Source of the DNA: Acidobacteriota bacterium
GTDB taxonomy: Bacteria; Acidobacteriota; Blastocatellia; UBA7656
Direction: 5' to 3'
Length of the DNA stretch: 64,000 bases
Assembly: GCA_038040445.1 (NCBI GenBank)
Contig: JBBPIG010000016.1
Location: forward strand, 62,001 to 126,000
The position numbers and the translations under genes were made by a program. Under the pieces are notes generated by a model. The model saw only the letters and a program-made list of their open reading frames with translations, searched no databases and was not told where the DNA came from. Of this stretch, positions 1 through 64,000 are shown one piece after another (within the stretch, counting starts at the first letter, position 1; each line of letters starts with the position of its first letter).

Positions 1-1037
1 CGATAAAGGCCAAACGCAGGATCGACGTCTTTATCGATGCGAGAAAGACCCGCGTAAATAGTTTGCGAGTTGGCCGGATCAATCGTCACGTCACGAGCCG
101 CGCCGGCAAGGGCTCTGGTCCAGGTGACTCCGCCATCGCTCGATATGTACACACCGCTCGCCGTGATCTTGTCGGCCGATACCTTCGAGTACTGCGCTAG
201 GTAGACGCGATTCGGATTAACCGGATCGATCTCGAGCTTGGCGATCGTGCCCGGCGATGGAAGCGACTTGTTGCTGAGTCTAATCCACGTTGCCCCCGCG
301 TCGGTCGACTTCAACACCCCGCTTCCGAGATAGCCGAGCTTGGTATCTCCCATCCCGGCGTACACTATTGAGGGGTTGCTCTTCGAGAAGGCGAGTGAGC
401 CAACTGCCAAATCTACTTGATCGTCGGAAACCGGGACGAAGCTGCTGCCACCGTCCGTGGAGCGCCATATGCCGCCGGTCGAACTGCCGATCAACACCAG
501 TTGCGAGTTCGCGGGGGACACGCCGACTGCGTTGACTCGTCCGCTTGTAAGCCCCCAGGCGTTGTACCAGGCGGAAACGGTTGGCGAAGGCCCGATTGCA
601 CGCCAGCTCTGCGCTGCCTGCGGGACGAATACGCTATTGAGGTGATATTCCGGCTGTGACTCCCACGCTTTCAGTCGCGCGTCGGGCGGGATCTTATTTG
701 CGGGATACGTGCGCTGAAATGTAAACCAGTCGCTGCGGCCTTCCTGGTCTTCATCGAGGCCGGGTCCCGGCTCTGGTTCTGTCGCTGCTCGAACAAGCGA
801 TGTGCCGGGCCGCAAGCCGGGCAGGTGAAACAGGCTCTGGAAGTTGGTTGCAAGAACTCGCGTCGTCCGCTGCGTTCGTTCAACCGAGTGAGCGGTCGTA
901 ACAATGGCCGGCGAAGCTGAAAGCCGAAAGCCGCCCGACGCTACCGCGAGCGTGCAAGCCGCGAACAGCACTGCTTGCCGCGCCACGCGGCGATGAGAAG
1001 ACGGGAAACGCAGCCTGGTTGTTGGTCGCCTCAGCAT
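1..1037 (-). CDS. Secreted BNR/sortilin-type beta-propeller protein, C-terminus beyond window
   Basis: Reading from an ATG at 1037 the minus strand is open to the left edge, giving 345 residues without a stop, so the gene is partial. A twin-Arg/hydrophobic segment at about residues 18-43 looks like a signal peptide. From about residue 145 the protein carries Asp-box motifs (STDGGSSF near 193-200, STDAGATW near 244-251, SSDGGVTW near 299-306), each followed by phrases such as NPSIVYAG. This is the pattern of BNR, sortilin or Ycf48-like beta-propellers found in secreted glycosidase-like or adhesion proteins. An AGGA lies 9 bases before the start. The gene follows the MFS gene on the same strand with an 83-base gap. 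The exact role cannot be told without the missing part. Confidence 0.85.
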   Translation of the reverse strand, partial: MLRRPTTRLRFPSSHRRVARQAVLFAACTLAVASGGFRLSASPAIVTTAHSVERTQRTTRVLATNFQSLFHLPGLRPGTSLVRAATEPEPGPGLDEDQEGRSDWFTFQRTYPANKIPPDARLKAWESQPEYHLNSVFVPQAAQSWRAIGPSPTVSAWYNAWGLTSGRVNAVGVSPANSQLVLIGSSTGGIWRSTDGGSSFVPVSDDQVDLAVGSLAFSKSNPSIVYAGMGDTKLGYLGSGVLKSTDAGATWIRLSNKSLPSPGTIAKLEIDPVNPNRVYLAQYSKVSADKITASGVYISSDGGVTWTRALAGAARDVTIDPANSQTIYAGLSRIDKDVDPAFGLY

Positions 1038-1120
1038 CACACAGAATCCTGGTTGGTCAGAATTGGCAGCGAGTTACGCCACAGTGCGAAAGCATAATCT
1101 CGATGCGGGGGCGTTTCAAT

Positions 1121-2485
1121 CTAATTCGCGGCTTCGGCAGATTCGACCGCCGGAGCTTGCGTGGCCGATTCGTGCATCCAGCGACGCAGCTTCTCCATGT
1201 CTTTGGTGACGGTTCGCGACCCGGCGAATAGCACCAGCCCCAGCAACACGCCGAGCACCGGAATGACGTACAACGCCGAGTGCAAGCCCTGGGACGCAAA
1301 CGGTCTCAGCGCTTCAAAGCTGGTATCGGTTACGCCGGCGGCTAATGCCGCGGTGCTGGTGAAATGACTGCTTAAGATCCCCATACCTATTGGACCGAGC
1401 GACGCGCCCAGCACGTACATCGCAAAGAAGTACAGCGCCATCGCCGTCCCTCGAAGCGACGGCTCGATTACGTCTTGAATTGTCGAGTAGACCGTCGAAT
1501 AGTAGACGTACATCGAAGCCATGCCCAACCCTGCCAGGATCGTGAAGCTAACCATGTCTCCGACTGGAACGCCGAGTCCGAAATACATCAGCGGAACCGA
1601 GATGAATATCGCGACCGCGCCGACGATCAATCGCCCGTTCGGCTTCCGCCTCATGATGCTGTCGCCGAGCATCCCGCCAAGAATGAGACCGGGTATCCCC
1701 GAAAGCCCGTACACCACCATCGATATCATCCCTGCGTCGAATTTGTTGAGATGATGCACCCGTTGGAGAAACGACGAGAGAAATGTTCCGATCGCATACA
1801 TATTGAAGTTGTGCAGCGCGCCCGACGCGATGAGCCACCACATCGTCGGGATCGATAGCACGAGGAGGTAAGGCGAGCCCTCGCGCTTTGCTCCGCTGAT
1901 GTTGTGCAGCTCAGACGCCCCGCGCTTCGGTTCGTGAACGAACAACGCAAGCACAGCACAGATCAATCCAGGAATTCCGGCGATGTAAAATGCGGGCCGC
2001 CAACCGTAACGTTGAGCGAGCCAACCGCTGACGGCGAAGCTCAGAGCGATGCCGATCGGGAGGCCGAGCATGAAAACAGAAAGCGCCTTCGCGCGCCTCG
2101 CGGCAGGGAAGAGGTCGCCGATCAAAGAGGTCGAGGCCGGAGCGCACGCCGCTTCGCCAACTCCGACGCCCAGGCGCACGACGAAGAGCTGAGTGAAGTT
2201 CTGGGCGATGCCCGAAACGGCGGTGAATAAACTCCATACGAAGACGCCTGCGGACAGAATCCACGTACGCGTGAATTTGTCGGTCATCCTGCCGAGCGGC
2301 ACGCCGACCATGGCATACAGCAGCGTGAAAGCGGTGCCGAGCGTTCCAAGCGCAGTGTCGCTCAGTTTCCATTCATCGCGAATGGTCTCGCCGACCGCGC
2401 CGAGCACTTGCCGGTCGAAGAAGTTCATCGTGTTGATCGCGAACAAAACCGCCAGCGCGAATGCTACTCTGCCCTTATTGGTCAT
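1121..2485 (-). CDS. MFS transporter, spinster-like
   Basis: A 454-residue polytopic membrane protein of the major facilitator superfamily with about 12 hydrophobic segments. The first helix carries NTMNFFDRQVLG, the loop after helix 2 has the MFS motif A variant PLGRMTDKFTR, and helix 5 has GVGVGEAACAPAS, all close to the spinster-like branch, which exports lipids or organic anions. The open frame extends to 2563, but the ATG at 2485 is preferred. It is preceded by AAGGAAAGG, and the extra 26 residues upstream are encoded partly by a palindromic repeat. The substrate is unknown. The gene may be co-transcribed with the crotonase upstream and the propeller protein downstream. Confidence 0.9.
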   Translation of the reverse strand: MTNKGRVAFALAVLFAINTMNFFDRQVLGAVGETIRDEWKLSDTALGTLGTAFTLLYAMVGVPLGRMTDKFTRTWILSAGVFVWSLFTAVSGIAQNFTQLFVVRLGVGVGEAACAPASTSLIGDLFPAARRAKALSVFMLGLPIGIALSFAVSGWLAQRYGWRPAFYIAGIPGLICAVLALFVHEPKRGASELHNISGAKREGSPYLLVLSIPTMWWLIASGALHNFNMYAIGTFLSSFLQRVHHLNKFDAGMISMVVYGLSGIPGLILGGMLGDSIMRRKPNGRLIVGAVAIFISVPLMYFGLGVPVGDMVSFTILAGLGMASMYVYYSTVYSTIQDVIEPSLRGTAMALYFFAMYVLGASLGPIGMGILSSHFTSTAALAAGVTDTSFEALRPFASQGLHSALYVIPVLGVLLGLVLFAGSRTVTKDMEKLRRWMHESATQAPAVESAEAAN

Positions 2486-2542
2486 TTCGATCTGCCTTTC
2501 CTTAACAAACCTCGAATACCCACAACGCCGGGTGGGGGATCG

Positions 2543-2804
2543 GCAACCCCAACGGGGTTGCATCTCTCAGCCCAAGGTTGCTGTACTCGGCTACCTTGGT
2601 GACGGTGGCATACCAAGCGCGGAGACAGTCCTTCGCGTCAACCCCGAGGGCGTTGCGGCCTACGGCAGCCATTCGCACTTCGGTCGCTAGTGAATCGACG
2701 CGCGAGTCGCAACCCCGTTGGGGTTGTGCCTCGTTGGATCATCTCTTGTCCCAGGGTAGGAGTACCAACCCTGGGGCTGATAGCTGCAATCCCTTTGGGA
2801 TTGC
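2543..2804. repeat. Compound palindromic intergenic element
   Basis: The MFS-crotonase gap holds several hairpin-forming palindromes. The first is GCAACCCC-AAC-GGGGTTGC at 2543-2561. Its exact inverse, CAACCCC-GTT-GGGGTTG, lies at 2710-2726. A third has arms CCCAGGGT and ACCCTGGG at 2750-2757 and 2768-2775, and a fourth is GCAATCCC-TTT-GGGATTGC at 2786-2804. A weaker pair, CCAAGGT/ACCTTGG, follows the first. The two ends are inverted copies, so the whole looks like a REP/MITE-like composite. It may also act as a terminator or mRNA-stability element for the crotonase gene. No transposase is present. Confidence 0.75.
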
Positions 2805-2869
2805 CTCCCCGAGCTGCAAATAGGGGGATTCTGCGATCCTCGTGGTTACTTGAACGGGCAATCGCAATC

Positions 2870-3658
2870 TCACTTGCCTTGAAAGCTCGCCTTTCGCTTC
2901 TCGAGGAATGCCTTCACACCTTCAGCGAAATCGGCCGATTGAAAGCACACCCCTTGATTCACCGCCTCGAAGTCCAGCGCCGCCGCGAGGTCCGAAGTGA
3001 GCCCGTGATTCAGGCCTTCCTTGATCTTTCGCAGCGCGATCGGAGCGGCTTGCGCCAGTCGCGCGGCCATCGCAGTCACCGTCGAGTCGAGTTCCTCGAA
3101 CGGCACGACTCGATTCACCAGTCCGAGAGCAAGCGCGTCATTGGCGGCGATGATTTCACCGGTGGCCATCAACTCGAACGCCTTCGCGTAGCCGACTGTG
3201 CGCGGGAGGAAGAAAGTCGAACCGCCATCGGGCATCAATCCGATCTTCACAAAGACCTGTCCGAACTTCGCCTGCTCGGACGCGATCAGAATGTCGCTCG
3301 CCAACGCATAGTTGCAGCCGACTCCGACAGCGTGCCCATGAACGCGAGCGATAATCGGCTTGGGCAGACGGCGCATCGCCAGAATTGTCGGATTAGTGTG
3401 CTCGCGCAGCGAGGCAGTGACGTCGATGCTTTTGATGTCGCGCTCGGAGGTAGCTTGCAGATCGGCGCCCGCGCAGAAGGAGTCGCCGGCGCCGGTTAGG
3501 ATTACGACCTTGCTTTCGTCTTCGGCGGAGCGCTGGATTGCTTCGTGGAGCAACTCGACGGTCTCGGTATCAACCGAGTTACGGCGCTCGGGCCGGTTTA
3601 TGGTGATGCGCTTTATGCCGTCTTCGAGCGTGACCAGCAGCTTATCACTCGATGCCAT
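2870..3658 (-). CDS. Enoyl-CoA hydratase/isomerase family protein
   Basis: A 262-residue crotonase-fold protein. Family marks are the CoA-binding start ITINRPERRNSV, the oxyanion-hole segment DSFCAGADLQ and the second glycine-rich block AVGVGCNYALASD, followed by AKFGQVFVKIGLMPDGGS. The position that carries a catalytic Glu in classical hydratases is not conserved, while the MPDGG segment resembles PaaG-type enoyl-CoA isomerases. A role in fatty-acid or aromatic-acyl-CoA degradation as an isomerase is therefore more likely than simple hydration. It is the first gene of a minus-strand group with the MFS transporter, separated from it by a repeat-rich gap. Confidence 0.88.
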   Translation of the reverse strand: MASSDKLLVTLEDGIKRITINRPERRNSVDTETVELLHEAIQRSAEDESKVVILTGAGDSFCAGADLQATSERDIKSIDVTASLREHTNPTILAMRRLPKPIIARVHGHAVGVGCNYALASDILIASEQAKFGQVFVKIGLMPDGGSTFFLPRTVGYAKAFELMATGEIIAANDALALGLVNRVVPFEELDSTVTAMAARLAQAAPIALRKIKEGLNHGLTSDLAAALDFEAVNQGVCFQSADFAEGVKAFLEKRKASFQGK

Positions 3659-3763
3659 GCTGTTCCTTTCGCAATTGGAATGTGAGATGGGAGCGGGCGT
3701 ATTCTCTTATAAAGCTAGTGGATTTGCAATGCGGGTGCAGCAGCACATCGAAACGTACAATCA

Positions 3764-3793
3764 TTGACCAATCATGGCTCGGGTAGCTAGAAT
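3764..3793 (+). promoter_or_regulatory. Candidate sigma-70 promoter
   Basis: TTGACC (3764-3769) and TAGAAT (3788-3793) are separated by 18 bases and lie 24 bases before the ATG at 3817. The boxes match the sigma-70 consensus at 5 of 6 positions each. It lies in the divergent gap between the crotonase and the membrane protein. Inferred from sequence only. Confidence 0.45.
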
Positions 3794-3816
3794 GCGCGTC
3801 ATTTCAGATAAGGATT

Positions 3817-5427
3817 ATGCCGTCCAAGACACTGCTTACGAGGCTGGCAAACGGTTTCCCAGGCGGGTCACCTCGCTTGACGGCCTTGTTCATCGGAACT
3901 TCTATGGCATTGCTATATCTGCTTACTCTGACAGCAGACTATTACTGGGACGGGATCACCTTCGCACTGCAGATCGAAAAGGTGGCAAAGATGGAACGGG
4001 ACGCCGCCCTGCTCTTCCATCAGAATCACTTGTTTTATAACGGTGCATGCTATGTGCTCTATTGCGCCGCTCGCGCACTGGGCCTATCCATACGTGCACT
4101 CCACCTGCTGCAAGTGTTCAACGCAATTGCCGGTGGAATTACTGTTGGCGTCTTCTATCTCATAGCTTGGAGGGTAACGCACAGCCGGCACGCAACGATG
4201 ATCTCGACTGCCGCTCTTGGTTTTTCGGCCGTATGGTGGAAGGTGGCGACTGATGCGGACGCCTACGTCGTCAGTATGTTGTTGATGTTGATCTGTGCCT
4301 CCACTCTTTTAAGCGCGAAGCCGCGCTGGTTTCTCGCGGGATTTGCGCTTGCGGCGGCGATGCTCGTTCATCAACTGGCAATGCTGTTCTACCCTGCAGC
4401 GATAGTCGCGGTTTTCACAAATCGCAGTGTCGAGAAAAAGTTTCCATTTTCGGCGAAGCTGAGCGCATTGGCGTTGGGTGCGACAGCAATCGTCTATTAT
4501 CTTTGTGCCCGATTCTTCCACGATATAAGAGAGCCGCTCGGTGTCGTGAAGTGGGCGGTGTCAAATCCCGGTGGTGTCTCGCCGTCGTGGAATCCGCTGC
4601 GTGGGCTGGCGCTGCTCCCGCGCGGCAATCTGGATATGATCGTCGGGCATGACCTTGCTCTATACCGGAGCCAGGGCGGTTCGATCGAGAAGGTGGTTAC
4701 GTTGGCTGCTCTGCTCACCGCGATCTGTTTCTTAGTCGCGTTCGTGTTAAGAGTAAGGAACGCGGAATTGCTTAGAGCCTCGTTCAGTCTAGCTCCACAG
4801 GCGCGTGCCAGGTGGGCCGCGTGTGGCCCAGTTCTCATCGCGTGGATCGGCGCATACTCAGTCTTTTTGTTATTCTGGGAACCTTGGCAAGTGCTCTATC
4901 GCGCGTTTTACTTGCCCGCCTTCGCTCTTACGCTAGGCCTCGGTTTGAGCACTTATCAAACGGCCTTCCCTGCGCGAGCGACGGCGCTTCTGGTTGCTAC
5001 ACTGGCGCTTTTCAACTTTGCTTTCTTCATTTCTCCGCACATGAGAGCGGCCTCTAACCCGAGCGTTGCAGCAGCCCGCAACGCAAATCATGTGTGGAAT
5101 GCGAAAACCGTGATTTATTTCCTGGATCGCAATGAGGCGGACACTGCATTCGAATACTTCAATAACCAGACCCAATGGCGAAGATTCACTATACGAGAGC
5201 GGAGCGGCATTGATGATGAGATTCAGAATGCATCAAGCCAGGGCGGGCAGATCTGGCTAAACAAGGGCGCGGCTGAATCCGTTGGGTCCGAGTGGTTGTC
5301 GAAACGGGCGCATGGCAGGGAAATCACGCTTGACTCACCCTTCGCGCCGGCACGCTATGTTGAACTGCTCCCCAGTCGGTACGCGTCAAACAGTTCTTTA
5401 CCTGTTAGACATCCGAAGCTTTGGTGA
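3817..5427 (+). CDS. Polytopic membrane protein, putative GT-C type glycosyltransferase
   Basis: A 536-residue membrane protein with roughly ten hydrophobic helices and a short soluble C-terminal tail from about residue 430. The acidic motif [16 protein letters not shown] follows the first helix, in the place where GT-C glycosyltransferases (PMT/ArnT-like, DUF2723-like) carry the catalytic Asp. The next loop has NHLFYNG. Such enzymes use polyprenyl-phosphate sugars to modify proteins or lipids at the membrane; this assignment is by architecture, not by a diagnostic motif. The start at 3817 has only a weak AAGG upstream. The acylase gene follows at once, its likely start lying 63 bases past this stop. 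Confidence 0.6.
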
Positions 5428-5489
5428 CTTATTATCGCTTCCTAGAAACAGGCATTCGAAATTTAGTTCAGCCGTTAAGGAGCATCGCC

Positions 5490-7673
5490 GTGAAAAGAGC
5501 GCTTCTGCTTGTCATCAGCTTATCGCTACTACTTCCCTTCTCTGCGCACTCAAAAACGACGCGCACAAACGACGAAGCAACGATCTACCGCGACGAATAC
5601 GGGATCCCGCATGTGTTCGCGCAAACGCTCGAGGCCGCATCGTTTGCCGTTGGCTACGCTCAAGCCGAGGACCGGCTTGAGGAGTTGCTAAAGAACTACC
5701 GCCGGGCCAACGGCACGATGGCCGAAGTGTTCGGGCCGGACTCTTATCGCTCAGACCTGATCCAACGAATGTGGCGGCACTCCGAAATCAGCCGCGAGAA
5801 GTACAACGAGGTCAGCCCAAAGATGCGGGCCGGCATCGAAGCCTATATCGACGGAGTTAAGACTTTCATGCGTGAACACCCCGATCAAGTGCCGGCGTGG
5901 GCCCAGGAGATTCACCCCTGGGATGTGATCGCGCTCGGCCGGTACATCATCTGGGGATGGCCGCTTGGCGAAGCCGGCGGCGACCTCCAGCGCGGCGGCC
6001 TGCAAGCCGATCCGGCTGTCTATCGCGGCTCGAACGAAATGCTCATCGCTCCCAGCCGCACTGCGATGAACGCTCCGATCGCAGTGATCGATCCTCACTT
6101 GAGTTGGTACGGGGAGTTCCGCTTTTATCAAATCAGGATCTACGCCGGCGATTACAACGTGTCCGGAGTCTCGATACTCGGCGTTCCCTTTCCCATCCTC
6201 GCCCACAGCCGCTACTGTTCGGTAGCGATGACGACCGGCGGTCCTGACACGTCGGACATCTACGAAGAGGAACTCAATCCGGCAAACCGGCGCCAGTATC
6301 GCTACGATGGCGCATGGCGCGACATTCAAGTGCGCAAGCAAAAGATCGGAGTGAAGAAAGGCGATACAGTCGATTGGCGCGAGATCGAAATCGAATATAC
6401 ACATCACGGTCCGATAGTCGCACACAAGGGAGACAAGGCTTACTCGATGGCGATTCCCTACGCGAATGAGGTAGGGCTGACGGATCAGATCCACGAAATG
6501 ATGACGGCGCGGAACCTCGATGAAATGAAGCGCGCGCTGGGACACCTGCAGTTGATGGCTCAGAACATAATGGTGGGAACGGTTCAGGGAGATATTTACT
6601 ATGTTCGGAATGGGCGGGTCCCGATTCGCGCGAAGGGCGTCGATCCGAGCAAGCCGATTCCCGGCAACACCTCGGCGACCGAGTGGCAAGGCATTCATCC
6701 GCTGAGCGATCTGGTTCAGATAACCAATCCGCCCAGCGGCTACATGCACAACTGCAATGTGTCGCCGTTCGGGATGATGAAAGACAGCCCGCTCGTGCCC
6801 GAGAAGTATGCTGCGAACCCTTATATCTACAACGCGACGAAAACAGCGCCCCGCCATCAGCGAGCCGAGATGATGACCGACTTGTTGGACGCCGCCAAAA
6901 AGGTGACCCTCGAACAGGCGATCGACATCGCGTTCAATCCCCAGGTCTACCACGCAGAGTTGTGGCAGTCGCGTTTGAAGGCCGCGTGGGTGAAAGCCAA
7001 TGCCGGCGGGAACGGTCCCTCGGCAGTTTCATCTGATGGGACAAATGGCAGGGCAGGCGTCTCGGCCGATGCGCTGGAAGTCTACGACTCGATCCAGAAA
7101 TGGAATCGCCGAAGCGACGCTGAGTCAGAAGGCGCCCTTGCTTACTACGCCTTTAAGAAGGCACTGGGTCCGGGGCTTGCGAGGCAAGTCGAGGTACCTT
7201 CCGACATCAGCGATGATCAACTGGTCGCGGCGGTTGGAAAGGCGACCGAGTGGCTAAAGTCAACCTTCGGCTCGCTACATGTTCAGTACGGCAAATACTT
7301 TCGAGTTGGCAGACAAGGCGGCGACCGAACATTTGCCGTTGGAGGAGGCTCGTTGAACGGCGGCGCGAACAACGTCGGCATGGCTACGCCGCGCGCGATC
7401 AGCTTCGGCCACGCCGGAAAAGAGATGGTCGGGCAAGGCGGGCAGACTTCTACGCAAATCGTAGTTATGACAAACCCGCCGAAGTCCTATGCGATTATTC
7501 CGCTTGGCGAAAGCGATCATAAAGAAAGCGGACATTGGGACGATCAAGCGGAGAAACTTTTCAGCAAGAGCAAAGTGGCGCCGACATTCTTCATGGATAA
7601 GAACGGGTTGATGAAGCACGTCACTGCGAAGAAAGTTTTGAAACGGCCAGCGGCAGCTCAAGCCGCGCGGTAG
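5490..7673 (+). CDS. Penicillin acylase (S45) family Ntn-hydrolase, secreted
   Basis: Peptidase S45 family precursor of about 727 residues. These enzymes hydrolyse amide bonds of penicillins, acyl-homoserine lactones or related N-acyl compounds in the periplasm after self-cleavage into alpha and beta chains. The signal peptide ([20 protein letters not shown]) directly follows the GTG at 5490, which has AAGGAG at 5477-5482; the open frame starts upstream at 5421 but without such a site. The alpha chain has [10 protein letters not shown] and [12 protein letters not shown]. The probable nucleophile is Ser181 in RGSNEM, the first residue of the beta chain, followed by the typical IDPHLSW. The natural substrate is not predictable. 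Length fits the family. Confidence 0.9.
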
Positions 7674-7686
7674 GAATCTAAGCTGT

Positions 7687-8091
7687 ATGAGAATCACAAT
7701 ACTTCCGCTTCTGCTTGTAGCGCTGGCAGCCTCGGCTCGGGAACCCACGAGCAAAAATGTTGATCTCGGCAAACAGTTCAGCATCAAGACTGGTCAGCAG
7801 GTGGTGGTCAGAGGAGAAAAGCTTTGCATCCTTTTCAAATCTGTTTCCGATGACTCGCGTTGCCCTACTGGCGTGCAGTGCGTGTGGGCTGGAAACGCCG
7901 CGATCGAGATTGAAGTCTCGAAGAAGAATGCGCCAACGGTCGCGACGCTGAATACGTTTTCGGAGCCAAAGGAAATCGACTACAAGGGATTCAAGATAAG
8001 ACTGGTGGCGCTAAACCCTTACCCGAAGATCGATCAGAAGATTGATCCGAAGCGTTATGAGGCGAGCTTGATAGTTACGAAGAATGAGTGA
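7687..8091 (+). CDS. Small secreted protein of unknown function
   Basis: A 134-residue protein with a signal peptide at residues 1-17. The mature part is predicted all-beta and holds the cysteine-bearing block DDSRCPTGVQCVWAGNA, a pattern I recognise from unnamed secreted proteins in several phyla, with a further Cys at KLCILF. No enzymatic motif is visible. It starts 13 bases after the acylase stop, so it is probably in the same transcript. Function unknown. Confidence 0.75.
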   Translation: MRITILPLLLVALAASAREPTSKNVDLGKQFSIKTGQQVVVRGEKLCILFKSVSDDSRCPTGVQCVWAGNAAIEIEVSKKNAPTVATLNTFSEPKEIDYKGFKIRLVALNPYPKIDQKIDPKRYEASLIVTKNE

Positions 8092-8156
8092 TCTGTGTGC
8101 GGCCCTAATAGGTTCCTCAGCTTGATGACCGCTGCTAGTTGCAGTATCTTCAGCCT

Positions 8157-8390
8157 ATGGCTACTACCGTAGATAAGTTAATCGAGCAGGCGATGACTTT
8201 GCCAAGCGAATCGCGTGCAAGACTGGCAGACCTTCTGGTGGAGAGTCTCGATGCCGGCGAGCTGGGGCGGATCGACCGCCTTTGGGCTGCTGAGGCGAAA
8301 CGCCGACGTGACGAAGTGCGCGCCGGCCTGGTGGAGACCGTTCCGGGCGAGGAGGCTCTCCGCAAGGTTCGCGACTCTCTTGGGCGATGA
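8157..8390 (+). CDS. Addiction-module antidote-like protein
   Basis: A 77-residue protein beginning TTVDKLIEQAMTLPSESRA followed by RLADLLVESLD, which matches the small putative addiction-module component family (PF09720/TIGR02574 type). Members usually sit directly upstream of a RelE/ParE-type toxin gene and neutralise it. Here no toxin of that type follows: the overlapping ATGA at 8387-8390 opens a frame of only 17 codons, and the next gene is a different small protein. It is therefore an orphan antitoxin or the survivor of a decayed pair. The frame opens slightly earlier (8139), but the ATG at 8157 fits the family's start. Confidence 0.75.
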   Translation: MATTVDKLIEQAMTLPSESRARLADLLVESLDAGELGRIDRLWAAEAKRRRDEVRAGLVETVPGEEALRKVRDSLGR

Positions 8391-8433
8391 CTGGAAAAGT
8401 CGAGCGGACCCTCTGGCTGCTCCACGATGCGAG

Positions 8434-8631
8434 ATGGTAACGATAACCTTTCCAGACCGTGATACCGAAAAGCGAGCGCTGGCCTTTCTGCTTGGACGCT
8501 TCTCGGGGCGCGTTCAGCGTTCCGGCGAACATACAGTTACCAAGGAAGCGTTAGAGGCTCTTGCCGCTCATGAGATTCCGTTTACGATAAGAACGCAAAA
8601 GCCCCAAGAGAAGCTTCAGACAAAACGATAA
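8434..8631 (+). CDS. Small conserved-looking protein, unknown function
   Basis: A 65-residue protein starting at an ATG at 8434: MVTITFPDRDTEKRALAFLL, then GRFSGRVQRSGEHTVTKEALEAL. The composition (alternating beta then helical, basic tail) and the compact complete frame suggest a real gene rather than a shadow, and I have a general impression of similar small proteins next to toxin-antitoxin genes. It follows the antidote-like gene by 43 bases. No function can be assigned. The frame is open upstream but the preceding residues look non-coding. Confidence 0.5.
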   Translation: MVTITFPDRDTEKRALAFLLGRFSGRVQRSGEHTVTKEALEALAAHEIPFTIRTQKPQEKLQTKR

Positions 8632-8773
8632 CTTGGGTTATTGATTTGCGCCGTCCTGTTGCAGTGACTGGCGATCGAGCAGATGTGTGCAGACGAAGCC
8701 AAGGCTCGACTTCATGCATGAGACCGTGGCGAGATTTCAGCATTATGAGAAGAAGAAGCGATTGCCTGGTTGA

Positions 8774-9070
8774 ATGAGCAAGCTACAAAATGAAACTCAA
8801 ACTGGTGAAAGCTATAGTCACTCGGCGACCACACGGGTCATTCGCAAGGGGGCAAGGCTATCGCACATACATTCTCGGGTCAGAAAATATCCGACATACT
8901 TAAGCAAAAGAAGGGTAGCATGAAGCCGGCTCAGCTACCGGAAGGCTCGCGCGGGCTGGGATGAGTTCAACCGGTTGACTTGGGAAGAGATTGAAAGTGG
9001 AGCAAAGGCAAACAAGCCGGGATTCAAAGTCGTGCGAAAGTTACTTACGGATAAGAGGTTTGACAGATGA
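8774..9070 (+). pseudogene. Frameshifted first gene of a two-gene operon
   Basis: A reading frame starts at ATG 8774 (MSKLQNETQTGESYSHSATT), jumps frame near 8867, continues as TFSGQKISDILKQKKGS in the frame of 8881, and returns near 8952 to the first frame as GWDEFNRLTWEEIESGAKAN, ending LLTDKRFDR at TGA 9068-9070. The two apparent insertions (2 bases near 8867, 1 base near 8950) add up to three, so the original would be a protein of about 97 residues. Its stop overlaps the next gene's start as ATGA (9067-9070), showing former translational coupling. It is either a decayed gene or affected by sequencing errors. The family is not one I can name. Confidence 0.6.
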
Positions 9071-9369
9071 GTACCAACGTGTTCGACAAACTCATTGCCT
9101 TCTTGATCGATTTGGAGCAAAGAGGAATAAACTACACCGTGGCTCACAATCGCGATGAGGCCATTATGGTCATCGCTGCTGCGCCCGGTGAACGTTGGGA
9201 GATTGAGTTTATTGATGATGGATCCGTCGAAGTAGAACGGTTTATCAGCGACGGGCAGATATGCGGCGAGGAAGTTCTCGCTGAGTTGATTGCCAGGTAT
9301 GCGCGAGAAGAAAGTGACGATTTGGAATTGCCTCAAGAAGTCGAAGTGCTAACCGCTGGCGGCGAATAG
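9067..9369 (+). CDS. Small acidic protein, partner of the preceding frameshifted gene
   Basis: A complete 100-residue acidic protein: a helical start (NVFDKLIAFLIDLEQRGI), a predicted beta-sheet centre (NYTVAHNRDEAIMVIAAAPG, then ERWEIEFIDDGSVEVERF) and an acidic helical tail. The shape resembles small immunity or antitoxin proteins, but that is inference from size, charge and gene order. Its ATG overlaps the stop of the upstream gene (ATGA). If the upstream gene is dead, this gene depends on read-through or its own initiation. Followed by a 164-base gap. Confidence 0.7.
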   Translation: MSTNVFDKLIAFLIDLEQRGINYTVAHNRDEAIMVIAAAPGERWEIEFIDDGSVEVERFISDGQICGEEVLAELIARYAREESDDLELPQEVEVLTAGGE

Positions 9370-9533
9370 CTACTGACGAGGAGAATAAGCAATCAGAAAC
9401 CCAACGCGCCTTTTATAGAGAGAACCATCCAACCGGTCCCTGTTTCGAGTAAGACCCACAGCGAAGTGCATGGCGACGAGGATTGACGATCAAGTCCGAG
9501 CTCGCCACCGTGTTATAATCTCGCCAACAATCA

Positions 9534-10859
9534 ATGGCCACCTTCACCATACTCGAACCCATGTCGACCGGCGACGTGATCGATCGGGCGGTTCGGCTTT
9601 ACCGGCGCAACTTCACTCCCCTTGTTGCGATCACCGCAGTGCCGACTCTGATTGGCTACGTCGTTTCGCTGATGTTCTGGTACGGCTACACGAGTTTGCT
9701 GACCGGAGCCGCGGGTTCAGGCAATGTGCCGATCACAGCGCTGTGGATGCTCGTGCTCGGCGGGCTTGGTTATCCGCTCTGGATGTTTGTGCTGCTGTTG
9801 ACCGTATCCGGCCTGTGCCGCGTAGTCGGCGATCACCTGATGCTGGGCGAGCCAATAACATTTCGCGGATGCTTCAGGGCAGTGAAGCGCAGGCTCGGGG
9901 CGATCACGTTAATGGGATTGCTATCGGTAGCTCTGCTTTTCGCCGCGTATGTAGTGATCTCCATCGTGGTGATCGTCCTGGCTCTGGCCGTCGGTCTGAT
10001 CGTCGGCGTAATCGCGGCGGCGCAGCTGCCTCAGTGGATAGCAACGGTGACATTGGCGCTTACGGTGATCGTAGCCGTGGCGGCCGGTCTCCTGTTGATC
10101 TGCGTAGTCGCTTCGCGAATCGTGTTCCTTCCGCAGATCGTGATGATCGAGGGCGCATCGGCGGGCAATGCCCTCGGCCGCGCAATGCGTTTGGGTAAAG
10201 GCAATTGGTATCGCGTGGCAGCGATAGTCATTTTCACTTACTTTGTATCGCTTTCATTACTCGCGGCGCTAACGCTGCCGGTGCTCTTAGGGTTGTACCT
10301 CTCCGGTGTGCTGAGCACCAATCTTTTTCTCAGCCCGGCTTGGAGCATTCTCTATACCTCGTTCAGAGATATCTCGAGCTTGCTGAGCTTGCCGATCTGG
10401 ATCGTGTCGTTTACGCTACTGTACTTTGACAGCCGCGTTCGAAAAGAAGCCTATGATGTGGATCTGATGGCTCGAGAGATCAACCCGGGATTCTATTGGC
10501 AGCCTGCGGTGCAGACATCGGCGTTCGGCTACCAAGTGCCCGCGCAGTTCGCGCAGGGACGTGCCTACGTTCAGACGAGCCCGCTAGGACTTGCGGGATA
10601 TTATCCTCCTCAGCCGCGAGTTGAGGCCGCCTCAACTGGAGGCTCGGCGGCGCCACGTGCGAAGCCCGATGAGTTGCGTGATAAGTTCGAGCGCGCCGCC
10701 GAGAGCATAGGCGGGCGAGGTGAGGGGGGCGGAGATCGCTTCGAGACTGTAGGCGACTCGCGTGAGGTTGCGACTGCGAAGTGCAAAGCATGTGGCGCTG
10801 CGCTTTTGACCGGCGCGAGCTTTTGCATGAACTGTGGAAGCGTGGCGCAAATGGATTGA
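9534..10859 (+). CDS. Multi-pass membrane protein with C-terminal zinc ribbon
   Basis: A 441-residue protein. Residues 1-320 hold about six long hydrophobic segments and the start LEPMSTGDVIDRAVRLYRRN, typical of the glycerophosphodiester phosphodiesterase-associated membrane domain (GPDPase_memb) that lacks the catalytic part. After a proline/glycine-rich linker, the last 25 residues form a zinc ribbon: CKACGAALLTGASFCMNCG (two CxxC pairs). A TATAAT at 9514-9519 lies 15 bases before the start but has no well-spaced -35 box. The DUF4129 gene follows after 30 bases, a common pairing whose role in envelope biology is not established. Confidence 0.75.
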   Translation: MATFTILEPMSTGDVIDRAVRLYRRNFTPLVAITAVPTLIGYVVSLMFWYGYTSLLTGAAGSGNVPITALWMLVLGGLGYPLWMFVLLLTVSGLCRVVGDHLMLGEPITFRGCFRAVKRRLGAITLMGLLSVALLFAAYVVISIVVIVLALAVGLIVGVIAAAQLPQWIATVTLALTVIVAVAAGLLLICVVASRIVFLPQIVMIEGASAGNALGRAMRLGKGNWYRVAAIVIFTYFVSLSLLAALTLPVLLGLYLSGVLSTNLFLSPAWSILYTSFRDISSLLSLPIWIVSFTLLYFDSRVRKEAYDVDLMAREINPGFYWQPAVQTSAFGYQVPAQFAQGRAYVQTSPLGLAGYYPPQPRVEAASTGGSAAPRAKPDELRDKFERAAESIGGRGEGGGDRFETVGDSREVATAKCKACGAALLTGASFCMNCGSVAQMD

Positions 10860-10889
10860 GGGTACTGCGCGTCTGAGCGATCGGATACC

Positions 10890-11921
10890 ATGTCGAAGCT
10901 GGCACTAACTACCCTTCTGACACTCCTCTTTGCCGCCGAAGCGACGGCCGCGTCGAATCTGCTCAACTATGAAAATCGCGTCGTACGCGCAGCCGAGCAG
11001 ATCGAGCGGATCAAGAAAGACAAGGAATACGGCGAAGAGGGAATCACCCACATTAAGGGGCTGCTGCCGAGATCAGAACAGATAGAGTTCAACGGCAGCG
11101 AAGTCTCGGCCGACAACACCTGGCTATACGCGCTGCTTGAATCCTATGCGGCGGAGAAGGATCCGCAGCAGCGTGTTGCCAGGCTCAACGAGGCTAGCGG
11201 GATGCTGCGAGCGCTGGATGACCATCTGCGCCGCGCCCAGGCAGGCGAGTCTAATGACCACGGCGGCGCGCGGGACAAGATTCGTGAGATCCTGAGCCGT
11301 TCCCCCTACCAGCCCGAGCGCGAGACCGCGATTGGCGCCTTTATCAAGAGAGGGTTGCGAACGGTACGCGGCTTCGTGAGCGACGTGTATTCTGCACTGA
11401 CACGCTTGCTGGAAAAGCTCTTCGGAGCCAGCGCGCAAGGCGGGTGGATCTCCACCTTGTTGATCGTTGCGCTGCTGGCAGCGGCGCTAGTCGTCGCGGC
11501 GCGAATGGCTCGAAGGCTGCGTGTGCCTCGGGCGAAACGAAAGAAGACCCGGCTGATACTTGGTGAAGAAATAGGAGCGGACGGCACATCTCGCGAGCTT
11601 GCAGACGCCGGCCTTGCCGCCGCTCGAGCGGGCGACTTTCGCACCGCGGTTCGAAAGCTCTACGTCTCGTTGCTCTACGAGTTGGGTGAACGCAACTTGA
11701 TCGAGCTTGATGACAGCGCGACGAACCGCGAATATTTGAGCAAGGTTTCCCGTTTCACCGCGCTGGCTGCTCCGATGCGCCACCTGACTGACCGCTTCGA
11801 TCAGGTGTGGTATGGGATGTTCCCGTCATCAGAAGAAGACTTTGCCGAGTACCTCGGCCACTACGACGAAGCGATGGAACGAGCGCGGACGCTGAGCCAA
11901 CAGGCTGCGAGCGCTTCATAA
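10890..11921 (+). CDS. DUF4129 domain-containing membrane protein
   Basis: A 343-residue protein with a signal peptide (LALTTLLTLLFAAEATAAS), a helical periplasmic part (about 20-175), one transmembrane helix (WISTLLIVALLAAALVVAAR, near residues 188-207) and a cytoplasmic C-terminal domain from about 235 with ARAGDFRTAVRKLYVSLLY and FDQVWYGMFP. The latter is the DUF4129 signature, often encoded with transglutaminase or membrane proteins. It probably forms an operon with the zinc-ribbon membrane protein upstream. Biochemical function is unknown. Confidence 0.8.
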   Translation: MSKLALTTLLTLLFAAEATAASNLLNYENRVVRAAEQIERIKKDKEYGEEGITHIKGLLPRSEQIEFNGSEVSADNTWLYALLESYAAEKDPQQRVARLNEASGMLRALDDHLRRAQAGESNDHGGARDKIREILSRSPYQPERETAIGAFIKRGLRTVRGFVSDVYSALTRLLEKLFGASAQGGWISTLLIVALLAAALVVAARMARRLRVPRAKRKKTRLILGEEIGADGTSRELADAGLAAARAGDFRTAVRKLYVSLLYELGERNLIELDDSATNREYLSKVSRFTALAAPMRHLTDRFDQVWYGMFPSSEEDFAEYLGHYDEAMERARTLSQQAASAS

Positions 11922-11967
11922 TGCGGCTTGTTGGGCGCGAACAGCGAGTGTTAGACTTCTTGCGTTT

Positions 11968-12322
11968 GGGGGTGCCAGGTTTCGACGGGGGTACTCCGAG
12001 GTGAAAGATGCATACCGCGGCCCATGCACCGCGTTATCAAGCTTGGAAAAACACAATCGCGAATAGCGAACTAGCATTGGCTGCCTAATCTCAGCCACGT
12101 TTCCCCCGGCATCGCCTGTGTGCCGGGAAGAAGCGTAACTTTAGCAGGCTGCCCCGAAGGACCCGTGCTCAGGGGGCCGGAGGGTAAGATCAATCTGGGC
12201 TAGCTTGCCGTGATGCTTCGTTGCTTCCGCGGTCACGGCTGGCGAATCAAGAGGAAGCAACTAAGTATGTAGGTTCTTTCGCTGAGGGCTTCCGGACGAG
12301 AGTTCGATTCTCTCCACCTCCA
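11968..12322 (+). ncRNA. ssrA: Transfer-messenger RNA (tmRNA)
   Basis: tmRNA rescues stalled ribosomes and tags nascent proteins for proteolysis. The 5' end GGGGGTGCCAGGTTTCGACG and the 3' end GAGAGTTCGATTCTCTCCAC followed by CTCC and A form the tRNA-like acceptor: GGGGGTG (11968-11974) pairs with CACCTCC (12315-12321), including the G3-U wobble needed by alanyl-tRNA synthetase. CCA is not encoded (TTG follows). The tag frame is best read as codons 12041-12085 giving AWKNTIANSELALAA before TAA, ending in the expected ALAA; the resume codon is inferred. The length of about 355 bases and one-piece layout are usual. Confidence 0.95.
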
Positions 12323-12360
12323 TTGAAGATCGTGCGCGAAACGGTTTAGACACCTATCGG

Positions 12361-12407
12361 GCGGACGCTCCCCTGAGTTGAAGGGCGAGGCGTCCGCTCG
12401 TCGTTTT
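12361..12407 (+). terminator. Rho-independent terminator after tmRNA
   Basis: Arms GCGGACGC (12361-12368) and GCGTCCGC (12390-12397) with further pairing in the loop (CTCCCC/AAGGGCGAG), followed by TCGTCGTTTT. It lies 38 bases past the tmRNA and directly before the coiled-coil gene. Confidence 0.75.
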
Positions 12408-12422
12408 ATGTCGGAGTAACCG

Positions 12423-12815
12423 ATGACCGACCGCCTGGATGAAGCGTCAAGGCTCGCCCACCTGTTGCGCGAGATAGAGGAACTGGAAAAGACTCGAACG
12501 GCTCTGCTGAACCGGGTCGAAAGCGCGCGAGCCAATTTGCTCGCAGCCGGCAATCGTACAACCGCAATACGCGCTTCCGTCGATTTGTTGTGCGACCACC
12601 TCACCGAAGTCGCCACCACCACCGCGGAACTCTCTCTTCTTGATAGCGAGATGCACGAAGTTGAACAAATCGTCCGAGAGGCCGGCAGCGAGTCCTCGGG
12701 ACTTGCGTTCGAGTCGGATAGCTTGCAGGAGACGCTCGATGAAGCCGATGAAGAACTCGAGCGCCTCTCGTCGATATTGGTGGAGCGGAGGGGAAAGCAC
12801 TCGAAGGGACATTGA
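12423..12815 (+). CDS. Small coiled-coil protein, unknown function
   Basis: A 130-residue protein that is helical and acidic almost throughout. Heptad-like leucine spacing in LLREIEELEKTRTALLNRVE and again in LQETLDEADEELERLSSILV suggests two coiled-coil segments joined by a Ser/Gly-rich turn near residue 90. There is no signal peptide or membrane segment. It stands between the tmRNA terminator and murI, with no clear Shine-Dalgarno site. Function unknown. Confidence 0.6.
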   Translation: MTDRLDEASRLAHLLREIEELEKTRTALLNRVESARANLLAAGNRTTAIRASVDLLCDHLTEVATTTAELSLLDSEMHEVEQIVREAGSESSGLAFESDSLQETLDEADEELERLSSILVERRGKHSKGH

Positions 12816-12822
12816 GGATTTC

Positions 12823-13819
<997 letters not shown>

Positions 13820-13820
<1 letters not shown>

Positions 13821-14554
13821 TGGCATATAAGAGATCCGGCGGACGCGCCTACGATGAGATGAGGGACGTGAGAATCACGCCCGGGTTTACCCGGTATGCG
13901 GAAGGCTCGGTTTTGATCGAGATGGGCGCCACGCGGGTCATCTGCACGGCGTCGATCGACGATCGCGTCCCTTTGTTCAAACGCGGAAGGGGCGAAGGCT
14001 GGGTGACCGCGGAGTACTCGATGTTACCGCGCGCGACCGAGACCCGTACTCAACGCGAAGCCGGCCGCACCCAGCTATCGGGCCGCACGCAGGAAATTCA
14101 GCGGCTGATCGGACGCTCGCTGCGGGCCGTAGTGCAAACCAATCGATTGGGTGAACGCACGATCTATCTCGACTGTGACGTAATCCAGGCTGACGGGGGA
14201 ACCCGGACGGCTTCGATCACCGGCGCTTTCGTTGCGCTGGTTCTGGCGCTACGCAAGCTTTACAACGACGGCAAGCTTGCCGCGCCGCTCCCGGTGACAG
14301 ACTACGTGGCAGCGGTGTCGGTTGGAGTCATCGGGGGAGAGACTCTGCTTGATCTGGACTACGGCGAGGATTCGCGCGCCGAGGTCGACATGAACATTGT
14401 CCGCACAGGCTCCGGACACTACATCGAGATTCAGGGCACCGCAGAATCCAAGCCGTTCACCCACGACCAGATGAATCAAATGACCGAGATGGCGAGCCGT
14501 GGGATCGAGCGGCTTCTGGAGGAGCAACGCAAAGTGCTAGGCGATTTGCGGTGA
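13820..14554 (+). CDS. rph: Ribonuclease PH
   Basis: Phosphate-dependent 3'-5' exoribonuclease that trims tRNA 3' ends. About 244 residues starting at ATG 13820, which overlaps the murI stop (TGATG), so the two are translationally linked. Typical segments are [20 protein letters not shown], the [20 protein letters not shown] block with phosphate-binding arginines, [20 protein letters not shown] and [19 protein letters not shown] at 13817 is a less likely start. Confidence 0.96.
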
Positions 14555-14556
14555 GG

Positions 14557-14713
14557 CTTTAGGGTTCAGGGTTCGGGGTTCCGGGTTCAGAGTTCCGGGT
14601 TCAGAGTTCAAGCCTTAGCTTGCAAGCAGCTTTGCTGAGTTACACCTGCAACCTGAAGGTTGAACTCTGAACCCTGAATCCTAACCCTGAACCCCGAACT
14701 CTGAACCCTGCAA
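14557..14713. repeat. Heptanucleotide repeat family 2 (GGGTTCA), opposed arrays
   Basis: Degenerate copies of GGGTTCA run at 14557-14610 and the complement TGAACCC runs at 14661-14712, separated by about 50 bases. The two arms can form one long imperfect hairpin after rph. A shorter relative occurs at 44780-44840. Confidence 0.75.
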
Positions 14714-14768
14714 GGTTGTGGTAGACTTAGTTGCAAGCCAGCGTGATCAACAAGCAGTTGGAGGCATT

Positions 14769-15278
14769 ATGAAGCACACGGGTCTGTTGTTTATAGCCCT
14801 GGTACTCTTGGCGATTGCGCCCGCAGCCATGGCGCAAAACGCGCAAGAGTTCGCCGATCCCGCAGGACAGTACAAACTCACACTGATGGGCGATTGGCGG
14901 GCCGTCTCATACAACGACGCGGTCGGGCGTCAAAAGACGGAATTCGTCTATCGGGATCGCAGCGAGGGCTTGCTGAAGGTAGTCAGGGAGCCGCTCACCG
15001 GATCGCTGGCGGAAATGGTCCGTCGAGAAGAAGAGAATCTCAAGATTTACCGGTCCGGGTTCGAGGGCTCGTCCAGCGAGCCGTTTGGCGGAGGCCCGCT
15101 GAATGGGATTCGATTGTCATTCTTCAGCACCGAGGGCAATCGCAAGATGGCAAACACGTTTTACTACCTTCAGGACAAGAGTGCCGTGTGGGTGCTGCGT
15201 TTCACCGGGAAGCGAGGCTCGTTGGACGCTATACGAAACGTCACCGATCAGATCGCTCGGAGCTTTCGCCCACTGTAG
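14769..15278 (+). CDS. Secreted protein of unknown function
   Basis: A 169-residue protein from the ATG at 14769, preceded by GGAGG (14760-14764). Signal peptide: a Lys-His start, a LLFIALVLLAIAPAAMA core and cleavage before QNAQE. The mature part (FADPAGQYKLTLMGDWRAVS, then a MVRREEENLKIY helix, ending IRNVTDQIARSFRP) resembles PsbP/DUF1795-like folds used for small periplasmic proteins; this is a fold impression only. It is preceded by the family 2 repeat. Confidence 0.72.
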   Translation: MKHTGLLFIALVLLAIAPAAMAQNAQEFADPAGQYKLTLMGDWRAVSYNDAVGRQKTEFVYRDRSEGLLKVVREPLTGSLAEMVRREEENLKIYRSGFEGSSSEPFGGGPLNGIRLSFFSTEGNRKMANTFYYLQDKSAVWVLRFTGKRGSLDAIRNVTDQIARSFRPL

Positions 15279-15489
15279 TAATGATTCTTCATAAGACGAC
15301 GCCCGGCTTATTCCCTTACTTCATGCTCATACCTTTCGCCGCGACGTTGGGTGCTATTGTCTTTCGCCGCTTCGTGGTCTTAAGACTGCTGGAGCCGCTG
15401 AGTCGAGGCGGCAAAAAAAGGGACTCCTTAGTTACTCTGGGACACGTGAACGCGCGCCAGACATCTCAAGCTCGCTTGAATCACGGCCT

Positions 15490-16920
15490 ATGATCGAACG
15501 CGCTTTTGGGCTCACAACAGACCTTTACGAACTGACGATGGCGGCCGCCTATTTTGAGAACGGCGTGCGCGACCGGGCCGTCTTCGAACTTTTCGTGCGC
15601 AGGCTTCCCTGCCATCGCTCCTATCTCATAGCGGCTGGTCTGGAACAGGCGTTGGATTATCTCTCGACGCTGCGCTTCACCAGCGATCAAATCAATTACC
15701 TGAGCGAGCATCCCTCGTTCAAGAGGGTGTCTCGGGAGTTCTTTGATTACCTGGCCGAGTTCAGATTCCGTGGGGATGTATGGGCGATGCCGGAAGGCAC
15801 GGCGGCGTTCGGTATGGAACCGTTGCTTCGAGTCGCGGCGCCGATCATCGAGGCTCAAGTAGTCGAGACCTCTCTGCTCTCGACAATCAATTTTCAAACT
15901 ATGATCGCGAGCAAAGCCGCGCGCATCGTAACTGCTGCCAGGGGCCGCAGCGTGATCGAGTTCGGCACTCGCCGCGCGCACGGCACCGAAGCCGGCTTGT
16001 TAGCGGCGCGGGCCGCATATATCGGCGGTTGCATTGGCACGTCGAATGTGGAAGCCGGTCACCTGTTCGGCATTCCAACCTTCGGCACATTAGCTCACTC
16101 TTTCGTGATGACCTTCGAGGATGAGGATGATGCCTTTCGCGCATTCTTGAGAGTTTTTCCGGAGACAGCGACTGTGCTTGTCGACACGTACGACACCATC
16201 GCCGCGGTCAGGCGGTTAGCTCGCGACTTCGGACCGGGTATTCCTTCGGTTCGGCTCGACAGCGGCGACCTGTGTGAGCTGAGCAAACAGGTCCGCCAAA
16301 TACTCGATGAAGCCGGTATGACCGGCACCAGGATCTTCGCCAGCGGCGACTTGAACGAGTACAAGATTGCAGACCTGATTTCGCGCGGCGCCGAGATCGA
16401 TTCGTTTGGAGTGGGGACCGAGCTAGCGACTTCGTATGACGCCCCTGCGCTGTCGGGGGTCTACAAGCTCGCGGCACTGGAAGAGAACGGCCGCATCAGC
16501 ATGCGAATCAAGTTGAGTCACGACAAGGCGACTTATCCCGGAGCCAAGCAGGTCTGGAGATTCACAGACAATTCGGGCAACTACTCCAGAGACCTGATCG
16601 CGCTGGCCGACGAAGAACCGCCACAAGCGACTTCAGAGGGCTTGATCCAGAGTGCGCGGCCTCTTCTTGAGCCAGTGATGAAACAGGGTCGCATAGTCGA
16701 GCGCCTCGCGGGCGCAAGTCCGGATGTGACGGTTGGCGGCTCAGATGCCCGTTTAGTGCGCTTGAACCGCGTGCGGGAGGGCGCAACAGAGGAGAGGAAA
16801 CGTCTTCCCGACGACCTGCTCACGCTCGATTCCGAAGCGAAGTATTCAGTAGGTATCAGCGAGCAGCTTGAGACGGCAAGAGCCCGACTAGATCAGCAGA
16901 TCAAGAGCCAGCATAGGTGA
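15490..16920 (+). CDS. pncB: Nicotinate phosphoribosyltransferase
   Basis: Makes nicotinate mononucleotide from nicotinate and PRPP in NAD salvage. 476 residues, in the range of the family. Marks: LTTDLYELTMAAAYF at the start, INFQTMIASKAARI, the EFGTRRAHG catalytic segment, the SNVEAGHLFGIPTFGTLAHS block, VRLDSGDLCELS and IFASGDLNEYKI. A nicotinamidase gene lies 1.4 kb downstream on the same strand, so the region supports the two-step nicotinamide-to-NaMN route. No strong Shine-Dalgarno site precedes the ATG. Confidence 0.95.
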   Translation: MIERAFGLTTDLYELTMAAAYFENGVRDRAVFELFVRRLPCHRSYLIAAGLEQALDYLSTLRFTSDQINYLSEHPSFKRVSREFFDYLAEFRFRGDVWAMPEGTAAFGMEPLLRVAAPIIEAQVVETSLLSTINFQTMIASKAARIVTAARGRSVIEFGTRRAHGTEAGLLAARAAYIGGCIGTSNVEAGHLFGIPTFGTLAHSFVMTFEDEDDAFRAFLRVFPETATVLVDTYDTIAAVRRLARDFGPGIPSVRLDSGDLCELSKQVRQILDEAGMTGTRIFASGDLNEYKIADLISRGAEIDSFGVGTELATSYDAPALSGVYKLAALEENGRISMRIKLSHDKATYPGAKQVWRFTDNSGNYSRDLIALADEEPPQATSEGLIQSARPLLEPVMKQGRIVERLAGASPDVTVGGSDARLVRLNRVREGATEERKRLPDDLLTLDSEAKYSVGISEQLETARARLDQQIKSQHR

Positions 16921-17003
16921 TACCCAAGCAGAGGGCGAATAACCATGTATCGTCCGCTCAGACACCCCATATGATGCAGAACGGGTATAGTTCCTTCGTC
17001 CCC

Positions 17004-17031
17004 TTTACCGCATTTACGAATTATGTATAAT
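17004..17031 (+). promoter_or_regulatory. Candidate promoter
   Basis: TTTACC (17004-17009) and TATAAT (17026-17031) with a 16-base spacer, 52 bases before the gene at 17084. The -10 box is perfect, the -35 box weak. Confidence 0.4.
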
Positions 17032-17083
17032 CACCCACAGTCGCTTCGACGGGAGTACAAACTAAGAATCCAATGGAGGACCT

Positions 17084-17437
17084 ATGGCAACATCGAGTGC
17101 TCTGTTTGTTCAATCTCATGCGGCGCAGGGATTTGCGGCTCCGGGCAACGCCGAACAGGCGAACTTCCTCATCGTGGTAACAGACCCGATCACCGGAAAA
17201 CCGATCACAACCCTCACCAAAAAGAACTTCCAGATCGTCAATCACTTCTCGATACCTGCGCAGGTTTGCGGCTTCACTAACAACTTTACGTCGTTCAACA
17301 ACGTATTGACCGGCGCGTACCAGATACAGGTGAAGCCCAAAGGGTGCAAGTGGGTAGCAGGCGACTATCTGGCCCAGGTGATCGTAAACGTCAAATTGAG
17401 CGCGGGTCAGGCGACGGTGAAGCTGAGTATCCGATAA
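17084..17437 (+). CDS. Small beta-rich protein, unknown function
   Basis: A 117-residue protein with a GGAGG five bases before its ATG. It has no signal peptide of the usual kind. The middle, NFLIVVTDPITGKPITTLTK followed by KNFQIVNHFSI and the end YLAQVIVNVKLSAGQATVKL, reads like an Ig-like or carboxypeptidase-regulatory-like beta sandwich. Two cysteines (VCGF, KGCKW) could pair. It has its own candidate promoter and stands alone between pncB and the DUF1761 gene. Function unknown. Confidence 0.65.
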   Translation: MATSSALFVQSHAAQGFAAPGNAEQANFLIVVTDPITGKPITTLTKKNFQIVNHFSIPAQVCGFTNNFTSFNNVLTGAYQIQVKPKGCKWVAGDYLAQVIVNVKLSAGQATVKLSIR

Positions 17438-17695
17438 AGCTTGTGCTCCACTGATCGGCGCACATCGCCCTACCGTAATAGTTTGCTTCATTCACGAATT
17501 ACACTTACAATCGCGGGACACCGCGGTGGACGCTGGATGTGTGAGCACCTCGAAGTGCGCAAGTAAAAGAACCGGCCGTGGTTGATTGCAAATGCTGGTT
17601 CGCGGCCACCCGCTACCGGAAGTTGTGAAGGACGAATCGTTATCAGTCTCTGTAATGATTGGTCCTCAAACCGAAACGATAGAAAAGGAGCCCGT

Positions 17696-18112
17696 ATGCC
17701 CCAAGTTCACATCAACTACCTCGCAGTTCTCGTAGCCGCGGTTGCTGCCTTTGCGGTCGGCGGGCTGTGGTATTCGCCGCTGCTGTTCGCTAACAAGTGG
17801 GTTAAAGCTCACGGCTACACCGAAGAACAAGTCAAAGAAATGCAAAAAAGCGCCGGTAAGGCCTACGCAGTCTCGTTTCTATGCCAGTTGCTGATCGCGC
17901 TTGCTGTTGCAGTGTTGATCGGCTACCTGCACATGGAACGCTGCGTACAGGGACTTAAGTTGGCCGCGCTGATATGGGCCGGCTTCGCTTTCCCTCTCGG
18001 GCTTATGGCAACCATGTTCTCTGAGAAACGAAAGACCGTCTTCATGATCGACACTGGCTATCAGTTGGTCTACCTGCTGCTGATGGGCTCGATCATCGTG
18101 GTCTGGCGTTGA
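17696..18112 (+). CDS. DUF1761 family membrane protein
   Basis: A 138-residue protein with four predicted transmembrane helices: INYLAVLVAAVAAFAVGGLW, VSFLCQLLIALAVAVLIGYL, LAALIWAGFAFPLGLMATMF and a C-terminal YQLVYLLLMGSIIVVW. The N-terminal helix followed by YSPLLFANKWVK is typical of DUF1761, a small membrane family of unknown role. AAAGGAG at 17684-17690 fixes the ATG at 17696; the open frame upstream to 17582 is not used. Monocistronic in appearance. Confidence 0.82.
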   Translation: MPQVHINYLAVLVAAVAAFAVGGLWYSPLLFANKWVKAHGYTEEQVKEMQKSAGKAYAVSFLCQLLIALAVAVLIGYLHMERCVQGLKLAALIWAGFAFPLGLMATMFSEKRKTVFMIDTGYQLVYLLLMGSIIVVWR

Positions 18113-18120
18113 AGCCTTCC

Positions 18121-18196
18121 TTGGAGTGCGGCGACTTGCCGCCGCTTTGGTTTGTTGCCGGCAGCGCCTAAAGCGGCGAAGGCGCCGCAATTCAAA
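18121..18196. repeat. Palindromic intergenic repeat, GC-rich
   Basis: TTGGAGTGCGGCGACTTGCC continues to GCCGCTTTGG (18121-18150) and is followed by a partly inverted copy (CCTAAAGCGGCG-AAGGCGCCGC, 18167-18188). Internal hairpin GCGGC-GACTT-GCCGC. It fills the gap between the DUF1761 gene and pncA. Confidence 0.6.
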
Positions 18197-18329
18197 GTCG
18201 CGCGCAAGAACTGTCCAAGGTCGTTCTCCGCCGTTTTGACGACTCGCCTAGCTGAAGCGGCGGTTTTCGCTTTGTCCTGTACTGAAGCTAATGCCCTGAC
18301 TAGAATAAACGCTAAGGGGGTACGCGAGA

Positions 18330-18941
18330 ATGAAGTCGCAATTTCAGGAGAGTGCGCTAATACTTGTCGATATTCAGAACGACTTCTGTCCCGGAGGCGC
18401 GCTGGGCGTAAACGAGGGAGACCAGATCGTGCCCACCGTCAATCGGTTGATCCCCGAGTTCCCCTTAGTGATATCGACTCAGGACTGGCACCCGCCAAAC
18501 CACACCTCTTTCAAGCAGCAAGGAGGGCCGTGGCCTCCGCACTGCGTCCAGGGTACGAGCGGAGCCGAGCTTCATCCCGGTCTTAGGACCGATACAATCG
18601 CGCACCATTTTCGAAAGGCTTCATCGCCCGAGAAGGACGACTACTCAGAGTTCGAGGGCAAGGACGCTCAAGGCCGCTCGCTTGACGAACTGCTGAAAAG
18701 CCAAGGGGTAAATACGCTGTACGTCGTGGGGCTTGCGACAGATTACTGCGTGCTGGAGACGGTGTTGGATGGAATCAAGTACGGCTATGAAGTTCACGCC
18801 GTGACCGACGCGATGAGAGCTGTGAATGTGAATCCCGATGATGGAGAGAAAGCCCTCCAGAAAATGGTGGAACATGGAGCGCATCTGGTCACCAGCGACG
18901 AGGTGCTCAGTCTCGCCGGCAACGCAGCCAAAGCAAGCTAA
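18330..18941 (+). CDS. pncA: Nicotinamidase
   Basis: Cysteine hydrolase of the isochorismatase superfamily that turns nicotinamide into nicotinate, feeding PncB. 203 residues. The catalytic Asp lies in ALILVDIQNDFCPGGAL, metal-binding Asp/His residues in STQDWHPPNHTSF, the Lys in HFRKASSPEKDDYS, and the nucleophile Cys in VVGLATDYCVLETVLDG. The start has an AAGGGGG upstream. It converges with the phosphoesterase gene, overlapping its end by four bases. Confidence 0.94.
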   Translation: MKSQFQESALILVDIQNDFCPGGALGVNEGDQIVPTVNRLIPEFPLVISTQDWHPPNHTSFKQQGGPWPPHCVQGTSGAELHPGLRTDTIAHHFRKASSPEKDDYSEFEGKDAQGRSLDELLKSQGVNTLYVVGLATDYCVLETVLDGIKYGYEVHAVTDAMRAVNVNPDDGEKALQKMVEHGAHLVTSDEVLSLAGNAAKAS

Positions 18942-19858
18942 CGGGATGTCACGGTCATTCCCAGAGCCGAGGACTGCCTAATAGTGCCGCTATCGACCAC
19001 GTTACCTTTTTCGCTGATTGCTTTAAAGCCCATTTCGTTCTCATCTAGTTCGATGATCATGAACGAGTTGTCCTGATCGTAGCTGGCCGCACGCAACGGG
19101 CTCTTCATATCAATGTCGCCCCGCCGCATCTTGCCACCCGCGCCGGTGATGAAGTACTCAATGCCATTCTGAAGCTTGGTGCGTTCGTAGACGTGGTCGT
19201 GACCCGCGAAGACCACTTGTACGTGGTAGCGAGTAAACAACGGTTCGAGCGTACCGCGCAGACTCGGGTCCGAGCCGTGTTTCTTACCAGACGAATAAAG
19301 CGGATGATGCATGGCGGCTACCTTCCACATCGCCCGCGATGACCGCAATGAGTTCTCGAGCCAGGTGACCTGTGTAGCATCACAAGCCGTCGAGTCGAGC
19401 ATGAAGAAATCCACAAGCCCGTTGCCCCTGCTTATCATGTAATAGTTCGAGCCTTCCATATTGAACAACGGGTAGTTCAACTGGTCCATACGCCCCTCTT
19501 CCACGTCGTGGTTGCCAAGCACCGCATAGAACTTTACGCGCTCTTTCAACAACCCCGCGAAGGGCAGCTCGAAATGTTTGACGAAATAGCGCGCGCTCCC
19601 GTTGGGGTAGATGTTGTCGCCGACGGCGAGCACCAGATCGAACGGCGCCCGGCGGTGAAAATCCAGCATCTGCGCGGCAATCGCGTACTCGTCGCTTTCT
19701 CCGGTGCCGAAGTCTCCGACCACTGCGAACCTCGTCTTACTGTCTCCCGAGCCAAGGCCGAGGACTGTCGCCGGCTTGAACAATATTCCGGTTGCCAGCG
19801 TTGCCAGTGAAGCAATCGCCTCTCGTCGCGTTGTCAATGCAGATGTCTTTGTCGCCAT
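18938..19858 (-). CDS. Secreted metallophosphoesterase (acid phosphatase-like)
   Basis: About 306 residues from the ATG at 19858, preceded by GGGGGAT. The N-terminus has TTRREAIASLATLATGILF, a Tat-like signal sequence. Calcineurin-like dimetal motifs are in order: VVGDFGTGES, LAVGDNIYPNGS, AVLGNHDVEEGR, VAAMHHPLYSSG and VVFAGHDHVYER. This matches tartrate-resistant or purple acid-type phosphatases. The open frame runs a further 82 codons upstream into the next gene's coding region but those residues are not expected to be translated. Its stop overlaps that of pncA on the other strand. Confidence 0.9.
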   Translation of the reverse strand: MATKTSALTTRREAIASLATLATGILFKPATVLGLGSGDSKTRFAVVGDFGTGESDEYAIAAQMLDFHRRAPFDLVLAVGDNIYPNGSARYFVKHFELPFAGLLKERVKFYAVLGNHDVEEGRMDQLNYPLFNMEGSNYYMISRGNGLVDFFMLDSTACDATQVTWLENSLRSSRAMWKVAAMHHPLYSSGKKHGSDPSLRGTLEPLFTRYHVQVVFAGHDHVYERTKLQNGIEYFITGAGGKMRRGDIDMKSPLRAASYDQDNSFMIIELDENEMGFKAISEKGNVVDSGTIRQSSALGMTVTSR

Positions 19859-19950
19859 ATCCCCCAGATGGATCGCTCGCGCAGATTCAACTCCTCGATT
19901 GGTGGTTAGATTATCCTTTCGCGCGGGCCTCAAGCAAGCTCGCAAAGTCT

Positions 19951-21900
19951 CTATTGGGCATCTCCAACAGAAGTGCGCTTGTGCCGCTTCACTCGCGGGC
20001 TCAGGCTGTAGAGCTCCACGATGAAGCGAGGCCCACGCAATCGCGTTGGGCATAAGTCGAACCCCGCGATCTTCGTTGGAGTGAACCTTGCCGGAGGCGG
20101 CCACTCTTCGGGCGGCATATTTTCCAACGTGTAGTCGATCCAGTTGTCCCGCCGAAGGACAAGTATGTAATTAGGATTGGACTTCTCGAACACGTCGACA
20201 TTAAATCCCCTTCGCACTGATCTACAGATTGCTCTCGCGGGGGATGACAGTAAGAGGGTCTCGTAATAGGTTACAACCGTATCCTCGCGTGTCAGAGTTG
20301 TGGCGAGGAATGTGTTTGCTTCCTTCAAGGTATAGGTTGGTTGAAACAGCCAAGTCGAAATCTGGATGGCCTCGAGCAGAAGAAAGACGCTTATCAGCCA
20401 GGGTGTTGCGCGCCGCCCGGATTGGAGACTTCTGTTGACGAAGCCTGCGCAAGCCAGGACTACCGCCAAGCTTATTAACAAACCCTTGCGATCTCCCGGC
20501 ACCACTGATCTCCAGGCTTCCGCGTTTAGTCCCCAGAGCAAAAGGGCCTTATAGATTATGGCCAGCGACAGAAACGAAAACAGCACAATGAAGATCAACC
20601 TGGATGCAAACAGCAGACTTCTCTTGAACCGGTAGGGCCACAGGCCGCGGCTCAAAGCTACTGCGATCACGATCAGCCCAGCGATGATGAGGAGCTTGGA
20701 CACCCAGGACCCGACCGACAGAGGCGGCCCAAGCACACGCCACTTTACTTCCAGAATCCCAATCGTCGGCAGCAAGAACAACACCGTGAACCATCCAATC
20801 AGGCCCATCTGATAGTCCGCGTTCGCAAATCCCTCGAGCGAGGCCCAGCCTTTCTCCAAAACGCCGGCTGATAGCACAACCATCAAAAGCAAGGCCGGGA
20901 TGAATCTTCTCTCCGGCTGATAGCGCGTAATAGAAAGAATGAACAAGTATCCGATCAAAAGCATCGCGCTAGTCATCTCCAGCTCGCCGGCGCCTCGGAT
21001 TGTTTTCATCAGCCCGTTCCTCGATGCGCCAACGACCAATAGACACAGCGACAATACGGTAAGCGCCGTAATCAGAGGCGCCTCTGCGTAGAACGGCGAG
21101 GCGAGTAATCTCGGTATCGAGTCGATCAGACTGGAAGGCCTTGTCGACCACTCGGACCCCGAGCCGTTTTGCAAATTGAATCGTAACCAGTCGCCAAAGT
21201 TGGGCACGATGAAGAGAATCCCGTAAGCTGCTCCTGCCAGGCCTGCGCCGGACAGAAACAACAGGGCCTCTCGCCGCCTTAAGGACTGTCTGATCGCCGC
21301 TGCTGCGACAGCGAGGACAAATCCGGGTATGAAATAAATGGCGGTTATCTTGGTCACGACCATTAGGCCTAGTGAGACGCCGGCGATCAAAGCAAAGAGT
21401 TGATGTGTGCGCCTGAGGGACCATGACCAAAGCGTAAGAGCCAGGAAGAACACCATCACGCTTTCGGTGAATCCTGTCCGGCTATACACGATATGAAGAT
21501 TGGAGAAGCCAAGCAACGCGCTCGCAAAAAGGGCCGCTCTTGTACTTATCTCGCGGCGAACCAGAAGGAAAAGCAGAAGCACGGTCAGCCACCCGCAAAG
21601 CGCCGACAGCATTCTCAGCGTCGTAAAGCTGATGCCGAACAGCTTGAATGTGAAATAGAGAAGAAGGTTGTACAGGTACGCTGAGTACAGTCCTAGATTG
21701 TACTCGTCTATTCGCCATTCACCGTAGAACAAAGCGTTGCGCGCATTATGAGCCCACCAGCCCTCGTCGGTGATGAAATCGCGGCTGATCAAAGCCGAAG
21801 GATCGGCATCCAGGTTGATCACGCGAAGCAGCAACGCCGCGCCCAATATGGCGCACACAACTAGAGTCGCCGGCTTAGCATTCTTTATCCCCTTAACCAT
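19951..21900 (-). CDS. GT-C glycosyltransferase, PMT/ArnT-like (family 39 type)
   Basis: A 649-residue polytopic membrane protein with an N-terminal helix, then the motif SRDFITDEGWWAHNARN (catalytic Asp-Glu in the first external loop, as in GT39/ArnT enzymes), about 12 more helices and a soluble C-terminal end of about 100 residues. Such enzymes transfer sugars from polyprenyl-phosphate donors to proteins or lipids outside the membrane. ATG at 21900 is preferred to a TTG at 21909. The phosphoesterase gene follows on the same strand after 92 bases. Substrate unknown. Confidence 0.8.
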   Translation of the reverse strand: MVKGIKNAKPATLVVCAILGAALLLRVINLDADPSALISRDFITDEGWWAHNARNALFYGEWRIDEYNLGLYSAYLYNLLLYFTFKLFGISFTTLRMLSALCGWLTVLLLFLLVRREISTRAALFASALLGFSNLHIVYSRTGFTESVMVFFLALTLWSWSLRRTHQLFALIAGVSLGLMVVTKITAIYFIPGFVLAVAAAAIRQSLRRREALLFLSGAGLAGAAYGILFIVPNFGDWLRFNLQNGSGSEWSTRPSSLIDSIPRLLASPFYAEAPLITALTVLSLCLLVVGASRNGLMKTIRGAGELEMTSAMLLIGYLFILSITRYQPERRFIPALLLMVVLSAGVLEKGWASLEGFANADYQMGLIGWFTVLFLLPTIGILEVKWRVLGPPLSVGSWVSKLLIIAGLIVIAVALSRGLWPYRFKRSLLFASRLIFIVLFSFLSLAIIYKALLLWGLNAEAWRSVVPGDRKGLLISLAVVLACAGFVNRSLQSGRRATPWLISVFLLLEAIQISTWLFQPTYTLKEANTFLATTLTREDTVVTYYETLLLSSPARAICRSVRRGFNVDVFEKSNPNYILVLRRDNWIDYTLENMPPEEWPPPARFTPTKIAGFDLCPTRLRGPRFIVELYSLSPRVKRHKRTSVGDAQ

Positions 21901-22228
21901 ACAATCCAACCCCGGGGCGCTCGATGAGACAGCCGCTGTCGCAAAAACCTGCGGGATCGCTTTTGTACATATCTCGCAAAAGCTCCGTCACTCTAATACC
22001 AAGACTTCCCTTTTTCAATCTCCGGCAGATCGAAGGAAATTCGAAACGCGCTTGGGAATTCAAACGCCGGCATCGTGGTCCTGGGGAAGCTACATTGTCT
22101 CACCTCAAACAACGCAGCCTTGCGAGTGACGATTCGTTCTTCTTGACAGCTCAATCTAGCGGCCTTTACCATTTTGCGTCATTGAGCAGTTCCGCGGACG
22201 CCGAGGCCCTTAGAGTTGGAGGATCCCG
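21901..22228. other. Divergent intergenic region, nothing recognised
   Basis: About 330 bases between the divergent glycosyltransferase and aminotransferase genes. I see no RNA gene, repeat or convincing promoter pair. GGAGGA at 22218-22223 serves the downstream TTG start. Confidence 0.5.
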
Positions 22229-23389
22229 TTGCAGACTACGATCAGACGGACTCAGCCCGACATACGCGCCATCGCGCGCCTCATTCCGCAGAGCGGCAAT
22301 CTGGTACAGGGCCAGTGCGAGCTGCCGCTGCATCCCGAACTCGCTCGGGCGCTGAACGACGTCGTAGCCGCAGGACTCAATCACTACAGCTTCTTCGAAG
22401 GCGTCGATGAGTTGCGCCGCGCGGTCGCCGAGAAACTGCGCATCTTCAACGGCCTCTCAATAGACCCCGACCGCCGTCCGCTCGAACTGATCATTACCCC
22501 GGGCGCGACGGGTGGGTTGATTACCATCGCGCACACATACCTTCGAGACGCCTCCGCAGTTGTTTTCGAGCCTTATTACCCTTATCACAAGCGAACGTTG
22601 GAAACCGGGGGTGCTCGCACGGACGTGGTGACGCTGCGTGGGGAAACCCTCGAGCTCGATGTCGACGAATTGCGCCGCGTATGCCGCGCCGGCAAATCAC
22701 GATCCGCCTGTCCTCTTAAAGCAATTATCGTATCTTCGCCGGCGAATCCAACCGGCCGGGTGTTCACCCGCGACGAGTTGACGTCGATCGTCGCGTGCGC
22801 GGAGGAGTTCGATCTGCTGCTGATCTCGGACGAGGTTTACGAACATTTCACCCTCGAGGCTGCGGACCACGTTTCAACCGCATCGTTGCCAGGTGCGTTC
22901 GAGCGCACGATCACCGTCAGCTCATTTTCGAAGTCGTGGGCGGTGTCGGGTTGGAGGCTCGGCTACGCATGCGGGCCGGGTGAGCTGGTCGGCAAGCTGA
23001 CCCAACTGGGAAACATATACTACGTATGCACGCCGACTCCGCTTCAGCATGCACTCGCGCGCGTGCTACTTGCGGACCCCGGCTACTACGAACGGCTGCG
23101 AACCGATTTCGCTCACAAGCGACAGATCATAACGGTTGCCCTCGAAGCCGCGGGCTTTCACGTCTACCCGTCGCGATCGAGCTTCTATGCGTGGGTTCGC
23201 ATACCCGATCGTTTTGAAGACGCGACTGCTTTGAACGAGTTCCTGATCCGTGAGGCGGGAGTTGCCGGAGTCCCTGGCAGCGCGTTCATGGATGAACCAG
23301 AGCGTGACGTCTACATGCGCTTCTGCTTCGCACGCGAGGATGCGATGCTAGATCTTGCTGCCGAGCGAATCGTGCAAGCACTCGCTTGA
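22229..23389 (+). CDS. PLP-dependent aminotransferase, class I/II
   Basis: A 386-residue fold-type I aminotransferase. Marks: NHYSFFEGVDELRRAVAEKL (substrate loop), ITPGATGGLITIAHTYL, FEPYYPYHK, IVSSPANPTGRVFT, LISDEVYEHF with the PLP-binding Asp, and VSSFSKSWAVSGWRLGY with the Schiff-base Lys. Closest in style to aspartate/aromatic aminotransferases or the YbdL/kynurenine type. The start is a TTG at 22229 with GGAGGA six bases upstream; no ATG fits. Amino-acid substrate not determinable. Confidence 0.92.
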   Translation: MQTTIRRTQPDIRAIARLIPQSGNLVQGQCELPLHPELARALNDVVAAGLNHYSFFEGVDELRRAVAEKLRIFNGLSIDPDRRPLELIITPGATGGLITIAHTYLRDASAVVFEPYYPYHKRTLETGGARTDVVTLRGETLELDVDELRRVCRAGKSRSACPLKAIIVSSPANPTGRVFTRDELTSIVACAEEFDLLLISDEVYEHFTLEAADHVSTASLPGAFERTITVSSFSKSWAVSGWRLGYACGPGELVGKLTQLGNIYYVCTPTPLQHALARVLLADPGYYERLRTDFAHKRQIITVALEAAGFHVYPSRSSFYAWVRIPDRFEDATALNEFLIREAGVAGVPGSAFMDEPERDVYMRFCFAREDAMLDLAAERIVQALA

Positions 23390-23522
23390 TTCAAATGCAT
23401 CAGGTGTGCTGGGACTTGGTTGAGAGGCGATTGATTCGGCCCTTAGCGCCGATCTGGTTCTCGCTGGATTGACTGAGACTTGAGACGACTTCGAACCGCT
23501 GGCCATCCCTCCCGGGCGTAGG

Positions 23523-23738
23523 TCACCTTCTTGAAAGCCGCTCCTCAAGCTGTGCCCGTTTTATGATATCGGCTATTTTCGAATCCACCTTTCGGCCGGC
23601 TTCACATCGCGTGCACGCCCGCCGATCTTCGAAGTAGGCGACCTCGCTCCAACGGGAAACCGTTCCAGTACCGCCGCACTCACAGCAGACTGCGGCTTCT
23701 TCCTCAAAGGTTCCCAGGATTTTTTCCGCGGCTACCAT
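23523..23738 (-). CDS. Small zinc-ribbon-like protein
   Basis: A 71-residue protein with CCECGGTGTVSRW and RRACTRCEAGRKVD, i.e. a CxxC...CxxC arrangement like a single DnaJ-type zinc-finger repeat (CxxCxGxG). Helices flank the motif. The ATG at 23738 or a TTG at 23774 could start it; neither has a clear Shine-Dalgarno site. It lies alone on the minus strand between two plus-strand genes. Function unknown. Confidence 0.5.
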   Translation of the reverse strand: MVAAEKILGTFEEEAAVCCECGGTGTVSRWSEVAYFEDRRACTRCEAGRKVDSKIADIIKRAQLEERLSRR

Positions 23739-23992
23739 TTGTTTTGTTCGAGCCAGCTCGTTCAGCGCTATCAATATTTTCAGGCCCGCCCCACAATATA
23801 TTCTTCGATATACTAAGGCGAGGCCGTTGTGATGTCAACTATGTTCCGCGGATATTCAACAATTTCTGTTCGCCTGCGGGGCGAGCGGGGAGAGGCCGCA
23901 AATCTAAGGGCCTGGACTTGTTCGCACCGGCGGGTTCGTCTATTGTATTACGTGAGGCCGCGCCGAGAATCGCCGTTCGTGGAGGAATCTAC

Positions 23993-24541
23993 ATGAGAAT
24001 CACGCAACGAGAGCACCAGCGCATTGCGGAAATTCTCCGTGATGAGCTTGAAGAGGCTAACCGCCGGATAAGCGAGCGGCTCTCCGAACTCGAGCGTCGA
24101 CCCGTTGCGAGCAAGGACGATTCTTTAGATGGGGTTCGCAGTTTCTACCAGGATTTGACAGACAACGATTGGACGCCCGCGGATGAACGAGCCCTGGGCG
24201 GGCTGACTGACTCGACCGAGGAACAGACTAAGCGCATGATGCGCGAAGCGTTCCGGCGCTCGCGGGTCCATCCGATTCCAAGCTTCGCATCATTGGTCAA
24301 TGTCGCAAAGAAAGGCCCCGGTTTGACGAGTCTTGACCCGGCAGCGCCATTCGCAAATCCGGACGCCGTGCCTGCCGCCGATCGTGAAAGAATGGCCAAC
24401 CTGCTGCACAGGGGATTGAAGGAAGCCGCGGCTGAAATAGCCTCCAGATTGGGATTGACCGGCACAAAAGCAGACGTGGTTCGCGAGCGGCTCGAGGACG
24501 TTGAAGGCGCCATCATAAGCGAGTTCACACCGCTGGTTTGA
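23993..24541 (+). CDS. Hypothetical helical protein
   Basis: A 182-residue protein from ATG 23993, with GGAGG at 23981-23985. The first 50 residues are charged and helical (REHQRIAEILRDELEEANRR), followed by a less regular centre and another helix (RERMANLLHRGLKEAAAEIA). No membrane segment, signal peptide or known motif. It leads a short group with the small membrane protein and the 261-residue hypothetical protein. The open frame upstream to 23744 looks non-coding. Confidence 0.65.
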   Translation: MRITQREHQRIAEILRDELEEANRRISERLSELERRPVASKDDSLDGVRSFYQDLTDNDWTPADERALGGLTDSTEEQTKRMMREAFRRSRVHPIPSFASLVNVAKKGPGLTSLDPAAPFANPDAVPAADRERMANLLHRGLKEAAAEIASRLGLTGTKADVVRERLEDVEGAIISEFTPLV

Positions 24542-24576
24542 ACTCGGGACAGAAGACTCTTAGGGAGGGCAACCGA

Positions 24577-24726
24577 ATGGCACAGTATCCGAAGCAGTAC
24601 ATCGAAAAGCTTGACGCACAGGCTTCGAAAGAAGGATGGCCACTCATCGGATCGTTTGTAATGGCTATGATAGCAACGGCTGTCTTGCTTTACGTACTCG
24701 GCGAGATTGCTAACCGTATCCTGTAA
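24577..24726 (+). CDS. Small single-pass membrane protein
   Basis: A 49-residue protein from ATG 24577 preceded by GGGAGGG. A charged N-terminal part (AQYPKQYIEKLDAQASKEGW) is followed by one transmembrane helix (PLIGSFVMAMIATAVLLYVL). Placed between two hypothetical genes with short gaps. Function unknown. Confidence 0.55.
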   Translation: MAQYPKQYIEKLDAQASKEGWPLIGSFVMAMIATAVLLYVLGEIANRIL

Positions 24727-24752
24727 TCAAGTCGAAGCCTCTTTACCTACCA

Positions 24753-25538
24753 TTGGAAAGCATCAACGACAGCAGCGCTGCTCCTGCCGAACGATTGAAC
24801 TACTTTAATTATTTCACCGAGGTCGAGGAGGAGTTTGTGCGCCGCCGCGGGAAGCACATGCTGATCTCCACTCTGGACTGGGCGCTGGTCGAGAGCTGGA
24901 AGGCCGCCGGCATCCCGCTTCACATCGTTCTCCGCGCTATCAATGAGGCGTTCGACGCCTACGATGCGCGCGCCCAAAAGTATCGCAAGATTAACTCCAT
25001 CTTTTACTGCCAGCAGCAAGTCGACGCCACCTTTGCTGAGTATCGCCTTGCGCAAGTGGGCGGGGACTCCGCTTCGCAAACGACTGACAGCGAAAAATCA
25101 ACCGGCGATGAACCAGCGTCAGCGCAAGCCGCGTTTCCTAAAGACGTTCTTTTCGGATTCCTGACCCGATGCGACGAGGAGCTTCGCGCAGCCGCTTCGC
25201 GCGCGTCGACCTCAGGCCGGACCGCGCTTGAATCCGCGATCGTCAGGTCACGCGCGCGAATGAAGGAAATCATCGCCGAGATCGAAGGGTCGGCGCGGGT
25301 GGACGCCGAAGCACTCGAGCGCGACCTCGACGGCATTGACCGAATGATTCTGGAGGCTGCGCGCGAAAGCTTCGGGGAAGAAGAGTTGAAAAAGCTTCGA
25401 ACCGAAGCCGAATCGAATCTCCGCTCTTATCGTAAGAAGATGGACAAGTCGATCTACGAGCAGACTGTTCTGAACTTCATCGCGCGGCGTCTGCGCGAGA
25501 TTAACAACATTCCTCGAATGAGCCTGTTCTACCTGTAA
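24753..25538 (+). CDS. Hypothetical protein upstream of rlmD
   Basis: A 261-residue cytoplasmic protein. The N-terminal third (LNYFNYFTEVEEEFVRRRGK, ISTLDWALVESWKAAGIPLH) looks like a compact helical domain; the rest is long charged helices (RARMKEIIAEIEGSARVDAE) with coiled-coil character. The start is a TTG at 24753 without a good ribosome site; the first ATG (24858) would cut the apparent domain. It ends 11 bases before the methyltransferase gene, so the two are probably co-transcribed. I do not recognise the family. Confidence 0.65.
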   Translation: MESINDSSAAPAERLNYFNYFTEVEEEFVRRRGKHMLISTLDWALVESWKAAGIPLHIVLRAINEAFDAYDARAQKYRKINSIFYCQQQVDATFAEYRLAQVGGDSASQTTDSEKSTGDEPASAQAAFPKDVLFGFLTRCDEELRAAASRASTSGRTALESAIVRSRARMKEIIAEIEGSARVDAEALERDLDGIDRMILEAARESFGEEELKKLRTEAESNLRSYRKKMDKSIYEQTVLNFIARRLREINNIPRMSLFYL

Positions 25539-25549
25539 CCTACAGCCTG

Positions 25550-26797
25550 ATGTCTGCGGTACTTCCTTCGGACCGGCTCGCCTGCTATCGTGACGCTGTG
25601 ACAGAGACACTCAACATTGGCGACGTCCTCGAGGTGACGACTGAACGGCTGGCTTACGGCGGCGACGCCATAGCTCGACACGGCGGACTCGCCATCTTCA
25701 TTCCGCTCGCCGCGGCCCATGAGCGGCTCCGGGTTCGAATCACCGAGCGAAAAAAAAACTTCGCTCGAGCGGTGATCGACCAAATACTGGAGCCATCGCC
25801 CTCAAGACGCGAGGCGCCCTGCCAGTACTTCGGCGATTGCGGAGGCTGCCAGCTTCAACACATCAGCTATGAAACGCAGCTTGAATCTAAGATAGGCTTT
25901 GTGCGCGATGCGCTGGAAAGAATAGGCCGCATCGACTGGCCTCACGAGATAAACATCCGCCACGCCGCGGAGTTCGGCTATCGCGGGCGGGCTCAGGTAA
26001 AGGTCGACCGGAGGGCTGGCCGTGTTGGGTTCAATCGCGCGGCCTCAAATGCAGTCTGCGACATCACGAGTTGTACGATACTCGTCCCGGAACTCGATGA
26101 AGCGCTCCGTTCCCTTTGGGAAGCGCTGGGCAAGGCGACCGACAAAGATCGCGCCCTACCCAACAGGTTGCAGATAGATTTAGCCTCCGGTGAATCGGGC
26201 ATCTCTTTCGAGCCGGCACTCGAGGGCTTGCCGGGAGGCGCGCTCCAGCGAACCATGCGTGGAGCCGTCTACAATTTCAGTCCTTCGACATTCTTTCAAG
26301 CGAACCCAGGACTGCTCGATGTACTGGTCGACGAAGCTGTGGGTACAGAGTCCGGCGACGTCGCGATCGATCTGTACGCAGGCGTAGGATTGTTCACGAT
26401 TCAACTGGCGCGGCGCTTCAATCGAGTGATTGGGATCGAGGCAGATCGCGATGCAGCGAAATTCGCCTTCGAGAACATCACCGCTAACGGCCTGACGAAT
26501 GTCGAGTTCCACAACAGCGCCGCCGAGCCGTGGCTGAAGAACTTCGTCGAAGCGAAAGCTCCACCGCCCGATCTCATAGTACTCGACCCTCCGAGAACCG
26601 GCGCACCAGAGGCAGTCAGCTACGCGGCCGGGTTGAAACCCGCGCGAATCACCTATGTTTCTTGCGACCCTTCGACGCTTGCTCGCGACCTCCGGACGTT
26701 GGTGGATTCCGGCTATGAGCTGAAACGAATCACAGCGATTGATCTCTTCCCTCAGACCTATCACGTCGAGACTGTAGCCGTGCTGGTGCGTCGCTGA
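25550..26797 (+). CDS. rlmD: 23S rRNA (uracil-C5)-methyltransferase, RumA/RlmD-type
   Basis: A 415-residue SAM-dependent methyltransferase for a uridine in 23S rRNA (or tRNA; the family does not split cleanly by sequence). N-terminal TRAM domain at about 17-75 (IGDVLEVTTERLAYGGDAIA). Iron-sulfur cysteines C91, C97 and C100 in APCQYFGDCGGCQLQH. SAM site DLYAGVGLFTIQLARRF, then VLDPPRTGAPEAV and the catalytic Cys372 in ITYVSCDPSTLARDL. A GTG at 25598 is an alternative start, closer to the TRAM domain. Confidence 0.92.
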   Translation: MSAVLPSDRLACYRDAVTETLNIGDVLEVTTERLAYGGDAIARHGGLAIFIPLAAAHERLRVRITERKKNFARAVIDQILEPSPSRREAPCQYFGDCGGCQLQHISYETQLESKIGFVRDALERIGRIDWPHEINIRHAAEFGYRGRAQVKVDRRAGRVGFNRAASNAVCDITSCTILVPELDEALRSLWEALGKATDKDRALPNRLQIDLASGESGISFEPALEGLPGGALQRTMRGAVYNFSPSTFFQANPGLLDVLVDEAVGTESGDVAIDLYAGVGLFTIQLARRFNRVIGIEADRDAAKFAFENITANGLTNVEFHNSAAEPWLKNFVEAKAPPPDLIVLDPPRTGAPEAVSYAAGLKPARITYVSCDPSTLARDLRTLVDSGYELKRITAIDLFPQTYHVETVAVLVRR

Positions 26798-26929
26798 TTA
26801 ATCTTTCACTAAAGCCTTGTTCACGACCCGCGCGTTGCAAAGCCGACTCTCAACAACTAGAATCCTGCGCTCAGTTAAGGCATCAAGCATAGTCGTGGGG
26901 GATCGGATTTAACCGAACCGAGAGGAAAC

Positions 26930-27442
26930 ATGGAACCACCGAACGATCTGAGCAACGTAGCACTCGAAGCCTTACGCGGGCGCATCACTCGCATACTGCC
27001 CGCCCAGATCAGGGCGTGCGTTGAAGAGCTGACCGAAGAGCAACTATGGTGGAGACCGAACGAACACACCAACTCCGTCGGCAATCTCGTGCTGCACCTG
27101 TCAGGCTCGATGCGCCATTATCTGTCCCGCGGGGTCGGAGGCCTCGAATACGAGCGCGACCGGCCGGCAGAGTTTGCCGAGCGTGGGCCTTTGCCGAAGG
27201 AACGACTCCTCGTGACGTTCGACGAGACGATCAGCCAGGCGACTCAGACACTGGAAGCATTCGATACTTCGCGATTCCTCGATTCCTCCGACGAGCAGAA
27301 CTATGTACCGACCATCTTTGACGTGATGTTCAACATCGCGATTCATCTGGCGACGCACACGGGGCAGATAGTCTACGTAACCAAGATGCTGAAGGAAGGC
27401 TCGCTCGATGAGCTTTGGGTTAAGGCGCACAAAGTTCACTGA
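26930..27442 (+). CDS. DinB-family (DUF1572-like) protein
   Basis: A 170-residue four-helix-bundle protein of the DinB/YfiT superfamily. The metal-binding histidines are at LVLHLSGSMRHYL and in IHLATHTGQIVYVTKML near the end. Members are thiol-dependent transferases or detoxification enzymes; the substrate is unknown. AGAGG lies before the ATG. The stop shares one base with the next gene's start (TGATG), so both genes are likely translated together. Confidence 0.85.
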   Translation: MEPPNDLSNVALEALRGRITRILPAQIRACVEELTEEQLWWRPNEHTNSVGNLVLHLSGSMRHYLSRGVGGLEYERDRPAEFAERGPLPKERLLVTFDETISQATQTLEAFDTSRFLDSSDEQNYVPTIFDVMFNIAIHLATHTGQIVYVTKMLKEGSLDELWVKAHKVH

Positions 27443-29046
27443 TGGCGAACGAATTCGACGCAATAGTAATAGGAGCGGGTCACAACGGACTTGTGACGGC
27501 GGCCTATCTTGCGCGCGCGGGCCTGAAGGTTGCGGTGCTCGAGCGCCGGAACGTGGTCGGCGGCGCATCGGTAACCGAAGAAGTATGGCCCGGCTATAAG
27601 GTCTCGACGCTCGCTTATCTGTGCAGCCTGCTTCAACCGAAGATCATTCGCGAGCTCGAGCTCGAGCGGTTCGGCTATCATCTTTATCCAAAAGACCCCG
27701 CATTCTTCACCGCGTTCCCCGACGGCCGTCACCTCTTCTTCTGGCAGGACATCGCCGCTACCCAAAAAGAACTGGCGAAGTTTTCAAAACGCGACGCGGA
27801 AGCTTATCCGGAGTACGAGCAACGGCTCGCGCGGCTGGGCGAATGGGTCGAGGGACTGCTGCTTACTACGCCTCCGAACATCATCCGCCGGAAGCTGGGC
27901 GACCTGATCGCGCTGGGCAAGCTCGGACTCGACGGGCTGCGATTTCGCGATCCCGACATTGTCCACCTGGTGAAGATCATGACCCAAAGCGTGCGCGCAT
28001 ATCTCGATGAGCGCTTCGAGTCCGACGAGATCAAAGCCACGCTTGCGACCGACGGAGTGATCGGCACCAACGGAGGGCCTTCGACTCCTGGTACCGCGTA
28101 CATAATGCTTCACCACGTGATGGGCGGCGCGACAGGCGTTCGCGGGCTCTGGGGATTCGTTCGCGGCGGAATGGGCGCCATCAGCGAAGCGATCGCGAGT
28201 TCGGCGAAGTCTCGAGGCGCTACTATCCGAACGGGAGCAGCGGTCCATCGAGTGCTGGTGCGCAACGGTCGCGCTTATGGAGTCGCGCTCGCGAGCGGTG
28301 AGGAAATTCACGCGCGCGTCGTGATCTCGAGCGCCGATCCAAAGGTGACTTTCCTGAAGCTTGTCGACGCCGGCGACATCGATCCCGGTTTCCGCAGCGA
28401 GGTTGAAGCAATTCGGATGGAAGGTTGTTCGATGAAGATCAATCTCGCGCTCGACCGGCTGCCCGAGTTCAAAGCATTTCCCGGATCCGAGCTTGGACCG
28501 CATCATAGGGCGACGATCCACGTCTGCCCGTCCATGGAATATGTCGATCGCGCGTGGGAAGACGCCAAGGCAGGGCGGCCGTCCACGAATCCTCTGGTCG
28601 AGGTTACGATCCCTACTACGTACGACGATTCGATCGCGCCGCCCGGAAAACACATAATGTGCATCTTCGCACAGTACGCCCCGTACACCTTGAAGGACGC
28701 CGATTGGGACACCGTTAAAGACAAGTTTGCTGATCGGTGCATCGACGCGCTTGCCGAGTACGCACCGAACATTCACGATTCGATACTTCATCGCCAGGTG
28801 ATCTCGCCGCTTGATCTCGAACGGGAATACTCGCTCACTGGAGGGAACATCTTTCACGGAGATATGACGCTCGATCAGTTATTCTTCATGCGTCCCGTCG
28901 CGGGCTGGGCCAAGTACCGAACGCCGATCGAGGCACTGTACATGTGCGGATCAGGAACGCATCCAGGGGGCGGAGTGATGGGCGCGCCCGGACACAACGC
29001 TGCGCGCGAAATCCTTTCGGATTGGCGCGGCCGCACGTTGAGTTGA
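27442..29046 (+). CDS. Phytoene dehydrogenase-like FAD oxidoreductase
   Basis: A 534-residue flavoprotein of the phytoene-desaturase/PYROXD2-like family. The FAD site DAIVIGAGHNGLVTAAYLAR is followed by VLERRNVVGGASVTEE, and the C-terminal FAD motif is MCGSGTHPGGGVMGAPGHNA. The substrate domain in between is typical in length. Bacterial members act in carotenoid or lipid metabolism, but PYROXD2-like ones are uncharacterised; no carotenoid genes are nearby. Its ATG overlaps the DinB-family gene's stop. Confidence 0.9.
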   Translation: MANEFDAIVIGAGHNGLVTAAYLARAGLKVAVLERRNVVGGASVTEEVWPGYKVSTLAYLCSLLQPKIIRELELERFGYHLYPKDPAFFTAFPDGRHLFFWQDIAATQKELAKFSKRDAEAYPEYEQRLARLGEWVEGLLLTTPPNIIRRKLGDLIALGKLGLDGLRFRDPDIVHLVKIMTQSVRAYLDERFESDEIKATLATDGVIGTNGGPSTPGTAYIMLHHVMGGATGVRGLWGFVRGGMGAISEAIASSAKSRGATIRTGAAVHRVLVRNGRAYGVALASGEEIHARVVISSADPKVTFLKLVDAGDIDPGFRSEVEAIRMEGCSMKINLALDRLPEFKAFPGSELGPHHRATIHVCPSMEYVDRAWEDAKAGRPSTNPLVEVTIPTTYDDSIAPPGKHIMCIFAQYAPYTLKDADWDTVKDKFADRCIDALAEYAPNIHDSILHRQVISPLDLEREYSLTGGNIFHGDMTLDQLFFMRPVAGWAKYRTPIEALYMCGSGTHPGGGVMGAPGHNAAREILSDWRGRTLS

Positions 29047-29063
29047 TCAAGAGAGCGCGTGTA

Positions 29064-29123
29064 CCGTAGGTTGTCTAACCTGCGGCCCGGGTTAGGCGGG
29101 CATACCGCGGGTTGTCTAACCGG
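29064..29123. repeat. Palindromic repeat with AGGTTGTCTAACCT core
   Basis: CCGTAGGTT-GTCT-AACCTGCGG at 29064-29085 and a second copy CCGCGGGTTGTCTAACCGG at 29106-29124, with a partial inverted copy CCTAGACAACC near 29143. They sit in the 228-base gap before the BON gene. Confidence 0.6.
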
Positions 29124-29170
29124 CCCCGGTGACGAACGCATACCTAGACAACCGACTATACGCTTCCGCA

Positions 29171-29199
29171 TTGCCCGCGAGACAATTTGGGTCTATTAT
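29171..29199 (+). promoter_or_regulatory. Candidate sigma-70 promoter of the BON gene
   Basis: TTGCCC (29171-29176) and TATTAT (29194-29199) with a 17-base spacer, 75 bases before the ATG at 29275. Confidence 0.45.
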
Positions 29200-29274
29200 C
29201 TCGGCGACCACTGGTTGCAATGTCCTGGGTGCAGCCTCCAGTTCAAGTCATCAAATCAAACGAGGAGACAACCT

Positions 29275-29652
29275 ATGAAGAGAATTCCGATTTTTGTCCT
29301 GGCTCTGTTTCTTGCGACCAGTGCCGTTTGGGCGCAGAACAAAAACGCTAAGCCTGCGAAGGCAAAACCGGCGGCGGTCGATTGCTCCGCGACTACCGAC
29401 GCGCAGATCACCGAAAACGTGAAGGCCAAGCTTGCGGGAACGGCGTCGCTCAAAGACCAGACAATCAATGCCGCAACGAGCGGCGGCGAGGTCACACTCA
29501 CAGGCTCGGTGAAAAAGGGAAATCAAAAGGGTCTGGCAACCATGCAGGCCAAGCGCGTGCCTTGCGTGAAGAAAGTCGATAATCAAATCACTGTCGAAGG
29601 CGCCGCACCGAAGAAGCCCGCCAAGCCGAAAAACTCCAACAAGTCGATGTGA
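29275..29652 (+). CDS. Secreted BON-domain protein
   Basis: A 125-residue protein with a signal peptide (MKRIPIFVLALFLATSAVWA), a Lys/Ala/Pro-rich stretch, a BON domain (TDAQITENVKAKLAGTASLK, GGEVTLTGSVKKGNQKG, CVKKVDNQITVEG) and a Lys/Pro tail. BON domains bind phospholipid and occur in envelope proteins such as OsmY. GAGGAG precedes the ATG. It has its own candidate promoter and terminator. It is the last gene before the cassette array. Confidence 0.82.
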   Translation: MKRIPIFVLALFLATSAVWAQNKNAKPAKAKPAAVDCSATTDAQITENVKAKLAGTASLKDQTINAATSGGEVTLTGSVKKGNQKGLATMQAKRVPCVKKVDNQITVEGAAPKKPAKPKNSNKSM

Positions 29653-29693
29653 GTCAATAAGATTCAGTTTAACAATCTAACCGGACCAGAGCA

Positions 29694-29727
29694 GCGGGGA
29701 GAAACCTCAAGCAGAGGTGCTCCCCGC
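29694..29727 (+). terminator. Stem-loop after the BON gene
   Basis: GCGGGGAG (29694-29701) pairs with CTCCCCGC (29720-29727); CCTC/GAGG in the loop extends the structure. The T-rich tail is weak, so it may be a terminator or only a hairpin. Confidence 0.5.
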
Positions 29728-29976
29728 TTCTCACGGCTTATTCTATTCTGGTCGACGGGCGACAGGTGCCCGTGCCTGTTTGGAACGCGCGCCGCGACGA
29801 CTCGCGTGCGCTGCCGAAAGCGAGTCGGGTAGCTCAGATGCACCGCCAAGAGCAACGAACGATTTGAATTCGATGGTCAAATCTAGGCAGCTCAACCAGG
29901 CGAGGGATCACCAACGCGATTTGGCCACTGAGTGAGACCGCTGATGAAACTCCAAGTAGCTGAGTGAGGCGGCCTA

Positions 29977-30063
29977 GTTCAACCCCGAATTGCGCGGGGC
30001 TGAGAGCGCGTCTGAGGGAGAACTCTTCTGAGCCGCCCCGCGCGAATTCTTACCTTGTTAGGC
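29977..30063 (-). other. attC site 7 of the cassette array
   Basis: Read on the minus strand: R'' GCCTAAC (30063-30057), L'' GAATTCGCGCGGGG, a variable loop, L' CCCCGCGCAATTC with one base fewer than L'' (an extrahelical base), and R' GTTGAAC (29983-29977), matching GTTRRRY. About 87 bases. It closes the cassette of the 81-residue gene at 30147-30392. Confidence 0.75.
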
Positions 30064-30146
30064 GGCCTTGTGTTGACGGATTCAACCATTCGTCATTGAA
30101 GCCAGATTCTAGTGTACAACTCTTTCTATTTGAACCTGAACAATAT

Positions 30147-30392
30147 CTAAGTCTCCTCTTCACCAGTAGGCTCACCTGTTGCGCCGAAGCCCGTCCTTAG
30201 ATGCTTAGCCTCAGTATCAAACCACAGAGGGGCCTCATTGCGTAGTAGGTCTACAATTAGTTGAAACTCCTCAGGGTTTGTGTAGGTGCGGTTGTCCAAC
30301 GCACTGTTTGCTATGTCATATAGCGCGATTCTGCCATCGTGATTATCGAGATCCCAGCGACTGTAGTAGCGGGAAATTTGTGTTAGAGCCAT
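30147..30392 (-). CDS. Cassette gene, small protein of unknown function
   Basis: An 81-residue protein from ATG 30392, with GAGAGGTG upstream; an in-frame TTG at 30410 is less likely. Sequence includes ISRYYSRWDLDNHDGRIALY and TNPEEFQLIVDLLRNEAPLW, ending in a Gly/Glu-rich tail. Mostly helical, soluble, no known motif. Base composition is less GC-rich than the chromosome around it. It lies between attC sites 6 and 7 in cassette orientation. Confidence 0.6.
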   Translation of the reverse strand: MALTQISRYYSRWDLDNHDGRIALYDIANSALDNRTYTNPEEFQLIVDLLRNEAPLWFDTEAKHLRTGFGATGEPTGEEET

Positions 30393-30638
30393 AGTTTCAC
30401 CTCTCTTCAACTTGGATTCAGAGTCAGTAGACCAGAATGAAATTCAAGTAGGAGTGAGGAACAACCTCAGAGGTATTCCTGTTGGATTTCTTCTAGACCT
30501 GCTCCTACAAATAACAGACGTAATTCGGAATAGAATCTATGCGTAAGTTTATTGATTCTTTCTTAACCCGTGTGTAGCGCAATTATTGGCAGTTTGACCA
30601 ACAGCGAGCGTCCACATTCCGAGAGAGGATCATGAAGC

Positions 30639-30707
30639 GCCTAACGTTTGACATGAGCGGCCGATGGAGGCCGCAGGTGAAGAGGTCCGCTCGATGGAAG
30701 GTTAGGC
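30639..30707 (-). other. attC site 6 of the cassette array
   Basis: Minus strand: R'' GCCTAAC (30707-30701), L'' ATCGAGCGG, loop, L' CCGCTCAT, R' GTTAGGC (30645-30639). 69 bases. It follows the stop of the 271-residue gene (30710) by two bases. Confidence 0.8.
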
Positions 30708-30709
30708 AG

Positions 30710-31525
30710 CTAGTCAGGCGGCGGAGATTCTGCGGATTCAGCTCCGCCTTTGGAGGACGAATGATCACGGCGCCACGCGCGCACGGCAACGACTAGAAAC
30801 GCACTCATGTACCCGGCAGAAAGCAGGAGCAAATATATTCTCTTCTGATAATCGCTTCTACGAACGCGTCGCCCCTCCAGATCAGCCGCCTGCTCAAGCT
30901 TCTTCGCTTGCGCCATCTGGGCGAACACAGTCGTTCTGAGGCCGAAGGCGGTCAGTTGCCGCGCGAGTTTGCGGTCCGGATCGCTTCGTACTTGTTCAAG
31001 AATTGAAGAAGCCGTCTGCAGGTCGCCTGCTTGAATGGCGACTAATACTCGCTCTCGGGGAATCAGGAGTTGGTCCATTGCCGCCAAGTCCTCGCGAAAC
31101 TTTGCAATCATCGCATCAGCGTCTGGCTCACCCACTTGCAGCGAGTCGAATACTGACGTCAAGGCATCAATGCCGCCGCGAGTCTCGGCAATCAGGCGTC
31201 TGGCCTCAGCGACGGTCGAGGGGGAAATTGGTCGGGCAGTCGGAACCGACTCGATTTCTGAGCGAAAGAACGATGCGGCTCGGATATTCGCGTCGACGAC
31301 CATCTCTATCGTCTTTGGGACCATATCGAGCTTTGCGGCGATTTGAGCGTAGCGCGTCGCGACCGCGCTGTCTTGAGCCACGAGCGCATTCTGTTGTGGT
31401 AAGTCCAAAATGGTATGCGCGGTAAAGGCGCTCGCAGCGAGGAAGACGGTCCACCCTGCGGCCCAGACCGGGCGTCGACTTCGGTGTTCGACGAACTGAT
31501 CAACGTCTCTGACGGGGTCTGACAT
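30710..31525 (-). CDS. Cassette gene, two-helix membrane protein
   Basis: A 271-residue protein with one transmembrane helix near residues 20-38 (VWAAGWTVFLAASAFTAHTI), a long helical extracytoplasmic region (about 40-225) and a second helix near 235-252 (IYLLLLSAGYMSAFLVVAVR), then a short polar tail. This resembles the four-helix sensor part of chemoreceptors or histidine kinases without any signalling domain. No clear Shine-Dalgarno site. It is bounded by attC 5 and attC 6. Function unknown. Confidence 0.65.
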   Translation of the reverse strand: MSDPVRDVDQFVEHRSRRPVWAAGWTVFLAASAFTAHTILDLPQQNALVAQDSAVATRYAQIAAKLDMVPKTIEMVVDANIRAASFFRSEIESVPTARPISPSTVAEARRLIAETRGGIDALTSVFDSLQVGEPDADAMIAKFREDLAAMDQLLIPRERVLVAIQAGDLQTASSILEQVRSDPDRKLARQLTAFGLRTTVFAQMAQAKKLEQAADLEGRRVRRSDYQKRIYLLLLSAGYMSAFLVVAVRAWRRDHSSSKGGAESAESPPPD

Positions 31526-31543
31526 GGTGTGGTCCGAGGAGCG

Positions 31544-31606
31544 GCCGAACGCTCCGCATCACCGTGCCGCGTAGTTTGCGGCTACGGTGCATGCGGCGAG
31601 TTGGGT
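31544..31606 (-). other. attC site 5 of the cassette array
   Basis: Minus strand: R'' ACCCAAC (31606-31600), L'' CGCCGCATGCACCG, perfect inner hairpin GCCGC/GCGGC, L' CGGTGATGCGGAGCG (one base fewer in the pairing block), R' GTTCGGC (31550-31544; one mismatch to GTTRRRY). 63 bases. Its R'' end, ACCCAAC preceded by CG, is the exact complement of the first bases of the cassette that starts at 32374. Confidence 0.75.
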
Positions 31607-31656
31607 CGCGAGTCGAAGGCAACCAGGCAGCTTGACTTTACGCATAGTACGATTCG

Positions 31657-31872
31657 CTAGGTCCTATTTTTGACCCACTCGTCTATGGCGCTCCTCGCCT
31701 TCGCAATTGCCTCTTGTTCAGTCCTACCCCAAAACTCCTTATTCCACGGATCGTCTGGGTGCATGTGGTAGCTCGAAGGCACGATAGCCTTCGCGCCGAA
31801 GTGATTATCTCCGACCGGGGGTTTGATAGGGTACGTAGTGATCTCGTACGGTGGAACGTTATCCTCTTTCAT
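31657..31872 (-). CDS. Second gene of a two-gene cassette, small protein
   Basis: A protein of about 71 residues if started at ATG 31872; the frame is open to a GTG at 31941 with other ATGs between, so the start is uncertain. Content: PPYEITTYPIKPPVGDNHFG, SYHMHPDDPWNKEFWGRTEQ and a helical end EAIAKARSAIDEWVKN. The layout (short sheet, then helix with EAIAKARSAI) is reminiscent of HicB-like or similar small folds, but I do not recognise a family. It shares a cassette with the secreted protein gene at 32048. Confidence 0.5.
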   Translation of the reverse strand: MKEDNVPPYEITTYPIKPPVGDNHFGAKAIVPSSYHMHPDDPWNKEFWGRTEQEAIAKARSAIDEWVKNRT

Positions 31873-32047
31873 GTTCGATACCATCCTCGACACCATCATC
31901 TGTGACGAAAACCAAGCAACCCGGCCATGCGCAGTTCCCACACTCCGGTAGTCACGACCGCCGCGTTTCAGCGGCTGTCACGCAACGCGCGTTTTCCGTC
32001 TCAATCAGAGACGGCAGAAGAGACGTCAAGCGACGCGTTCCTTTGGA

Positions 32048-32335
32048 TCATCTTGGCTCAATGTAGGGAAGTACGTTTGAATTTATCCACATGGTAGTAA
32101 GTCTCCCTGTAGTAGGTGATTGGGCTTCTGCCGTTACCCAGCCTGTATTTGACACTTCTGTGACTCTGAAGGCCATCGCGCCGGAAGTGTATGTCTTGCC
32201 CACCTGAAGAAACGACGGAGGTGGTGCAGCCTCAACTGTGCTATCAGAAGAGTTATTGAAGTTCGTGGCGCAGTTGAGAGCTAGTAGCAGTGCAACTAGC
32301 ACAAGCATCACTCTCACAAATCTATCAATTTTCAT
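32048..32335 (-). CDS. Cassette gene, small secreted protein
   Basis: A 95-residue protein with AAAGGAGG before the ATG. N-terminal hydrophobic segment VRVMLVLVALLLALNCATNF: a signal peptide, possibly a lipoprotein though Asn before Cys is unusual for a lipobox. The mature part (SFLQVGKTYTSGAMAFRVTE, WVTAEAQSPTTGRLTTMWIN) is predicted beta-rich. Function unknown. It starts 34 bases inside its cassette. Confidence 0.65.
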   Translation of the reverse strand: MKIDRFVRVMLVLVALLLALNCATNFNNSSDSTVEAAPPPSFLQVGKTYTSGAMAFRVTEVSNTGWVTAEAQSPTTGRLTTMWINSNVLPYIEPR

Positions 32336-32368
32336 CTCGAGCCTCCTTTCTTTTTATCGCTCGAAGCG

Positions 32369-32431
32369 ACCCAACGGCCTGCGGTTGAGCGGCCGCGCTT
32401 TTCAGCGGTCCGCTCCAACCGCTTGTTAGCC
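32369..32431 (-). other. attC site 4 of the cassette array
   Basis: Minus strand: R'' GGCTAAC (32431-32425), L'' GCGGTTGGAGCGG, loop, L' CCGCTCAACCGC (one base fewer: extrahelical G), R' GTTGGGT (32375-32369), matching GTTRRRY. 63 bases. R'' is the complement of the first bases of its own cassette (TTAGCCGG at 33091 downward). Confidence 0.85.
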
Positions 32432-32445
32432 GGGCCCGGCATCGT

Positions 32446-33027
32446 CTACCAGAGGTGCGGAATAAGACGCTTCGTCCGTGCCGTGTAAGCAGCGTATTCG
32501 TTGCCAAATTGCTGGGCCATCATTCTCTCTTCCGCGCCGAGACGAAGTGCAATGAGGACCGCGAACGCGACCGAGTTCGAGAGACCTGCCACCCAGTTCG
32601 GGATAACGAGGGCCTGGCCGACGGAGTAGAGGGCCAACGCCGAGTACATCGGGTGGCGGACCCCGCGATAAACGCCTTGCGTGATAAGTCGATGCCCCTC
32701 GCGTACCTCCAAAGTGATCGACCAATTCGTACCGAGATCAGCGTGCGACCGATAGAAGAGCCAGAGGCCGATCACGAAGCACATCACGCCAGCAACGAGC
32801 GGGCCGGTGCGCAGCGGGTACTCAGCGAACCAGAACGCTGGTGACGCGACCCAGATCAGAGGGATGAAGAATCCCACCCACGCGAGAACCAAGAGGCCGG
32901 TCTCCAGCGGGGTCTTGAGGCTCTTCGCGACCTTGACACTGCGACTTCGGTGGCCATGCGGCGCGCGAATAGCCATCATCACCACTGTGGCTACGAGTAC
33001 GACAGCTTTCGCGATCCACGGATTCAT
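32446..33027 (-). CDS. Cassette gene, isoprenylcysteine methyltransferase-like membrane protein
   Basis: A 193-residue protein with five hydrophobic segments and the ICMT/PEMT signature near the C-terminus: GVYRGVRHPMYSALALYSVG followed by LGAEERMMAQQFGNEYAAYT. Bacterial members are SAM-dependent methyltransferases of unknown substrates. Start ATG 33027 has GAAAGGTGATT upstream; a TTG at 33033 is less likely. The gene fills the cassette between attC 3 and attC 4, its stop 15 bases before attC 4. Confidence 0.85.
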   Translation of the reverse strand: MNPWIAKAVVLVATVVMMAIRAPHGHRSRSVKVAKSLKTPLETGLLVLAWVGFFIPLIWVASPAFWFAEYPLRTGPLVAGVMCFVIGLWLFYRSHADLGTNWSITLEVREGHRLITQGVYRGVRHPMYSALALYSVGQALVIPNWVAGLSNSVAFAVLIALRLGAEERMMAQQFGNEYAAYTARTKRLIPHLW

Positions 33028-33085
33028 TGCCAATCACCTTTCTCTTTCACCCAGCCGACTGCGATGTCGTCAAGTGCGTCTGTCC

Positions 33086-33143
33086 GGCTAACGTTTGAGT
33101 TCACCGGCCGCCGGAGGCGTTCCGGTGGAACGAACGGTTAGGC
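33086..33143 (-). other. attC site 3 of the cassette array
   Basis: Minus strand: R'' GCCTAAC (33143-33137), L'' GTTCCACCGG, short loop, L' CCGGTGAAC (one base fewer), R' GTTAGCC (33092-33086). 58 bases. The TAA stop of the preceding gene (33138) lies inside R''. The 12 bases around R'' (TTTGTCGCCTAA) complement the first bases of its cassette (TTAGGCGACAA at 33655 downward). Confidence 0.88.
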
Positions 33144-33563
33144 GACAAACGCGAACCTGTAGTTGACGCTGTCTTCGCTCGCTCGGGCCAGAAAGGCAGC
33201 GCCGAGTTGCGTGAGCGCGTACTCGCCCAGCGTGGGCTGAGCTAGCCCGAGGAGACAGAGAAATCTAAGCCGGTAGGTCAGGTTGGTCTCAAACGGTAAG
33301 CCATTCGGCTCCTGGCGCTGGCGCATGGCTTCGACGACTGGATACAGCTGCCCCTCTGTTTGCTTAGATCCGGCCTGCCGAAGCGCGAGCAAAATGCGCA
33401 CGCAATTCGTCGTAACAGCGTGCTTGCTAAGTTGGTCGTATGTCTTGTCAACGACTTCCCGAGCTTTGGCCGTTGGTTCCCGTTTTCCCGCGAGCTCAAG
33501 CAGCTTTCCTATGAGCGTTCCTGAGGCAGTGACGATGGCAGCGGCAATTGCTGGCTCGATCAT
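33138..33563 (-). CDS. Cassette gene, hypothetical protein
   Basis: A 141-residue protein with AAGGAGAT before its ATG. The first 25 residues form a hydrophobic helix (IAAAIVTASGTLIGKLLELA), then charged helices and a C-terminal part (ETNLTYRLRFLCLLGLAQPT, EYALTQLGAAFLARA) that looks like a small winged-helix-type unit. Possibly membrane-tethered. No known family. The stop codon is built by the attC R'' box. Its 5' end has been duplicated (see the repeat at 33521-33654). Confidence 0.65.
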   Translation of the reverse strand: MIEPAIAAAIVTASGTLIGKLLELAGKREPTAKAREVVDKTYDQLSKHAVTTNCVRILLALRQAGSKQTEGQLYPVVEAMRQRQEPNGLPFETNLTYRLRFLCLLGLAQPTLGEYALTQLGAAFLARASEDSVNYRFAFVA

Positions 33564-33654
33564 GGGGTATCTCCTTGTCGCCTAGGGTTTCTAAGACAGT
33601 GACTATGCCAGTGGCGATTGCTGGCTTGGTCACGGCGAATTTCCTTGTCGCCTA
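33521..33654. repeat. Imperfect 64-base tandem duplication of a cassette 5' end
   Basis: 33521-33584 and 33591-33654 align without gaps at an offset of exactly 70 bases and about 80% identity. Each copy holds the first codons of the 33138-33563 gene, its ribosome-binding site and the cassette start (TTGTCGCCTA). The outer copy has GTG where the gene has ATG. Confidence 0.8.
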
Positions 33655-33741
33655 ACGCCCCGCGTAACCGGGCGCGCGCCGAACACTGGATGAACCATGA
33701 GAAACCCGCTGCGCGCGCTCCGGTTCACGCGATTGTTAGGC
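33650..33741 (-). other. attC site 2 of the cassette array
   Basis: Minus strand: R'' GCCTAAC (33741-33735), L'' CGCGTGAACCGG, long loop with GCGCGCGC arms, L' CCGGTTACGCG (one base fewer), R' GTTAGGC (33656-33650). 92 bases. Follows the stop of the 106-residue gene. Confidence 0.85.
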
Positions 33742-33791
33742 GCGTTGTTGTTATCTTGCACCAAAGTTGAAGTGAAAGTGGTTCAAGTAAT

Positions 33792-34112
33792 TCATGTTGG
33801 AAATGGAAGAGCCTCAATCTGTTGCAGTGCATTCGGATGATTCTTCTTTGCTTTATACTCCTTCGTCGTGGAGAAGTCCTCGCTACCAATGACGTTAAGT
33901 GACAAAGCAGTCAATACTCCGGTAGCCGCTGCACCCTTGGCTATGAGTCCAACCCCGCGCCAGACCTTGTTAATATCTTCTGTCTCGATAGTGAATGTAC
34001 TGGTTTCCACTAGAAGCCAGCCGGCATCCATAAGAGCTGAAATCAGTTTATGCCGAGCGTTATTGTTGTGTGGCTTTCCCCAGTCCATAGTGATCAGGGC
34101 TCTATATTTCAT
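33792..34112 (-). CDS. Cassette gene, small alpha/beta protein
   Basis: A 106-residue protein with AAGGAGAAGG seven bases before its ATG. The N-terminus YRALITMDWGKPHNNNARHK, helix LISALMDAGW and strand LLVETSTFTI suggest a ferredoxin-like fold as in Cas2/VapD-type proteins; this is only a fold impression. A glycine/alanine-rich helix (LIAKGAAATGVLTALSL) follows. Notably lower GC than neighbours. Bounded by attC 1 and attC 2. Confidence 0.6.
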   Translation of the reverse strand: MKYRALITMDWGKPHNNNARHKLISALMDAGWLLVETSTFTIETEDINKVWRGVGLIAKGAAATGVLTALSLNVIGSEDFSTTKEYKAKKNHPNALQQIEALPFPT

Positions 34113-34161
34113 GTTTACCTTCTCCTTTTCCGAGTTCTTCTTATCATAGCCAAGCGCAAGC

Positions 34162-34221
34162 GCCTAACGCCTGAATTAAGCCGCGCCGCGAAGCGGCGTC
34201 GGCTTGAATGAGTTGTTAGGG
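34162..34221 (-). other. attC site 1 of the cassette array
   Basis: Minus strand: R'' CCCTAAC (34221-34215), L'' TTCAAGCCG, hairpin ACGCCGC-TTC-GCGGCG, L' CGGCTTAA (one base fewer), R' GTTAGGC (34168-34162). 60 bases, very close to the attC consensus known from mobile and chromosomal integrons. R'' with its flank (GCGCCCTAAC) complements the first bases of the TIR cassette (TTAGGGCGC at 35152 downward). Confidence 0.92.
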
Positions 34222-34326
34222 CGCACAGTCACGGAGAACTGAGCACTATGCGCTCTAATACCGACAACCGATCTAGCAACTGCTGCTGCGTGTCAGCGGC
34301 CACCCAGACCTGTGTGGGTAACAAAG

Positions 34327-35031
34327 CTAGAGGGTGACCAGCTCCGCGAGCTTGGCCGCGACGTTCGCCATCGGCTCTTCTGCAGTGCTCAGGCCACTTC
34401 GCGAGCCGAGCAAGGGACTGACTTCGCGGAGAGCTTCATAGGTCGTGTCGTGCACGATGGGAACGAGCAGATCACGCGCCAAGAGTGCCGAAAGCTCCTT
34501 GTCGGCGATACCTTCTCCTGCGAGGCGGCGCAGCAGCGCAGGGGTCACCAGCACGATCCCGACTCGCGACTTCGCCAGTCCCTTGTCGATTTCGCGGAGC
34601 AACGGCGTACCGAGGGCGACGTCCTTCTCGCTGAACCAGACCGAGACACCGCGCGACTCGAGCAGATCGTGAAGCTCCTTGGCGGCCCCGCTCCGGTCGT
34701 CCCACGCGTGGCAGAGAAAGACGTCCCGACGGTCAGGCAGGGACGCTCGATTCTCGACGCTGGTGCGGACCGGCGTGAGTGCCCGCACCTGTGCGTCCGT
34801 GTACACCACGGACGAACCTGCTCGCGACCAGCGGGGCCTTACGCTGCTACCGGACCCGCCGACGCTGCTCCGGCCGCCCCCGCTGCTCCCCGACGAGGAG
34901 TAGGACGGGGACGAGTACGACCCGTAGCTGCTGTAGCCGCTGTAGCGGCCATAGCGGCCACCACATGCGGGGCAGTCCGCTGCAGCGCTCGCTGTGCGAT
35001 GGCCTCTTACTGGTGCTGTGCATCTTGCCAT
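34327..35031 (-). CDS. Cassette gene, TIR-domain protein with zinc-knuckle-like N-terminus
   Basis: A 234-residue protein with AGGAGG before the ATG at 35031. Residues C4, H11, C20 and C23 could bind zinc; residues 26-67 are a Tyr/Ser/Gly-rich linker (YGRYSGYSSYGSYSSPSY). The TIR domain starts at about 101 (RRDVFLCHAWDDRSGAAKEL), with VSVWFSEKDVALGTPLLREI; Glu135 aligns with the catalytic Glu of TIR NAD-cleaving enzymes. Prokaryotic TIR proteins often deplete NAD in anti-phage defence, so a defence role is plausible but inferred. It is the first recognisable cassette of the array. Confidence 0.85.
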   Translation of the reverse strand: MARCTAPVRGHRTASAAADCPACGGRYGRYSGYSSYGSYSSPSYSSSGSSGGGRSSVGGSGSSVRPRWSRAGSSVVYTDAQVRALTPVRTSVENRASLPDRRDVFLCHAWDDRSGAAKELHDLLESRGVSVWFSEKDVALGTPLLREIDKGLAKSRVGIVLVTPALLRRLAGEGIADKELSALLARDLLVPIVHDTTYEALREVSPLLGSRSGLSTAEEPMANVAAKLAELVTL

Positions 35032-35353
35032 GTCGTCATCCTCCTATTTGTAATCGCTATTTCATCCACTCTTCTAGCCCTACTCCAAAGCGCCGCGCGA
35101 TAGTAGGCCAGTAGGTCTGGAAGAGCAGCGAGGGGCATCCGATGCGCCCTAACATGAAGTAGCCGTACTAAAAGCGTGTTGAATAATACCGCCGTTAGTA
35201 CTCCTATTCAAGACGCACCCTTCCACAGGATCAATCCGGACAACACTTCCGGTGGAGGCCCCCCGAGATAGGCTAACAATCAAGGCTAAGACTGCCCCGA
35301 GGCGAGCCGATCTTCGACTCCCAAGGCCCGGTCGAGACTAAGGGGCACGTTGA
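35032..35353. other. Array border: first cassette boundary and unassigned DNA
   Basis: Plus CCCTAAC at 35147-35153 (minus GTTAGGG) marks the 5' end of the TIR cassette. Beyond it, 35154-35353 has no gene; a second core-like GGCTAAC lies at 35266-35272. No attI or integrase fragment was recognised. The DUF885 gene follows. Confidence 0.55.
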
Positions 35354-37258
35354 CTATTCGATCAGCTTGCCCTTTTCCCCCGGCAGGAGCATTTGCCGAT
35401 GAACCCACAACGGGGCGTTGCCGTTTGAGAGCAACCGATCGTGGAACTCTCGAAGAGAAAACTGTTCATTCCGATCGCGCCTGTAGTCGTCGCGAAGCTT
35501 CAGTATTGCAAGTTTGCCCACTGAATAAACCAGGTATGTCGGATCAAACGTGCCGCGTTCAGCTTCGATCCGCGACGGCGTCTCACCCATATAAGCGTTG
35601 TCCATGAAGAACCGCGTCGCTTGGTCCACAGTCATCCCGCCGGTGTGTTCTCGTATCCCCACCACGAACCGGCATAACCGCAGCAGCGCGCCCGCAAGCT
35701 GGCCCATCTTGATCTTCGGATCGCCTCCTCCGAACCCTTCGTCGATCATCATCTGTTCGGTGTAGTGAGCCCAGCCCTCGACAAAACTTGCAGGAGCAAT
35801 CGACCAAAGCTTGCGCACCGGTGACGCGGTCTGCTTGAGGTACGTGCCCTGCACGAAGTGCCCGGGATACACCTCGTGAATCGAAGTCGTCCAGAGCTGC
35901 GGGTAGTTGATCGAGCCCAGATACTCTTCTCTTTGCTTCTCGGTCCATTTCGGATCGACGTCGGTGATCAGATAGCGCGCACGCAACGGGCGGCTCTCGA
36001 ACGGACCGGGCGTCCACATGCTGGCCGTCGACCACCGCATGAAATCAGGCGTGGGCGCTACGACGGGCGGCTCGGAAGGTATCAGCGTTACGATCTCTTT
36101 CTCTTTGATGAATCGAGCCAATGCGTCGAGCTGTTTCTGCGCCTCTTCGACCAGAGTGCCGGCCTTCGGGTGATCGCGCTGCACGTCAGCCCACACCGCA
36201 AGCGAGTTGCGCTTCGGGTCTATCCGCGAAGCTGTTTTCTTGAACTCCTCCTGAGTCTTTGCGAGCTCACGCTCGGCGATCTTCAAAAGCTTATCGACCG
36301 GAACATCGATGCCTTCGTCGTACTTTAGCTTCGCTTCATAATTCTCTTTGCCGATTGCGAAGGTCGCTTTCAGGTCGGGTTTTATCCCTTCAAGGTGCTT
36401 GATGTACTTTGCGATCGCATCGGCGGCAGTCCTGGTGGAGTTCTTAAACTCGGATTGAAGCTTCGAGTCCTTGACCGAAGCAAACGCCCTGGGCAGATCG
36501 GTCTGAACGAAACTCAGCGTGCCTTTGAAGGTGTCGATCGCGATCTTCAAAAACACGGCAGGCGGCTGCCGCACGTTTGCGCGCGCGGAATCCAGCAAGC
36601 GCGGGACGAGCTTCTGTTTCGCAATCAGATGGCGAATTCGAGAGTCGGCGGGCGCGTATTCGAACATCGCAATCTGCAGCAGGGCGGTCGAGAGCACGTC
36701 GTTGTAGATCTGCGGGTTGCGCTCGTAGCTTTTGATCTGCTCGAGCTCGAGCAGACGAGCGTTGATGTTCGACGAAAGAATCTGGTAGTCGAATGTGTCT
36801 GACAGAGGTAGTTCGAGCGGCGGAATCTTTTCAAGACGCGACTGGAATGCCTTGATGGCGGAAATCTCGGCGGCGATAGCTCCGGCGCTGTAGTCTTCGA
36901 GGTGCCCGTCCCAAGCATGGATGCCGCTGGCCGCCGCGAGCGTAGGGTGGCGCGAGTGCAGATCCAACAGGTACTCGGCGACAAGCTTTGGAAACTTAGC
37001 AGCAGCCATTTCGCTTTTTGATTCTCTTGTTTGAGCCGCAGCTACCCGCGAAAAAAGAGACTTAGAACCAGGAAAATAACTTGCAAAAACCACTGAGCAA
37101 ATCAGCAACGATATTGGGTAGTGTCCTAACTTTAATCTCTCTGCGCCACCTCTGCGTCCTCTGCGTCTCTGCGGTGAAGGGTTCTCGGCATTGGGGTTCA
37201 CCGCAGACACGCAGAGGACGCAAAGGTCACGCAGAGAAGACAATGGAATTCCCTTCAT
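35354..37258 (-). CDS. DUF885 family protein
   Basis: A 634-residue frame. From about residue 85 it is a DUF885 protein (AAAKFPKLVAEYLLDLHSRH...), a family with zincin-like motifs: HEVYPGHFVQGTYL and EGWAHYTEQMMIDEGFG. These are thought to be secreted metallopeptidases. The first 43 residues (MKGIPLSSLRDLCVLCVSAV...) are encoded by a dispersed intergenic repeat. Residues 46-75 look like a signal sequence, so true initiation may be at a TTG inside it; the ATG at 37009 would lose the signal. The ATG at 37258 abuts the proC stop (TAGATG). Confidence 0.82.
   Translation of the reverse strand: MKGIPLSSLRDLCVLCVSAVNPNAENPSPQRRRGRRGGAERLKLGHYPISLLICSVVFASYFPGSKSLFSRVAAAQTRESKSEMAAAKFPKLVAEYLLDLHSRHPTLAAASGIHAWDGHLEDYSAGAIAAEISAIKAFQSRLEKIPPLELPLSDTFDYQILSSNINARLLELEQIKSYERNPQIYNDVLSTALLQIAMFEYAPADSRIRHLIAKQKLVPRLLDSARANVRQPPAVFLKIAIDTFKGTLSFVQTDLPRAFASVKDSKLQSEFKNSTRTAADAIAKYIKHLEGIKPDLKATFAIGKENYEAKLKYDEGIDVPVDKLLKIAERELAKTQEEFKKTASRIDPKRNSLAVWADVQRDHPKAGTLVEEAQKQLDALARFIKEKEIVTLIPSEPPVVAPTPDFMRWSTASMWTPGPFESRPLRARYLITDVDPKWTEKQREEYLGSINYPQLWTTSIHEVYPGHFVQGTYLKQTASPVRKLWSIAPASFVEGWAHYTEQMMIDEGFGGGDPKIKMGQLAGALLRLCRFVVGIREHTGGMTVDQATRFFMDNAYMGETPSRIEAERGTFDPTYLVYSVGKLAILKLRDDYRRDRNEQFSLREFHDRLLSNGNAPLWVHRQMLLPGEKGKLIE
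37136..37240. repeat. CTCTGCG dispersed repeat, inverted arms
   Basis: Plus-strand arm at 37136-37179 (built of CTCTGCGTC-like units) and its inverted counterpart at 37197-37240. It lies inside the 5' end of the DUF885 frame. A related copy is at 38278-38362. Confidence 0.75.
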
Positions 37259-38074
37259 CTAGGTTTCCAAAAGCTCCTTTGCTCGTTGCGTGGCTTTCAC
37301 AACCGCCTTTATTAGAGTAACTCGCAGCCCACCATCTTCCAGCTCGAGAATCCCGTCAATCGTGCACCCAGCCGGCGTCGTCACCGTGTCTTTAAGCTTG
37401 GCCGGATGCTCGCCAGTTTCGAGCACCATCGAGCCCGCGCCGACCACGGTCTGCGCCGCAAGCACCGTTGCGATGTCGCGCGGCAGTCCGACTTTCACCC
37501 CGGCTTCGGCCAGCGACTCGATCACGATGTAAATGAATGCCGGCCCGCTCGCCGACAGCCCGGTGATCGCGTCCATATGCTTCTCATCGGCGACTACGGT
37601 ACGGCCCACGGAATCGAAGATGAACTTCGCAAGCTCGAGGTGCTCACGCGAGGCATTCTTGCCGGGCGCTATGCCGGTCATTCCCTTCTTCAGCAGACAA
37701 GGCGTGTTCGGCATAGCGCGGATCACCGGAACCGGCGCAACCAGGTGCTTCTCAATAAACGCGGTGCTAACGGACGCCGCGACGGAGATCAAGAGTTGAG
37801 ATGGCCTGAGACCTTCGCCGATCTCAGCCAAAACAACCGGAACGGTCTGGGGCTTGACGGCAAGGATGATTATGTCAGCAGTCGCGGTCGCAACTTTATT
37901 TGAAAGCGTGCCGGCTACGTTGAACCGCTCGCGCATGGAATCTAGCCGCTCCTGGTGCCCCGCCGTGATCCTTACGTTGGCGATGTTGATGACGCCGGCT
38001 TCAAGCAGACCCTTGATCAAGATTTCGCCAAGCTTTCCCGCGCCGACCACCGCGATCTTTTTGTCCTTTAACAT
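37259..38074 (-). CDS. proC: Pyrroline-5-carboxylate reductase
   Basis: Last step of proline synthesis, NAD(P)H-dependent. 271 residues. Rossmann start KKIAVVGAGKLGEILIKGLL, then ADIIILAVKPQTVPVVLAEI, VIRAMPNTPCLLKKGMTGIA, DAITGLSASGPAFIYIVIES and KDTVTTPAGCTIDGILELED, all typical. GGAG lies before the ATG. The stop is directly followed by the first ATG of the DUF885 frame. Confidence 0.95.
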   Translation of the reverse strand: MLKDKKIAVVGAGKLGEILIKGLLEAGVINIANVRITAGHQERLDSMRERFNVAGTLSNKVATATADIIILAVKPQTVPVVLAEIGEGLRPSQLLISVAASVSTAFIEKHLVAPVPVIRAMPNTPCLLKKGMTGIAPGKNASREHLELAKFIFDSVGRTVVADEKHMDAITGLSASGPAFIYIVIESLAEAGVKVGLPRDIATVLAAQTVVGAGSMVLETGEHPAKLKDTVTTPAGCTIDGILELEDGGLRVTLIKAVVKATQRAKELLET

Positions 38075-38414
38075 TGATTTGTTCTCCGTTTGTTGCGCTT
38101 CGTTGCGATGATAGCAGTGAGCCCAAGTGAGTAGCCAGTGATTGCCCGTTATGCTAGGCTCGGTCAGTTGAGATAGACCACGGATTAGACAGGATGCGAC
38201 GGATTCGCGCTGATCTGATCCGTGCGGCTCCGCTCAATCCGCGTAGCAACCGCGTGACTTCTTGTTCCTTAGCAAGTTTCTCTCTGCGTTCCCCAGCGTC
38301 CCCTGCGGTTAAGTCCGGTCAAAGATTGAACCGCGGAGGACGCAGAGGAACGCAGAGGTTTTGGTTGCGGCTTGAAAGCCTGCTCCGCGTGGTCCGTGGT
38401 CCATTACGACAAGC
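38075..38414. repeat. Intergenic region with CTCTGCG-type repeat
   Basis: The 340-base gap between the divergent proC and aroDE genes. Opposed arms of the CTCTGCG repeat lie at 38278-38311 and 38328-38362. The segment 38171-38230 (ACCACGGATTAGACAGGATG...) resembles the repeat at 44084-44163. No gene or clear promoter seen. Confidence 0.6.
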
Positions 38415-39929
38415 ATGTCTGAAAATCGCGTTCGAGTCTGCGCCGTTATCACCGAAGCGACGATCGACGCCGCTCGTGCCTCGATCAAACGAGCGGCAAG
38501 CATCGCCGATATGATCGAGGTCAGGCTCGATTACCTGAGAGATTTTGACTTCTCCGATCGGGACGGTCTGCGCGCGCTGCTCGAAGACAAGCCGCTTCCG
38601 GCTATCATCACTTGCCGCGCGACCTCCGAAGGCGGGAATCAGCCCGTAGACGATCACGTGCGGCTGAGCTTACTGGTCGAAGGCGCGCGGCGCCTCGCCG
38701 ACTACTGTGACATAGAAGCCGCTCATTACGAAGAAGCGGCAAAGCTCGCGCCGAACTTCTCGCGTCTCATAGTCTCCTACCATAACTTCGACAGAACCCC
38801 GGCGGACCTGGACGCGATCTACAATCGAGTAACGGCGCTTCCTGCCGCCGTGCATAAGATTGTGACGCAAGCCAACACCGTCAGCGACTCGCTGGCCATA
38901 TTCAAGCTGCTCGACCGCGCACGAACTGAGGGGCGCGATCTCATAGCGCTTGCAATGGGAGCACCCGGCGTGATCACGCGTGTACTCGGGCCCGCGCGGG
39001 GGAGCTTCCTTACCTATTGCTCGCTTCGACACGGCAAAGAGAGCGCGCCGGGCCAGTCGAGTTGCGACGAGTTGATCCACGACTATCGCGTTCATCGCGT
39101 CTCGCACAGCACTTCGATAACAGGAATCATCGGCTCGCCTGTTGCGCACTCCGCTTCACCCGCGATGCACAATCGAGCATTCGCCGAGCTCGATCTCGAC
39201 TTCGTTTATCTCCCCTTCGAGGTGGAAGACCTCGCCGAGTTTTTCCATCGCTTCATCAGACCGGCGACGCGCGAGATTGATTGGGATTTTCGCGGGCTGA
39301 GCGTAACCATCCCTCACAAGAGCGCCGTGATTCCGCTGCTCGACGAAGCTGACCGGGCGGCACGCGAGGTCGGCGCGGTAAACACAGTTGTCGTGCGCGA
39401 GGGGATGCTGACCGGCTACAACACTGATGTTCAAGGGGCGATGGAACCGCTCGAGAAGGTTTACGCGCTCGAAGGTGAGAGTTGTGCTGTGATTGGAGCG
39501 GGCGGCGCCGCGCGAGCTGTGATCTACGGGCTTGTCGAACGCGGCGCTCGGGTCGGCGTCTTCGCTCGCAACCCCGAGAAGGCGCGCGCTCTGCCCGAGG
39601 CATTTGGCGTTCTTGTTTCTCCAATTGAAGCACTCCAATCAAGTGATGCCCGCGTGGTAATCAATACGACTCCGGTTGGAATGCGCGGTCACAGTGAAGG
39701 CTCAAGCCCAGTTCCTGGAGCCTGGCTGCGCAGCCGCCGGATCGCTTACGACTTGGTTTACAATCCATTCGAAACCCGCTTCCTCGCCGACGCGCGAGCG
39801 GCAGGATGCCAAACGATCAGCGGGCTTGAAATGTTGGTGGCGCAGGCGGCGCTCCAGTTCGAGCTTTGGACCGGCAGGAAACCGCCGCTTGATGTTATGC
39901 GCGAGGCGGCGTTGGCAAAGATCGCGTGA
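38415..39929 (+). CDS. aroDE: Bifunctional 3-dehydroquinate dehydratase / shikimate dehydrogenase
   Basis: A 504-residue fusion of two consecutive shikimate-pathway enzymes. Residues 1-230 are type I dehydroquinase: MIEVRLDYLRDFDFSD, PAIITCRATSEGG, LIVSYHNFDRTP and the Schiff-base Lys in VHKIVTQANTVSD. Residues 235-504 are AroE: ITGIIGSPVAHSASPAMHN, GLSVTIPHKSAVIPLLDEAD (catalytic Lys), NTDVQGAM, AVIGAGGAARAVIYGL and a closing GLEMLVAQAALQFELWTG. Such fusions are known in plants and chlamydiae. No Shine-Dalgarno site is visible at the ATG. Confidence 0.94.
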   Translation: MSENRVRVCAVITEATIDAARASIKRAASIADMIEVRLDYLRDFDFSDRDGLRALLEDKPLPAIITCRATSEGGNQPVDDHVRLSLLVEGARRLADYCDIEAAHYEEAAKLAPNFSRLIVSYHNFDRTPADLDAIYNRVTALPAAVHKIVTQANTVSDSLAIFKLLDRARTEGRDLIALAMGAPGVITRVLGPARGSFLTYCSLRHGKESAPGQSSCDELIHDYRVHRVSHSTSITGIIGSPVAHSASPAMHNRAFAELDLDFVYLPFEVEDLAEFFHRFIRPATREIDWDFRGLSVTIPHKSAVIPLLDEADRAAREVGAVNTVVVREGMLTGYNTDVQGAMEPLEKVYALEGESCAVIGAGGAARAVIYGLVERGARVGVFARNPEKARALPEAFGVLVSPIEALQSSDARVVINTTPVGMRGHSEGSSPVPGAWLRSRRIAYDLVYNPFETRFLADARAAGCQTISGLEMLVAQAALQFELWTGRKPPLDVMREAALAKIA

Positions 39930-39940
39930 GGAGCAGACGG

Positions 39941-40170
39941 CCTCCGCTAGGAGGGTCATGTTCATAGAAGCGTGAGAGGATGCACGCGCCCTCCGCTAGG
40001 AGGGCCATGTTCATAGAGGCGCGAGAGGATGCAGTACCCTCCGCTAGGAGGGCCATGTTTATAGAAGCGCGAGAGGATACGCACCCTCTGCTAGAAGGCC
40101 ATGTTTATAGAGGCGCGAGAGGATGTACGCGCCCTCCGCTAGGAGGGCCTGGCCCTCCTAGCGGAGGGCG
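39941..40170. repeat. Five tandem copies of a ~48-base unit with capping palindrome
   Basis: Units start at 39941, 39990, 40038, 40085 and 40133 (spacing 49, 48, 47, 48). Each opens with the palindrome CCTCC-GCTA-GGAGG, followed by CCATGTTCATAGAAGCG-like sequence. The last unit joins an inverted copy (CCTCCTAGCGGAGGGC, ending 40169). Then CCACCAACTGCGTTGGTGG forms another palindrome at 40172-40190. The rest of the 39930-40344 gap has no gene. Confidence 0.9.
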
Positions 40171-40344
40171 ACCACCAACTGCGTTGGTGGGACTGCACCT
40201 GAATAGTCGCGTGTCAATGCGCTTTTTCAGCAGCATGCTAGGATTGCGGCGTTAGAAGTGATATCCTTCACTCGCTCAGATCTAAGGCATCACCCGAATT
40301 TGTGGTAACGGGCAACGGCCAGTCCTACTCGCTGGAGAACCCAG

Positions 40345-42051
40345 ATGCGAAGTCTCCCACGCCTAGTGATTTTTCTCGCGCTTCTGTTCGGCATAGAATC
40401 TTTGACGCAGTCTGTATCACTTGCTCAAGACGCAAAGGGCACGGGCACAATCACGGGCCGTGTCTTACTCGATGGCAAGCCCGCACAGCGTGTCATCGTG
40501 CTGGCTACCCCATCAGTCACGGATCCCGCCAGAATGGTCGAGCAAATGCTAAAGCCGGCCGCGTCGCTCAAGGCGGCGACCGATTCCGACGGCCGTTACC
40601 GTTTCGAAGCCTTGCCTGCCGGGAAGTACAACATAATGCCGTCCGCACCAACATTAGTGAGCGCCGAACCAGGTGCGTTCGCGAAAGAATTGAATGTAAC
40701 CGAAGGCGCGGCCATCGAGGGCATCGACTTCTCATTGTCACGCGGCGGCGTCATGACCGGAAAGATCACCGATAGCGAGGGGCGGCCGGTTATTACTGAA
40801 GAAATCTCCTTGAAGTTGGTCGCGGGCACAAAGGCGGCCGACTCGTACTCGGGGCAAGGAGGCCGGATGTACTACACGGACGACCGCGGCGTCTATCGAA
40901 TCTACGCTCTAGCGCCCGGGCGGTACATAGTGAGCGCCGGCGGTTCTCAAGACTCGATGAGTTTCCTAGCCAAACGGCCGAAAAGAGTTCAGACCTACTA
41001 TCCGGGAGTCACCGATGAATCGCGGTCAAAACCCGTTGAGGTGATCGCCGGGGCGGAAGCCTCAGGTGTGGACATTAAGGTTGGCATGGCGGACAAGGGG
41101 TTTAGCGTGAACGGCCGCGTCCTTATTGCGGAGACAGGCGCACCGATCGCCAATGCGATGGTTGCCTACACGACCAGACCCAGTGAGGGCAGCCTGGAAC
41201 AGAGCAATCGCGAAGACTCCTTCTCTGTTCCCGGCGGGATCACGACTACGAACGCCAAGGGTGAGTTTCGCCTCGATTCCGTGGAGCCAGGCAACTACAA
41301 ATTGGAAGTCCAATCCATGGGCGCATTGACTGGCACCAGCACCAATGATTTCTACGCCGACCCGGTCAACTTCGAAGTTCAATCGGGCAATATCGATAAG
41401 CTCGTGATCAAGGTTCATCTCGGCGCAAGCATCAGCGGCGTCGTGGGGTTCGAAAGCCCCGCCGCCGAAGCTTTCGACACCTCGACTCCATTTATGCTGA
41501 TTGCCGTCCCGGATGAGCGGACGAAGTCCACGGCGTCGGGCATGGCCCGAGTTGCGGCCGACGGCAGCTTTAGGATCGGCGGGCTCAAAGCCGGCAAGAT
41601 AAATATCCGGTCGCTTCCATATGGCGCCCAGAAGTTTTCAGTCGTTCGGATCGAACGCAACGGTGTAGAGCAATTCGACGGACTAGATATTCAGCCAAAC
41701 GAGCAGATCACCGGAGTGAGAGTAGTCGTGGTTCAGGCCAATTGCATCCTGCACGGTAGGGTTACCATTCAAGGGGGCACTCTCACGCCCGACTCAGAGA
41801 TCTCAGTGTGGGCGCGTCCGCTGAACAGCACCATCAATGATTCGCATCGAACCTTTCCGGTAGACGCGAAGGGAAATTTCGTCATCGAAGGTCTGGCGCC
41901 GGGTGATTATGAGGTCGAGGCCAGCGTGTCCTCGCAAGGCTCGGGAACCGGGCGCAGGGTCTCGGCTAAGCAGCAGGTGACATTGACGCCTGGCACCCCG
42001 GCACAAACGAGCCTCATTCTCGATCTAGGAGCGAAAGGTCCCGACAAATGA
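40345..42051 (+). CDS. Secreted carboxypeptidase-regulatory-domain protein
   Basis: A 568-residue protein with GGAGAA before the ATG and a signal peptide (PRLVIFLALLFGIESLTQSV). The mature part is a string of carboxypeptidase-regulatory-like Ig folds: GTITGRVLLDGKPAQRVIVL, SDGRYRFEALPAGKYNIMPS, GVMTGKITDSEGRPVITEEI, GVYRIYALAPGRYIVSAGG and similar blocks to the end. Such proteins are common in acidobacteria and are probably surface or periplasmic; function unknown. The stop overlaps the next start (ATGA, 42048-42051). Confidence 0.82.
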   Translation: MRSLPRLVIFLALLFGIESLTQSVSLAQDAKGTGTITGRVLLDGKPAQRVIVLATPSVTDPARMVEQMLKPAASLKAATDSDGRYRFEALPAGKYNIMPSAPTLVSAEPGAFAKELNVTEGAAIEGIDFSLSRGGVMTGKITDSEGRPVITEEISLKLVAGTKAADSYSGQGGRMYYTDDRGVYRIYALAPGRYIVSAGGSQDSMSFLAKRPKRVQTYYPGVTDESRSKPVEVIAGAEASGVDIKVGMADKGFSVNGRVLIAETGAPIANAMVAYTTRPSEGSLEQSNREDSFSVPGGITTTNAKGEFRLDSVEPGNYKLEVQSMGALTGTSTNDFYADPVNFEVQSGNIDKLVIKVHLGASISGVVGFESPAAEAFDTSTPFMLIAVPDERTKSTASGMARVAADGSFRIGGLKAGKINIRSLPYGAQKFSVVRIERNGVEQFDGLDIQPNEQITGVRVVVVQANCILHGRVTIQGGTLTPDSEISVWARPLNSTINDSHRTFPVDAKGNFVIEGLAPGDYEVEASVSSQGSGTGRRVSAKQQVTLTPGTPAQTSLILDLGAKGPDK

Positions 42052-44024
42052 ACGCTCTGTCACAGAATCCGCCCGGGACGAATTGCCGAAACTTTACGAT
42101 GCATAAGATTGCTTTAGGAATTATTCTATCTACCTTATTCGTATCGGCGATCGCCAATGCCCAGCAACCGCAATCAGAGAAGCCTGCGGCGGGCGATCGC
42201 CGGGTGGCGCAGCAACCAGCGACCGCGCAGGAGAAAAAACCCCAGGCGGGCGGGTCGATCAAGGGCCGCGTGATCGGAGAAGGAAACCGGCCGGTTGCTG
42301 ATGCTTCGATCATGGCTTTTCCTGCAAACATGGCTTCCAACCCGCAAGCGATGATGACCACGTTCTTCCGGCCGGTCACCTCCGACGCGGATGGAAAGTT
42401 CGAGTTGAGCGGTCTTCAATGGGGCGCCTACAAAATCTCTGCAAGCGCTCCCGGATACGTTCTGTCCGACTCCGACTCGAAGCCGTACTATCGACCCGGC
42501 GAGAGTATCACGCTCACTCTGGCAAAAGGCGGCGTGATTACCGGCCGGGTGACCAACTTAACGGGCGATGCCGTAGTCGGAGCCGTCGTGCGTGCGATCA
42601 AAGTGCGAGAAGCTGATAACAAACCGGTGCGGGTACGCCGAGACATGGCCTCCGAATTCACCGGCACGATCGCTTCGCTGCTTGGACCGTACAAGACCGA
42701 CGACCGCGGCATATACCGCATCTACGGTCTCGAGGCAGGTTATTATCAGGTTGCCGCGGGCGGCCGGCGCGGGCAAGGCACCGGTGTGAACTACTCAGAG
42801 GCTCTGTCCTCACCGCGCGGTGGAGCCTACGACGGCGACGCGCCGACTTACTTTCCCTCGAGCACGATCGACACTGCGGCCGAGGTCACGGTGCGAGCCG
42901 GGGACGAAGCCACCAACATTGACATCCGGTATCGCGATAACCGAGGTCACTCGGTGAGCGGCGCCGTATCGCGTTCTAAGGAATCGGGTGAGGACGGAAT
43001 CTCGGTGATGCTGACTCGGGCAAGCAACGGAATAGTTGAAGCGACAACCTACGTGCTTGCGCCGCTGAAAGAAAAAGGTTTTGCTTTCGACGCTCTCCTC
43101 GACGGTGAATATTTCGTGACTGCAATGGCCGGATCGGGCTCTATGATGGGCGGCGGTGACGGGATGAATGTATCGGTGTCACCGTCACGGCCAGTGACGG
43201 TGAGCGGCGCCGACGTCACCGGCGTTGAGCTTGCGCTCGAGCCTCTTGCTTCAATGGCCGGCCGCGCCTTGATCGAGCCGATAAGCGCCGCGCAGAAAGC
43301 GGAATGCAAAGCTAACAGGCCGGCCCGGCTCGAAGAACTCGTCATCAGCGCGCGAGACGAAGGCAGCAAGAAGCCCGAGGATCAATCTCTATCATTGCTC
43401 TCCATGTTTAAAGACACTTCTCCCAACGAGAAGGGCGAGTTCACCGTTGGCTTTCTCCGGCCGGGTGTTCATCGATTGGATCTGCAGCTTCCCGGAGACA
43501 GTGTTTACATAAGAACCGTCACGCTTCCTCCGCTGACTCCCGATGGCAAGCCCGTCGATGCCGCAAAGAGCGGGGTTACGCTGAAGTCCGGCGACAAGGT
43601 GAAGGGGCTGGTAGTCACGATGAGCGAAGGAGCCGCGGGTTTGCGAGGAAAGGTCGTCACCGGCGAAGAAAACAAGCCGCCGTCCGCGAAGATGAGAGTG
43701 CACCTTGTGCCTGCCGAACCAGAAGCCGCTGACAATATCCTGCGTTACTTCGAGGCCGAAGTAGCAGCAGACGGCAACTTCGCGTTTGCCAACATCGCAC
43801 CCGGCAAATACCGGCTCGTAGCGCGAGAGCTCTCCGACCAGGAACTAACCGAAGCAGATCACAAGCCGCTAGCCTGGGACGCGGGCGGGCGAACCTCTCT
43901 CAAGTTTGAAGGCGAAGCATCTAAGAAAACAATCGAGCTCAGTCAATGCCAGCGGGTCACAGATTTCGTCGTGAGCTACACACCTCTAATAAAGCCGTCC
44001 AAACCCGTTAGGAAAGCAAACTAG
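42048..44024 (+). CDS. Secreted carboxypeptidase-regulatory-domain protein, second copy
   Basis: A 658-residue frame, homologous in layout to the preceding gene: regulatory-type beta sandwiches GGSIKGRVIGEGNRPVADAS, GKFELSGLQWGAYKISASAP, GVITGRVTNLTGDAVVGAVV, RGIYRIYGLEAGYYQVAAGG and more. The ATG at 42048 overlaps the previous stop; an ATG at 42099 directly before the signal peptide (HKIALGIILSTLFVSAIANA) is an equally good start. A methionine/glycine-rich loop GSGSMMGGGDGMN occurs near residue 365. Tandem duplication with divergence is likely. Confidence 0.82.
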   Translation: MNALSQNPPGTNCRNFTMHKIALGIILSTLFVSAIANAQQPQSEKPAAGDRRVAQQPATAQEKKPQAGGSIKGRVIGEGNRPVADASIMAFPANMASNPQAMMTTFFRPVTSDADGKFELSGLQWGAYKISASAPGYVLSDSDSKPYYRPGESITLTLAKGGVITGRVTNLTGDAVVGAVVRAIKVREADNKPVRVRRDMASEFTGTIASLLGPYKTDDRGIYRIYGLEAGYYQVAAGGRRGQGTGVNYSEALSSPRGGAYDGDAPTYFPSSTIDTAAEVTVRAGDEATNIDIRYRDNRGHSVSGAVSRSKESGEDGISVMLTRASNGIVEATTYVLAPLKEKGFAFDALLDGEYFVTAMAGSGSMMGGGDGMNVSVSPSRPVTVSGADVTGVELALEPLASMAGRALIEPISAAQKAECKANRPARLEELVISARDEGSKKPEDQSLSLLSMFKDTSPNEKGEFTVGFLRPGVHRLDLQLPGDSVYIRTVTLPPLTPDGKPVDAAKSGVTLKSGDKVKGLVVTMSEGAAGLRGKVVTGEENKPPSAKMRVHLVPAEPEAADNILRYFEAEVAADGNFAFANIAPGKYRLVARELSDQELTEADHKPLAWDAGGRTSLKFEGEASKKTIELSQCQRVTDFVVSYTPLIKPSKPVRKAN

Positions 44025-44083
44025 TGACTTGAACAGTCGTTTCGCTAGCCATTAATTGGGTACGAAATCCGTGCGAACCGTCA

Positions 44084-44163
44084 AATCAGCGTCATCCGTG
44101 GTCTATGAGTTCGCAAGGATCGCATTGGCCAGCACGCCGCATAGACCACGGATGACACTGATT
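44084..44163. repeat. Long inverted repeat
   Basis: GTCATCCGTGGTCTATG (44091-44107) and its exact complement CATAGACCACGGATGAC (44140-44156); extended by seven more bases on each side with one mismatch. The 32-base loop has no gene. It lies in the 258-base gap before the peroxiredoxin. Partial relatives are at 38171-38230. Confidence 0.85.
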
Positions 44164-44282
44164 CGACCGATTTGCGCGGATACCGATTCACGCCCCGCAA
44201 GTTGCAACCGTGCTTGACACCCGACCGCCAGTCGAACTAATGAGTACCTGGAAGTTATGTCTCTAGAGTGGAGGAAAAGAAG

Positions 44283-44750
44283 ATGGCTGTTGAAGTGGGC
44301 GATATGGCTCCTGACTTCGAGCTCGCGTCTCATTTAGGTGAGGGCAAGAAGGTCAGGCTATCCGACGTCCGTGGCAAGAAGAACGTATTCATTGCCTTCT
44401 ATCCGCTGGCCTGGACCTCGGTTTGAACAACGCAGATGCCCTCGTATGAGGCTGATCTCAGCCGCTTCCAGGGCTACGATACCCAGGTCCTGGGTATATC
44501 AGTCGATTCGGTTCCCTGCAACGCCGCATGGGCCAAGAGCCTCGGTAGCATCACCTACGATCTTCTTTCAGACTTCGAGCCAAAGGGCGAGGTCGCGCGA
44601 AAGTTCGGAGCGTATCGCGCGGAAGGCTACTCCGAACGCGCGCTGTTCGTCATCGATAAGCAAGGCAAGATCGTCTACAAGGACATCCACGAGATAGGCG
44701 AGCAGCCGGATATCAACGAGATCTTTAACGTACTGCGCAAGCTCGATTGA
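44283..44750 (+). CDS. Peroxiredoxin, probable selenocysteine protein (in-frame TGA codon 48)
   Basis: AhpC/TSA-family peroxidase, 155 residues if TGA 44424-44426 is read as selenocysteine. GGAGG (44270-44274) lies eight bases before the ATG. The start MAVEVGDMAPDFELASHLGE and IAFYPLAWTSV lead to the TGA, which is followed by TTQMPSYEADLSRFQGYDTQ in the same frame, then VLGISVDSVPCNAAWAKSLG and RALFVIDKQGKIVYKD. The TGA falls exactly at the peroxidatic position of PxxxTxxC. Sec-containing peroxiredoxins are an established family. A hairpin suited to SECIS function follows. The alternative is a Cys codon mutated to stop, giving a dead 47-residue product. Confidence 0.85.
44434..44458 (+). promoter_or_regulatory. 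SECIS-like hairpin inside the peroxiredoxin
   Basis: Stem CCTC/GAGG (44440-44443, 44448-44451) with apical loop GTAT, extended by G-C and by AGAT/ATCT (44434-44437, 44455-44458) across a small internal loop. The first loop base is G, 17 bases after the TGA. Known bacterial SECIS elements lie in this range and carry a G at the start of the loop. Confidence 0.65.
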
Positions 44751-44898
44751 TCAAGTGAACGGTTGGGATCGCGAGTCCGAAGTTCAGAGTTCAACCTTTA
44801 GGTTGCTGGTAGAGATTGGGCAGGCTAAAGCCTGAACTCTAAACTTGTGCGTATGCCGGCCGTGAGCCGTGGGTGCGGGCACAGGCGCTAGCGCCGGC

Positions 44899-45948
44899 TT
44901 AATTCGATCTTGTCTCGCTCTTCTGTTCGTGTAGTTTCTTCAGCAGCTCGCCTATCTTTTCCGACAGCTCCTCACCTCTAAGACCGGCTGCCTTAATCAC
45001 GCCGTCTTGATCGATCAGCACCGTGTGTGGGATCGCGTACACGCCGTACAACTGCGAGACCTTGTTCCGCCATCCAAGCCCGTCGTAGTACTGCAGCCAG
45101 GTGATGCCCTCTTCTTTCATGTAGGCGTCGAACTCCGGGCGATTTGAGTCGAGATTGATCCCTATCATAACGAACTGCTCGCCACCGAACTTCTTCAAGA
45201 TGGTTTTGATTTCGGGTATATCCCGCCGGCAAGGCAAGCACCAGCTTGCCCAAAAATCGAGGAGCACAACCTTGCCCCGAAGCTTCTCGAGCGAAAGTTC
45301 CCCGCCGGTGTGAGACTTCACCGCAAAAGATGGCGCGACCCTGGCATCCACCATCTTCGTATTGGCGATGACCGCGCGTGCCTGGCTTGCATCGCTCGAG
45401 GCGGGATCAAGTTCGAGATATGTTTTCAGTGCGGCAACGCCCTCCTGTTCCTTACCGGCCTTGATCAGAGCGAAGCCCAGATTGTAATAAGCCTTGACCA
45501 CTTTGCCCTTGCTCAACTCGATCGCGCGTTGAAGAGCAACCGCCGCTTGCTCGAACAACTCTTTCTCGTTTTGCAGATAAAGCACGACGCCCAGCACGTT
45601 GTACATCTCCGCTTCGTTTGGCGGCTTCAGCTCGGCGGCCTGACGAAAAGCAACGGCGGCTTCCTTCAGTCTCCCTAGCTGAAGATTGATCTGCCCGATG
45701 GACTGAAAGCATTCCGCGCATTTGTCATCGCGAAGTGCCGCGGCTCTACGCAACTCGGTAATCGCCTCCTCGACGCGGCCCTGCCGCACAAGCAGACGGC
45801 CGTCGGTGAGCGCCTTTTGGAAGTCATCGCTTTGCTCCGGGGCCGGCTTTGTCGAGGCTTCTTGAGCTAAGGCCGGCTGGTTGACCGCGCTCGTGGCCGC
45901 CAATGCGATCATCGAGAAAAATAAGATCGCGCGAGTTAACTTTCTCAC
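44899..45948 (-). CDS. TPR protein with C-terminal thioredoxin-like (TlpA-type) domain
   Basis: About 349 residues from a GTG at 45948 with GAGGAG upstream; the open frame extends to 46065 but the GTG directly precedes the signal peptide (KLTRAILFFSMIALAATSAV). TPR-like repeats span about 45-180 (EEAITELRRAAALRDDKCAE, LKEAAVAFRQAAELKPPNEA). The TlpA/ResA-type domain follows: LRGKVVLLDFWASWCLPCRR with C237xxC240, then EFDAYMKEEGITWLQYYDG and IPHTVLIDQDG. Probably a periplasmic disulfide reductase. Convergent with the peroxiredoxin. Confidence 0.88.
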   Translation of the reverse strand: MRKLTRAILFFSMIALAATSAVNQPALAQEASTKPAPEQSDDFQKALTDGRLLVRQGRVEEAITELRRAAALRDDKCAECFQSIGQINLQLGRLKEAAVAFRQAAELKPPNEAEMYNVLGVVLYLQNEKELFEQAAVALQRAIELSKGKVVKAYYNLGFALIKAGKEQEGVAALKTYLELDPASSDASQARAVIANTKMVDARVAPSFAVKSHTGGELSLEKLRGKVVLLDFWASWCLPCRRDIPEIKTILKKFGGEQFVMIGINLDSNRPEFDAYMKEEGITWLQYYDGLGWRNKVSQLYGVYAIPHTVLIDQDGVIKAAGLRGEELSEKIGELLKKLHEQKSETRSN

Positions 45949-46061
45949 AGACTGCTCCTCAGTCGCTCGGACACATTCGCACGTCGCGACTTTCTCAGAG
46001 AGAATTCTCAAAGCAAAAGCCGCAGGCCGACGCCATGCCGTATTTCTGACGCCAGGCTGAT

Positions 46062-46688
46062 TCAATTCAGTTTAAGCTCAACACCACGACTCGCCGGATG
46101 TGCAGAGTCCAGCTTGCTCACCACCAGCGCCAAACCGGCCCCACGTGACGCTTGGCTCGGCATCGAAAAGAACACCAATCCCTGACGCGACTGCCCCGCC
46201 TCAACCGGCGCCTTGACGTCGAGCGCGTACGCCGAGAAAGCCTCCAAAGATTCTTTGTACCCCGCCTTGCTGTAGGCTGAGATTTCATAGTAGGAGACCA
46301 GCCGCTTGAATGCTTGACGCTCGTTCATTGCTTTGAAGCTGCGGCCTTCCGCCGCGCGCATTTCGAAACGGGCGTTCTTAAGATCGACGCTCTCGCGGCC
46401 GGAGTTCGTGATCATTACTCGCACGGGCAAGACTCCGGCTAGAAGCAAATTCGCATCGAAGGTGTCATACAAGAAGTCTTCGTCGGTTACCGCCTGTGCC
46501 TGAATGCCGATGCTACCTGCCGAAGCTTTCGCCGCGTAACTCGCCGGCGGCAGTTCCGGCTGCGTTCGAACATTGAACGGCTTACCGCAACCGAAAGACG
46601 GCGCCGTAAACAAAACCAAGGCGCAGCCGCCCATCAGCCGAAGCAAAGATTGCCGCGGTGAATACCATTCAACGGATGTAGATGACAT
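46062..46688 (-). CDS. Putative lipoprotein, unknown function
   Basis: About 208 residues from ATG 46688. N-terminal hydrophobic stretch LMGGCALVLFTAPSFGCGKP contains a plausible lipobox (SFGC), so the mature protein would be lipid-anchored. The rest is beta-rich (NLLLAGVLPVRVMITNSGRE, LKNARFEMRAAEGRSFK), similar in style to secreted proteins with a transthyretin-like or Ig-like fold. It ends 113 bases before the TlpA-type gene and may share its transcript. Function unknown. Confidence 0.7.
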   Translation of the reverse strand: MSSTSVEWYSPRQSLLRLMGGCALVLFTAPSFGCGKPFNVRTQPELPPASYAAKASAGSIGIQAQAVTDEDFLYDTFDANLLLAGVLPVRVMITNSGRESVDLKNARFEMRAAEGRSFKAMNERQAFKRLVSYYEISAYSKAGYKESLEAFSAYALDVKAPVEAGQSRQGLVFFSMPSQASRGAGLALVVSKLDSAHPASRGVELKLN

Positions 46689-46891
46689 CACGCTGATGCT
46701 AAGCCAGCAACAACATGGGTGTCAACTTGCGGCTTTTCAGAGGGCTATGCTAACGTCACTTCTTTCTGTAGACAGCGCGTTTCGCGTGCTATGTGACCCG
46801 TCCTCGAGGCTGTTCAGGAGACACTTCGGGAGAAGAGACCAGGGCTTTGAAGTCAGGCCGTAATTTGCACGCTCTGAGTTTTCTTGGCAAG

Positions 46892-47413
46892 ATGATGATC
46901 ACTTCGTACAAGGGCATCACTCCGCGGATATCCGATAGCGCCTTCGTCGCCGAGGGCGCGCAAATAATCGGTGACGTTCACATTGGTGCGCACTCGAGCG
47001 TCTGGTTCAACTGTGTGCTGCGCGGCGATTGCTACTACATCCGAATCGGCGAGAACACTAACATCCAGGACAACACAGTTGTTCACGTGACGCAGGGACG
47101 GTTCGCGGCCGTTATCGGAAGCTATGTGACAGTGGGGCATTCGGCGGTGCTTCACGGGTGCACGGTGAAGGATCGCTGTCTGATCGGAATCGGAGCGATA
47201 GTGCTGGACGATGTGACCATCGGCGAAGAGTCGTTCATAGCCGCCAGTTCGCTGATCACGCCTGGAACGGTCATACCGCCGCGTTCAATGGTGATGGGCG
47301 CGCCGGCAAAGGTTCGGCGGCAAGTGACCGACGAAGAAGTGGCACGGATCGATGAACACTGGCAGCATTATGTCGAGTACAAGAATCAGTACGTGGCGGG
47401 AGCGAAGAATTGA
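46892..47413 (+). CDS. Gamma-carbonic-anhydrase family protein
   Basis: About 173 residues from ATG 46892. Left-handed beta-helix of hexapeptide repeats: FVAEGAQIIGDVHIGAHSSV, VLRGDCYYIRIGENTNIQDN, GSYVTVGHSAVLHGCTVKDR, LIGIGAIVLDDVTIGEESFI. Zinc-ligand histidines are in VVHVTQG, VTVGHSAVLHG. Belongs to the YrdA/PaaY/CaiE branch of gamma-carbonic anhydrases; some are active enzymes, others thioesterases or of unknown role. No clear Shine-Dalgarno site. Confidence 0.9.
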   Translation: MMITSYKGITPRISDSAFVAEGAQIIGDVHIGAHSSVWFNCVLRGDCYYIRIGENTNIQDNTVVHVTQGRFAAVIGSYVTVGHSAVLHGCTVKDRCLIGIGAIVLDDVTIGEESFIAASSLITPGTVIPPRSMVMGAPAKVRRQVTDEEVARIDEHWQHYVEYKNQYVAGAKN

Positions 47414-47464
47414 AAATTGAGAATTGAAAAATGAAAATTGCAAATTGAAGGGGAACGGAAGTCA

Positions 47465-47632
47465 TTGACGCCGGACGAATTATCTGAACGACTGATCAAC
47501 TTTGCGGCGCGCGTTGGCAAGGTCGTCGATGCGCTCCCCGACACGCGAATGGGACGTCACATTGCCGGACAATTTGTGCGGTGCGGCACCTCGCCAGCAC
47601 CGAGAGAGAAAAAATTGAAAATTGAGAATTGA
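47465..47632 (+). pseudogene. Truncated four-helix-bundle (S23-type) gene copy
   Basis: The first 45 or so codons (LTPDELSERLINFAARVGKV, VDALPDTRMGRHIAGQFVRC, GTSPAP) match the intact gene downstream almost residue for residue, then the frame runs into the GAAAATT array and stops. A recent partial tandem duplication. Confidence 0.8.
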
Positions 47633-47672
47633 AAAATGAAAATTGCAAATTGTGAACTCATTGAGGCAAGTA

Positions 47673-48038
47673 GTGACACCCGACGAACTTTCTGAGCGCT
47701 TGATTAACTTCGCCGCGCGTGTCGGCAAGGTGGTAGACGCACTGCCTGATACGCGAATGGGACGTCACATTGCCGGACAATTTGTGCGGTGCGGCACCTC
47801 ACCCGCCCCGAACTACGAAGAAGCCTGCGCCGCCGAGAGTCGCGCCGACTTCATTCACAAACTCGGAATCTGCTTGAAGGAATTGCGAGAGTCGCGGTGC
47901 TGGATTCGTCTGATTATCAAGACGGAACTTCTTCCAGAGCACCGGATGAACGAATTGTTGGATGAAGCCAACGAGCTCTGCAACATAACCGGTCAGTCGA
48001 TTGTTACGGCGAAGGAGAACAGAGATAAGAAGCGCTAG
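47673..48038 (+). CDS. Four-helix-bundle protein, S23 intervening-sequence type
   Basis: About 121 residues from a GTG at 47673 with GAGG upstream (the open frame begins at 47643 inside the repeat). It has the four-helix-bundle S23 pattern: ELSERLINFAARVGKVVDAL, MGRHIAGQFVRCGTSPAPNY with EEACAAESRADFIHKL, GICLKELRESRCWIRLIIKT and a final helix. Relatives are encoded in 23S rRNA intervening sequences, near diversity-generating retroelements (Avd) and as free-standing chromosomal genes; no reverse transcriptase is nearby. Flanked by opposed heptamer arrays. Confidence 0.85.
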   Translation: MTPDELSERLINFAARVGKVVDALPDTRMGRHIAGQFVRCGTSPAPNYEEACAAESRADFIHKLGICLKELRESRCWIRLIIKTELLPEHRMNELLDEANELCNITGQSIVTAKENRDKKR

Positions 48039-48104
48039 ATCCGCAATTTTTCAATTTTCAATTCTCAATTCTCAATTTTCAATGTTGGGATTTTGGCAAG
48101 CTCC

Positions 48105-49376
48105 ATGATCGCAAAAGTACGCGGAACACAGGATCTTCTGCCTGCGCGGTTCACCGAAAAGGTCGACGCGCAGATCGAGCGCTGGGACCTCATCGAGCGC
48201 ACGGCGCGCGAGGCGTTTCGCCGCTTCGGCTTCGAGGAGATTCGCACGCCGATGATCGAGAAGACCGAGTTGTTCGAGCGTGGGATCGGAACCGAGACCG
48301 ATGTGAACAAGGAGATGTACACCTTCGAGGACCGCGATGGTGAGCGAGTCTCACTTCGACCAGAGTCAACCGCTTCGGCTGTTCGAGCTTACATCGAACA
48401 CGGGATGTTCAACCAACCCGGGCTTGTGAAGCTTTTCTACATCGGCCCGCAGTTTCGGCGCGAGCGCCCGCAAAAAGGCCGCTATCGCCAATTTGGGCAG
48501 ATCGGCGTCGAGGTGCTCGGCCAGAGCGACGACCCCGCGATCGAAGCGGAGGTGATCGAGATGCTCGACTGGTATTTGAAGCGGCTTCAAATCACCGGCA
48601 CTGAGCTGCTGGTGAACTCGATCGGCGACGAGAACTGCCGGCCGGCTTACATTGAGCAGCTAAAGGAAGCGATTGGCCGGCAGCTACCGCTGCTGTGTGG
48701 AAGCTGCAATCAGCGGTACGAGACCAACCCGTTGCGAGTGCTCGACTGCAAAATAGAATCGTGCCAGCCTTACTTGAAAGAGCTTCCGGCCATCACCGAC
48801 TCGCTGTGCGATCCTTGCCGCGCGCACTTCGACCAGTTCAAGGAGCTTCTCGATTCGCGCGGTATCACGTACACAGTCTCGCCGAGGCTAGTGCGGGGGC
48901 TCGACTATTACATGCGCACGGCGTTCGAGATCATCGGCAATCGGCTTGGCTCACAGAACACAATTGTAGGAGGCGGCCGCTATGACGGCCTGTCACAGAT
49001 GCTGGGCGGGCCGCCTGCCAAGGGATTCGGCTTCGCGTTCGGCGTCGAGCGGATGATAATGAGTTTGCCGGAGGACAGCGCCGATCTCCCGAAGCGGGTC
49101 CCTACGCTGTTCGTCGCCTACATTGGCGAACGAGCGCGAAGATACTCATTCACGCTGGCCGCCAGGTTGCGGGAAGCCGGCATCAGCACCGTCGTAGATC
49201 TGGAGGGGCGCAAGCTAAAGAAATCGCTGGCGATCGCAAACACGCTGGCGGCGCGATACGCGTTGATAGTCGGAGACGACGAGATCGATAAAGGCACATA
49301 CGTGCTTCGCGATATGACTACGGGCGAGCAGAGGAATCTGGGAGAGCAGGATCTGATTGACACCTTAACAAAGTGA
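48105..49376 (+). CDS. hisS: Histidyl-tRNA synthetase
   Basis: Charges tRNA-His. 423 residues from ATG 48105 (a TTG at 48093 is also in frame). Class II motifs: KVRGTQDLLPARF, EEIRTPMIEKTELFERGIGT, RPESTASAVRAYIEHGM, FYIGPQFRRERPQKGRYRQF (motif 2), the histidine site VSPRLVRGLDYYMRTAFEII and motif 3 around GGPPAKGFGFAFGVERMIMS. C-terminal anticodon domain from about 330. Directly upstream of aspS, as in many bacteria. The start region overlaps the edge of the heptamer repeat. Confidence 0.96.
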   Translation: MIAKVRGTQDLLPARFTEKVDAQIERWDLIERTAREAFRRFGFEEIRTPMIEKTELFERGIGTETDVNKEMYTFEDRDGERVSLRPESTASAVRAYIEHGMFNQPGLVKLFYIGPQFRRERPQKGRYRQFGQIGVEVLGQSDDPAIEAEVIEMLDWYLKRLQITGTELLVNSIGDENCRPAYIEQLKEAIGRQLPLLCGSCNQRYETNPLRVLDCKIESCQPYLKELPAITDSLCDPCRAHFDQFKELLDSRGITYTVSPRLVRGLDYYMRTAFEIIGNRLGSQNTIVGGGRYDGLSQMLGGPPAKGFGFAFGVERMIMSLPEDSADLPKRVPTLFVAYIGERARRYSFTLAARLREAGISTVVDLEGRKLKKSLAIANTLAARYALIVGDDEIDKGTYVLRDMTTGEQRNLGEQDLIDTLTK

Positions 49377-49430
49377 TGCGTGATGCGTGACGATCGTGTT
49401 CGGTCACGTATCACGCATCACTCATCAATT
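49373..49430. repeat. Heptanucleotide repeat family 4 (GTGATGC), opposed arrays
   Basis: GTGATGCGTGATGCGTGACG (49373-49392) opposes TCACGTATCACGCATCACTC (49403-49424), forming a hairpin that fills the short hisS-aspS gap. Confidence 0.75.
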
Positions 49431-49433
49431 TTT

Positions 49434-51215
49434 ATGTCTACACTCGATAATCTAGGAAGCTTGAAACGGACGCACTATTCGGGCGATCTCAGGGCTGAGC
49501 ACGCCGGCGAGATGGTGATGCTCATGGGGTGGGTACACCGCCGCCGTGATTTTGGCCCACTGACTTTCATAGACCTGCGTGACCGCGAGGGCATCGTACA
49601 GGTGGTCTTCGATGAAGAGAAGAACGCGGAGGCCCATCGCCGAGCCAAGGAGTTGCGCAACGAACATGTCGTGGCGGTCGCCGGTAAGGTTTTGATGCGC
49701 GACAAGGAAAAGGTCAATCCAAACCTCAAGTCCGGCCGGATCGAGGTGAAGGCTTTGGAACTGCACATCCTGAACGACGCAAAGACTCCGCCGTTCGAGA
49801 TCGACGCAAATAAGGCGAGCGAAGAAGTGCGGCTCAAGTACCGTTATCTGGACCTTCGCCGAGAAAAGATGCAGTACAACATTGGACTGCGGCATCGCGC
49901 GGCTCTCGCCGTGCGGCGCCACCTCGACGAACACGGCTTCTACGAAATCGAAACGCCGATGTTGATCAAGACCACCCCCGAGGGTGCGCGCGACTACATC
50001 GTGCCCAGCCGCTTGCAGCCGGGCCGCTTCTACGCGCTGCCCCAGTCACCTCAGATATTCAAGCAGCTCCTGATGATCGCCGGCTACGACAAATACTTTC
50101 AGCTCGCGCACTGCTTCCGCGACGAGGACATGCGCGCAGACCGCCAGCCCGAGTTCACCCAGATCGACATCGAGATGAGCTTTGTTCGCCCCGACGATAT
50201 CTTCAAGGTCATCGAGCCGCTGATGGCCGAGATGTCGCGGTTGATCGACTTGAAAGTCGAGCTTCCCTTCCCTCGCCTGACCTATGCCGAATCCATGCGC
50301 CGCTACGGCACCGATAAACCTGATACGCGATTCGAGATGGAGCTGGTCGAGCTATCGGACAAGCTGGCCGGAACCGGCTTCGCACCTTATAAGAACGCGC
50401 TTGAATCGGGCGGACAGGTAAAGGCCATCAACGTGAGCGGTGGGGCGAAGTACTCGCGCAAGAACCTCGACGAGCTAACCGAGGTCACGCGCCGCTTCGG
50501 GGCCGGCGGAATGGCCTGGATCAAGACTGCCGACTCGGGAGAGATAACGTCCCCGCTTTCAAAATCGCTCGGCGAAGAGAAAGTCGCGGAACTCGTTCAG
50601 GCAGCCGGTTCGAAGCCAGGCGACTGCGCGCTGGTGGTCGCGGGCAAGCCCTCGGTCGTGGCAGCGTCCCTCGGCGCGCTGAGATTGGAGGTCGGCGAGC
50701 GCGAAGGCCTGATCGATCAGGCCAAGTTTAACTTTCTATGGGTTACCGATTTCCCGATGTTCGAATATCACGAAGAAGACGGCCGTTACTATCCGATGCA
50801 TCATCCGTTCACCAGCCCGTGCGACGAAGACATGGACCGGCTGGAAACAGATCCGGGTTCCGTACTGGCGAAAGCTTACGATCTGGTGCTGAACGGCGTG
50901 GAATTGAGCAGCGGATCGATTCGAATTCATCAGCGCGAGACGCAGCGGCGTGTCTTCAAAGTACTTGGAATGACCGAGGAGGAAGCGCACTCGAAGTTTG
51001 GCTTTTTGCTTGACGCTCTGGAATACGGAACGCCTCCTCACGGAGGAATGGCGATAGGGTTTGACCGCCTGGTGATGCTACTGGCTCGCGAGAAATCGAT
51101 CCGCGAGGTGATTGCGTTTCCGAAGACCGCCAGCGCTGTGGACTTGATGATCGACTCCCCGAGCTCGGTATCCGAAGAGCAACTGCGCGACCTTCACATC
51201 AAGATTGTGGATTGA
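49434..51215 (+). CDS. aspS: Aspartyl-tRNA synthetase
   Basis: Charges tRNA-Asp (and possibly tRNA-Asn). 593 residues from ATG 49434, the usual length of the bacterial type with the GAD insertion domain. Anticodon OB-fold: MGWVHRRRDFGPLTFIDLRD. Catalytic core: RYLDLRREKMQ, IETPMLIKTTPEGARDYIVP, FRDEDMRADRQPEFTQIDIE (motif 2) and GGMAIGFDRLVMLLAREKSI (motif 3). Whether it also mischarges tRNA-Asn cannot be judged here; no gatCAB genes are in the window. Confidence 0.96.
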   Translation: MSTLDNLGSLKRTHYSGDLRAEHAGEMVMLMGWVHRRRDFGPLTFIDLRDREGIVQVVFDEEKNAEAHRRAKELRNEHVVAVAGKVLMRDKEKVNPNLKSGRIEVKALELHILNDAKTPPFEIDANKASEEVRLKYRYLDLRREKMQYNIGLRHRAALAVRRHLDEHGFYEIETPMLIKTTPEGARDYIVPSRLQPGRFYALPQSPQIFKQLLMIAGYDKYFQLAHCFRDEDMRADRQPEFTQIDIEMSFVRPDDIFKVIEPLMAEMSRLIDLKVELPFPRLTYAESMRRYGTDKPDTRFEMELVELSDKLAGTGFAPYKNALESGGQVKAINVSGGAKYSRKNLDELTEVTRRFGAGGMAWIKTADSGEITSPLSKSLGEEKVAELVQAAGSKPGDCALVVAGKPSVVAASLGALRLEVGEREGLIDQAKFNFLWVTDFPMFEYHEEDGRYYPMHHPFTSPCDEDMDRLETDPGSVLAKAYDLVLNGVELSSGSIRIHQRETQRRVFKVLGMTEEEAHSKFGFLLDALEYGTPPHGGMAIGFDRLVMLLAREKSIREVIAFPKTASAVDLMIDSPSSVSEEQLRDLHIKIVD

Positions 51216-51588
51216 CTCTCGGCGCGACGCAGGTGCACCCGAATGTTCAAGGCCTCTCTCGCTCTTGTGACACTCTCACGCCGGTCGCGAAGAACGCTCA
51301 TGCGCTATTGACTCTTGTCCTCGCAATTTGTAGAATTCGCTCGCTTTCATAAATTGCACTAATTTCGGCAGCACTCCTCCAGGTATCAAAGGGTTCTAGG
51401 ATGTGTAGGTAAGACGGGCGGCAAGACTCGTCCATCAGCCTCAGCAGCGTGCCCGCGCTATTCGGGTGCGGCCTGATATGCAACGGGGCTCGAACGCAAT
51501 CCGGCTCAGGCTTTAGCTCGGAATTTGAATAACCTAACAAACGCTCACACTGACACCAAGCTGTCAGGCGAGAAGGAATGGAGGCAAA
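51216..51588. other. Intergenic region, nothing convincing
   Basis: About 370 bases between aspS and the first TonB-dependent receptor. A minus-strand frame of 80 codons (51298-51540) has no recognisable features. GGAGG just before 51589 serves the receptor gene. Confidence 0.5.
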
Positions 51589-55425
<3,837 letters not shown>

Positions 55426-55451
55426 TCGCGCAAGTTGTTTAGCGCACCGAC

Positions 55452-55485
55452 GCGGGCTGAAGGCAAGCTTCAGCCCGCTTTTTCT
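55452..55485 (+). terminator. Rho-independent terminator
   Basis: Perfect 11-base arms GCGGGCTGAAG (55452-55462) and CTTCAGCCCGC (55468-55478), five-base loop, then TTTTTCTTT. It ends the receptor transcript. Confidence 0.92.
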
Positions 55486-55597
55486 TTGTGAGGATAGATC
55501 GCTCGCTCGTCTTTGGGATCTGGTTGTCTGAACAGGCTCCGATGTGCGAGCCATCATTCGAGGTCTTCTGAGACAGCTTCCAGTTGTCAGGGCACCG

Positions 55598-56590
55598 CTA
55601 GGGTTTCTTATTCTCCGATATGTACTGCTCTAGTTGTTTCTTGTCGGGATAGTCCGGTTTCTTGGCGAGGAATTTTTCATACTCGGCCACCGCCTTGTCC
55701 TTCATCCCCGCTCCTTTGTAGAGGGCGCCCAGGCGCAGATGGGCCTCAGCTTTCCCAACTGGATCGAGCCGCAGCGCCGCTTCGAAAAAGGTCACCGCTT
55801 TCGAACCCTTCTTGTTCTGAAGATACGCTTCGCCGAGGAAGTAGTTAGCATCGGAGGATTGCGTCTGAGCCGCGACAGCCCGAGTTAAGACTTCGATGGC
55901 GTCGTCGAATTTCTTTTCAGCTATACGAAGCTTCCCGAGATTCAACAACGCCAGTATGAACGAAGGCTTTTCCTGTAGGGCGCTCAAATATGACTTCTCA
56001 GCTTCTGCGACATCCCCTTGTTTGAACTGAACCGTCCCCAATTCAGTCCAGGCAACAAAGTCCTTCGGGTCAGCGGTAAGGATCTGACGCAGCAAAGCAA
56101 CGGCGTCTTTGTACTCCTTCTTCTTGATCGCTTCCTGAGCCTTGCCAAAGCGAGCCTCATTCTCTGGCTGCCGTTTGTAGTAGTCTGCCGCCGAGACGCT
56201 GCCAACCCTACCCTCGTCTCGCGAGCCCGGTCTTGGCTTCCATTCCAAGTTAAGGTCGTGCCGGATTTCCGTCCTTGTCCGGTCAATCAGCACGATACGA
56301 ACGCGAACGGCTTCCTGGTTCTCGACCTCGACCACTATGTCGTACTCCCCGTTGACAACATCATTGAAGCGGTACCGCCCGTTGTTGCCGACTGTCTGAC
56401 GCGAAAGCAGGTTGCCAGAGGGAGTGTACAAAAGGATGAAGAAAGTTTGCGGCTTTAAGCCGCTCCACTGACTCTCGTCGATTTTGAAGTCGCCAAACAA
56501 CGAATGACCCCCGCCTTGCTGTGCGGCGATCGTAACCGATGCGAGCAATACCAGAACTATCAACATAGCGAGCAAAGGTTGGCGTTTCAT
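55598..56590 (-). CDS. Secreted TPR protein with N-terminal regulatory-type domain
   Basis: About 330 residues from ATG 56590; the open frame upstream to 56737 is not needed because a signal peptide (LLAMLIVLVLLASVTIAAQQ) starts here. A beta-sandwich domain (FFILLYTPSGNLLSRQTVGN, NGRYRFNDVVNGEYDIVVEV) is followed by at least four TPRs (AEAEKSYLSALQEKPSFILA, FDDAIEVLTRAVAAQTQSSD, KAVTFFEAALRLDPVGKAEA, KDKAVAEYEKFLAKKPDYPD). Likely a periplasmic scaffold protein. It is convergent with the receptor gene. Confidence 0.85.
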   Translation of the reverse strand: MKRQPLLAMLIVLVLLASVTIAAQQGGGHSLFGDFKIDESQWSGLKPQTFFILLYTPSGNLLSRQTVGNNGRYRFNDVVNGEYDIVVEVENQEAVRVRIVLIDRTRTEIRHDLNLEWKPRPGSRDEGRVGSVSAADYYKRQPENEARFGKAQEAIKKKEYKDAVALLRQILTADPKDFVAWTELGTVQFKQGDVAEAEKSYLSALQEKPSFILALLNLGKLRIAEKKFDDAIEVLTRAVAAQTQSSDANYFLGEAYLQNKKGSKAVTFFEAALRLDPVGKAEAHLRLGALYKGAGMKDKAVAEYEKFLAKKPDYPDKKQLEQYISENKKP

Positions 56591-56919
56591 GCGCGCGATG
56601 TTACCACATTTTTGCGATCGGCGTGAAAGACTTCTCTTTTGATCTGCCCAGTTTTTCTTTTGACCCTCTGCCGGCGCCTGGCGTGGATACCCACTGACTG
56701 AGGTAGCAATCCCGCAACGACGTCGCCTCCCTGCCACCTCGCACGGATTTGTTGCCAGCGTGTAACCACTATCAAGCCGGCTTCCGGTTCCAAGACCGGG
56801 CGCCTTCCCCTCGCCGTCGCATCAACGTGCAGAGGGTGGTTTGACGGAGGCCGCGGCAATGATGATAATGACCATCTGCTGAGCAGTGAAATCCATTATC
56901 TTCAACTCGAGAGGCGACG
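56591..56919. other. Divergent intergenic region, nothing recognised
   Basis: About 330 bases between the TPR protein and the lipoprotein gene. No repeat of the families above, RNA gene or clear promoter pair seen. Confidence 0.45.
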
Positions 56920-57351
56920 ATGAACGAACGAACAGGCGGTTCTTTTAGTTTGAGAGTCAGGCGGCGCCCTGCTCTTTTGCTAATCGCGCTGGGCGCGATG
57001 CTCTGTACATACGCTTGCGGAGGCGACTCGCATCATACCGGCGCCGCCGCGAACTATCCCACCGGGATCAGCGAAGACATCGAGCAGCAACTCAAGTACG
57101 ATGCTCGCGTTGAGAGCTTCGACACAAGCAGCAGCGAGGACCTGATCGTCAACGTAAATGAAACGTGGGTGCACTCTCCTCCAGGCATGCAGGAACGCTC
57201 AGTTGGACAGTGGTATAACACGTGGCACTCGAATCATAACGGCAGCGTGATCGTCCAGTACGACGGCAACAAGATAGCAAGCTGGACTAGCCAGGACGGA
57301 TACAAACCCGAGACGAAGTCGAAGACCGGGGAGTCACAGTCCGAAGGCTGA
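56920..57351 (+). CDS. Putative lipoprotein
   Basis: A 143-residue protein with a basic start, the hydrophobic stretch PALLLIALGAMLCTYACGGD and a plausible lipobox (TYAC). The mature part includes GISEDIEQQLKYDARVESFD and LIVNVNETWVHSPPGMQE, then WYNTWHSNHNGSVIVQYDGN; predicted mixed helix and sheet. GAGAGGCGACG lies before the ATG. No known family. Confidence 0.7.
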   Translation: MNERTGGSFSLRVRRRPALLLIALGAMLCTYACGGDSHHTGAAANYPTGISEDIEQQLKYDARVESFDTSSSEDLIVNVNETWVHSPPGMQERSVGQWYNTWHSNHNGSVIVQYDGNKIASWTSQDGYKPETKSKTGESQSEG

Positions 57352-57365
57352 CTCAGGATGACGCA

Positions 57366-57410
57366 AATTGAAAATTGAAAATTGAAGAAAATTTGAAATT
57401 TGAAATTGGA
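57366..57410. repeat. Heptanucleotide repeat family 3 (GAAAATT), further array
   Basis: AAATTGAAAATTGAAAATTG continues with AAGAAAATTTGAAATTTGAA; same family as the arrays at 47410-48083. It lies between the lipoprotein and VWA genes. Confidence 0.8.
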
Positions 57411-57483
57411 GATGCACCTGCTCGGCCGGCCCGCCCGTATAATAGACATATCATCATCCGAGGCTAACGGGAGGCTCTTATCG

Positions 57484-59112
57484 ATGGCTGCTCGAGTGCT
57501 CCACCTTATCTTGATTGGAATCTCTCTCTTCTCTGTTCCCGCGCTGGCATCCTCCGACGGAAGGCTCGAGCGCGAGTTTTCCCAACGCCTCACTACGATA
57601 ACCGTCGAGAACCCGGATGGTATTACCGAGGCACAGACCTGGGCGGAATCCACGGTCAGGGTGATTGCCTCGCGTGCGAACAGCGATGGCGATGCGCTGA
57701 ACTCGGAGGTCTCGTTTGGCGCGCCCGCGCCGGACCATTTGAGAGTCGCCGTAAGACTCAAAGGCGGTGGGCATCCAGTCAGGCTTACCCTTTATGTGCC
57801 AGGCTCGATGCACCTCGCCGTCCGAAGCATCAGAGGCAACGTCACTATTATGGGCGAGCTCGCCGGACTCTCCGTTCATACTGAATCCGGGGCAATCACC
57901 CTTCATTTGCCGGAAGGTTCAAACTGCGATCTTTCGCTTCGCGCAATTAGAGGCGCGATCGAATCAAGAGTGCCTTTGAAGATCTTTGGGCGGACGGACG
58001 CTCATGTGCTCGACGCCAGAGCTGGTCAGGGCGGTTCGACGGTTATAGTTCGAAGTTCGCTGGGAAACATCAGCGTTCTGCCGGACGTTGCGTCTCGCAT
58101 CGCCATGCTAAGCAGAACGGCCGATAATCTGGATAAGACCGGTCCAATCAATAGCCTCGCGAAAACACCCGGTTCGAAATTGAACCCGACCGTTGAACCA
58201 CGCTCATCGTCAGACCGTGATGGAATCCATTCGGGTGAGGAGCTGCTCAAGCTCGAAGCGCGCCTCGTCAACCTGAACGTGAAAGTCACAGATGTTAGCG
58301 GCAAGACGTTGCCCGCCCTAAGGAAGGAGGACTTCGTTGTCTACGAAGACGATGTTAAGCAAGTCGTCTCTTACTTCGAGCCCGTCACCGCTCCTTTGAA
58401 TATCGTCTTGCTCCTCGACCTCAGCGGCAGCACCGAACATAAGATTAAGACTATGAAGAAAGCCGCGCAGAAGTTTGTCGACTCACTCAAGCCAACCGAC
58501 CGCATAGCGGTTGCGGGGTTCACCAGGCGGTTTTTCGTCATATCGAATTTCACGACCGACCATCGGCTGCTCAAGGACCGCATCGACGACATCAAGAACC
58601 GCCACTCAGGCACGGCTTACTACGACGCGATGTGGGCCACGCTCGATCTGTTGGACGAAGCAAACGCTACGCGGAAAGCGATCGTCGTGCTGACCGATGG
58701 CGTAGACAACTCGCTGGACCATCCCAATGACTCCGAGTTTGATCCTAAGCATGGCTTCGACGAACTGCTCACGCGCATCGAGGAAGCCGACACCACTATC
58801 TATCCCATCTACCTTGATACCGAATATGAAACGGTAGGAATGAGCGGGCGGAATGGCCACGCAGCCTACGTCACCGCGCGCAAGCAACTCGCGGCGCTGG
58901 CGGAACAGACAGGCGCAGCGATGTTCAAAGCAGAACGAGCGGAAGACCTGGAAGGAGTGTACCAACAAGTCGCGGCTGAGCTGCATTCGCTCTACAGCAT
59001 GGCCTACACTCCGGAACTGGTGCGCACGGATGGAAAGTGGAGGAAGATCAACATCGCGGTTGCCTTACCGGGGGCTAAGGTGAGAACGAAGCGTGGGTAC
59101 TTTGCGAAGTAA
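57484..59112 (+). CDS. VWA-domain protein of the acidobacterial type
   Basis: About 542 residues from ATG 57484. Signal peptide ARVLHLILIGISLFSVPALA, then a beta-rich region (about 25-230) resembling repeated adhesin-like sheets (LAVRSIRGNVTIMGELAGLS). From about 270 it matches the VWFA-related acidobacterial domain (TIGR03436 type): LVNLNVKVTDVSGKTLPALR, EDFVVYEDDVKQVVSYF, MIDAS motif DLSGST near residue 312, and VVLTDGVDNSLDHPND. Secreted, possibly metal-dependent adhesion. A TATAAT occurs at 57438-57443 without a good -35 box. Confidence 0.88.
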   Translation: MAARVLHLILIGISLFSVPALASSDGRLEREFSQRLTTITVENPDGITEAQTWAESTVRVIASRANSDGDALNSEVSFGAPAPDHLRVAVRLKGGGHPVRLTLYVPGSMHLAVRSIRGNVTIMGELAGLSVHTESGAITLHLPEGSNCDLSLRAIRGAIESRVPLKIFGRTDAHVLDARAGQGGSTVIVRSSLGNISVLPDVASRIAMLSRTADNLDKTGPINSLAKTPGSKLNPTVEPRSSSDRDGIHSGEELLKLEARLVNLNVKVTDVSGKTLPALRKEDFVVYEDDVKQVVSYFEPVTAPLNIVLLLDLSGSTEHKIKTMKKAAQKFVDSLKPTDRIAVAGFTRRFFVISNFTTDHRLLKDRIDDIKNRHSGTAYYDAMWATLDLLDEANATRKAIVVLTDGVDNSLDHPNDSEFDPKHGFDELLTRIEEADTTIYPIYLDTEYETVGMSGRNGHAAYVTARKQLAALAEQTGAAMFKAERAEDLEGVYQQVAAELHSLYSMAYTPELVRTDGKWRKINIAVALPGAKVRTKRGYFAK

Positions 59113-59115
59113 AAA

Positions 59116-59277
59116 ATGCGTTCTCGTCAGATATGGGCAGCACGAACCGCTGTTCCTCAATTCGCCGGCGTCCCCGGCCGCTCGGTGCCCACGACCGCCG
59201 GGGCGTCGCAGAGCAAATACTACCTGCTTAACGGTCGAGGTAGATTCATGCGGATGGGCTTGAAGCTTACCTTCTAA
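59116..59277 (+). pseudogene. C-terminal remnant of a TonB-dependent receptor
   Basis: A 53-residue frame (VPQFAGVPGRSVPTTAGASQ, SKYYLLNGRGRFMRMGLKLT and a final F) whose end is the typical last beta strand of Oar-like receptors with terminal Phe. The rest of the receptor is missing. It begins four bases after the VWA stop, so a deletion probably fused the VWA gene's end region to the receptor's tail. Confidence 0.65.
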
Positions 59278-59796
59278 TGTCCTTTTGATTCCTAGGGACG
59301 GCCGAGGTGGTGTTTGAGTTGAGAGTTCTCAAGCGAGACGCTCTGAATTCGGAACGATCCGAGCCACCCAACTTCAATAGGCGGAGTTGGACCCAAGGGT
59401 CCAGTTCCGCAGTGGTTTTGCCGCTTGTCCAAACTTTACTTTCGCCGGATGCGAGTTCGAGCCTATCGCCGCGATTTCCATTTTTTCGTAGAGACATCCA
59501 ATTTGTTGGAGATAGTATTCACCGCTGCGCGCTCGGCGATAACCTAAGTACTGAGAAGCAACCAGCGTCGAACTCCCCTTGCATGTTGGCACGCGTTTTG
59601 CCAAAATCACGCTTCCCTCATTGCACTTATTCTCCGATTCGTCTGAATTAGCAACGGCCGGCAGGTATCATAAGCGATACGTGCTCCAGTTCAAGGCGCA
59701 AACCAGGACCTCGACAATAACTGCTTCGGTGGACCTTTCGTTCCGCGAGGCTCGCCGAAGTCACATCAGATGACGACACCGAAGGAGGAGAATTTA
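59278..59796. other. Long leader region before the second receptor
   Basis: About 520 bases without a supported gene. A hairpin CTTCGG...CCGAAG spans roughly 59722-59760. GGAGGAG at 59784-59790 is the ribosome-binding site for 59797. Nothing matches a riboswitch I know. Confidence 0.45.
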
Positions 59797-62700
59797 ATGA
59801 AGGACTCTGCATTCTCATTGCTGCGTGGCGCTCCCTGCACGTCTGCATCAAGACAACGCGCGAGAGGCTTGCTGAAGCTGACGATTTCGCTAGTAGCGCT
59901 TCTGATCCTTTTGACGCCCACCAGGATCGCGCTGTCGCAGACAGCGACCACGTCCAGGATCTCGGGAACTGTAACTGACCCCAACAAAGCGGTGCTGCCC
60001 GGAGTGGAAGTCGAACTGTCTGACCCCACCACCAATCAGCGCCTGAAACAGACCACAGACGACACCGGGAAATACGTTTTTGCTACGGTTGCACCCGGGG
60101 TCTATAGCATGACCGTAACTAAACTGGGATTCCGCACGACAAGCTTTGCCTCTGTGAAAGTTGAAGTCTCGAAGTCCTACGATTTCGATGCGGTGCTCGA
60201 GGTCGGCGAGGTGAAGGAAATCGTCCAGGTCAGCGCCGGCGCGGGTGGGGATTTGCAGAAAACCGATTCCACTGTAGGCAATGTGATTTCGGGAGCAATA
60301 ATGCCGCGCTTTCCGGCTCTAACGCGCACGGCAAACGAGCTGCTCACGGTGCAACCCCTTGTGACGCCCGACGGCTCGGTAGCTGGGTCGCGAGCCGATC
60401 AGAGTACTTTCCTTCTGGACGGTATCGACATCACCAACCAATCGGTCGGAGGGCTCGGGACCTACGCACGACTACCGATCGACGGTATAGAGGAGTTTCG
60501 AGTCGGCGTCGCCAACCCGACCGCCGCTTTTGGTCGCGGCGCGGGAGGCCAGGTCTCGGTGATCAGTCGGCACGGCACCAACGACTATCACGGCGCGGCG
60601 TACTGGTATCACCAGAATGATAACCTCAACGCCCACGACTGGACCAGTAAACGCCTGGGGAGGAGAGCCGACGGCACCGAGGTGGTGCGTAAGGCTGAAT
60701 TAAAAGACAACCGCTTCGGGTTCCGATTCGGCGGTCCCATCTACCCGTGGGAGGATAAGGCATTCGTGTTCCTCAACTATGAGGGACGGCGCTTCCCGCG
60801 GAGCACGCCGATTGTACGCGTCGTGCCGACCCCTACTTTGCGCGCGGGCATCCTGCGGTTCCGTGATGCCTCGGGCAGCATCGTCTCTTACAATCTTGCC
60901 AATTCGGCTCTCTGCGGCGCTGCCGGTAATCAGCCTTGCGATCCGCGCGGACTTGGGCTGAGCCCCACCATCTCATCGCTGTTCTCCAAGCTGCCTGAGG
61001 GTAACGACCCAACGCAGGGAGATGGGTTGAACACCATCGGCTTCCGGGGCAACGTCGGCAACCCACTCACCAATGATTATTACAATGCCCGTGTGGACTA
61101 CAACATCTCCAGCAACTGGCGGTTCGACGCGGCATTTCGCTACTTCGGAGAGTTGAACGGACTGGCGACTCCGGCCTCTATCGTCGGCGGAAATCTCGAG
61201 AGCCTGGGGAAGTCTCCCAACAGGCAGAACATGATCAGCGCCGGCGTGATCGGGACTTTCACCCCCAACCTGACGGGCGAGTTCCGTTTCGGTTGGGTTA
61301 GGATTCGAACGGCACAAGACGTGACCCGGCCAGATGCATCTGCTGGGATATTGAGCATCCCTGGAACGGAGAGTGGCATCACCGATGGGCAGTCGCACAT
61401 TGCTCTCGATCTGGGAGCTCGGGGCGGGTTCAACAGCCTTCTTTCGGAGCCCATCGACGTTGACACCCAGGTGGCCCGCAAGCAGGCAAACGACAACAAG
61501 AATTTCCAGTACAACGCGGACATGACCTGGGTCAAGGGCGATCACACTTTCCAGTTCGGTAGCCACCTTCGCTACCTGCCTACCAGGCACCTCCGCGACG
61601 ATAAGGTGCTGGGTGCTCTGGGAGCGCTGGTCGCGCAGTTAGATTCCGATCTTGGGAGTGTTTCGATTCCGGCCACAAGCCGGCCTCCGACTTGTAGTGC
61701 TACGATCACCAAAAACTGTCTGACTGCCGCCGACGTTTCGAACTTCAACCGGTTCTTTGCTTCGGCTACAGGGATCATTGACAACGTCAGCGTGCTCGCG
61801 GTTCGTGACGGCGAATTGAAACCTCTACCGTTCGGTCAACTGCTGGAGGCGGACACTACTTTGTGGGCGCCGGAGTTTTATTTCCAGGACGTTTGGCGAA
61901 TCCGCCCGTCGCTGACGCTCACCTTCGGTCTAAACTACGGATGGCAGACGCCGCCAACGGAGAAACTTGGGCGTCAGAGCGTTCAGATTGATGGCCAGAC
62001 TCTGAAGGTGCAGACGGCCAGGGAGTATCTGCGGGCCAAGGAGCAAGCAGCCCGGGCCGGCAAGATCTTCAATCCGCCGATCGCCTTCCAACCCATCAAG
62101 GAATCGGGTCGTAGCGGCGTATTCGACACCGACTGGAATAACATAGGGCCGCGCGTGGCTGCCGCCTGGAACCCATCCTTCAAGAACAAGTACCTGAACG
62201 CGCTCTTCGGGGATCGCAAGACAGTGATTCGCGGAGGCTACAGTCTTGTCTTCGATCGGCAGAACACAGTGCAGAGCGTGATCATCCCCACGCTTGGTGT
62301 GGCCTTCGCTCAGACGCTCAACGTCAGCGCCCCGCTATGCAATTCCACTGGTAGTGGAGGCGCGGGCTGCAATGGAACCAGCACGAATCCGGCTTTGAGC
62401 GGGTTTCGCGTCGGCGTGGACGGCAAGATTCCGATACCGACGGTCCCGACGTTGGGAATGCCGATCTCCCCGTTCTGGGGCATCAGGCCCGGAGCCGTTG
62501 GGCCTCCATTCACTGCTGCTGGCGACTTGATTCTGGATCCCGAGATTCTTTCGTTCCAGGTGGACCCGACGATCGAGGTTGGCGAGAATCACGCAATCGA
62601 CCTCACCTGGCAGCGTGAGCTCAAGGGAAATATGTTGCTTGAAGCCGGATATGTCGGCCGTTTCGCAAGGAAGCTCCCCCAGAGCATGAGCTTTGGCCAG

Positions 62701-63837
62701 GTGCCGTATATGTTTCTGGACACAGCGTCGAACCAGACGTTTGCTCAGGCGTTTGATGCGGTGGCAAACCAGCTGCGAACTGGAGTGTTGCCGGCCAATG
62801 TGACAGTCCAACCGTGGTTTGAGAATCTGTATCCCGCGTTGGGAGCCACGGCCGGAGGCACACGGGCTTTGGCGACCTCCCAGCAGGCGAACTTCATCAG
62901 CGGGAACATAAGCAGCATTTTTCAGACCATCGACGTACGCCGGCTGCGGAACGGACAGCAGCCCTTCAACAACTACGTTGCCCAAACGCTCTTCCTGCGC
63001 GCAAGCACGGGGTTGTCGAACTACAACGGCCTGTTCGTGACACTGCACAAGCGCCTGTCGCAGGGCTTGCTGTTCACCGTGAACTACACATTCTCGAGGT
63101 CGCTGGATCAACTCGGCGCCATCCAGAACGCGGCGAACGTGATGCCCAACAGCTTCGATCTGAACGCTGAGTACGGACCATCAGCCTTCGACATCACCCA
63201 TCTGTTCAACACGAGTTGGCTGTATGACCTACCCTTCGGGGGCAGACATTTCCGCAGCTCGTTCACGCCGCTGAACAAGGTGTTAGAAGGCTGGTACCTC
63301 TCGGGGATATTCACCGCTCAGAGCGGCGACCCGCTTACTGTCACCGAAAACGCGTTTGTGTGGGGCGGCAGCCGCTTCCTCGGATTCGCCTCCGGCGCGC
63401 TTTCTAAGGTGAACCCGGGCACGTTTGGGAACAGTGTCAATCGAGGCATTCCGGGGACAAACAACATTGGCGTGACCGGCAATCCGGGTACGGGGGGATC
63501 GGGCCTTAATCTGTTTGGGAACCCCGAAGAAGTGTACAACCAGTTCCGCAGGGTGAACATCAGCACCGACGGTCGTGCTGGCCGCGCCAACCCGCTGCGA
63601 GGAATGGGGAGATGGAATCTGGACACTTCCATCGGGAAGAAGACGAACATAACTGAAAAGGTGAATGTTGTCTTTTCGGCAGACTTCTTCAACATCCTCA
63701 ACAAGGTGGACTTCACAAACCCAGGCTTGTCGTTGACTGCGCCCACAAGCTTCGGAGTAATCACCAGCCAGTTCGTTCCGGCAAACCGGACTTCGGGCAG
63801 CAGGTGGATTCAACTCTCGATGCGCGTGGAGTTCTAA
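59797..63837 (+). CDS. Oar-like TonB-dependent outer-membrane receptor, second
   Basis: About 1346 residues from ATG 59797, which has GGAGGAG seven bases upstream (an ATG at 59770 lacks one). Signal segment LLKLTISLVALLILLTPTRI, carboxypeptidase-regulatory domain (SRISGTVTDPNKAVLPGVEV, GKYVFATVAPGVYSMTVTKL), plug with GSRADQSTFLLDGIDITNQS and NPTAAFGRGAGGQVSVISRH, and a barrel ending in SMRVEF with terminal Phe. Same layout as the receptor at 51589, but the two differ clearly in sequence. Ligand unknown. A terminator follows. Confidence 0.9.
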   Translation: MKDSAFSLLRGAPCTSASRQRARGLLKLTISLVALLILLTPTRIALSQTATTSRISGTVTDPNKAVLPGVEVELSDPTTNQRLKQTTDDTGKYVFATVAPGVYSMTVTKLGFRTTSFASVKVEVSKSYDFDAVLEVGEVKEIVQVSAGAGGDLQKTDSTVGNVISGAIMPRFPALTRTANELLTVQPLVTPDGSVAGSRADQSTFLLDGIDITNQSVGGLGTYARLPIDGIEEFRVGVANPTAAFGRGAGGQVSVISRHGTNDYHGAAYWYHQNDNLNAHDWTSKRLGRRADGTEVVRKAELKDNRFGFRFGGPIYPWEDKAFVFLNYEGRRFPRSTPIVRVVPTPTLRAGILRFRDASGSIVSYNLANSALCGAAGNQPCDPRGLGLSPTISSLFSKLPEGNDPTQGDGLNTIGFRGNVGNPLTNDYYNARVDYNISSNWRFDAAFRYFGELNGLATPASIVGGNLESLGKSPNRQNMISAGVIGTFTPNLTGEFRFGWVRIRTAQDVTRPDASAGILSIPGTESGITDGQSHIALDLGARGGFNSLLSEPIDVDTQVARKQANDNKNFQYNADMTWVKGDHTFQFGSHLRYLPTRHLRDDKVLGALGALVAQLDSDLGSVSIPATSRPPTCSATITKNCLTAADVSNFNRFFASATGIIDNVSVLAVRDGELKPLPFGQLLEADTTLWAPEFYFQDVWRIRPSLTLTFGLNYGWQTPPTEKLGRQSVQIDGQTLKVQTAREYLRAKEQAARAGKIFNPPIAFQPIKESGRSGVFDTDWNNIGPRVAAAWNPSFKNKYLNALFGDRKTVIRGGYSLVFDRQNTVQSVIIPTLGVAFAQTLNVSAPLCNSTGSGGAGCNGTSTNPALSGFRVGVDGKIPIPTVPTLGMPISPFWGIRPGAVGPPFTAAGDLILDPEILSFQVDPTIEVGENHAIDLTWQRELKGNMLLEAGYVGRFARKLPQSMSFGQVPYMFLDTASNQTFAQAFDAVANQLRTGVLPANVTVQPWFENLYPALGATAGGTRALATSQQANFISGNISSIFQTIDVRRLRNGQQPFNNYVAQTLFLRASTGLSNYNGLFVTLHKRLSQGLLFTVNYTFSRSLDQLGAIQNAANVMPNSFDLNAEYGPSAFDITHLFNTSWLYDLPFGGRHFRSSFTPLNKVLEGWYLSGIFTAQSGDPLTVTENAFVWGGSRFLGFASGALSKVNPGTFGNSVNRGIPGTNNIGVTGNPGTGGSGLNLFGNPEEVYNQFRRVNISTDGRAGRANPLRGMGRWNLDTSIGKKTNITEKVNVVFSADFFNILNKVDFTNPGLSLTAPTSFGVITSQFVPANRTSGSRWIQLSMRVEF

Positions 63838-63868
63838 ATCCACCTGTGGTGAGTTGTTCTCGAATTAC

Positions 63869-63902
63869 GGGTTGGGCCGTGCGGCCCAGCCCGCCTTTTT
63901 TT
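63869..63902 (+). terminator. Rho-independent terminator
   Basis: Arms GGGTTGGGCC (63869-63878) and GGCCCAGCCC (63883-63892) with a GTGC loop, followed by GCC and seven T. Ends the second receptor transcript. Confidence 0.92.
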
Positions 63903-64000
63903 GCTTCGAAGAAGTTCTCGGAGCGTCCACTCTCAATCGAGGGTCAACAACGATCCCTGTGCGAAGTAGCTACTGCTTCTCCGCCATCTCAATCGCCTGC

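Follow-up and report, generated by a model that had tools for sequence, protein, structure and literature searches.

On the minus strand of the 64-kb window (the whole stretch of DNA that was analysed, 64,000 nucleotides of contig C16), seven gene cassettes with their attC sites lie between a DUF885-like gene and a BON-domain gene, and a noncoding, attI-like element stands directly ahead of the first cassette (Table 1). The first-pass annotation of this DNA had described an integron-type cassette array without an integrase and had listed seven attC-like sites, each by a position that proved to be the last base of its R' box. The sites were evaluated with R2, a covariance model of attC trained on 19 sites from two arrays of the same genome, one adjoining an intact integrase gene, intI (contig C28), and the other adjoining a deleted intI (contig C33), with no sequence of the window in the training set. 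R2 matched six of the seven sites at exactly the annotated positions, all on the minus strand, with E-values from 7e-18 to 2.4e-6 in the 64-kb window; beyond these six, the best match in the window that was not a mirror image reached E 0.9, and none was significant. The annotation had held that its reading should fall if a covariance-model search left most of these positions below threshold, and six of the seven came out above it. A box-and-arm scanner gave scores of at least 12 at the same six sites and one chance match elsewhere in the real window, compared to about zero matches with such scores per 64 kb of Markov sequence, and the six sites folded as bottom-strand DNA yielded z-scores from -2.9 to -4.9.

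Table 1. Features of the cassette array and its flanks; positions are those of the window.
Feature	Position	Strand	Remarks
DUF885-like gene, left flank	35354-37258	-	Stop codon 200 bp before the junction; anchor for locus comparison
Platform element, type B, attI-like, ~125 bp	35153-35277	-	Covariance model R1, 135.7 bits
Putative cassette promoter Pc, TTGAAT-17 nt-TATTAT	35183-35211	-	Pattern kept in seven element copies
Inverted repeat ACTAAYGGCGG / CCGCTNTTAGT	35167-35199	-	Within the platform element; conserved
Cassette 1, 985 bp	34168-35152	-	Start/end complementarity run 11
Cassette 1 ORF, 234 aa	34327-35031	-	ThsB-family (Thoeris) TIR protein; PADLOC PDLC00424; Pfam TIR_2
attC site 1	34162-34221	-	R2 E 3e-8
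Cassette 2, 512 bp	33656-34167	-	ORF 33792-34112, 106 aa
attC site 2	33650-33741	-	R2 82.1 bits, E 7e-18
Cassette 3, 564 bp	33092-33655	-	ORF 33138-33563, 141 aa; start/end complementarity run 12
attC site 3	33086-33143	-	R2 E 1.2e-8
Cassette 4, 717 bp	32375-33091	-	ORF 32446-33033, isoprenylcysteine carboxyl methyltransferase family
attC site 4	32369-32431	-	R2 E 1.1e-6
Cassette 5, 825 bp	31550-32374	-	ORFs 32048-32335 (95 aa, possible lipoprotein) and 31657-31941 (94 aa)
attC site 5	31544-31606	-	R2 E 2.4e-6
Cassette 6, 905 bp	30645-31549	-	ORF 30710-31525, 271 aa
attC site 6	30639-30707	-	R2 E 3.6e-8
Cassette 7, 662 bp	29983-30644	-	ORF 30147-30410, 87 aa; complementarity run 8
attC site 7, last of array	29977-30063	-	Arm, unpaired base and C33 similarity; not significant with R2
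BON-domain gene	29059-29652	opposite to array	Far flank

The seventh site was missed by the default covariance-model search, since its R' box (GTTGAAC) is the foreign sequence that follows the last cassette; with the filters off it scored 4.2 bits, and its fold had a z-score of -1.5. Because it has a canonical R'' box and a 14-bp arm with a single unpaired base, and shares 90% identity with the C33 cassette array across 52 nt, this site was taken as real, and judged by these features it is a genuine end-of-array attC. By inspection of the sequences, L'' is one base longer than L' in all seven sites, where the annotation had claimed this for at least six. It had also noted that the start of a cassette complements the end of its own attC; the two examples that it quoted are exact, and across the array 51 of 77 positions beyond the GTT are complementary, a value reached by 3 of 5040 permutations, the complementarity being weakest in cassette 6, which also has one R-box mismatch. 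A search with the filters off revealed no hidden attC between the two ORFs of cassette 5, terminator-like sites within the array were not above chance, and a tmRNA was the sole Rfam match in the window.

A CALIN is defined by at least two clustered attC sites with no integrase nearby. The array comprises six significant sites and one further attC, and contig C16 contains no match to TIGR02249 or PF00589; a complete integron has intI in cis, and here the intact intI lies on another contig, C28. As the annotation had proposed, the array is by definition a CALIN in an acidobacterial chromosome; it is not a complete integron. CALINs are common and are usually regarded as degraded integrons; one survey counted 2961 CALINs and 2760 complete integrons (PMC9024848).

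The protein encoded by cassette 1 aligned to PADLOC PDLC00424 across all of its length (residues 1-234 of 234; 426 bits) and, by this match, is a Thoeris-type ThsB TIR protein. No ThsA was found beside it within the array, as the other cassette ORFs had no PADLOC match. The gene shares 83% DNA identity with a gene on a Bradyrhizobium plasmid, alongside which there was no convincing attC. The ORF of cassette 4 matched NF040696 with 223 bits (cut-off 160), while those of cassettes 2, 3, 5, 6 and 7 had no match in Pfam, NCBIfam or PADLOC.

The suggestion that an integrase might act from elsewhere was borne out to the extent that the genome encodes one intact IntI (C28:3329-4351; TIGR02249 459 bits, cut-off 265), which aligned over its full length to VchIntIA (2a3v) with an E-value of 6e-86, retains the catalytic R, K, H, R, H and Y positions as inspected in the alignment, and heads an array of well over ten attC sites. 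Two possible IntI-like recombinases on contigs C35 and C18 scored far below the IntI cut-off, with neither attI nor attC found alongside, and were set aside. The window array has attC types in common with those of C28 and C33, at 90-95% identity; for example, site 5 and an attC of the C28 integron share 95% identity across 62 nt. The window array resembles a sedentary chromosomal integron of the VchIntIA type in attC architecture, cassette logic and shared attC types, and differs from it in that the locus has no intI.

What the first-pass annotation missed lies just outside the array. A covariance model, R1, was built from the noncoding stretch before the first cassette, and the platform element within this stretch ends at the junction TTCATG|TT, where the G of G|TT is position 35153. 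As a candidate attI, the element stands ahead of the first cassette, ends in a G|TT junction and, as judged from sequence, has cassettes inserted there. It contains a putative sigma-70-like promoter that reads into the array and matches the consensus at 9 of 12 positions. A single promoter match of this kind in 5.6 kb is not above chance, and the evidence for Pc is its conservation across copies of the element rather than the single match: TTGnnT-17-TAnnAT occurs at the equivalent position in all seven copies, ahead of the inverted repeat and the junction. Inspection ruled against reading this repeat as a miniature attC, as it shows no R/L spacing and stops about 14 nt short of the junction. 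When the 200 bp between the DUF885-like gene and cassette 1 were searched for an intI remnant against the C28 and C33 intI regions, short chance matches only were obtained.

This genome carries the element four times (in the window and on C57, C1 and C17), and further copies were found in three relatives (G001, G003 and G005), spanning three genera of one family. A pattern search with its last 21 bases gave an exact match at C57 and a match with two mismatches at C1, and R1 added C17 (E 4e-12), G005 (E 9e-8) and G003 (E 3e-7); an R1 match in G006 was judged spurious. Among 162 genomes of the class the element was restricted to this family, and 396 genomes sampled from across the phylum yielded no match beyond the source genome. 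In the genomes that carry the element, none of the seven copies adjoins intI. Cassettes with attC start at G|TT in the window, C57, C1 and G001. At C17 and G003 the sequence beyond G|TT consists of long cassettes, identified by a weak attC and by complementarity between their ends and starts. The G005 copy lies at a contig end, and every copy with available downstream sequence leads into cassettes.

This recurrence bears on whether IntI simply placed the cassettes at an arbitrary chromosomal GTT, with the element unrelated to them. Such attG-type insertion is a known route, named in PMC12901181 and PMC12444791, and it would agree with the attC matches that this genome has at more than ten other small loci. 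However, one and the same 125-bp sequence stands ahead of the first cassette at separate loci, and its homology ends at the junction, whereas attG insertion calls for unrelated targets, and chance placement cannot yield a shared element; we regard this explanation as very improbable. The window array is like attG insertions in that IntI would have placed cassettes away from the attI of its own integron. It is unlike them in that a long sequence is conserved at separate loci, whereas descriptions of attG sites have them dispersed across many loci.

We examined the locus in relatives, a comparison that the annotation had recommended. The congener G001 has the DUF885-like ortholog (81% amino acid identity) and, behind it, the same noncoding stretch; the homology stops at the junction, where G001 holds a different cassette with its own attC. 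Likewise, the C17 and G003 copies mark one orthologous locus in two genera: 709 bp of upstream sequence are 81% identical up to the junction, the far flank resumes about 3.1 kb beyond it, and the intervening cassettes are unrelated. At both orthologous pairs, then, the cassettes differ and intI is absent. At C1, the element and its cassettes lie between potCD and tolQ; in G002 and G004, which represent two other genera, potCD directly adjoins tolQ with neither element nor attC, an empty site, and the C1 platform therefore probably arrived by insertion. In G001, the tolQ homolog is a distant one only. For C57, the far-side gene was not found near the orthologs, and G001 does not have the C57 gene.

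The empty site, together with four copies at unrelated loci of one genome and the conserved inverted repeat, could also point to a small mobile repeat or regulatory sequence which spreads independently and offers a good cassette target through its promoter or hairpin. Against this, reading the copies brought neither terminal inverted repeats nor target duplications to notice, the 3' end of the element coincides with the IntI junction, and a related promoter and junction sequence stands beside a real intI; we consider this explanation the least credible of those weighed here, with hardly any chance of being correct.

That related sequence is the attI of C28, which aligned with the window element around the -10 and at the terminal ATTC...ATG|TTAGG and differs from it by a stretch of about 25 bp holding one arm of the inverted repeat. 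R1 aligned to the C28 attI over its full length, ending at the attI junction, which favors the platform reading, although the match (11.2 bits, E-value about 1) is not significant alone. The C28-type attI occurs at four loci: beside the intact intI on C28, beside an intI with an in-frame internal deletion on C33, with a 3' pseudogene of intI on C13, and on C11 as an intergenic stretch kept without intI. As read from these sequences, the series is one of intI decay in this genome. It is the best support for the view that the window once held a complete integron with intI, attI and cassettes, from which intI was deleted to leave an inert CALIN and the element as the surviving attI and Pc, and CALINs are treated as degraded integrons in PMC9024848. 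However, intI is beside none of the seven window-type copies, the cassettes differ at the two orthologous pairs, and four independent and equally clean losses would be needed in one genome, so that this history appears unlikely, although it is the most serious of the alternatives.

Overall, the annotation was right that the array is a CALIN and incomplete in overlooking the element. With the element in view, the question is no longer about a degraded integron but about a family of platforms that have no integrase. We consider it probable that the genome carries dispersed integron platforms without an integrase, each with a Pc and an attI-like site, one of them bearing the seven-cassette array, and that IntI is supplied in trans. 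We favor this reading because copies of the element precede cassettes at G|TT at separate loci, and because orthologous loci hold different cassettes, an empty site exists, the C28 IntI is intact and attC types are shared between the arrays. In essence, the putative promoter of the platform would fire into the array; an IntI acting in trans, most likely that of C28, would join the folded attC of a circular cassette to TTCATG|TT; and, as insertion would occur at the junction, the newest cassette would be the one next to the promoter. We infer the role of the element as a recombination partner, the working promoter and the trans action of IntI from sequence comparison. Counting against the platform reading, the draft genome offers only a single intact intI, and the differing cassettes at orthologous sites could date from a formerly nearby intI. 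A further point against it is G001, which has the platform and other attC sites and no IntI above the cut-off, although this assembly is 92% complete and in 520 contigs. We advance tentatively, and lean slightly against, the wider proposal of a multi-platform integron, in which one IntI would serve dispersed, promoter-bearing attI platforms without an integrase that are themselves copied to new chromosomal places; if it is true, many cassettes would occupy the first, expressed position simultaneously.

The array shares with CALINs in general at least two attC sites, no intI nearby and an intact intI elsewhere in the genome, and is unlike them in what heads it, an attI-like element with a putative promoter that is present at four loci and in three genera. 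Mobilisation of CALINs in trans is stated in PMC12444791, which also describes Xanthomonas CALINs as intI-less arrays at positions conserved across species away from ilvD, with intI elsewhere, and in its passages on these arrays reports no shared element before the first cassette. Delta-attI gene cassettes (PMC12901181) are similar in that an attI away from its own integrase is still recombined by IntI1, and different in that the attI pieces sit on resistance cassettes in mobile integrons and not on chromosomal platforms. A search of open-access journal articles for orphan, multiple or attI-like sites found no description of a dispersed promoter-bearing element of this kind, and attI sites other than those of class 1 are little characterised (PMC9024848). 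A recurring element that marks the start of integrase-less arrays would give a sequence handle on attI without intI and would explain how some CALINs can be fixed in place yet change in content. It would also release an integron from the limit that confines good expression to the first cassettes of a single array, and a single integrase together with a single 125-bp sequence would allow a direct test of whether CALINs are dead or fed in trans.

The first site of the array is nearly identical to attC sites of clinical cassettes, matching the one by aac(6')-IIa of an Enterobacter plasmid at 96.8% identity across 63 nt and that of aadB at 93.8% identity.

Elsewhere in the source genome, integrase genes at other attI sites were found in several states of decay, as listed in the table together with some other features. 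Through its in-frame internal deletion, the intI on contig C33 has lost most of its N-terminal part and most of what is specific to IntI; beside this shortened gene lie a cassette array and an attI that is intact. At two further loci, cassettes follow an attI of the kind that adjoins the intact intI on contig C28.

Positions of the cassette gene, integrase remnants and attI or junction sites (L-numbers are contig excerpts)
Feature	Position	Source contig
Cassette-borne TIR gene of the Thoeris ThsB type	window 34327-35031	C16
intI with in-frame internal deletion	L018:7054-7428	C33
C28-type attI and intI pseudogene, then cassettes	L129 about 4600-4896	C13
C28-type attI without any intI, then cassettes	L133 about 4370-4547	C11
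Third junction kind, ahead of an array with attC sites	L131 about 3900-3954	C11:76954

The third kind of junction consists of a GC-rich hairpin leading into GTATGATTCATG|TTAGACC. Many more small loci with attC were found in this genome (C46, C4, C5, C10, C25, C32, C37, C52 and others), several of which are single attC sites; these loci may be attG insertions, platforms or contig ends.

Among the copies of the promoter-bearing attI-like element, similarity starts at GTTRGYYTATCTC (column 1; window about 35277), about 125 bp ahead of the junction. This far-end GTTRGYYTATCTC resembles an R' box, and the element may be flanked by two IntI core sites.

No ThsA accompanies the ThsB gene among the array's cassettes. 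The attC of the ThsB cassette (window 34162-34221) is nearly identical to attC sites from clinical resistance cassettes. Close relatives of the gene, found on one plasmid from Bradyrhizobium and one from Polaromonas, lack a clear attC next to them, and the ThsB cassette may therefore be an ordinary gene that became a cassette.

Within the array, cassette 3 begins with two diverged tandem copies of its leader and first codons, ahead of the 141-aa ORF (window 33556-33656). Beyond the array, GGTTAGACAACC and its complement recur several times in the noncoding stretch directly before a BON-domain gene (window 29060-29170), and one pair of these copies is a weak match to the attC covariance model R2.

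Follow-up and report, generated by a model that had tools for sequence, protein, structure and literature searches.

A peroxiredoxin gene with an in-frame UGA in an Acidobacteriota bacterium: a probable selenoprotein with a putative SelB hairpin beyond the usual spacing

The locus and its predicted product

The window, a 64,000-nucleotide stretch of genomic DNA from a soil-type Acidobacteriota bacterium, holds a peroxiredoxin gene interrupted by an in-frame TGA. The features of this gene are as follows.

44270-44274, + strand: Shine-Dalgarno-like GGAGG, 8 nt 5' of ATG 44283
44283-44750, + strand: predicted Sec-containing AhpE-like peroxiredoxin gene, 155 codons plus stop TGA at 44748-44750
44424-44426, + strand: in-frame TGA, codon 48, in the place of the peroxidatic cysteine (homologue alignment)
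44434-44458, + strand: hairpin named in the initial annotation, not supported as a conserved element
44436-44750, + strand: truncated ORF of mechanical annotation, 104 aa, without the active site
44438-44474, + strand: H1, proximal hairpin (folding energy), a putative spacer or else a canonical SECIS; lower stem 44438-44442 with 44470-44474, upper stem 44450-44454 with 44459-44463
44479-44497, + strand: H2, distal hairpin and putative SECIS (covariation, covariance model, codon permutation); stem 44479-44486 with 44490-44497, loop GUC 44487-44489, loop G at +61 after the UGA
44517-44519, + strand: Cys79 codon TGC, candidate resolving cysteine in helix 3 (homologue alignment, predicted structure)

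As described in the initial annotation, a single frame extends from the ATG at 44283 to the terminal TGA, and TGA at codon 48 was the only interruption seen on translation. The same annotation had anticipated that automatic gene calling would start at 44436 and lose the active site. The mechanical ORF does start there, and the mechanical ORF list contained at this locus only the truncated 104-aa ORF and one unrelated frame. By inspection of the sequence, no Shine-Dalgarno-like motif was found upstream of the internal ATG at 44436. Selenoproteins are routinely missed in annotation because UGA is taken as a stop.

The read-through translation matched the Pfam family AhpC-TSA (PF00578) with an E-value of 3.1e-35, and an AlphaFold2 prediction based on an alignment of 42 sequences had a pLDDT of 95. 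In the predicted structure, residue 48 (TGA) lies at the start of helix 2 (residues 46-57), in the peroxidatic place. Mycobacterium tuberculosis AhpE (Rv2238c), a 1-Cys peroxiredoxin, has the same fold as the predicted window protein; it was superposed by Foldseek at a TM of 0.92-0.95 over the whole protein with 33-35% identity, and phmmer gave an E-value of about 1e-21. The two differ in that Rv2238c has Cys in the peroxidatic place, whereas the window gene has the putative Sec codon there and Cys79 in helix 3. Across 40 Sec and 48 Cys homologues, Pro41, Thr45, residue 48 and Arg119 were found to be invariant or nearly so, and we take these to be the PxxxT/SxxC(U) active site and the conserved Arg. 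The predicted product is thus, by its domain, modeled fold and active-site residues, an AhpE-like peroxiredoxin. Candidate resolving Cys79 is present in 15/40 Sec homologues compared to 37/48 Cys homologues, and its rarity among the former suggests that their selenenic acid is reduced by another route.

A bacterial selenocysteine peroxiredoxin (Prx, COG1225, TxxU) was reportedly characterized by Soehling et al. in 2001. Sec peroxiredoxins are an established bacterial family in the excerpted accounts (PMC1794560, PMC1088965, PMC9312934), and the known members resemble the window gene in placing Sec at the peroxidatic position, in the T/SxxU motif and in the presence of Sec machinery; unlike what is described here for the window gene, the excerpts of these accounts mention no distal hairpin. 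The protein is, as a Sec peroxiredoxin, a member of a family already known. Two other features of the window were recorded. The convergent neighbour at 44899-46065 (- strand) encodes a TPR protein whose C-terminal domain is thioredoxin-like (AhpC-TSA/Redoxin) and which has an ordinary CxxC, and a tmRNA gene with the tag peptide ANSELALAA lies at 11968-12322 (+ strand).

Predicted selenocysteine decoding and codon 48 across relatives

The initial annotation had tied selenocysteine decoding to the presence of selA, selB, selD and tRNA-Sec, and saw a complete genome without selB and selC as evidence against it. All four were detected in the host assembly (6.75 Mb, 100% complete), with scores of 576 bits for selA, 359 bits for selB and 352 bits for selD, and with a tRNA-Sec of anticodon UCA; a complete genome of the organism thus carries both selB and selC. 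When the genomes reached through the collected loci were compared, selB was above the cut-off in 18/19 TGA-Prx genomes versus 13/31 Cys-Prx genomes (Fisher p = 2.0e-4). Within the class, co-occurrence is uninformative because selB is nearly universal there (50/58 genomes). Its score was above the cut-off in 13 of the 16 genomes with a close TGA-Prx, and below it in G023, G046 and G052, which are 92, 89 and 73% complete and consist of 480 to 1240 contigs.

A second tRNA-Sec-like RNA was found in the host at G000:C5:159193-159283 (- strand; L002 1501-1591, - strand). It scored 65.4 bits, above the Rfam cut-off, and carries the Cys anticodon GCA; its discriminator base in G000 is U. It is kept in one genome of the same genus and one of the same family (relatives L211 1465-1555 and L212 1482-1571; genomes G001 and G003); ARAGORN, when applied to L002, did not report it. 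This RNA resembles the selC* tRNA-Cys, some with UCA anticodons, that have been described from Firmicutes, Thermodesulfobacteria, Nitrospirae and Proteobacteria, with Acidobacteriota not among the groups named in the excerpts of that source (PMC7609411). Such a match to the tRNA-Sec model, in the host and two other genomes, would be the starting point for an alternative in which a tRNA-Sec-like (selC*-type) cysteine tRNA decodes the UGA as cysteine. We regard this as highly improbable, as the GCA anticodon does not pair with UGA, inspection by eye of the ORFs of at least 150 aa listed beside the GCA tRNA showed no additional selB or cysS, the regular tRNA-Sec with UCA is present, and selB follows TGA-Prx.

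Codon 48 was compared across 156 related loci, obtained in three rounds of collection (110, 16 and 30) and including some genes twice because the collections overlap. By this approach, TGA was found at 84 loci and TGC/TGT at 72, with no other codon at any of the 156, and chance is thereby excluded as the origin of the TGA. Carriers in cultivation include Ammoniphilus resinae and Schinkia azotoformans (loci L074 and L079). The expectation of the initial annotation that homologues would carry Cys or TGA here was therefore borne out, and the decayed relatives with other stops that it had considered were not encountered, no further decay being seen except in L026, one relative listed with an additional TAA. 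A pseudogene or sequencing error, in which the TGA would be a real stop or an artefact, has nothing in its favour beyond the stop itself. Independently assembled genomes from several phyla share this TGA, with a protein that is conserved before and after it, the RNA structure downstream is under selection (see below), and this explanation is refuted because the TGA/Cys alternation is conserved; we consider it next to impossible. A general reassignment of UGA to a sense codon was rejected, since this gene also ends in TGA and codon 48 alternates only with Cys.

On the basis of these sequence comparisons, the window gene almost certainly encodes a selenoprotein. UGA codon 48 would be read as Sec by the SelA, SelB, SelD and tRNA-Sec of the host, and Sec48 would serve as the peroxidatic residue of a selenium-dependent AhpE-like peroxiredoxin.

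A quick tree of 126 rows, built on few columns and with many unresolved forks, placed the window gene in a group where 51 rows carry TGA and 3 carry Cys. These three appear to stem from two replacements of Sec by Cys (one for L070 with L075, another for L027), and selB was retained in all three genomes. In L070, a Cys gene inside the Sec group, the distal hairpin H2 is still recognisable, as if Sec had been replaced recently and the hairpin left behind as a fossil. The class also has a second Sec peroxiredoxin paralogue (SecB; L037-L049, motif FYVLAFTGGU), which carries a classical proximal hairpin, UAUCA-G[G/U]N-UGAUA, with its loop at +24.

Hairpins downstream of the UGA

The bSECIS model is said to come from a 2005 paper by Zhang and Gladyshev. 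In the excerpts of a source that sets it out, the model asks for a G among the first two nucleotides of the loop (mostly G[G/U]), a loop 16-37 nt from the UGA, a stem of 4-16 bp and an MFE of -7.5 kcal/mol or lower, and some bSECIS are noted not to fit it (PMC13188914). The published rules of bSECISearch were applied here through our own scripts. The hairpin at 44434-44458 with a GUAU loop, which the initial annotation had put forward as the SECIS, folds on paper at -6.2 kcal/mol, short of the published limit, but did not hold up as a conserved element: its pairs were formed in 76.3% of cases across 39 homologues, versus 76.9% in column shuffles. This candidate was ruled out by its energy and by the lack of excess pairing over shuffles, and two other hairpins, H1 and H2, were found instead.

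Folding was assessed by permuting synonymous codons within each gene, such that protein and codon usage were kept, and refolding the product. The 40 Sec genes had a z of -1.98 at codons 53-64 and of about -1.8 at codons 62-76; by contrast, neither region stood out in the 48 Cys genes. After thinning to below 80% identity, the mean z for H1 was -2.42, with p<0.05 in 16/21 Sec genes versus 5/39 Cys genes, and that for H2 was -2.17, with p<0.05 in 14/21 versus 3/39. The SecB paralogue (8 thinned genes) had the first hairpin only (z -1.73, compared to +0.64 for the second). Thus, H1 and H2 are both linked to Sec, and the Cys homologues are largely without either.

H1 folds in nearly every Sec gene, with pairings that drift from gene to gene. 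In the register of the window gene it showed no covariation (54.9% paired versus 54.5% in shuffles), and a fixed-register pairing was rejected for H1, as paired cells were no better than shuffled ones; because such covariation is absent, the role assigned to H1 rests on folding energies. In the window gene, H1 has an alternative loop, GAUCUC, at 27 nt after the UGA, with -14.4 kcal/mol including flanks. It agrees with the published bSECIS rules in distance, loop G and MFE, its loop starting with GA and not with GG or GU, and the lax form of these rules was satisfied by H1 in 16/21 thinned genes.

H2 presents the reverse of most H1: its 3-nt loop starting GU and its 8-bp stem agree with the bSECIS consensus in shape (loop GUC, -10.6 kcal/mol), but the loop does not start until 61 nt past the UGA, with H1 in between, so that 60 nt separate UGA and loop where the rule asks for 16-37 nt. 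Its eight pairs were formed in 98.7% of cells in 39 aligned genes, and compensatory changes were found in 3/8 pairs, including pair 58-72 (A-U 23, G-C 15, G-U 1) and pair 63-67 (G-C 24, A-U 8, G-U 4). The covariation score of H2 exceeded that of 500/500 shuffles and of every slid version, and H2 was the sole structure found by RNAalifold. By a loose criterion, H2 was recognised in 56/74 distinct Sec genes, including those of Bacillota and Myxococcota, versus 6/72 Cys genes. The loop falls on codon 69, which is Val (GUN) in 40/40 Sec versus 10/48 Cys proteins, Leu being dominant in the latter; in the wider set, GTN was present at this codon in 61/74 Sec versus 18/72 Cys genes.

A covariance model trained on the peroxiredoxin H2 alone (R2) recovered H2 in the window at 44477-44499 with an E-value of 5e-12, its palindromic antisense at 0.002 and nothing else below 0.2. 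The model matched two Bacillota Sec-Prx (E-values of 1e-8 and 3e-10) and L096 of Myxococcota (4e-5). Among 61 Cys-Prx, one match was in the right place (L070), and a stray match to L116 (E-value of 0.002) was at another position. In genomes of the phylum of L096, with E <= 0.01 on the coding strand, R2 matched 12/19 Sec loci, one of which (L231) is the same gene as L096, compared to 1/11 Cys loci (L238, E-value of 3e-4). The AQVLG peptide itself favours the H2 palindrome in GC-rich genes, and this counts against H2. As a genome-wide selenoprotein finder, the strict H2 pattern was rejected: it had 6 matches versus 6 for a reversed-pattern control, with no enrichment, and only Prx and selD had a fitting in-frame TGA.

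Position of the hairpins and the candidate SelB site

Sec genes were sorted by a proximal class (stem of at least 5, loop of 3-6 starting G[G/U], 16-37 nt from the UGA) and a distal class (H2; at least 6 contiguous pairs, loop GUN). Among 73 distinct Sec genes, 19 had the proximal hairpin only, 40 had H2 only, 10 had both and 4 had neither, such that the two were mutually exclusive in 59/73. Three genes with neither (L025, L067 and L073) have an H2 with a mismatched closing pair, and the fourth, L047, belongs to SecB and has a single mismatch. By contrast, 64 of 72 distinct Cys genes had neither, with 6 fitting the proximal rule and 2 the distal; the Fisher p of 8.6e-7 is descriptive only because the classes were drawn up with the data in view and the genes share descent. 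All three arrangements occur in Myxococcota, where L222, L224, L237, L239 and L242 are proximal only, L234 and L240 are distal only, and L096, L232 and L243 have both.

Distances were also computed as shortest paths along the predicted folds, on the assumption that the first 11 nt stay unpaired for the ribosome. By this measure, the effective distance from the UGA to the loop G of H2 was 26.2 (sd 1.3) in 39 genes, compared to 61 by sequence, and the predicted folds of SecB and selD gave 25.0 and 25.9, respectively. Synonymous redraws of H1 already gave 30.6 (sd 3.9), which weakens the argument, as does its reliance on a graph measure of predicted folds. These modeled distances fit a division in which H1 is the spacer and H2 the hairpin recognised, and a loop G read at a constant effective distance of ~25 nt would suggest that SelB measures distance through the folded RNA and not along the sequence.

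H1 could itself be the working SECIS, because it lies at the canonical distance and satisfies the lax bSECIS rules in most thinned genes. SelB would then bind H1 in the classical manner, with H2 as an accessory acting in ribosome pausing, in stacking on H1 or in mRNA stability. The Sec-specific folding energy of H1 and its alternative loop, which has G first, speak for this arrangement, as does the strong GGA-loop hairpin at +21 that accompanies H2 in the three Myxococcota genes with both. However, the H1 loops of H2-bearing genes are mostly without GG or GU (40/50), the H1 pairs drift and do not covary, and H2 alone has the tip of the selD hairpin (described below) and fixes Val69. We therefore hold the classical arrangement to be rather unlikely, though it is the most serious competitor.

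Recognition at H2 is the reading that we prefer, and H2 is probably the SelB site. For the whole reading, of a true selenoprotein with putative SelB recognition at a distal H2 beyond 16-37 nt, we estimate a probability of about 0.68. SelB would recognise the GU loop of H2 in the same way as that of the hairpin following the UGA in selD, and H1 would fold out the intervening 36-37 nt, bringing the H2 loop effectively to ~26 nt from the UGA. The SECIS may have moved downstream within one gene family, of which proximal-only, double and distal-only genes exist today. We lean slightly towards a second bacterial SECIS architecture, in which a spacer hairpin folds between the UGA and a SelB hairpin ~60 nt downstream that has moved there within a family. 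No description of this distal-hairpin architecture was found in the excerpts of PMC13188914, nor, as far as seen, of the two-hairpin arrangement in openly licensed PMC literature, where excerpts on Acidobacteriota selenoproteins and distal or tandem SECIS gave nothing usable beyond a 2006 survey (PMC1794560); further background is in PMC12013277 and PMC1242214, also seen as excerpts.

If this reading is true, the Gln-Val-Leu peptide of these enzymes is dictated by RNA, and the contrast at Val69 between Sec and Cys proteins would be an RNA signal shaping protein sequence. A SECIS-based finder with a window of 16-37 nt would choose the wrong hairpin here, or none. If a recognition hairpin can sit 60 nt off behind a spacer, the spacing rule belongs in the folded RNA, and the natural proximal, double and distal series would provide a clean set of constructs by which the manner in which SelB spans the gap becomes testable.

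The selD of the host (L016; G000:C21:108415-109344, - strand) is itself a selenoprotein gene, with an in-frame TGA in the context MVSCAG-U-AAK and a hairpin, GCUCAG-GUG-CUGAGC, whose GUG loop is 33 nt after the UGA. Among 31 selD loci, 21 had TGA and 10 had Cys. Most TGA selD genes fold into a GUN-loop hairpin with the loop at +34; in one family, several genes form another fold whose GGUCG loop is closer to the UGA. Over all 21, the stem covaried in 6/7 pairs with 84.4% of cells paired, and codon permutation gave a z of -2.47 for TGA versus -0.67 for Cys genes. The selD hairpin of the class and H2 have in common a CA-R-GUN-Y-UG tip and a covarying stem, and the hairpin is absent from Cys selD; it sits 27 nt closer to the UGA than H2, and agrees with the bSECIS model at 33 nt, whereas H2 is outside the range. 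R2 matched 5/21 TGA selD at E <= 0.03 and 6/21 at E <= 1, compared to 0/10 Cys selD. The 15/21 UGA-selD loci missed at E <= 1, a point against H2, include that of the host; at these loci the hairpin was recognised by folding and pattern and not by R2. A further folding signal was observed in TGA selD at +76 to +102 after the UGA (z -1.53, p<0.05 in 8/15; z -1.44 and 5/15 when the same genes were repeated), with a z of -0.04 in Cys-type selD.
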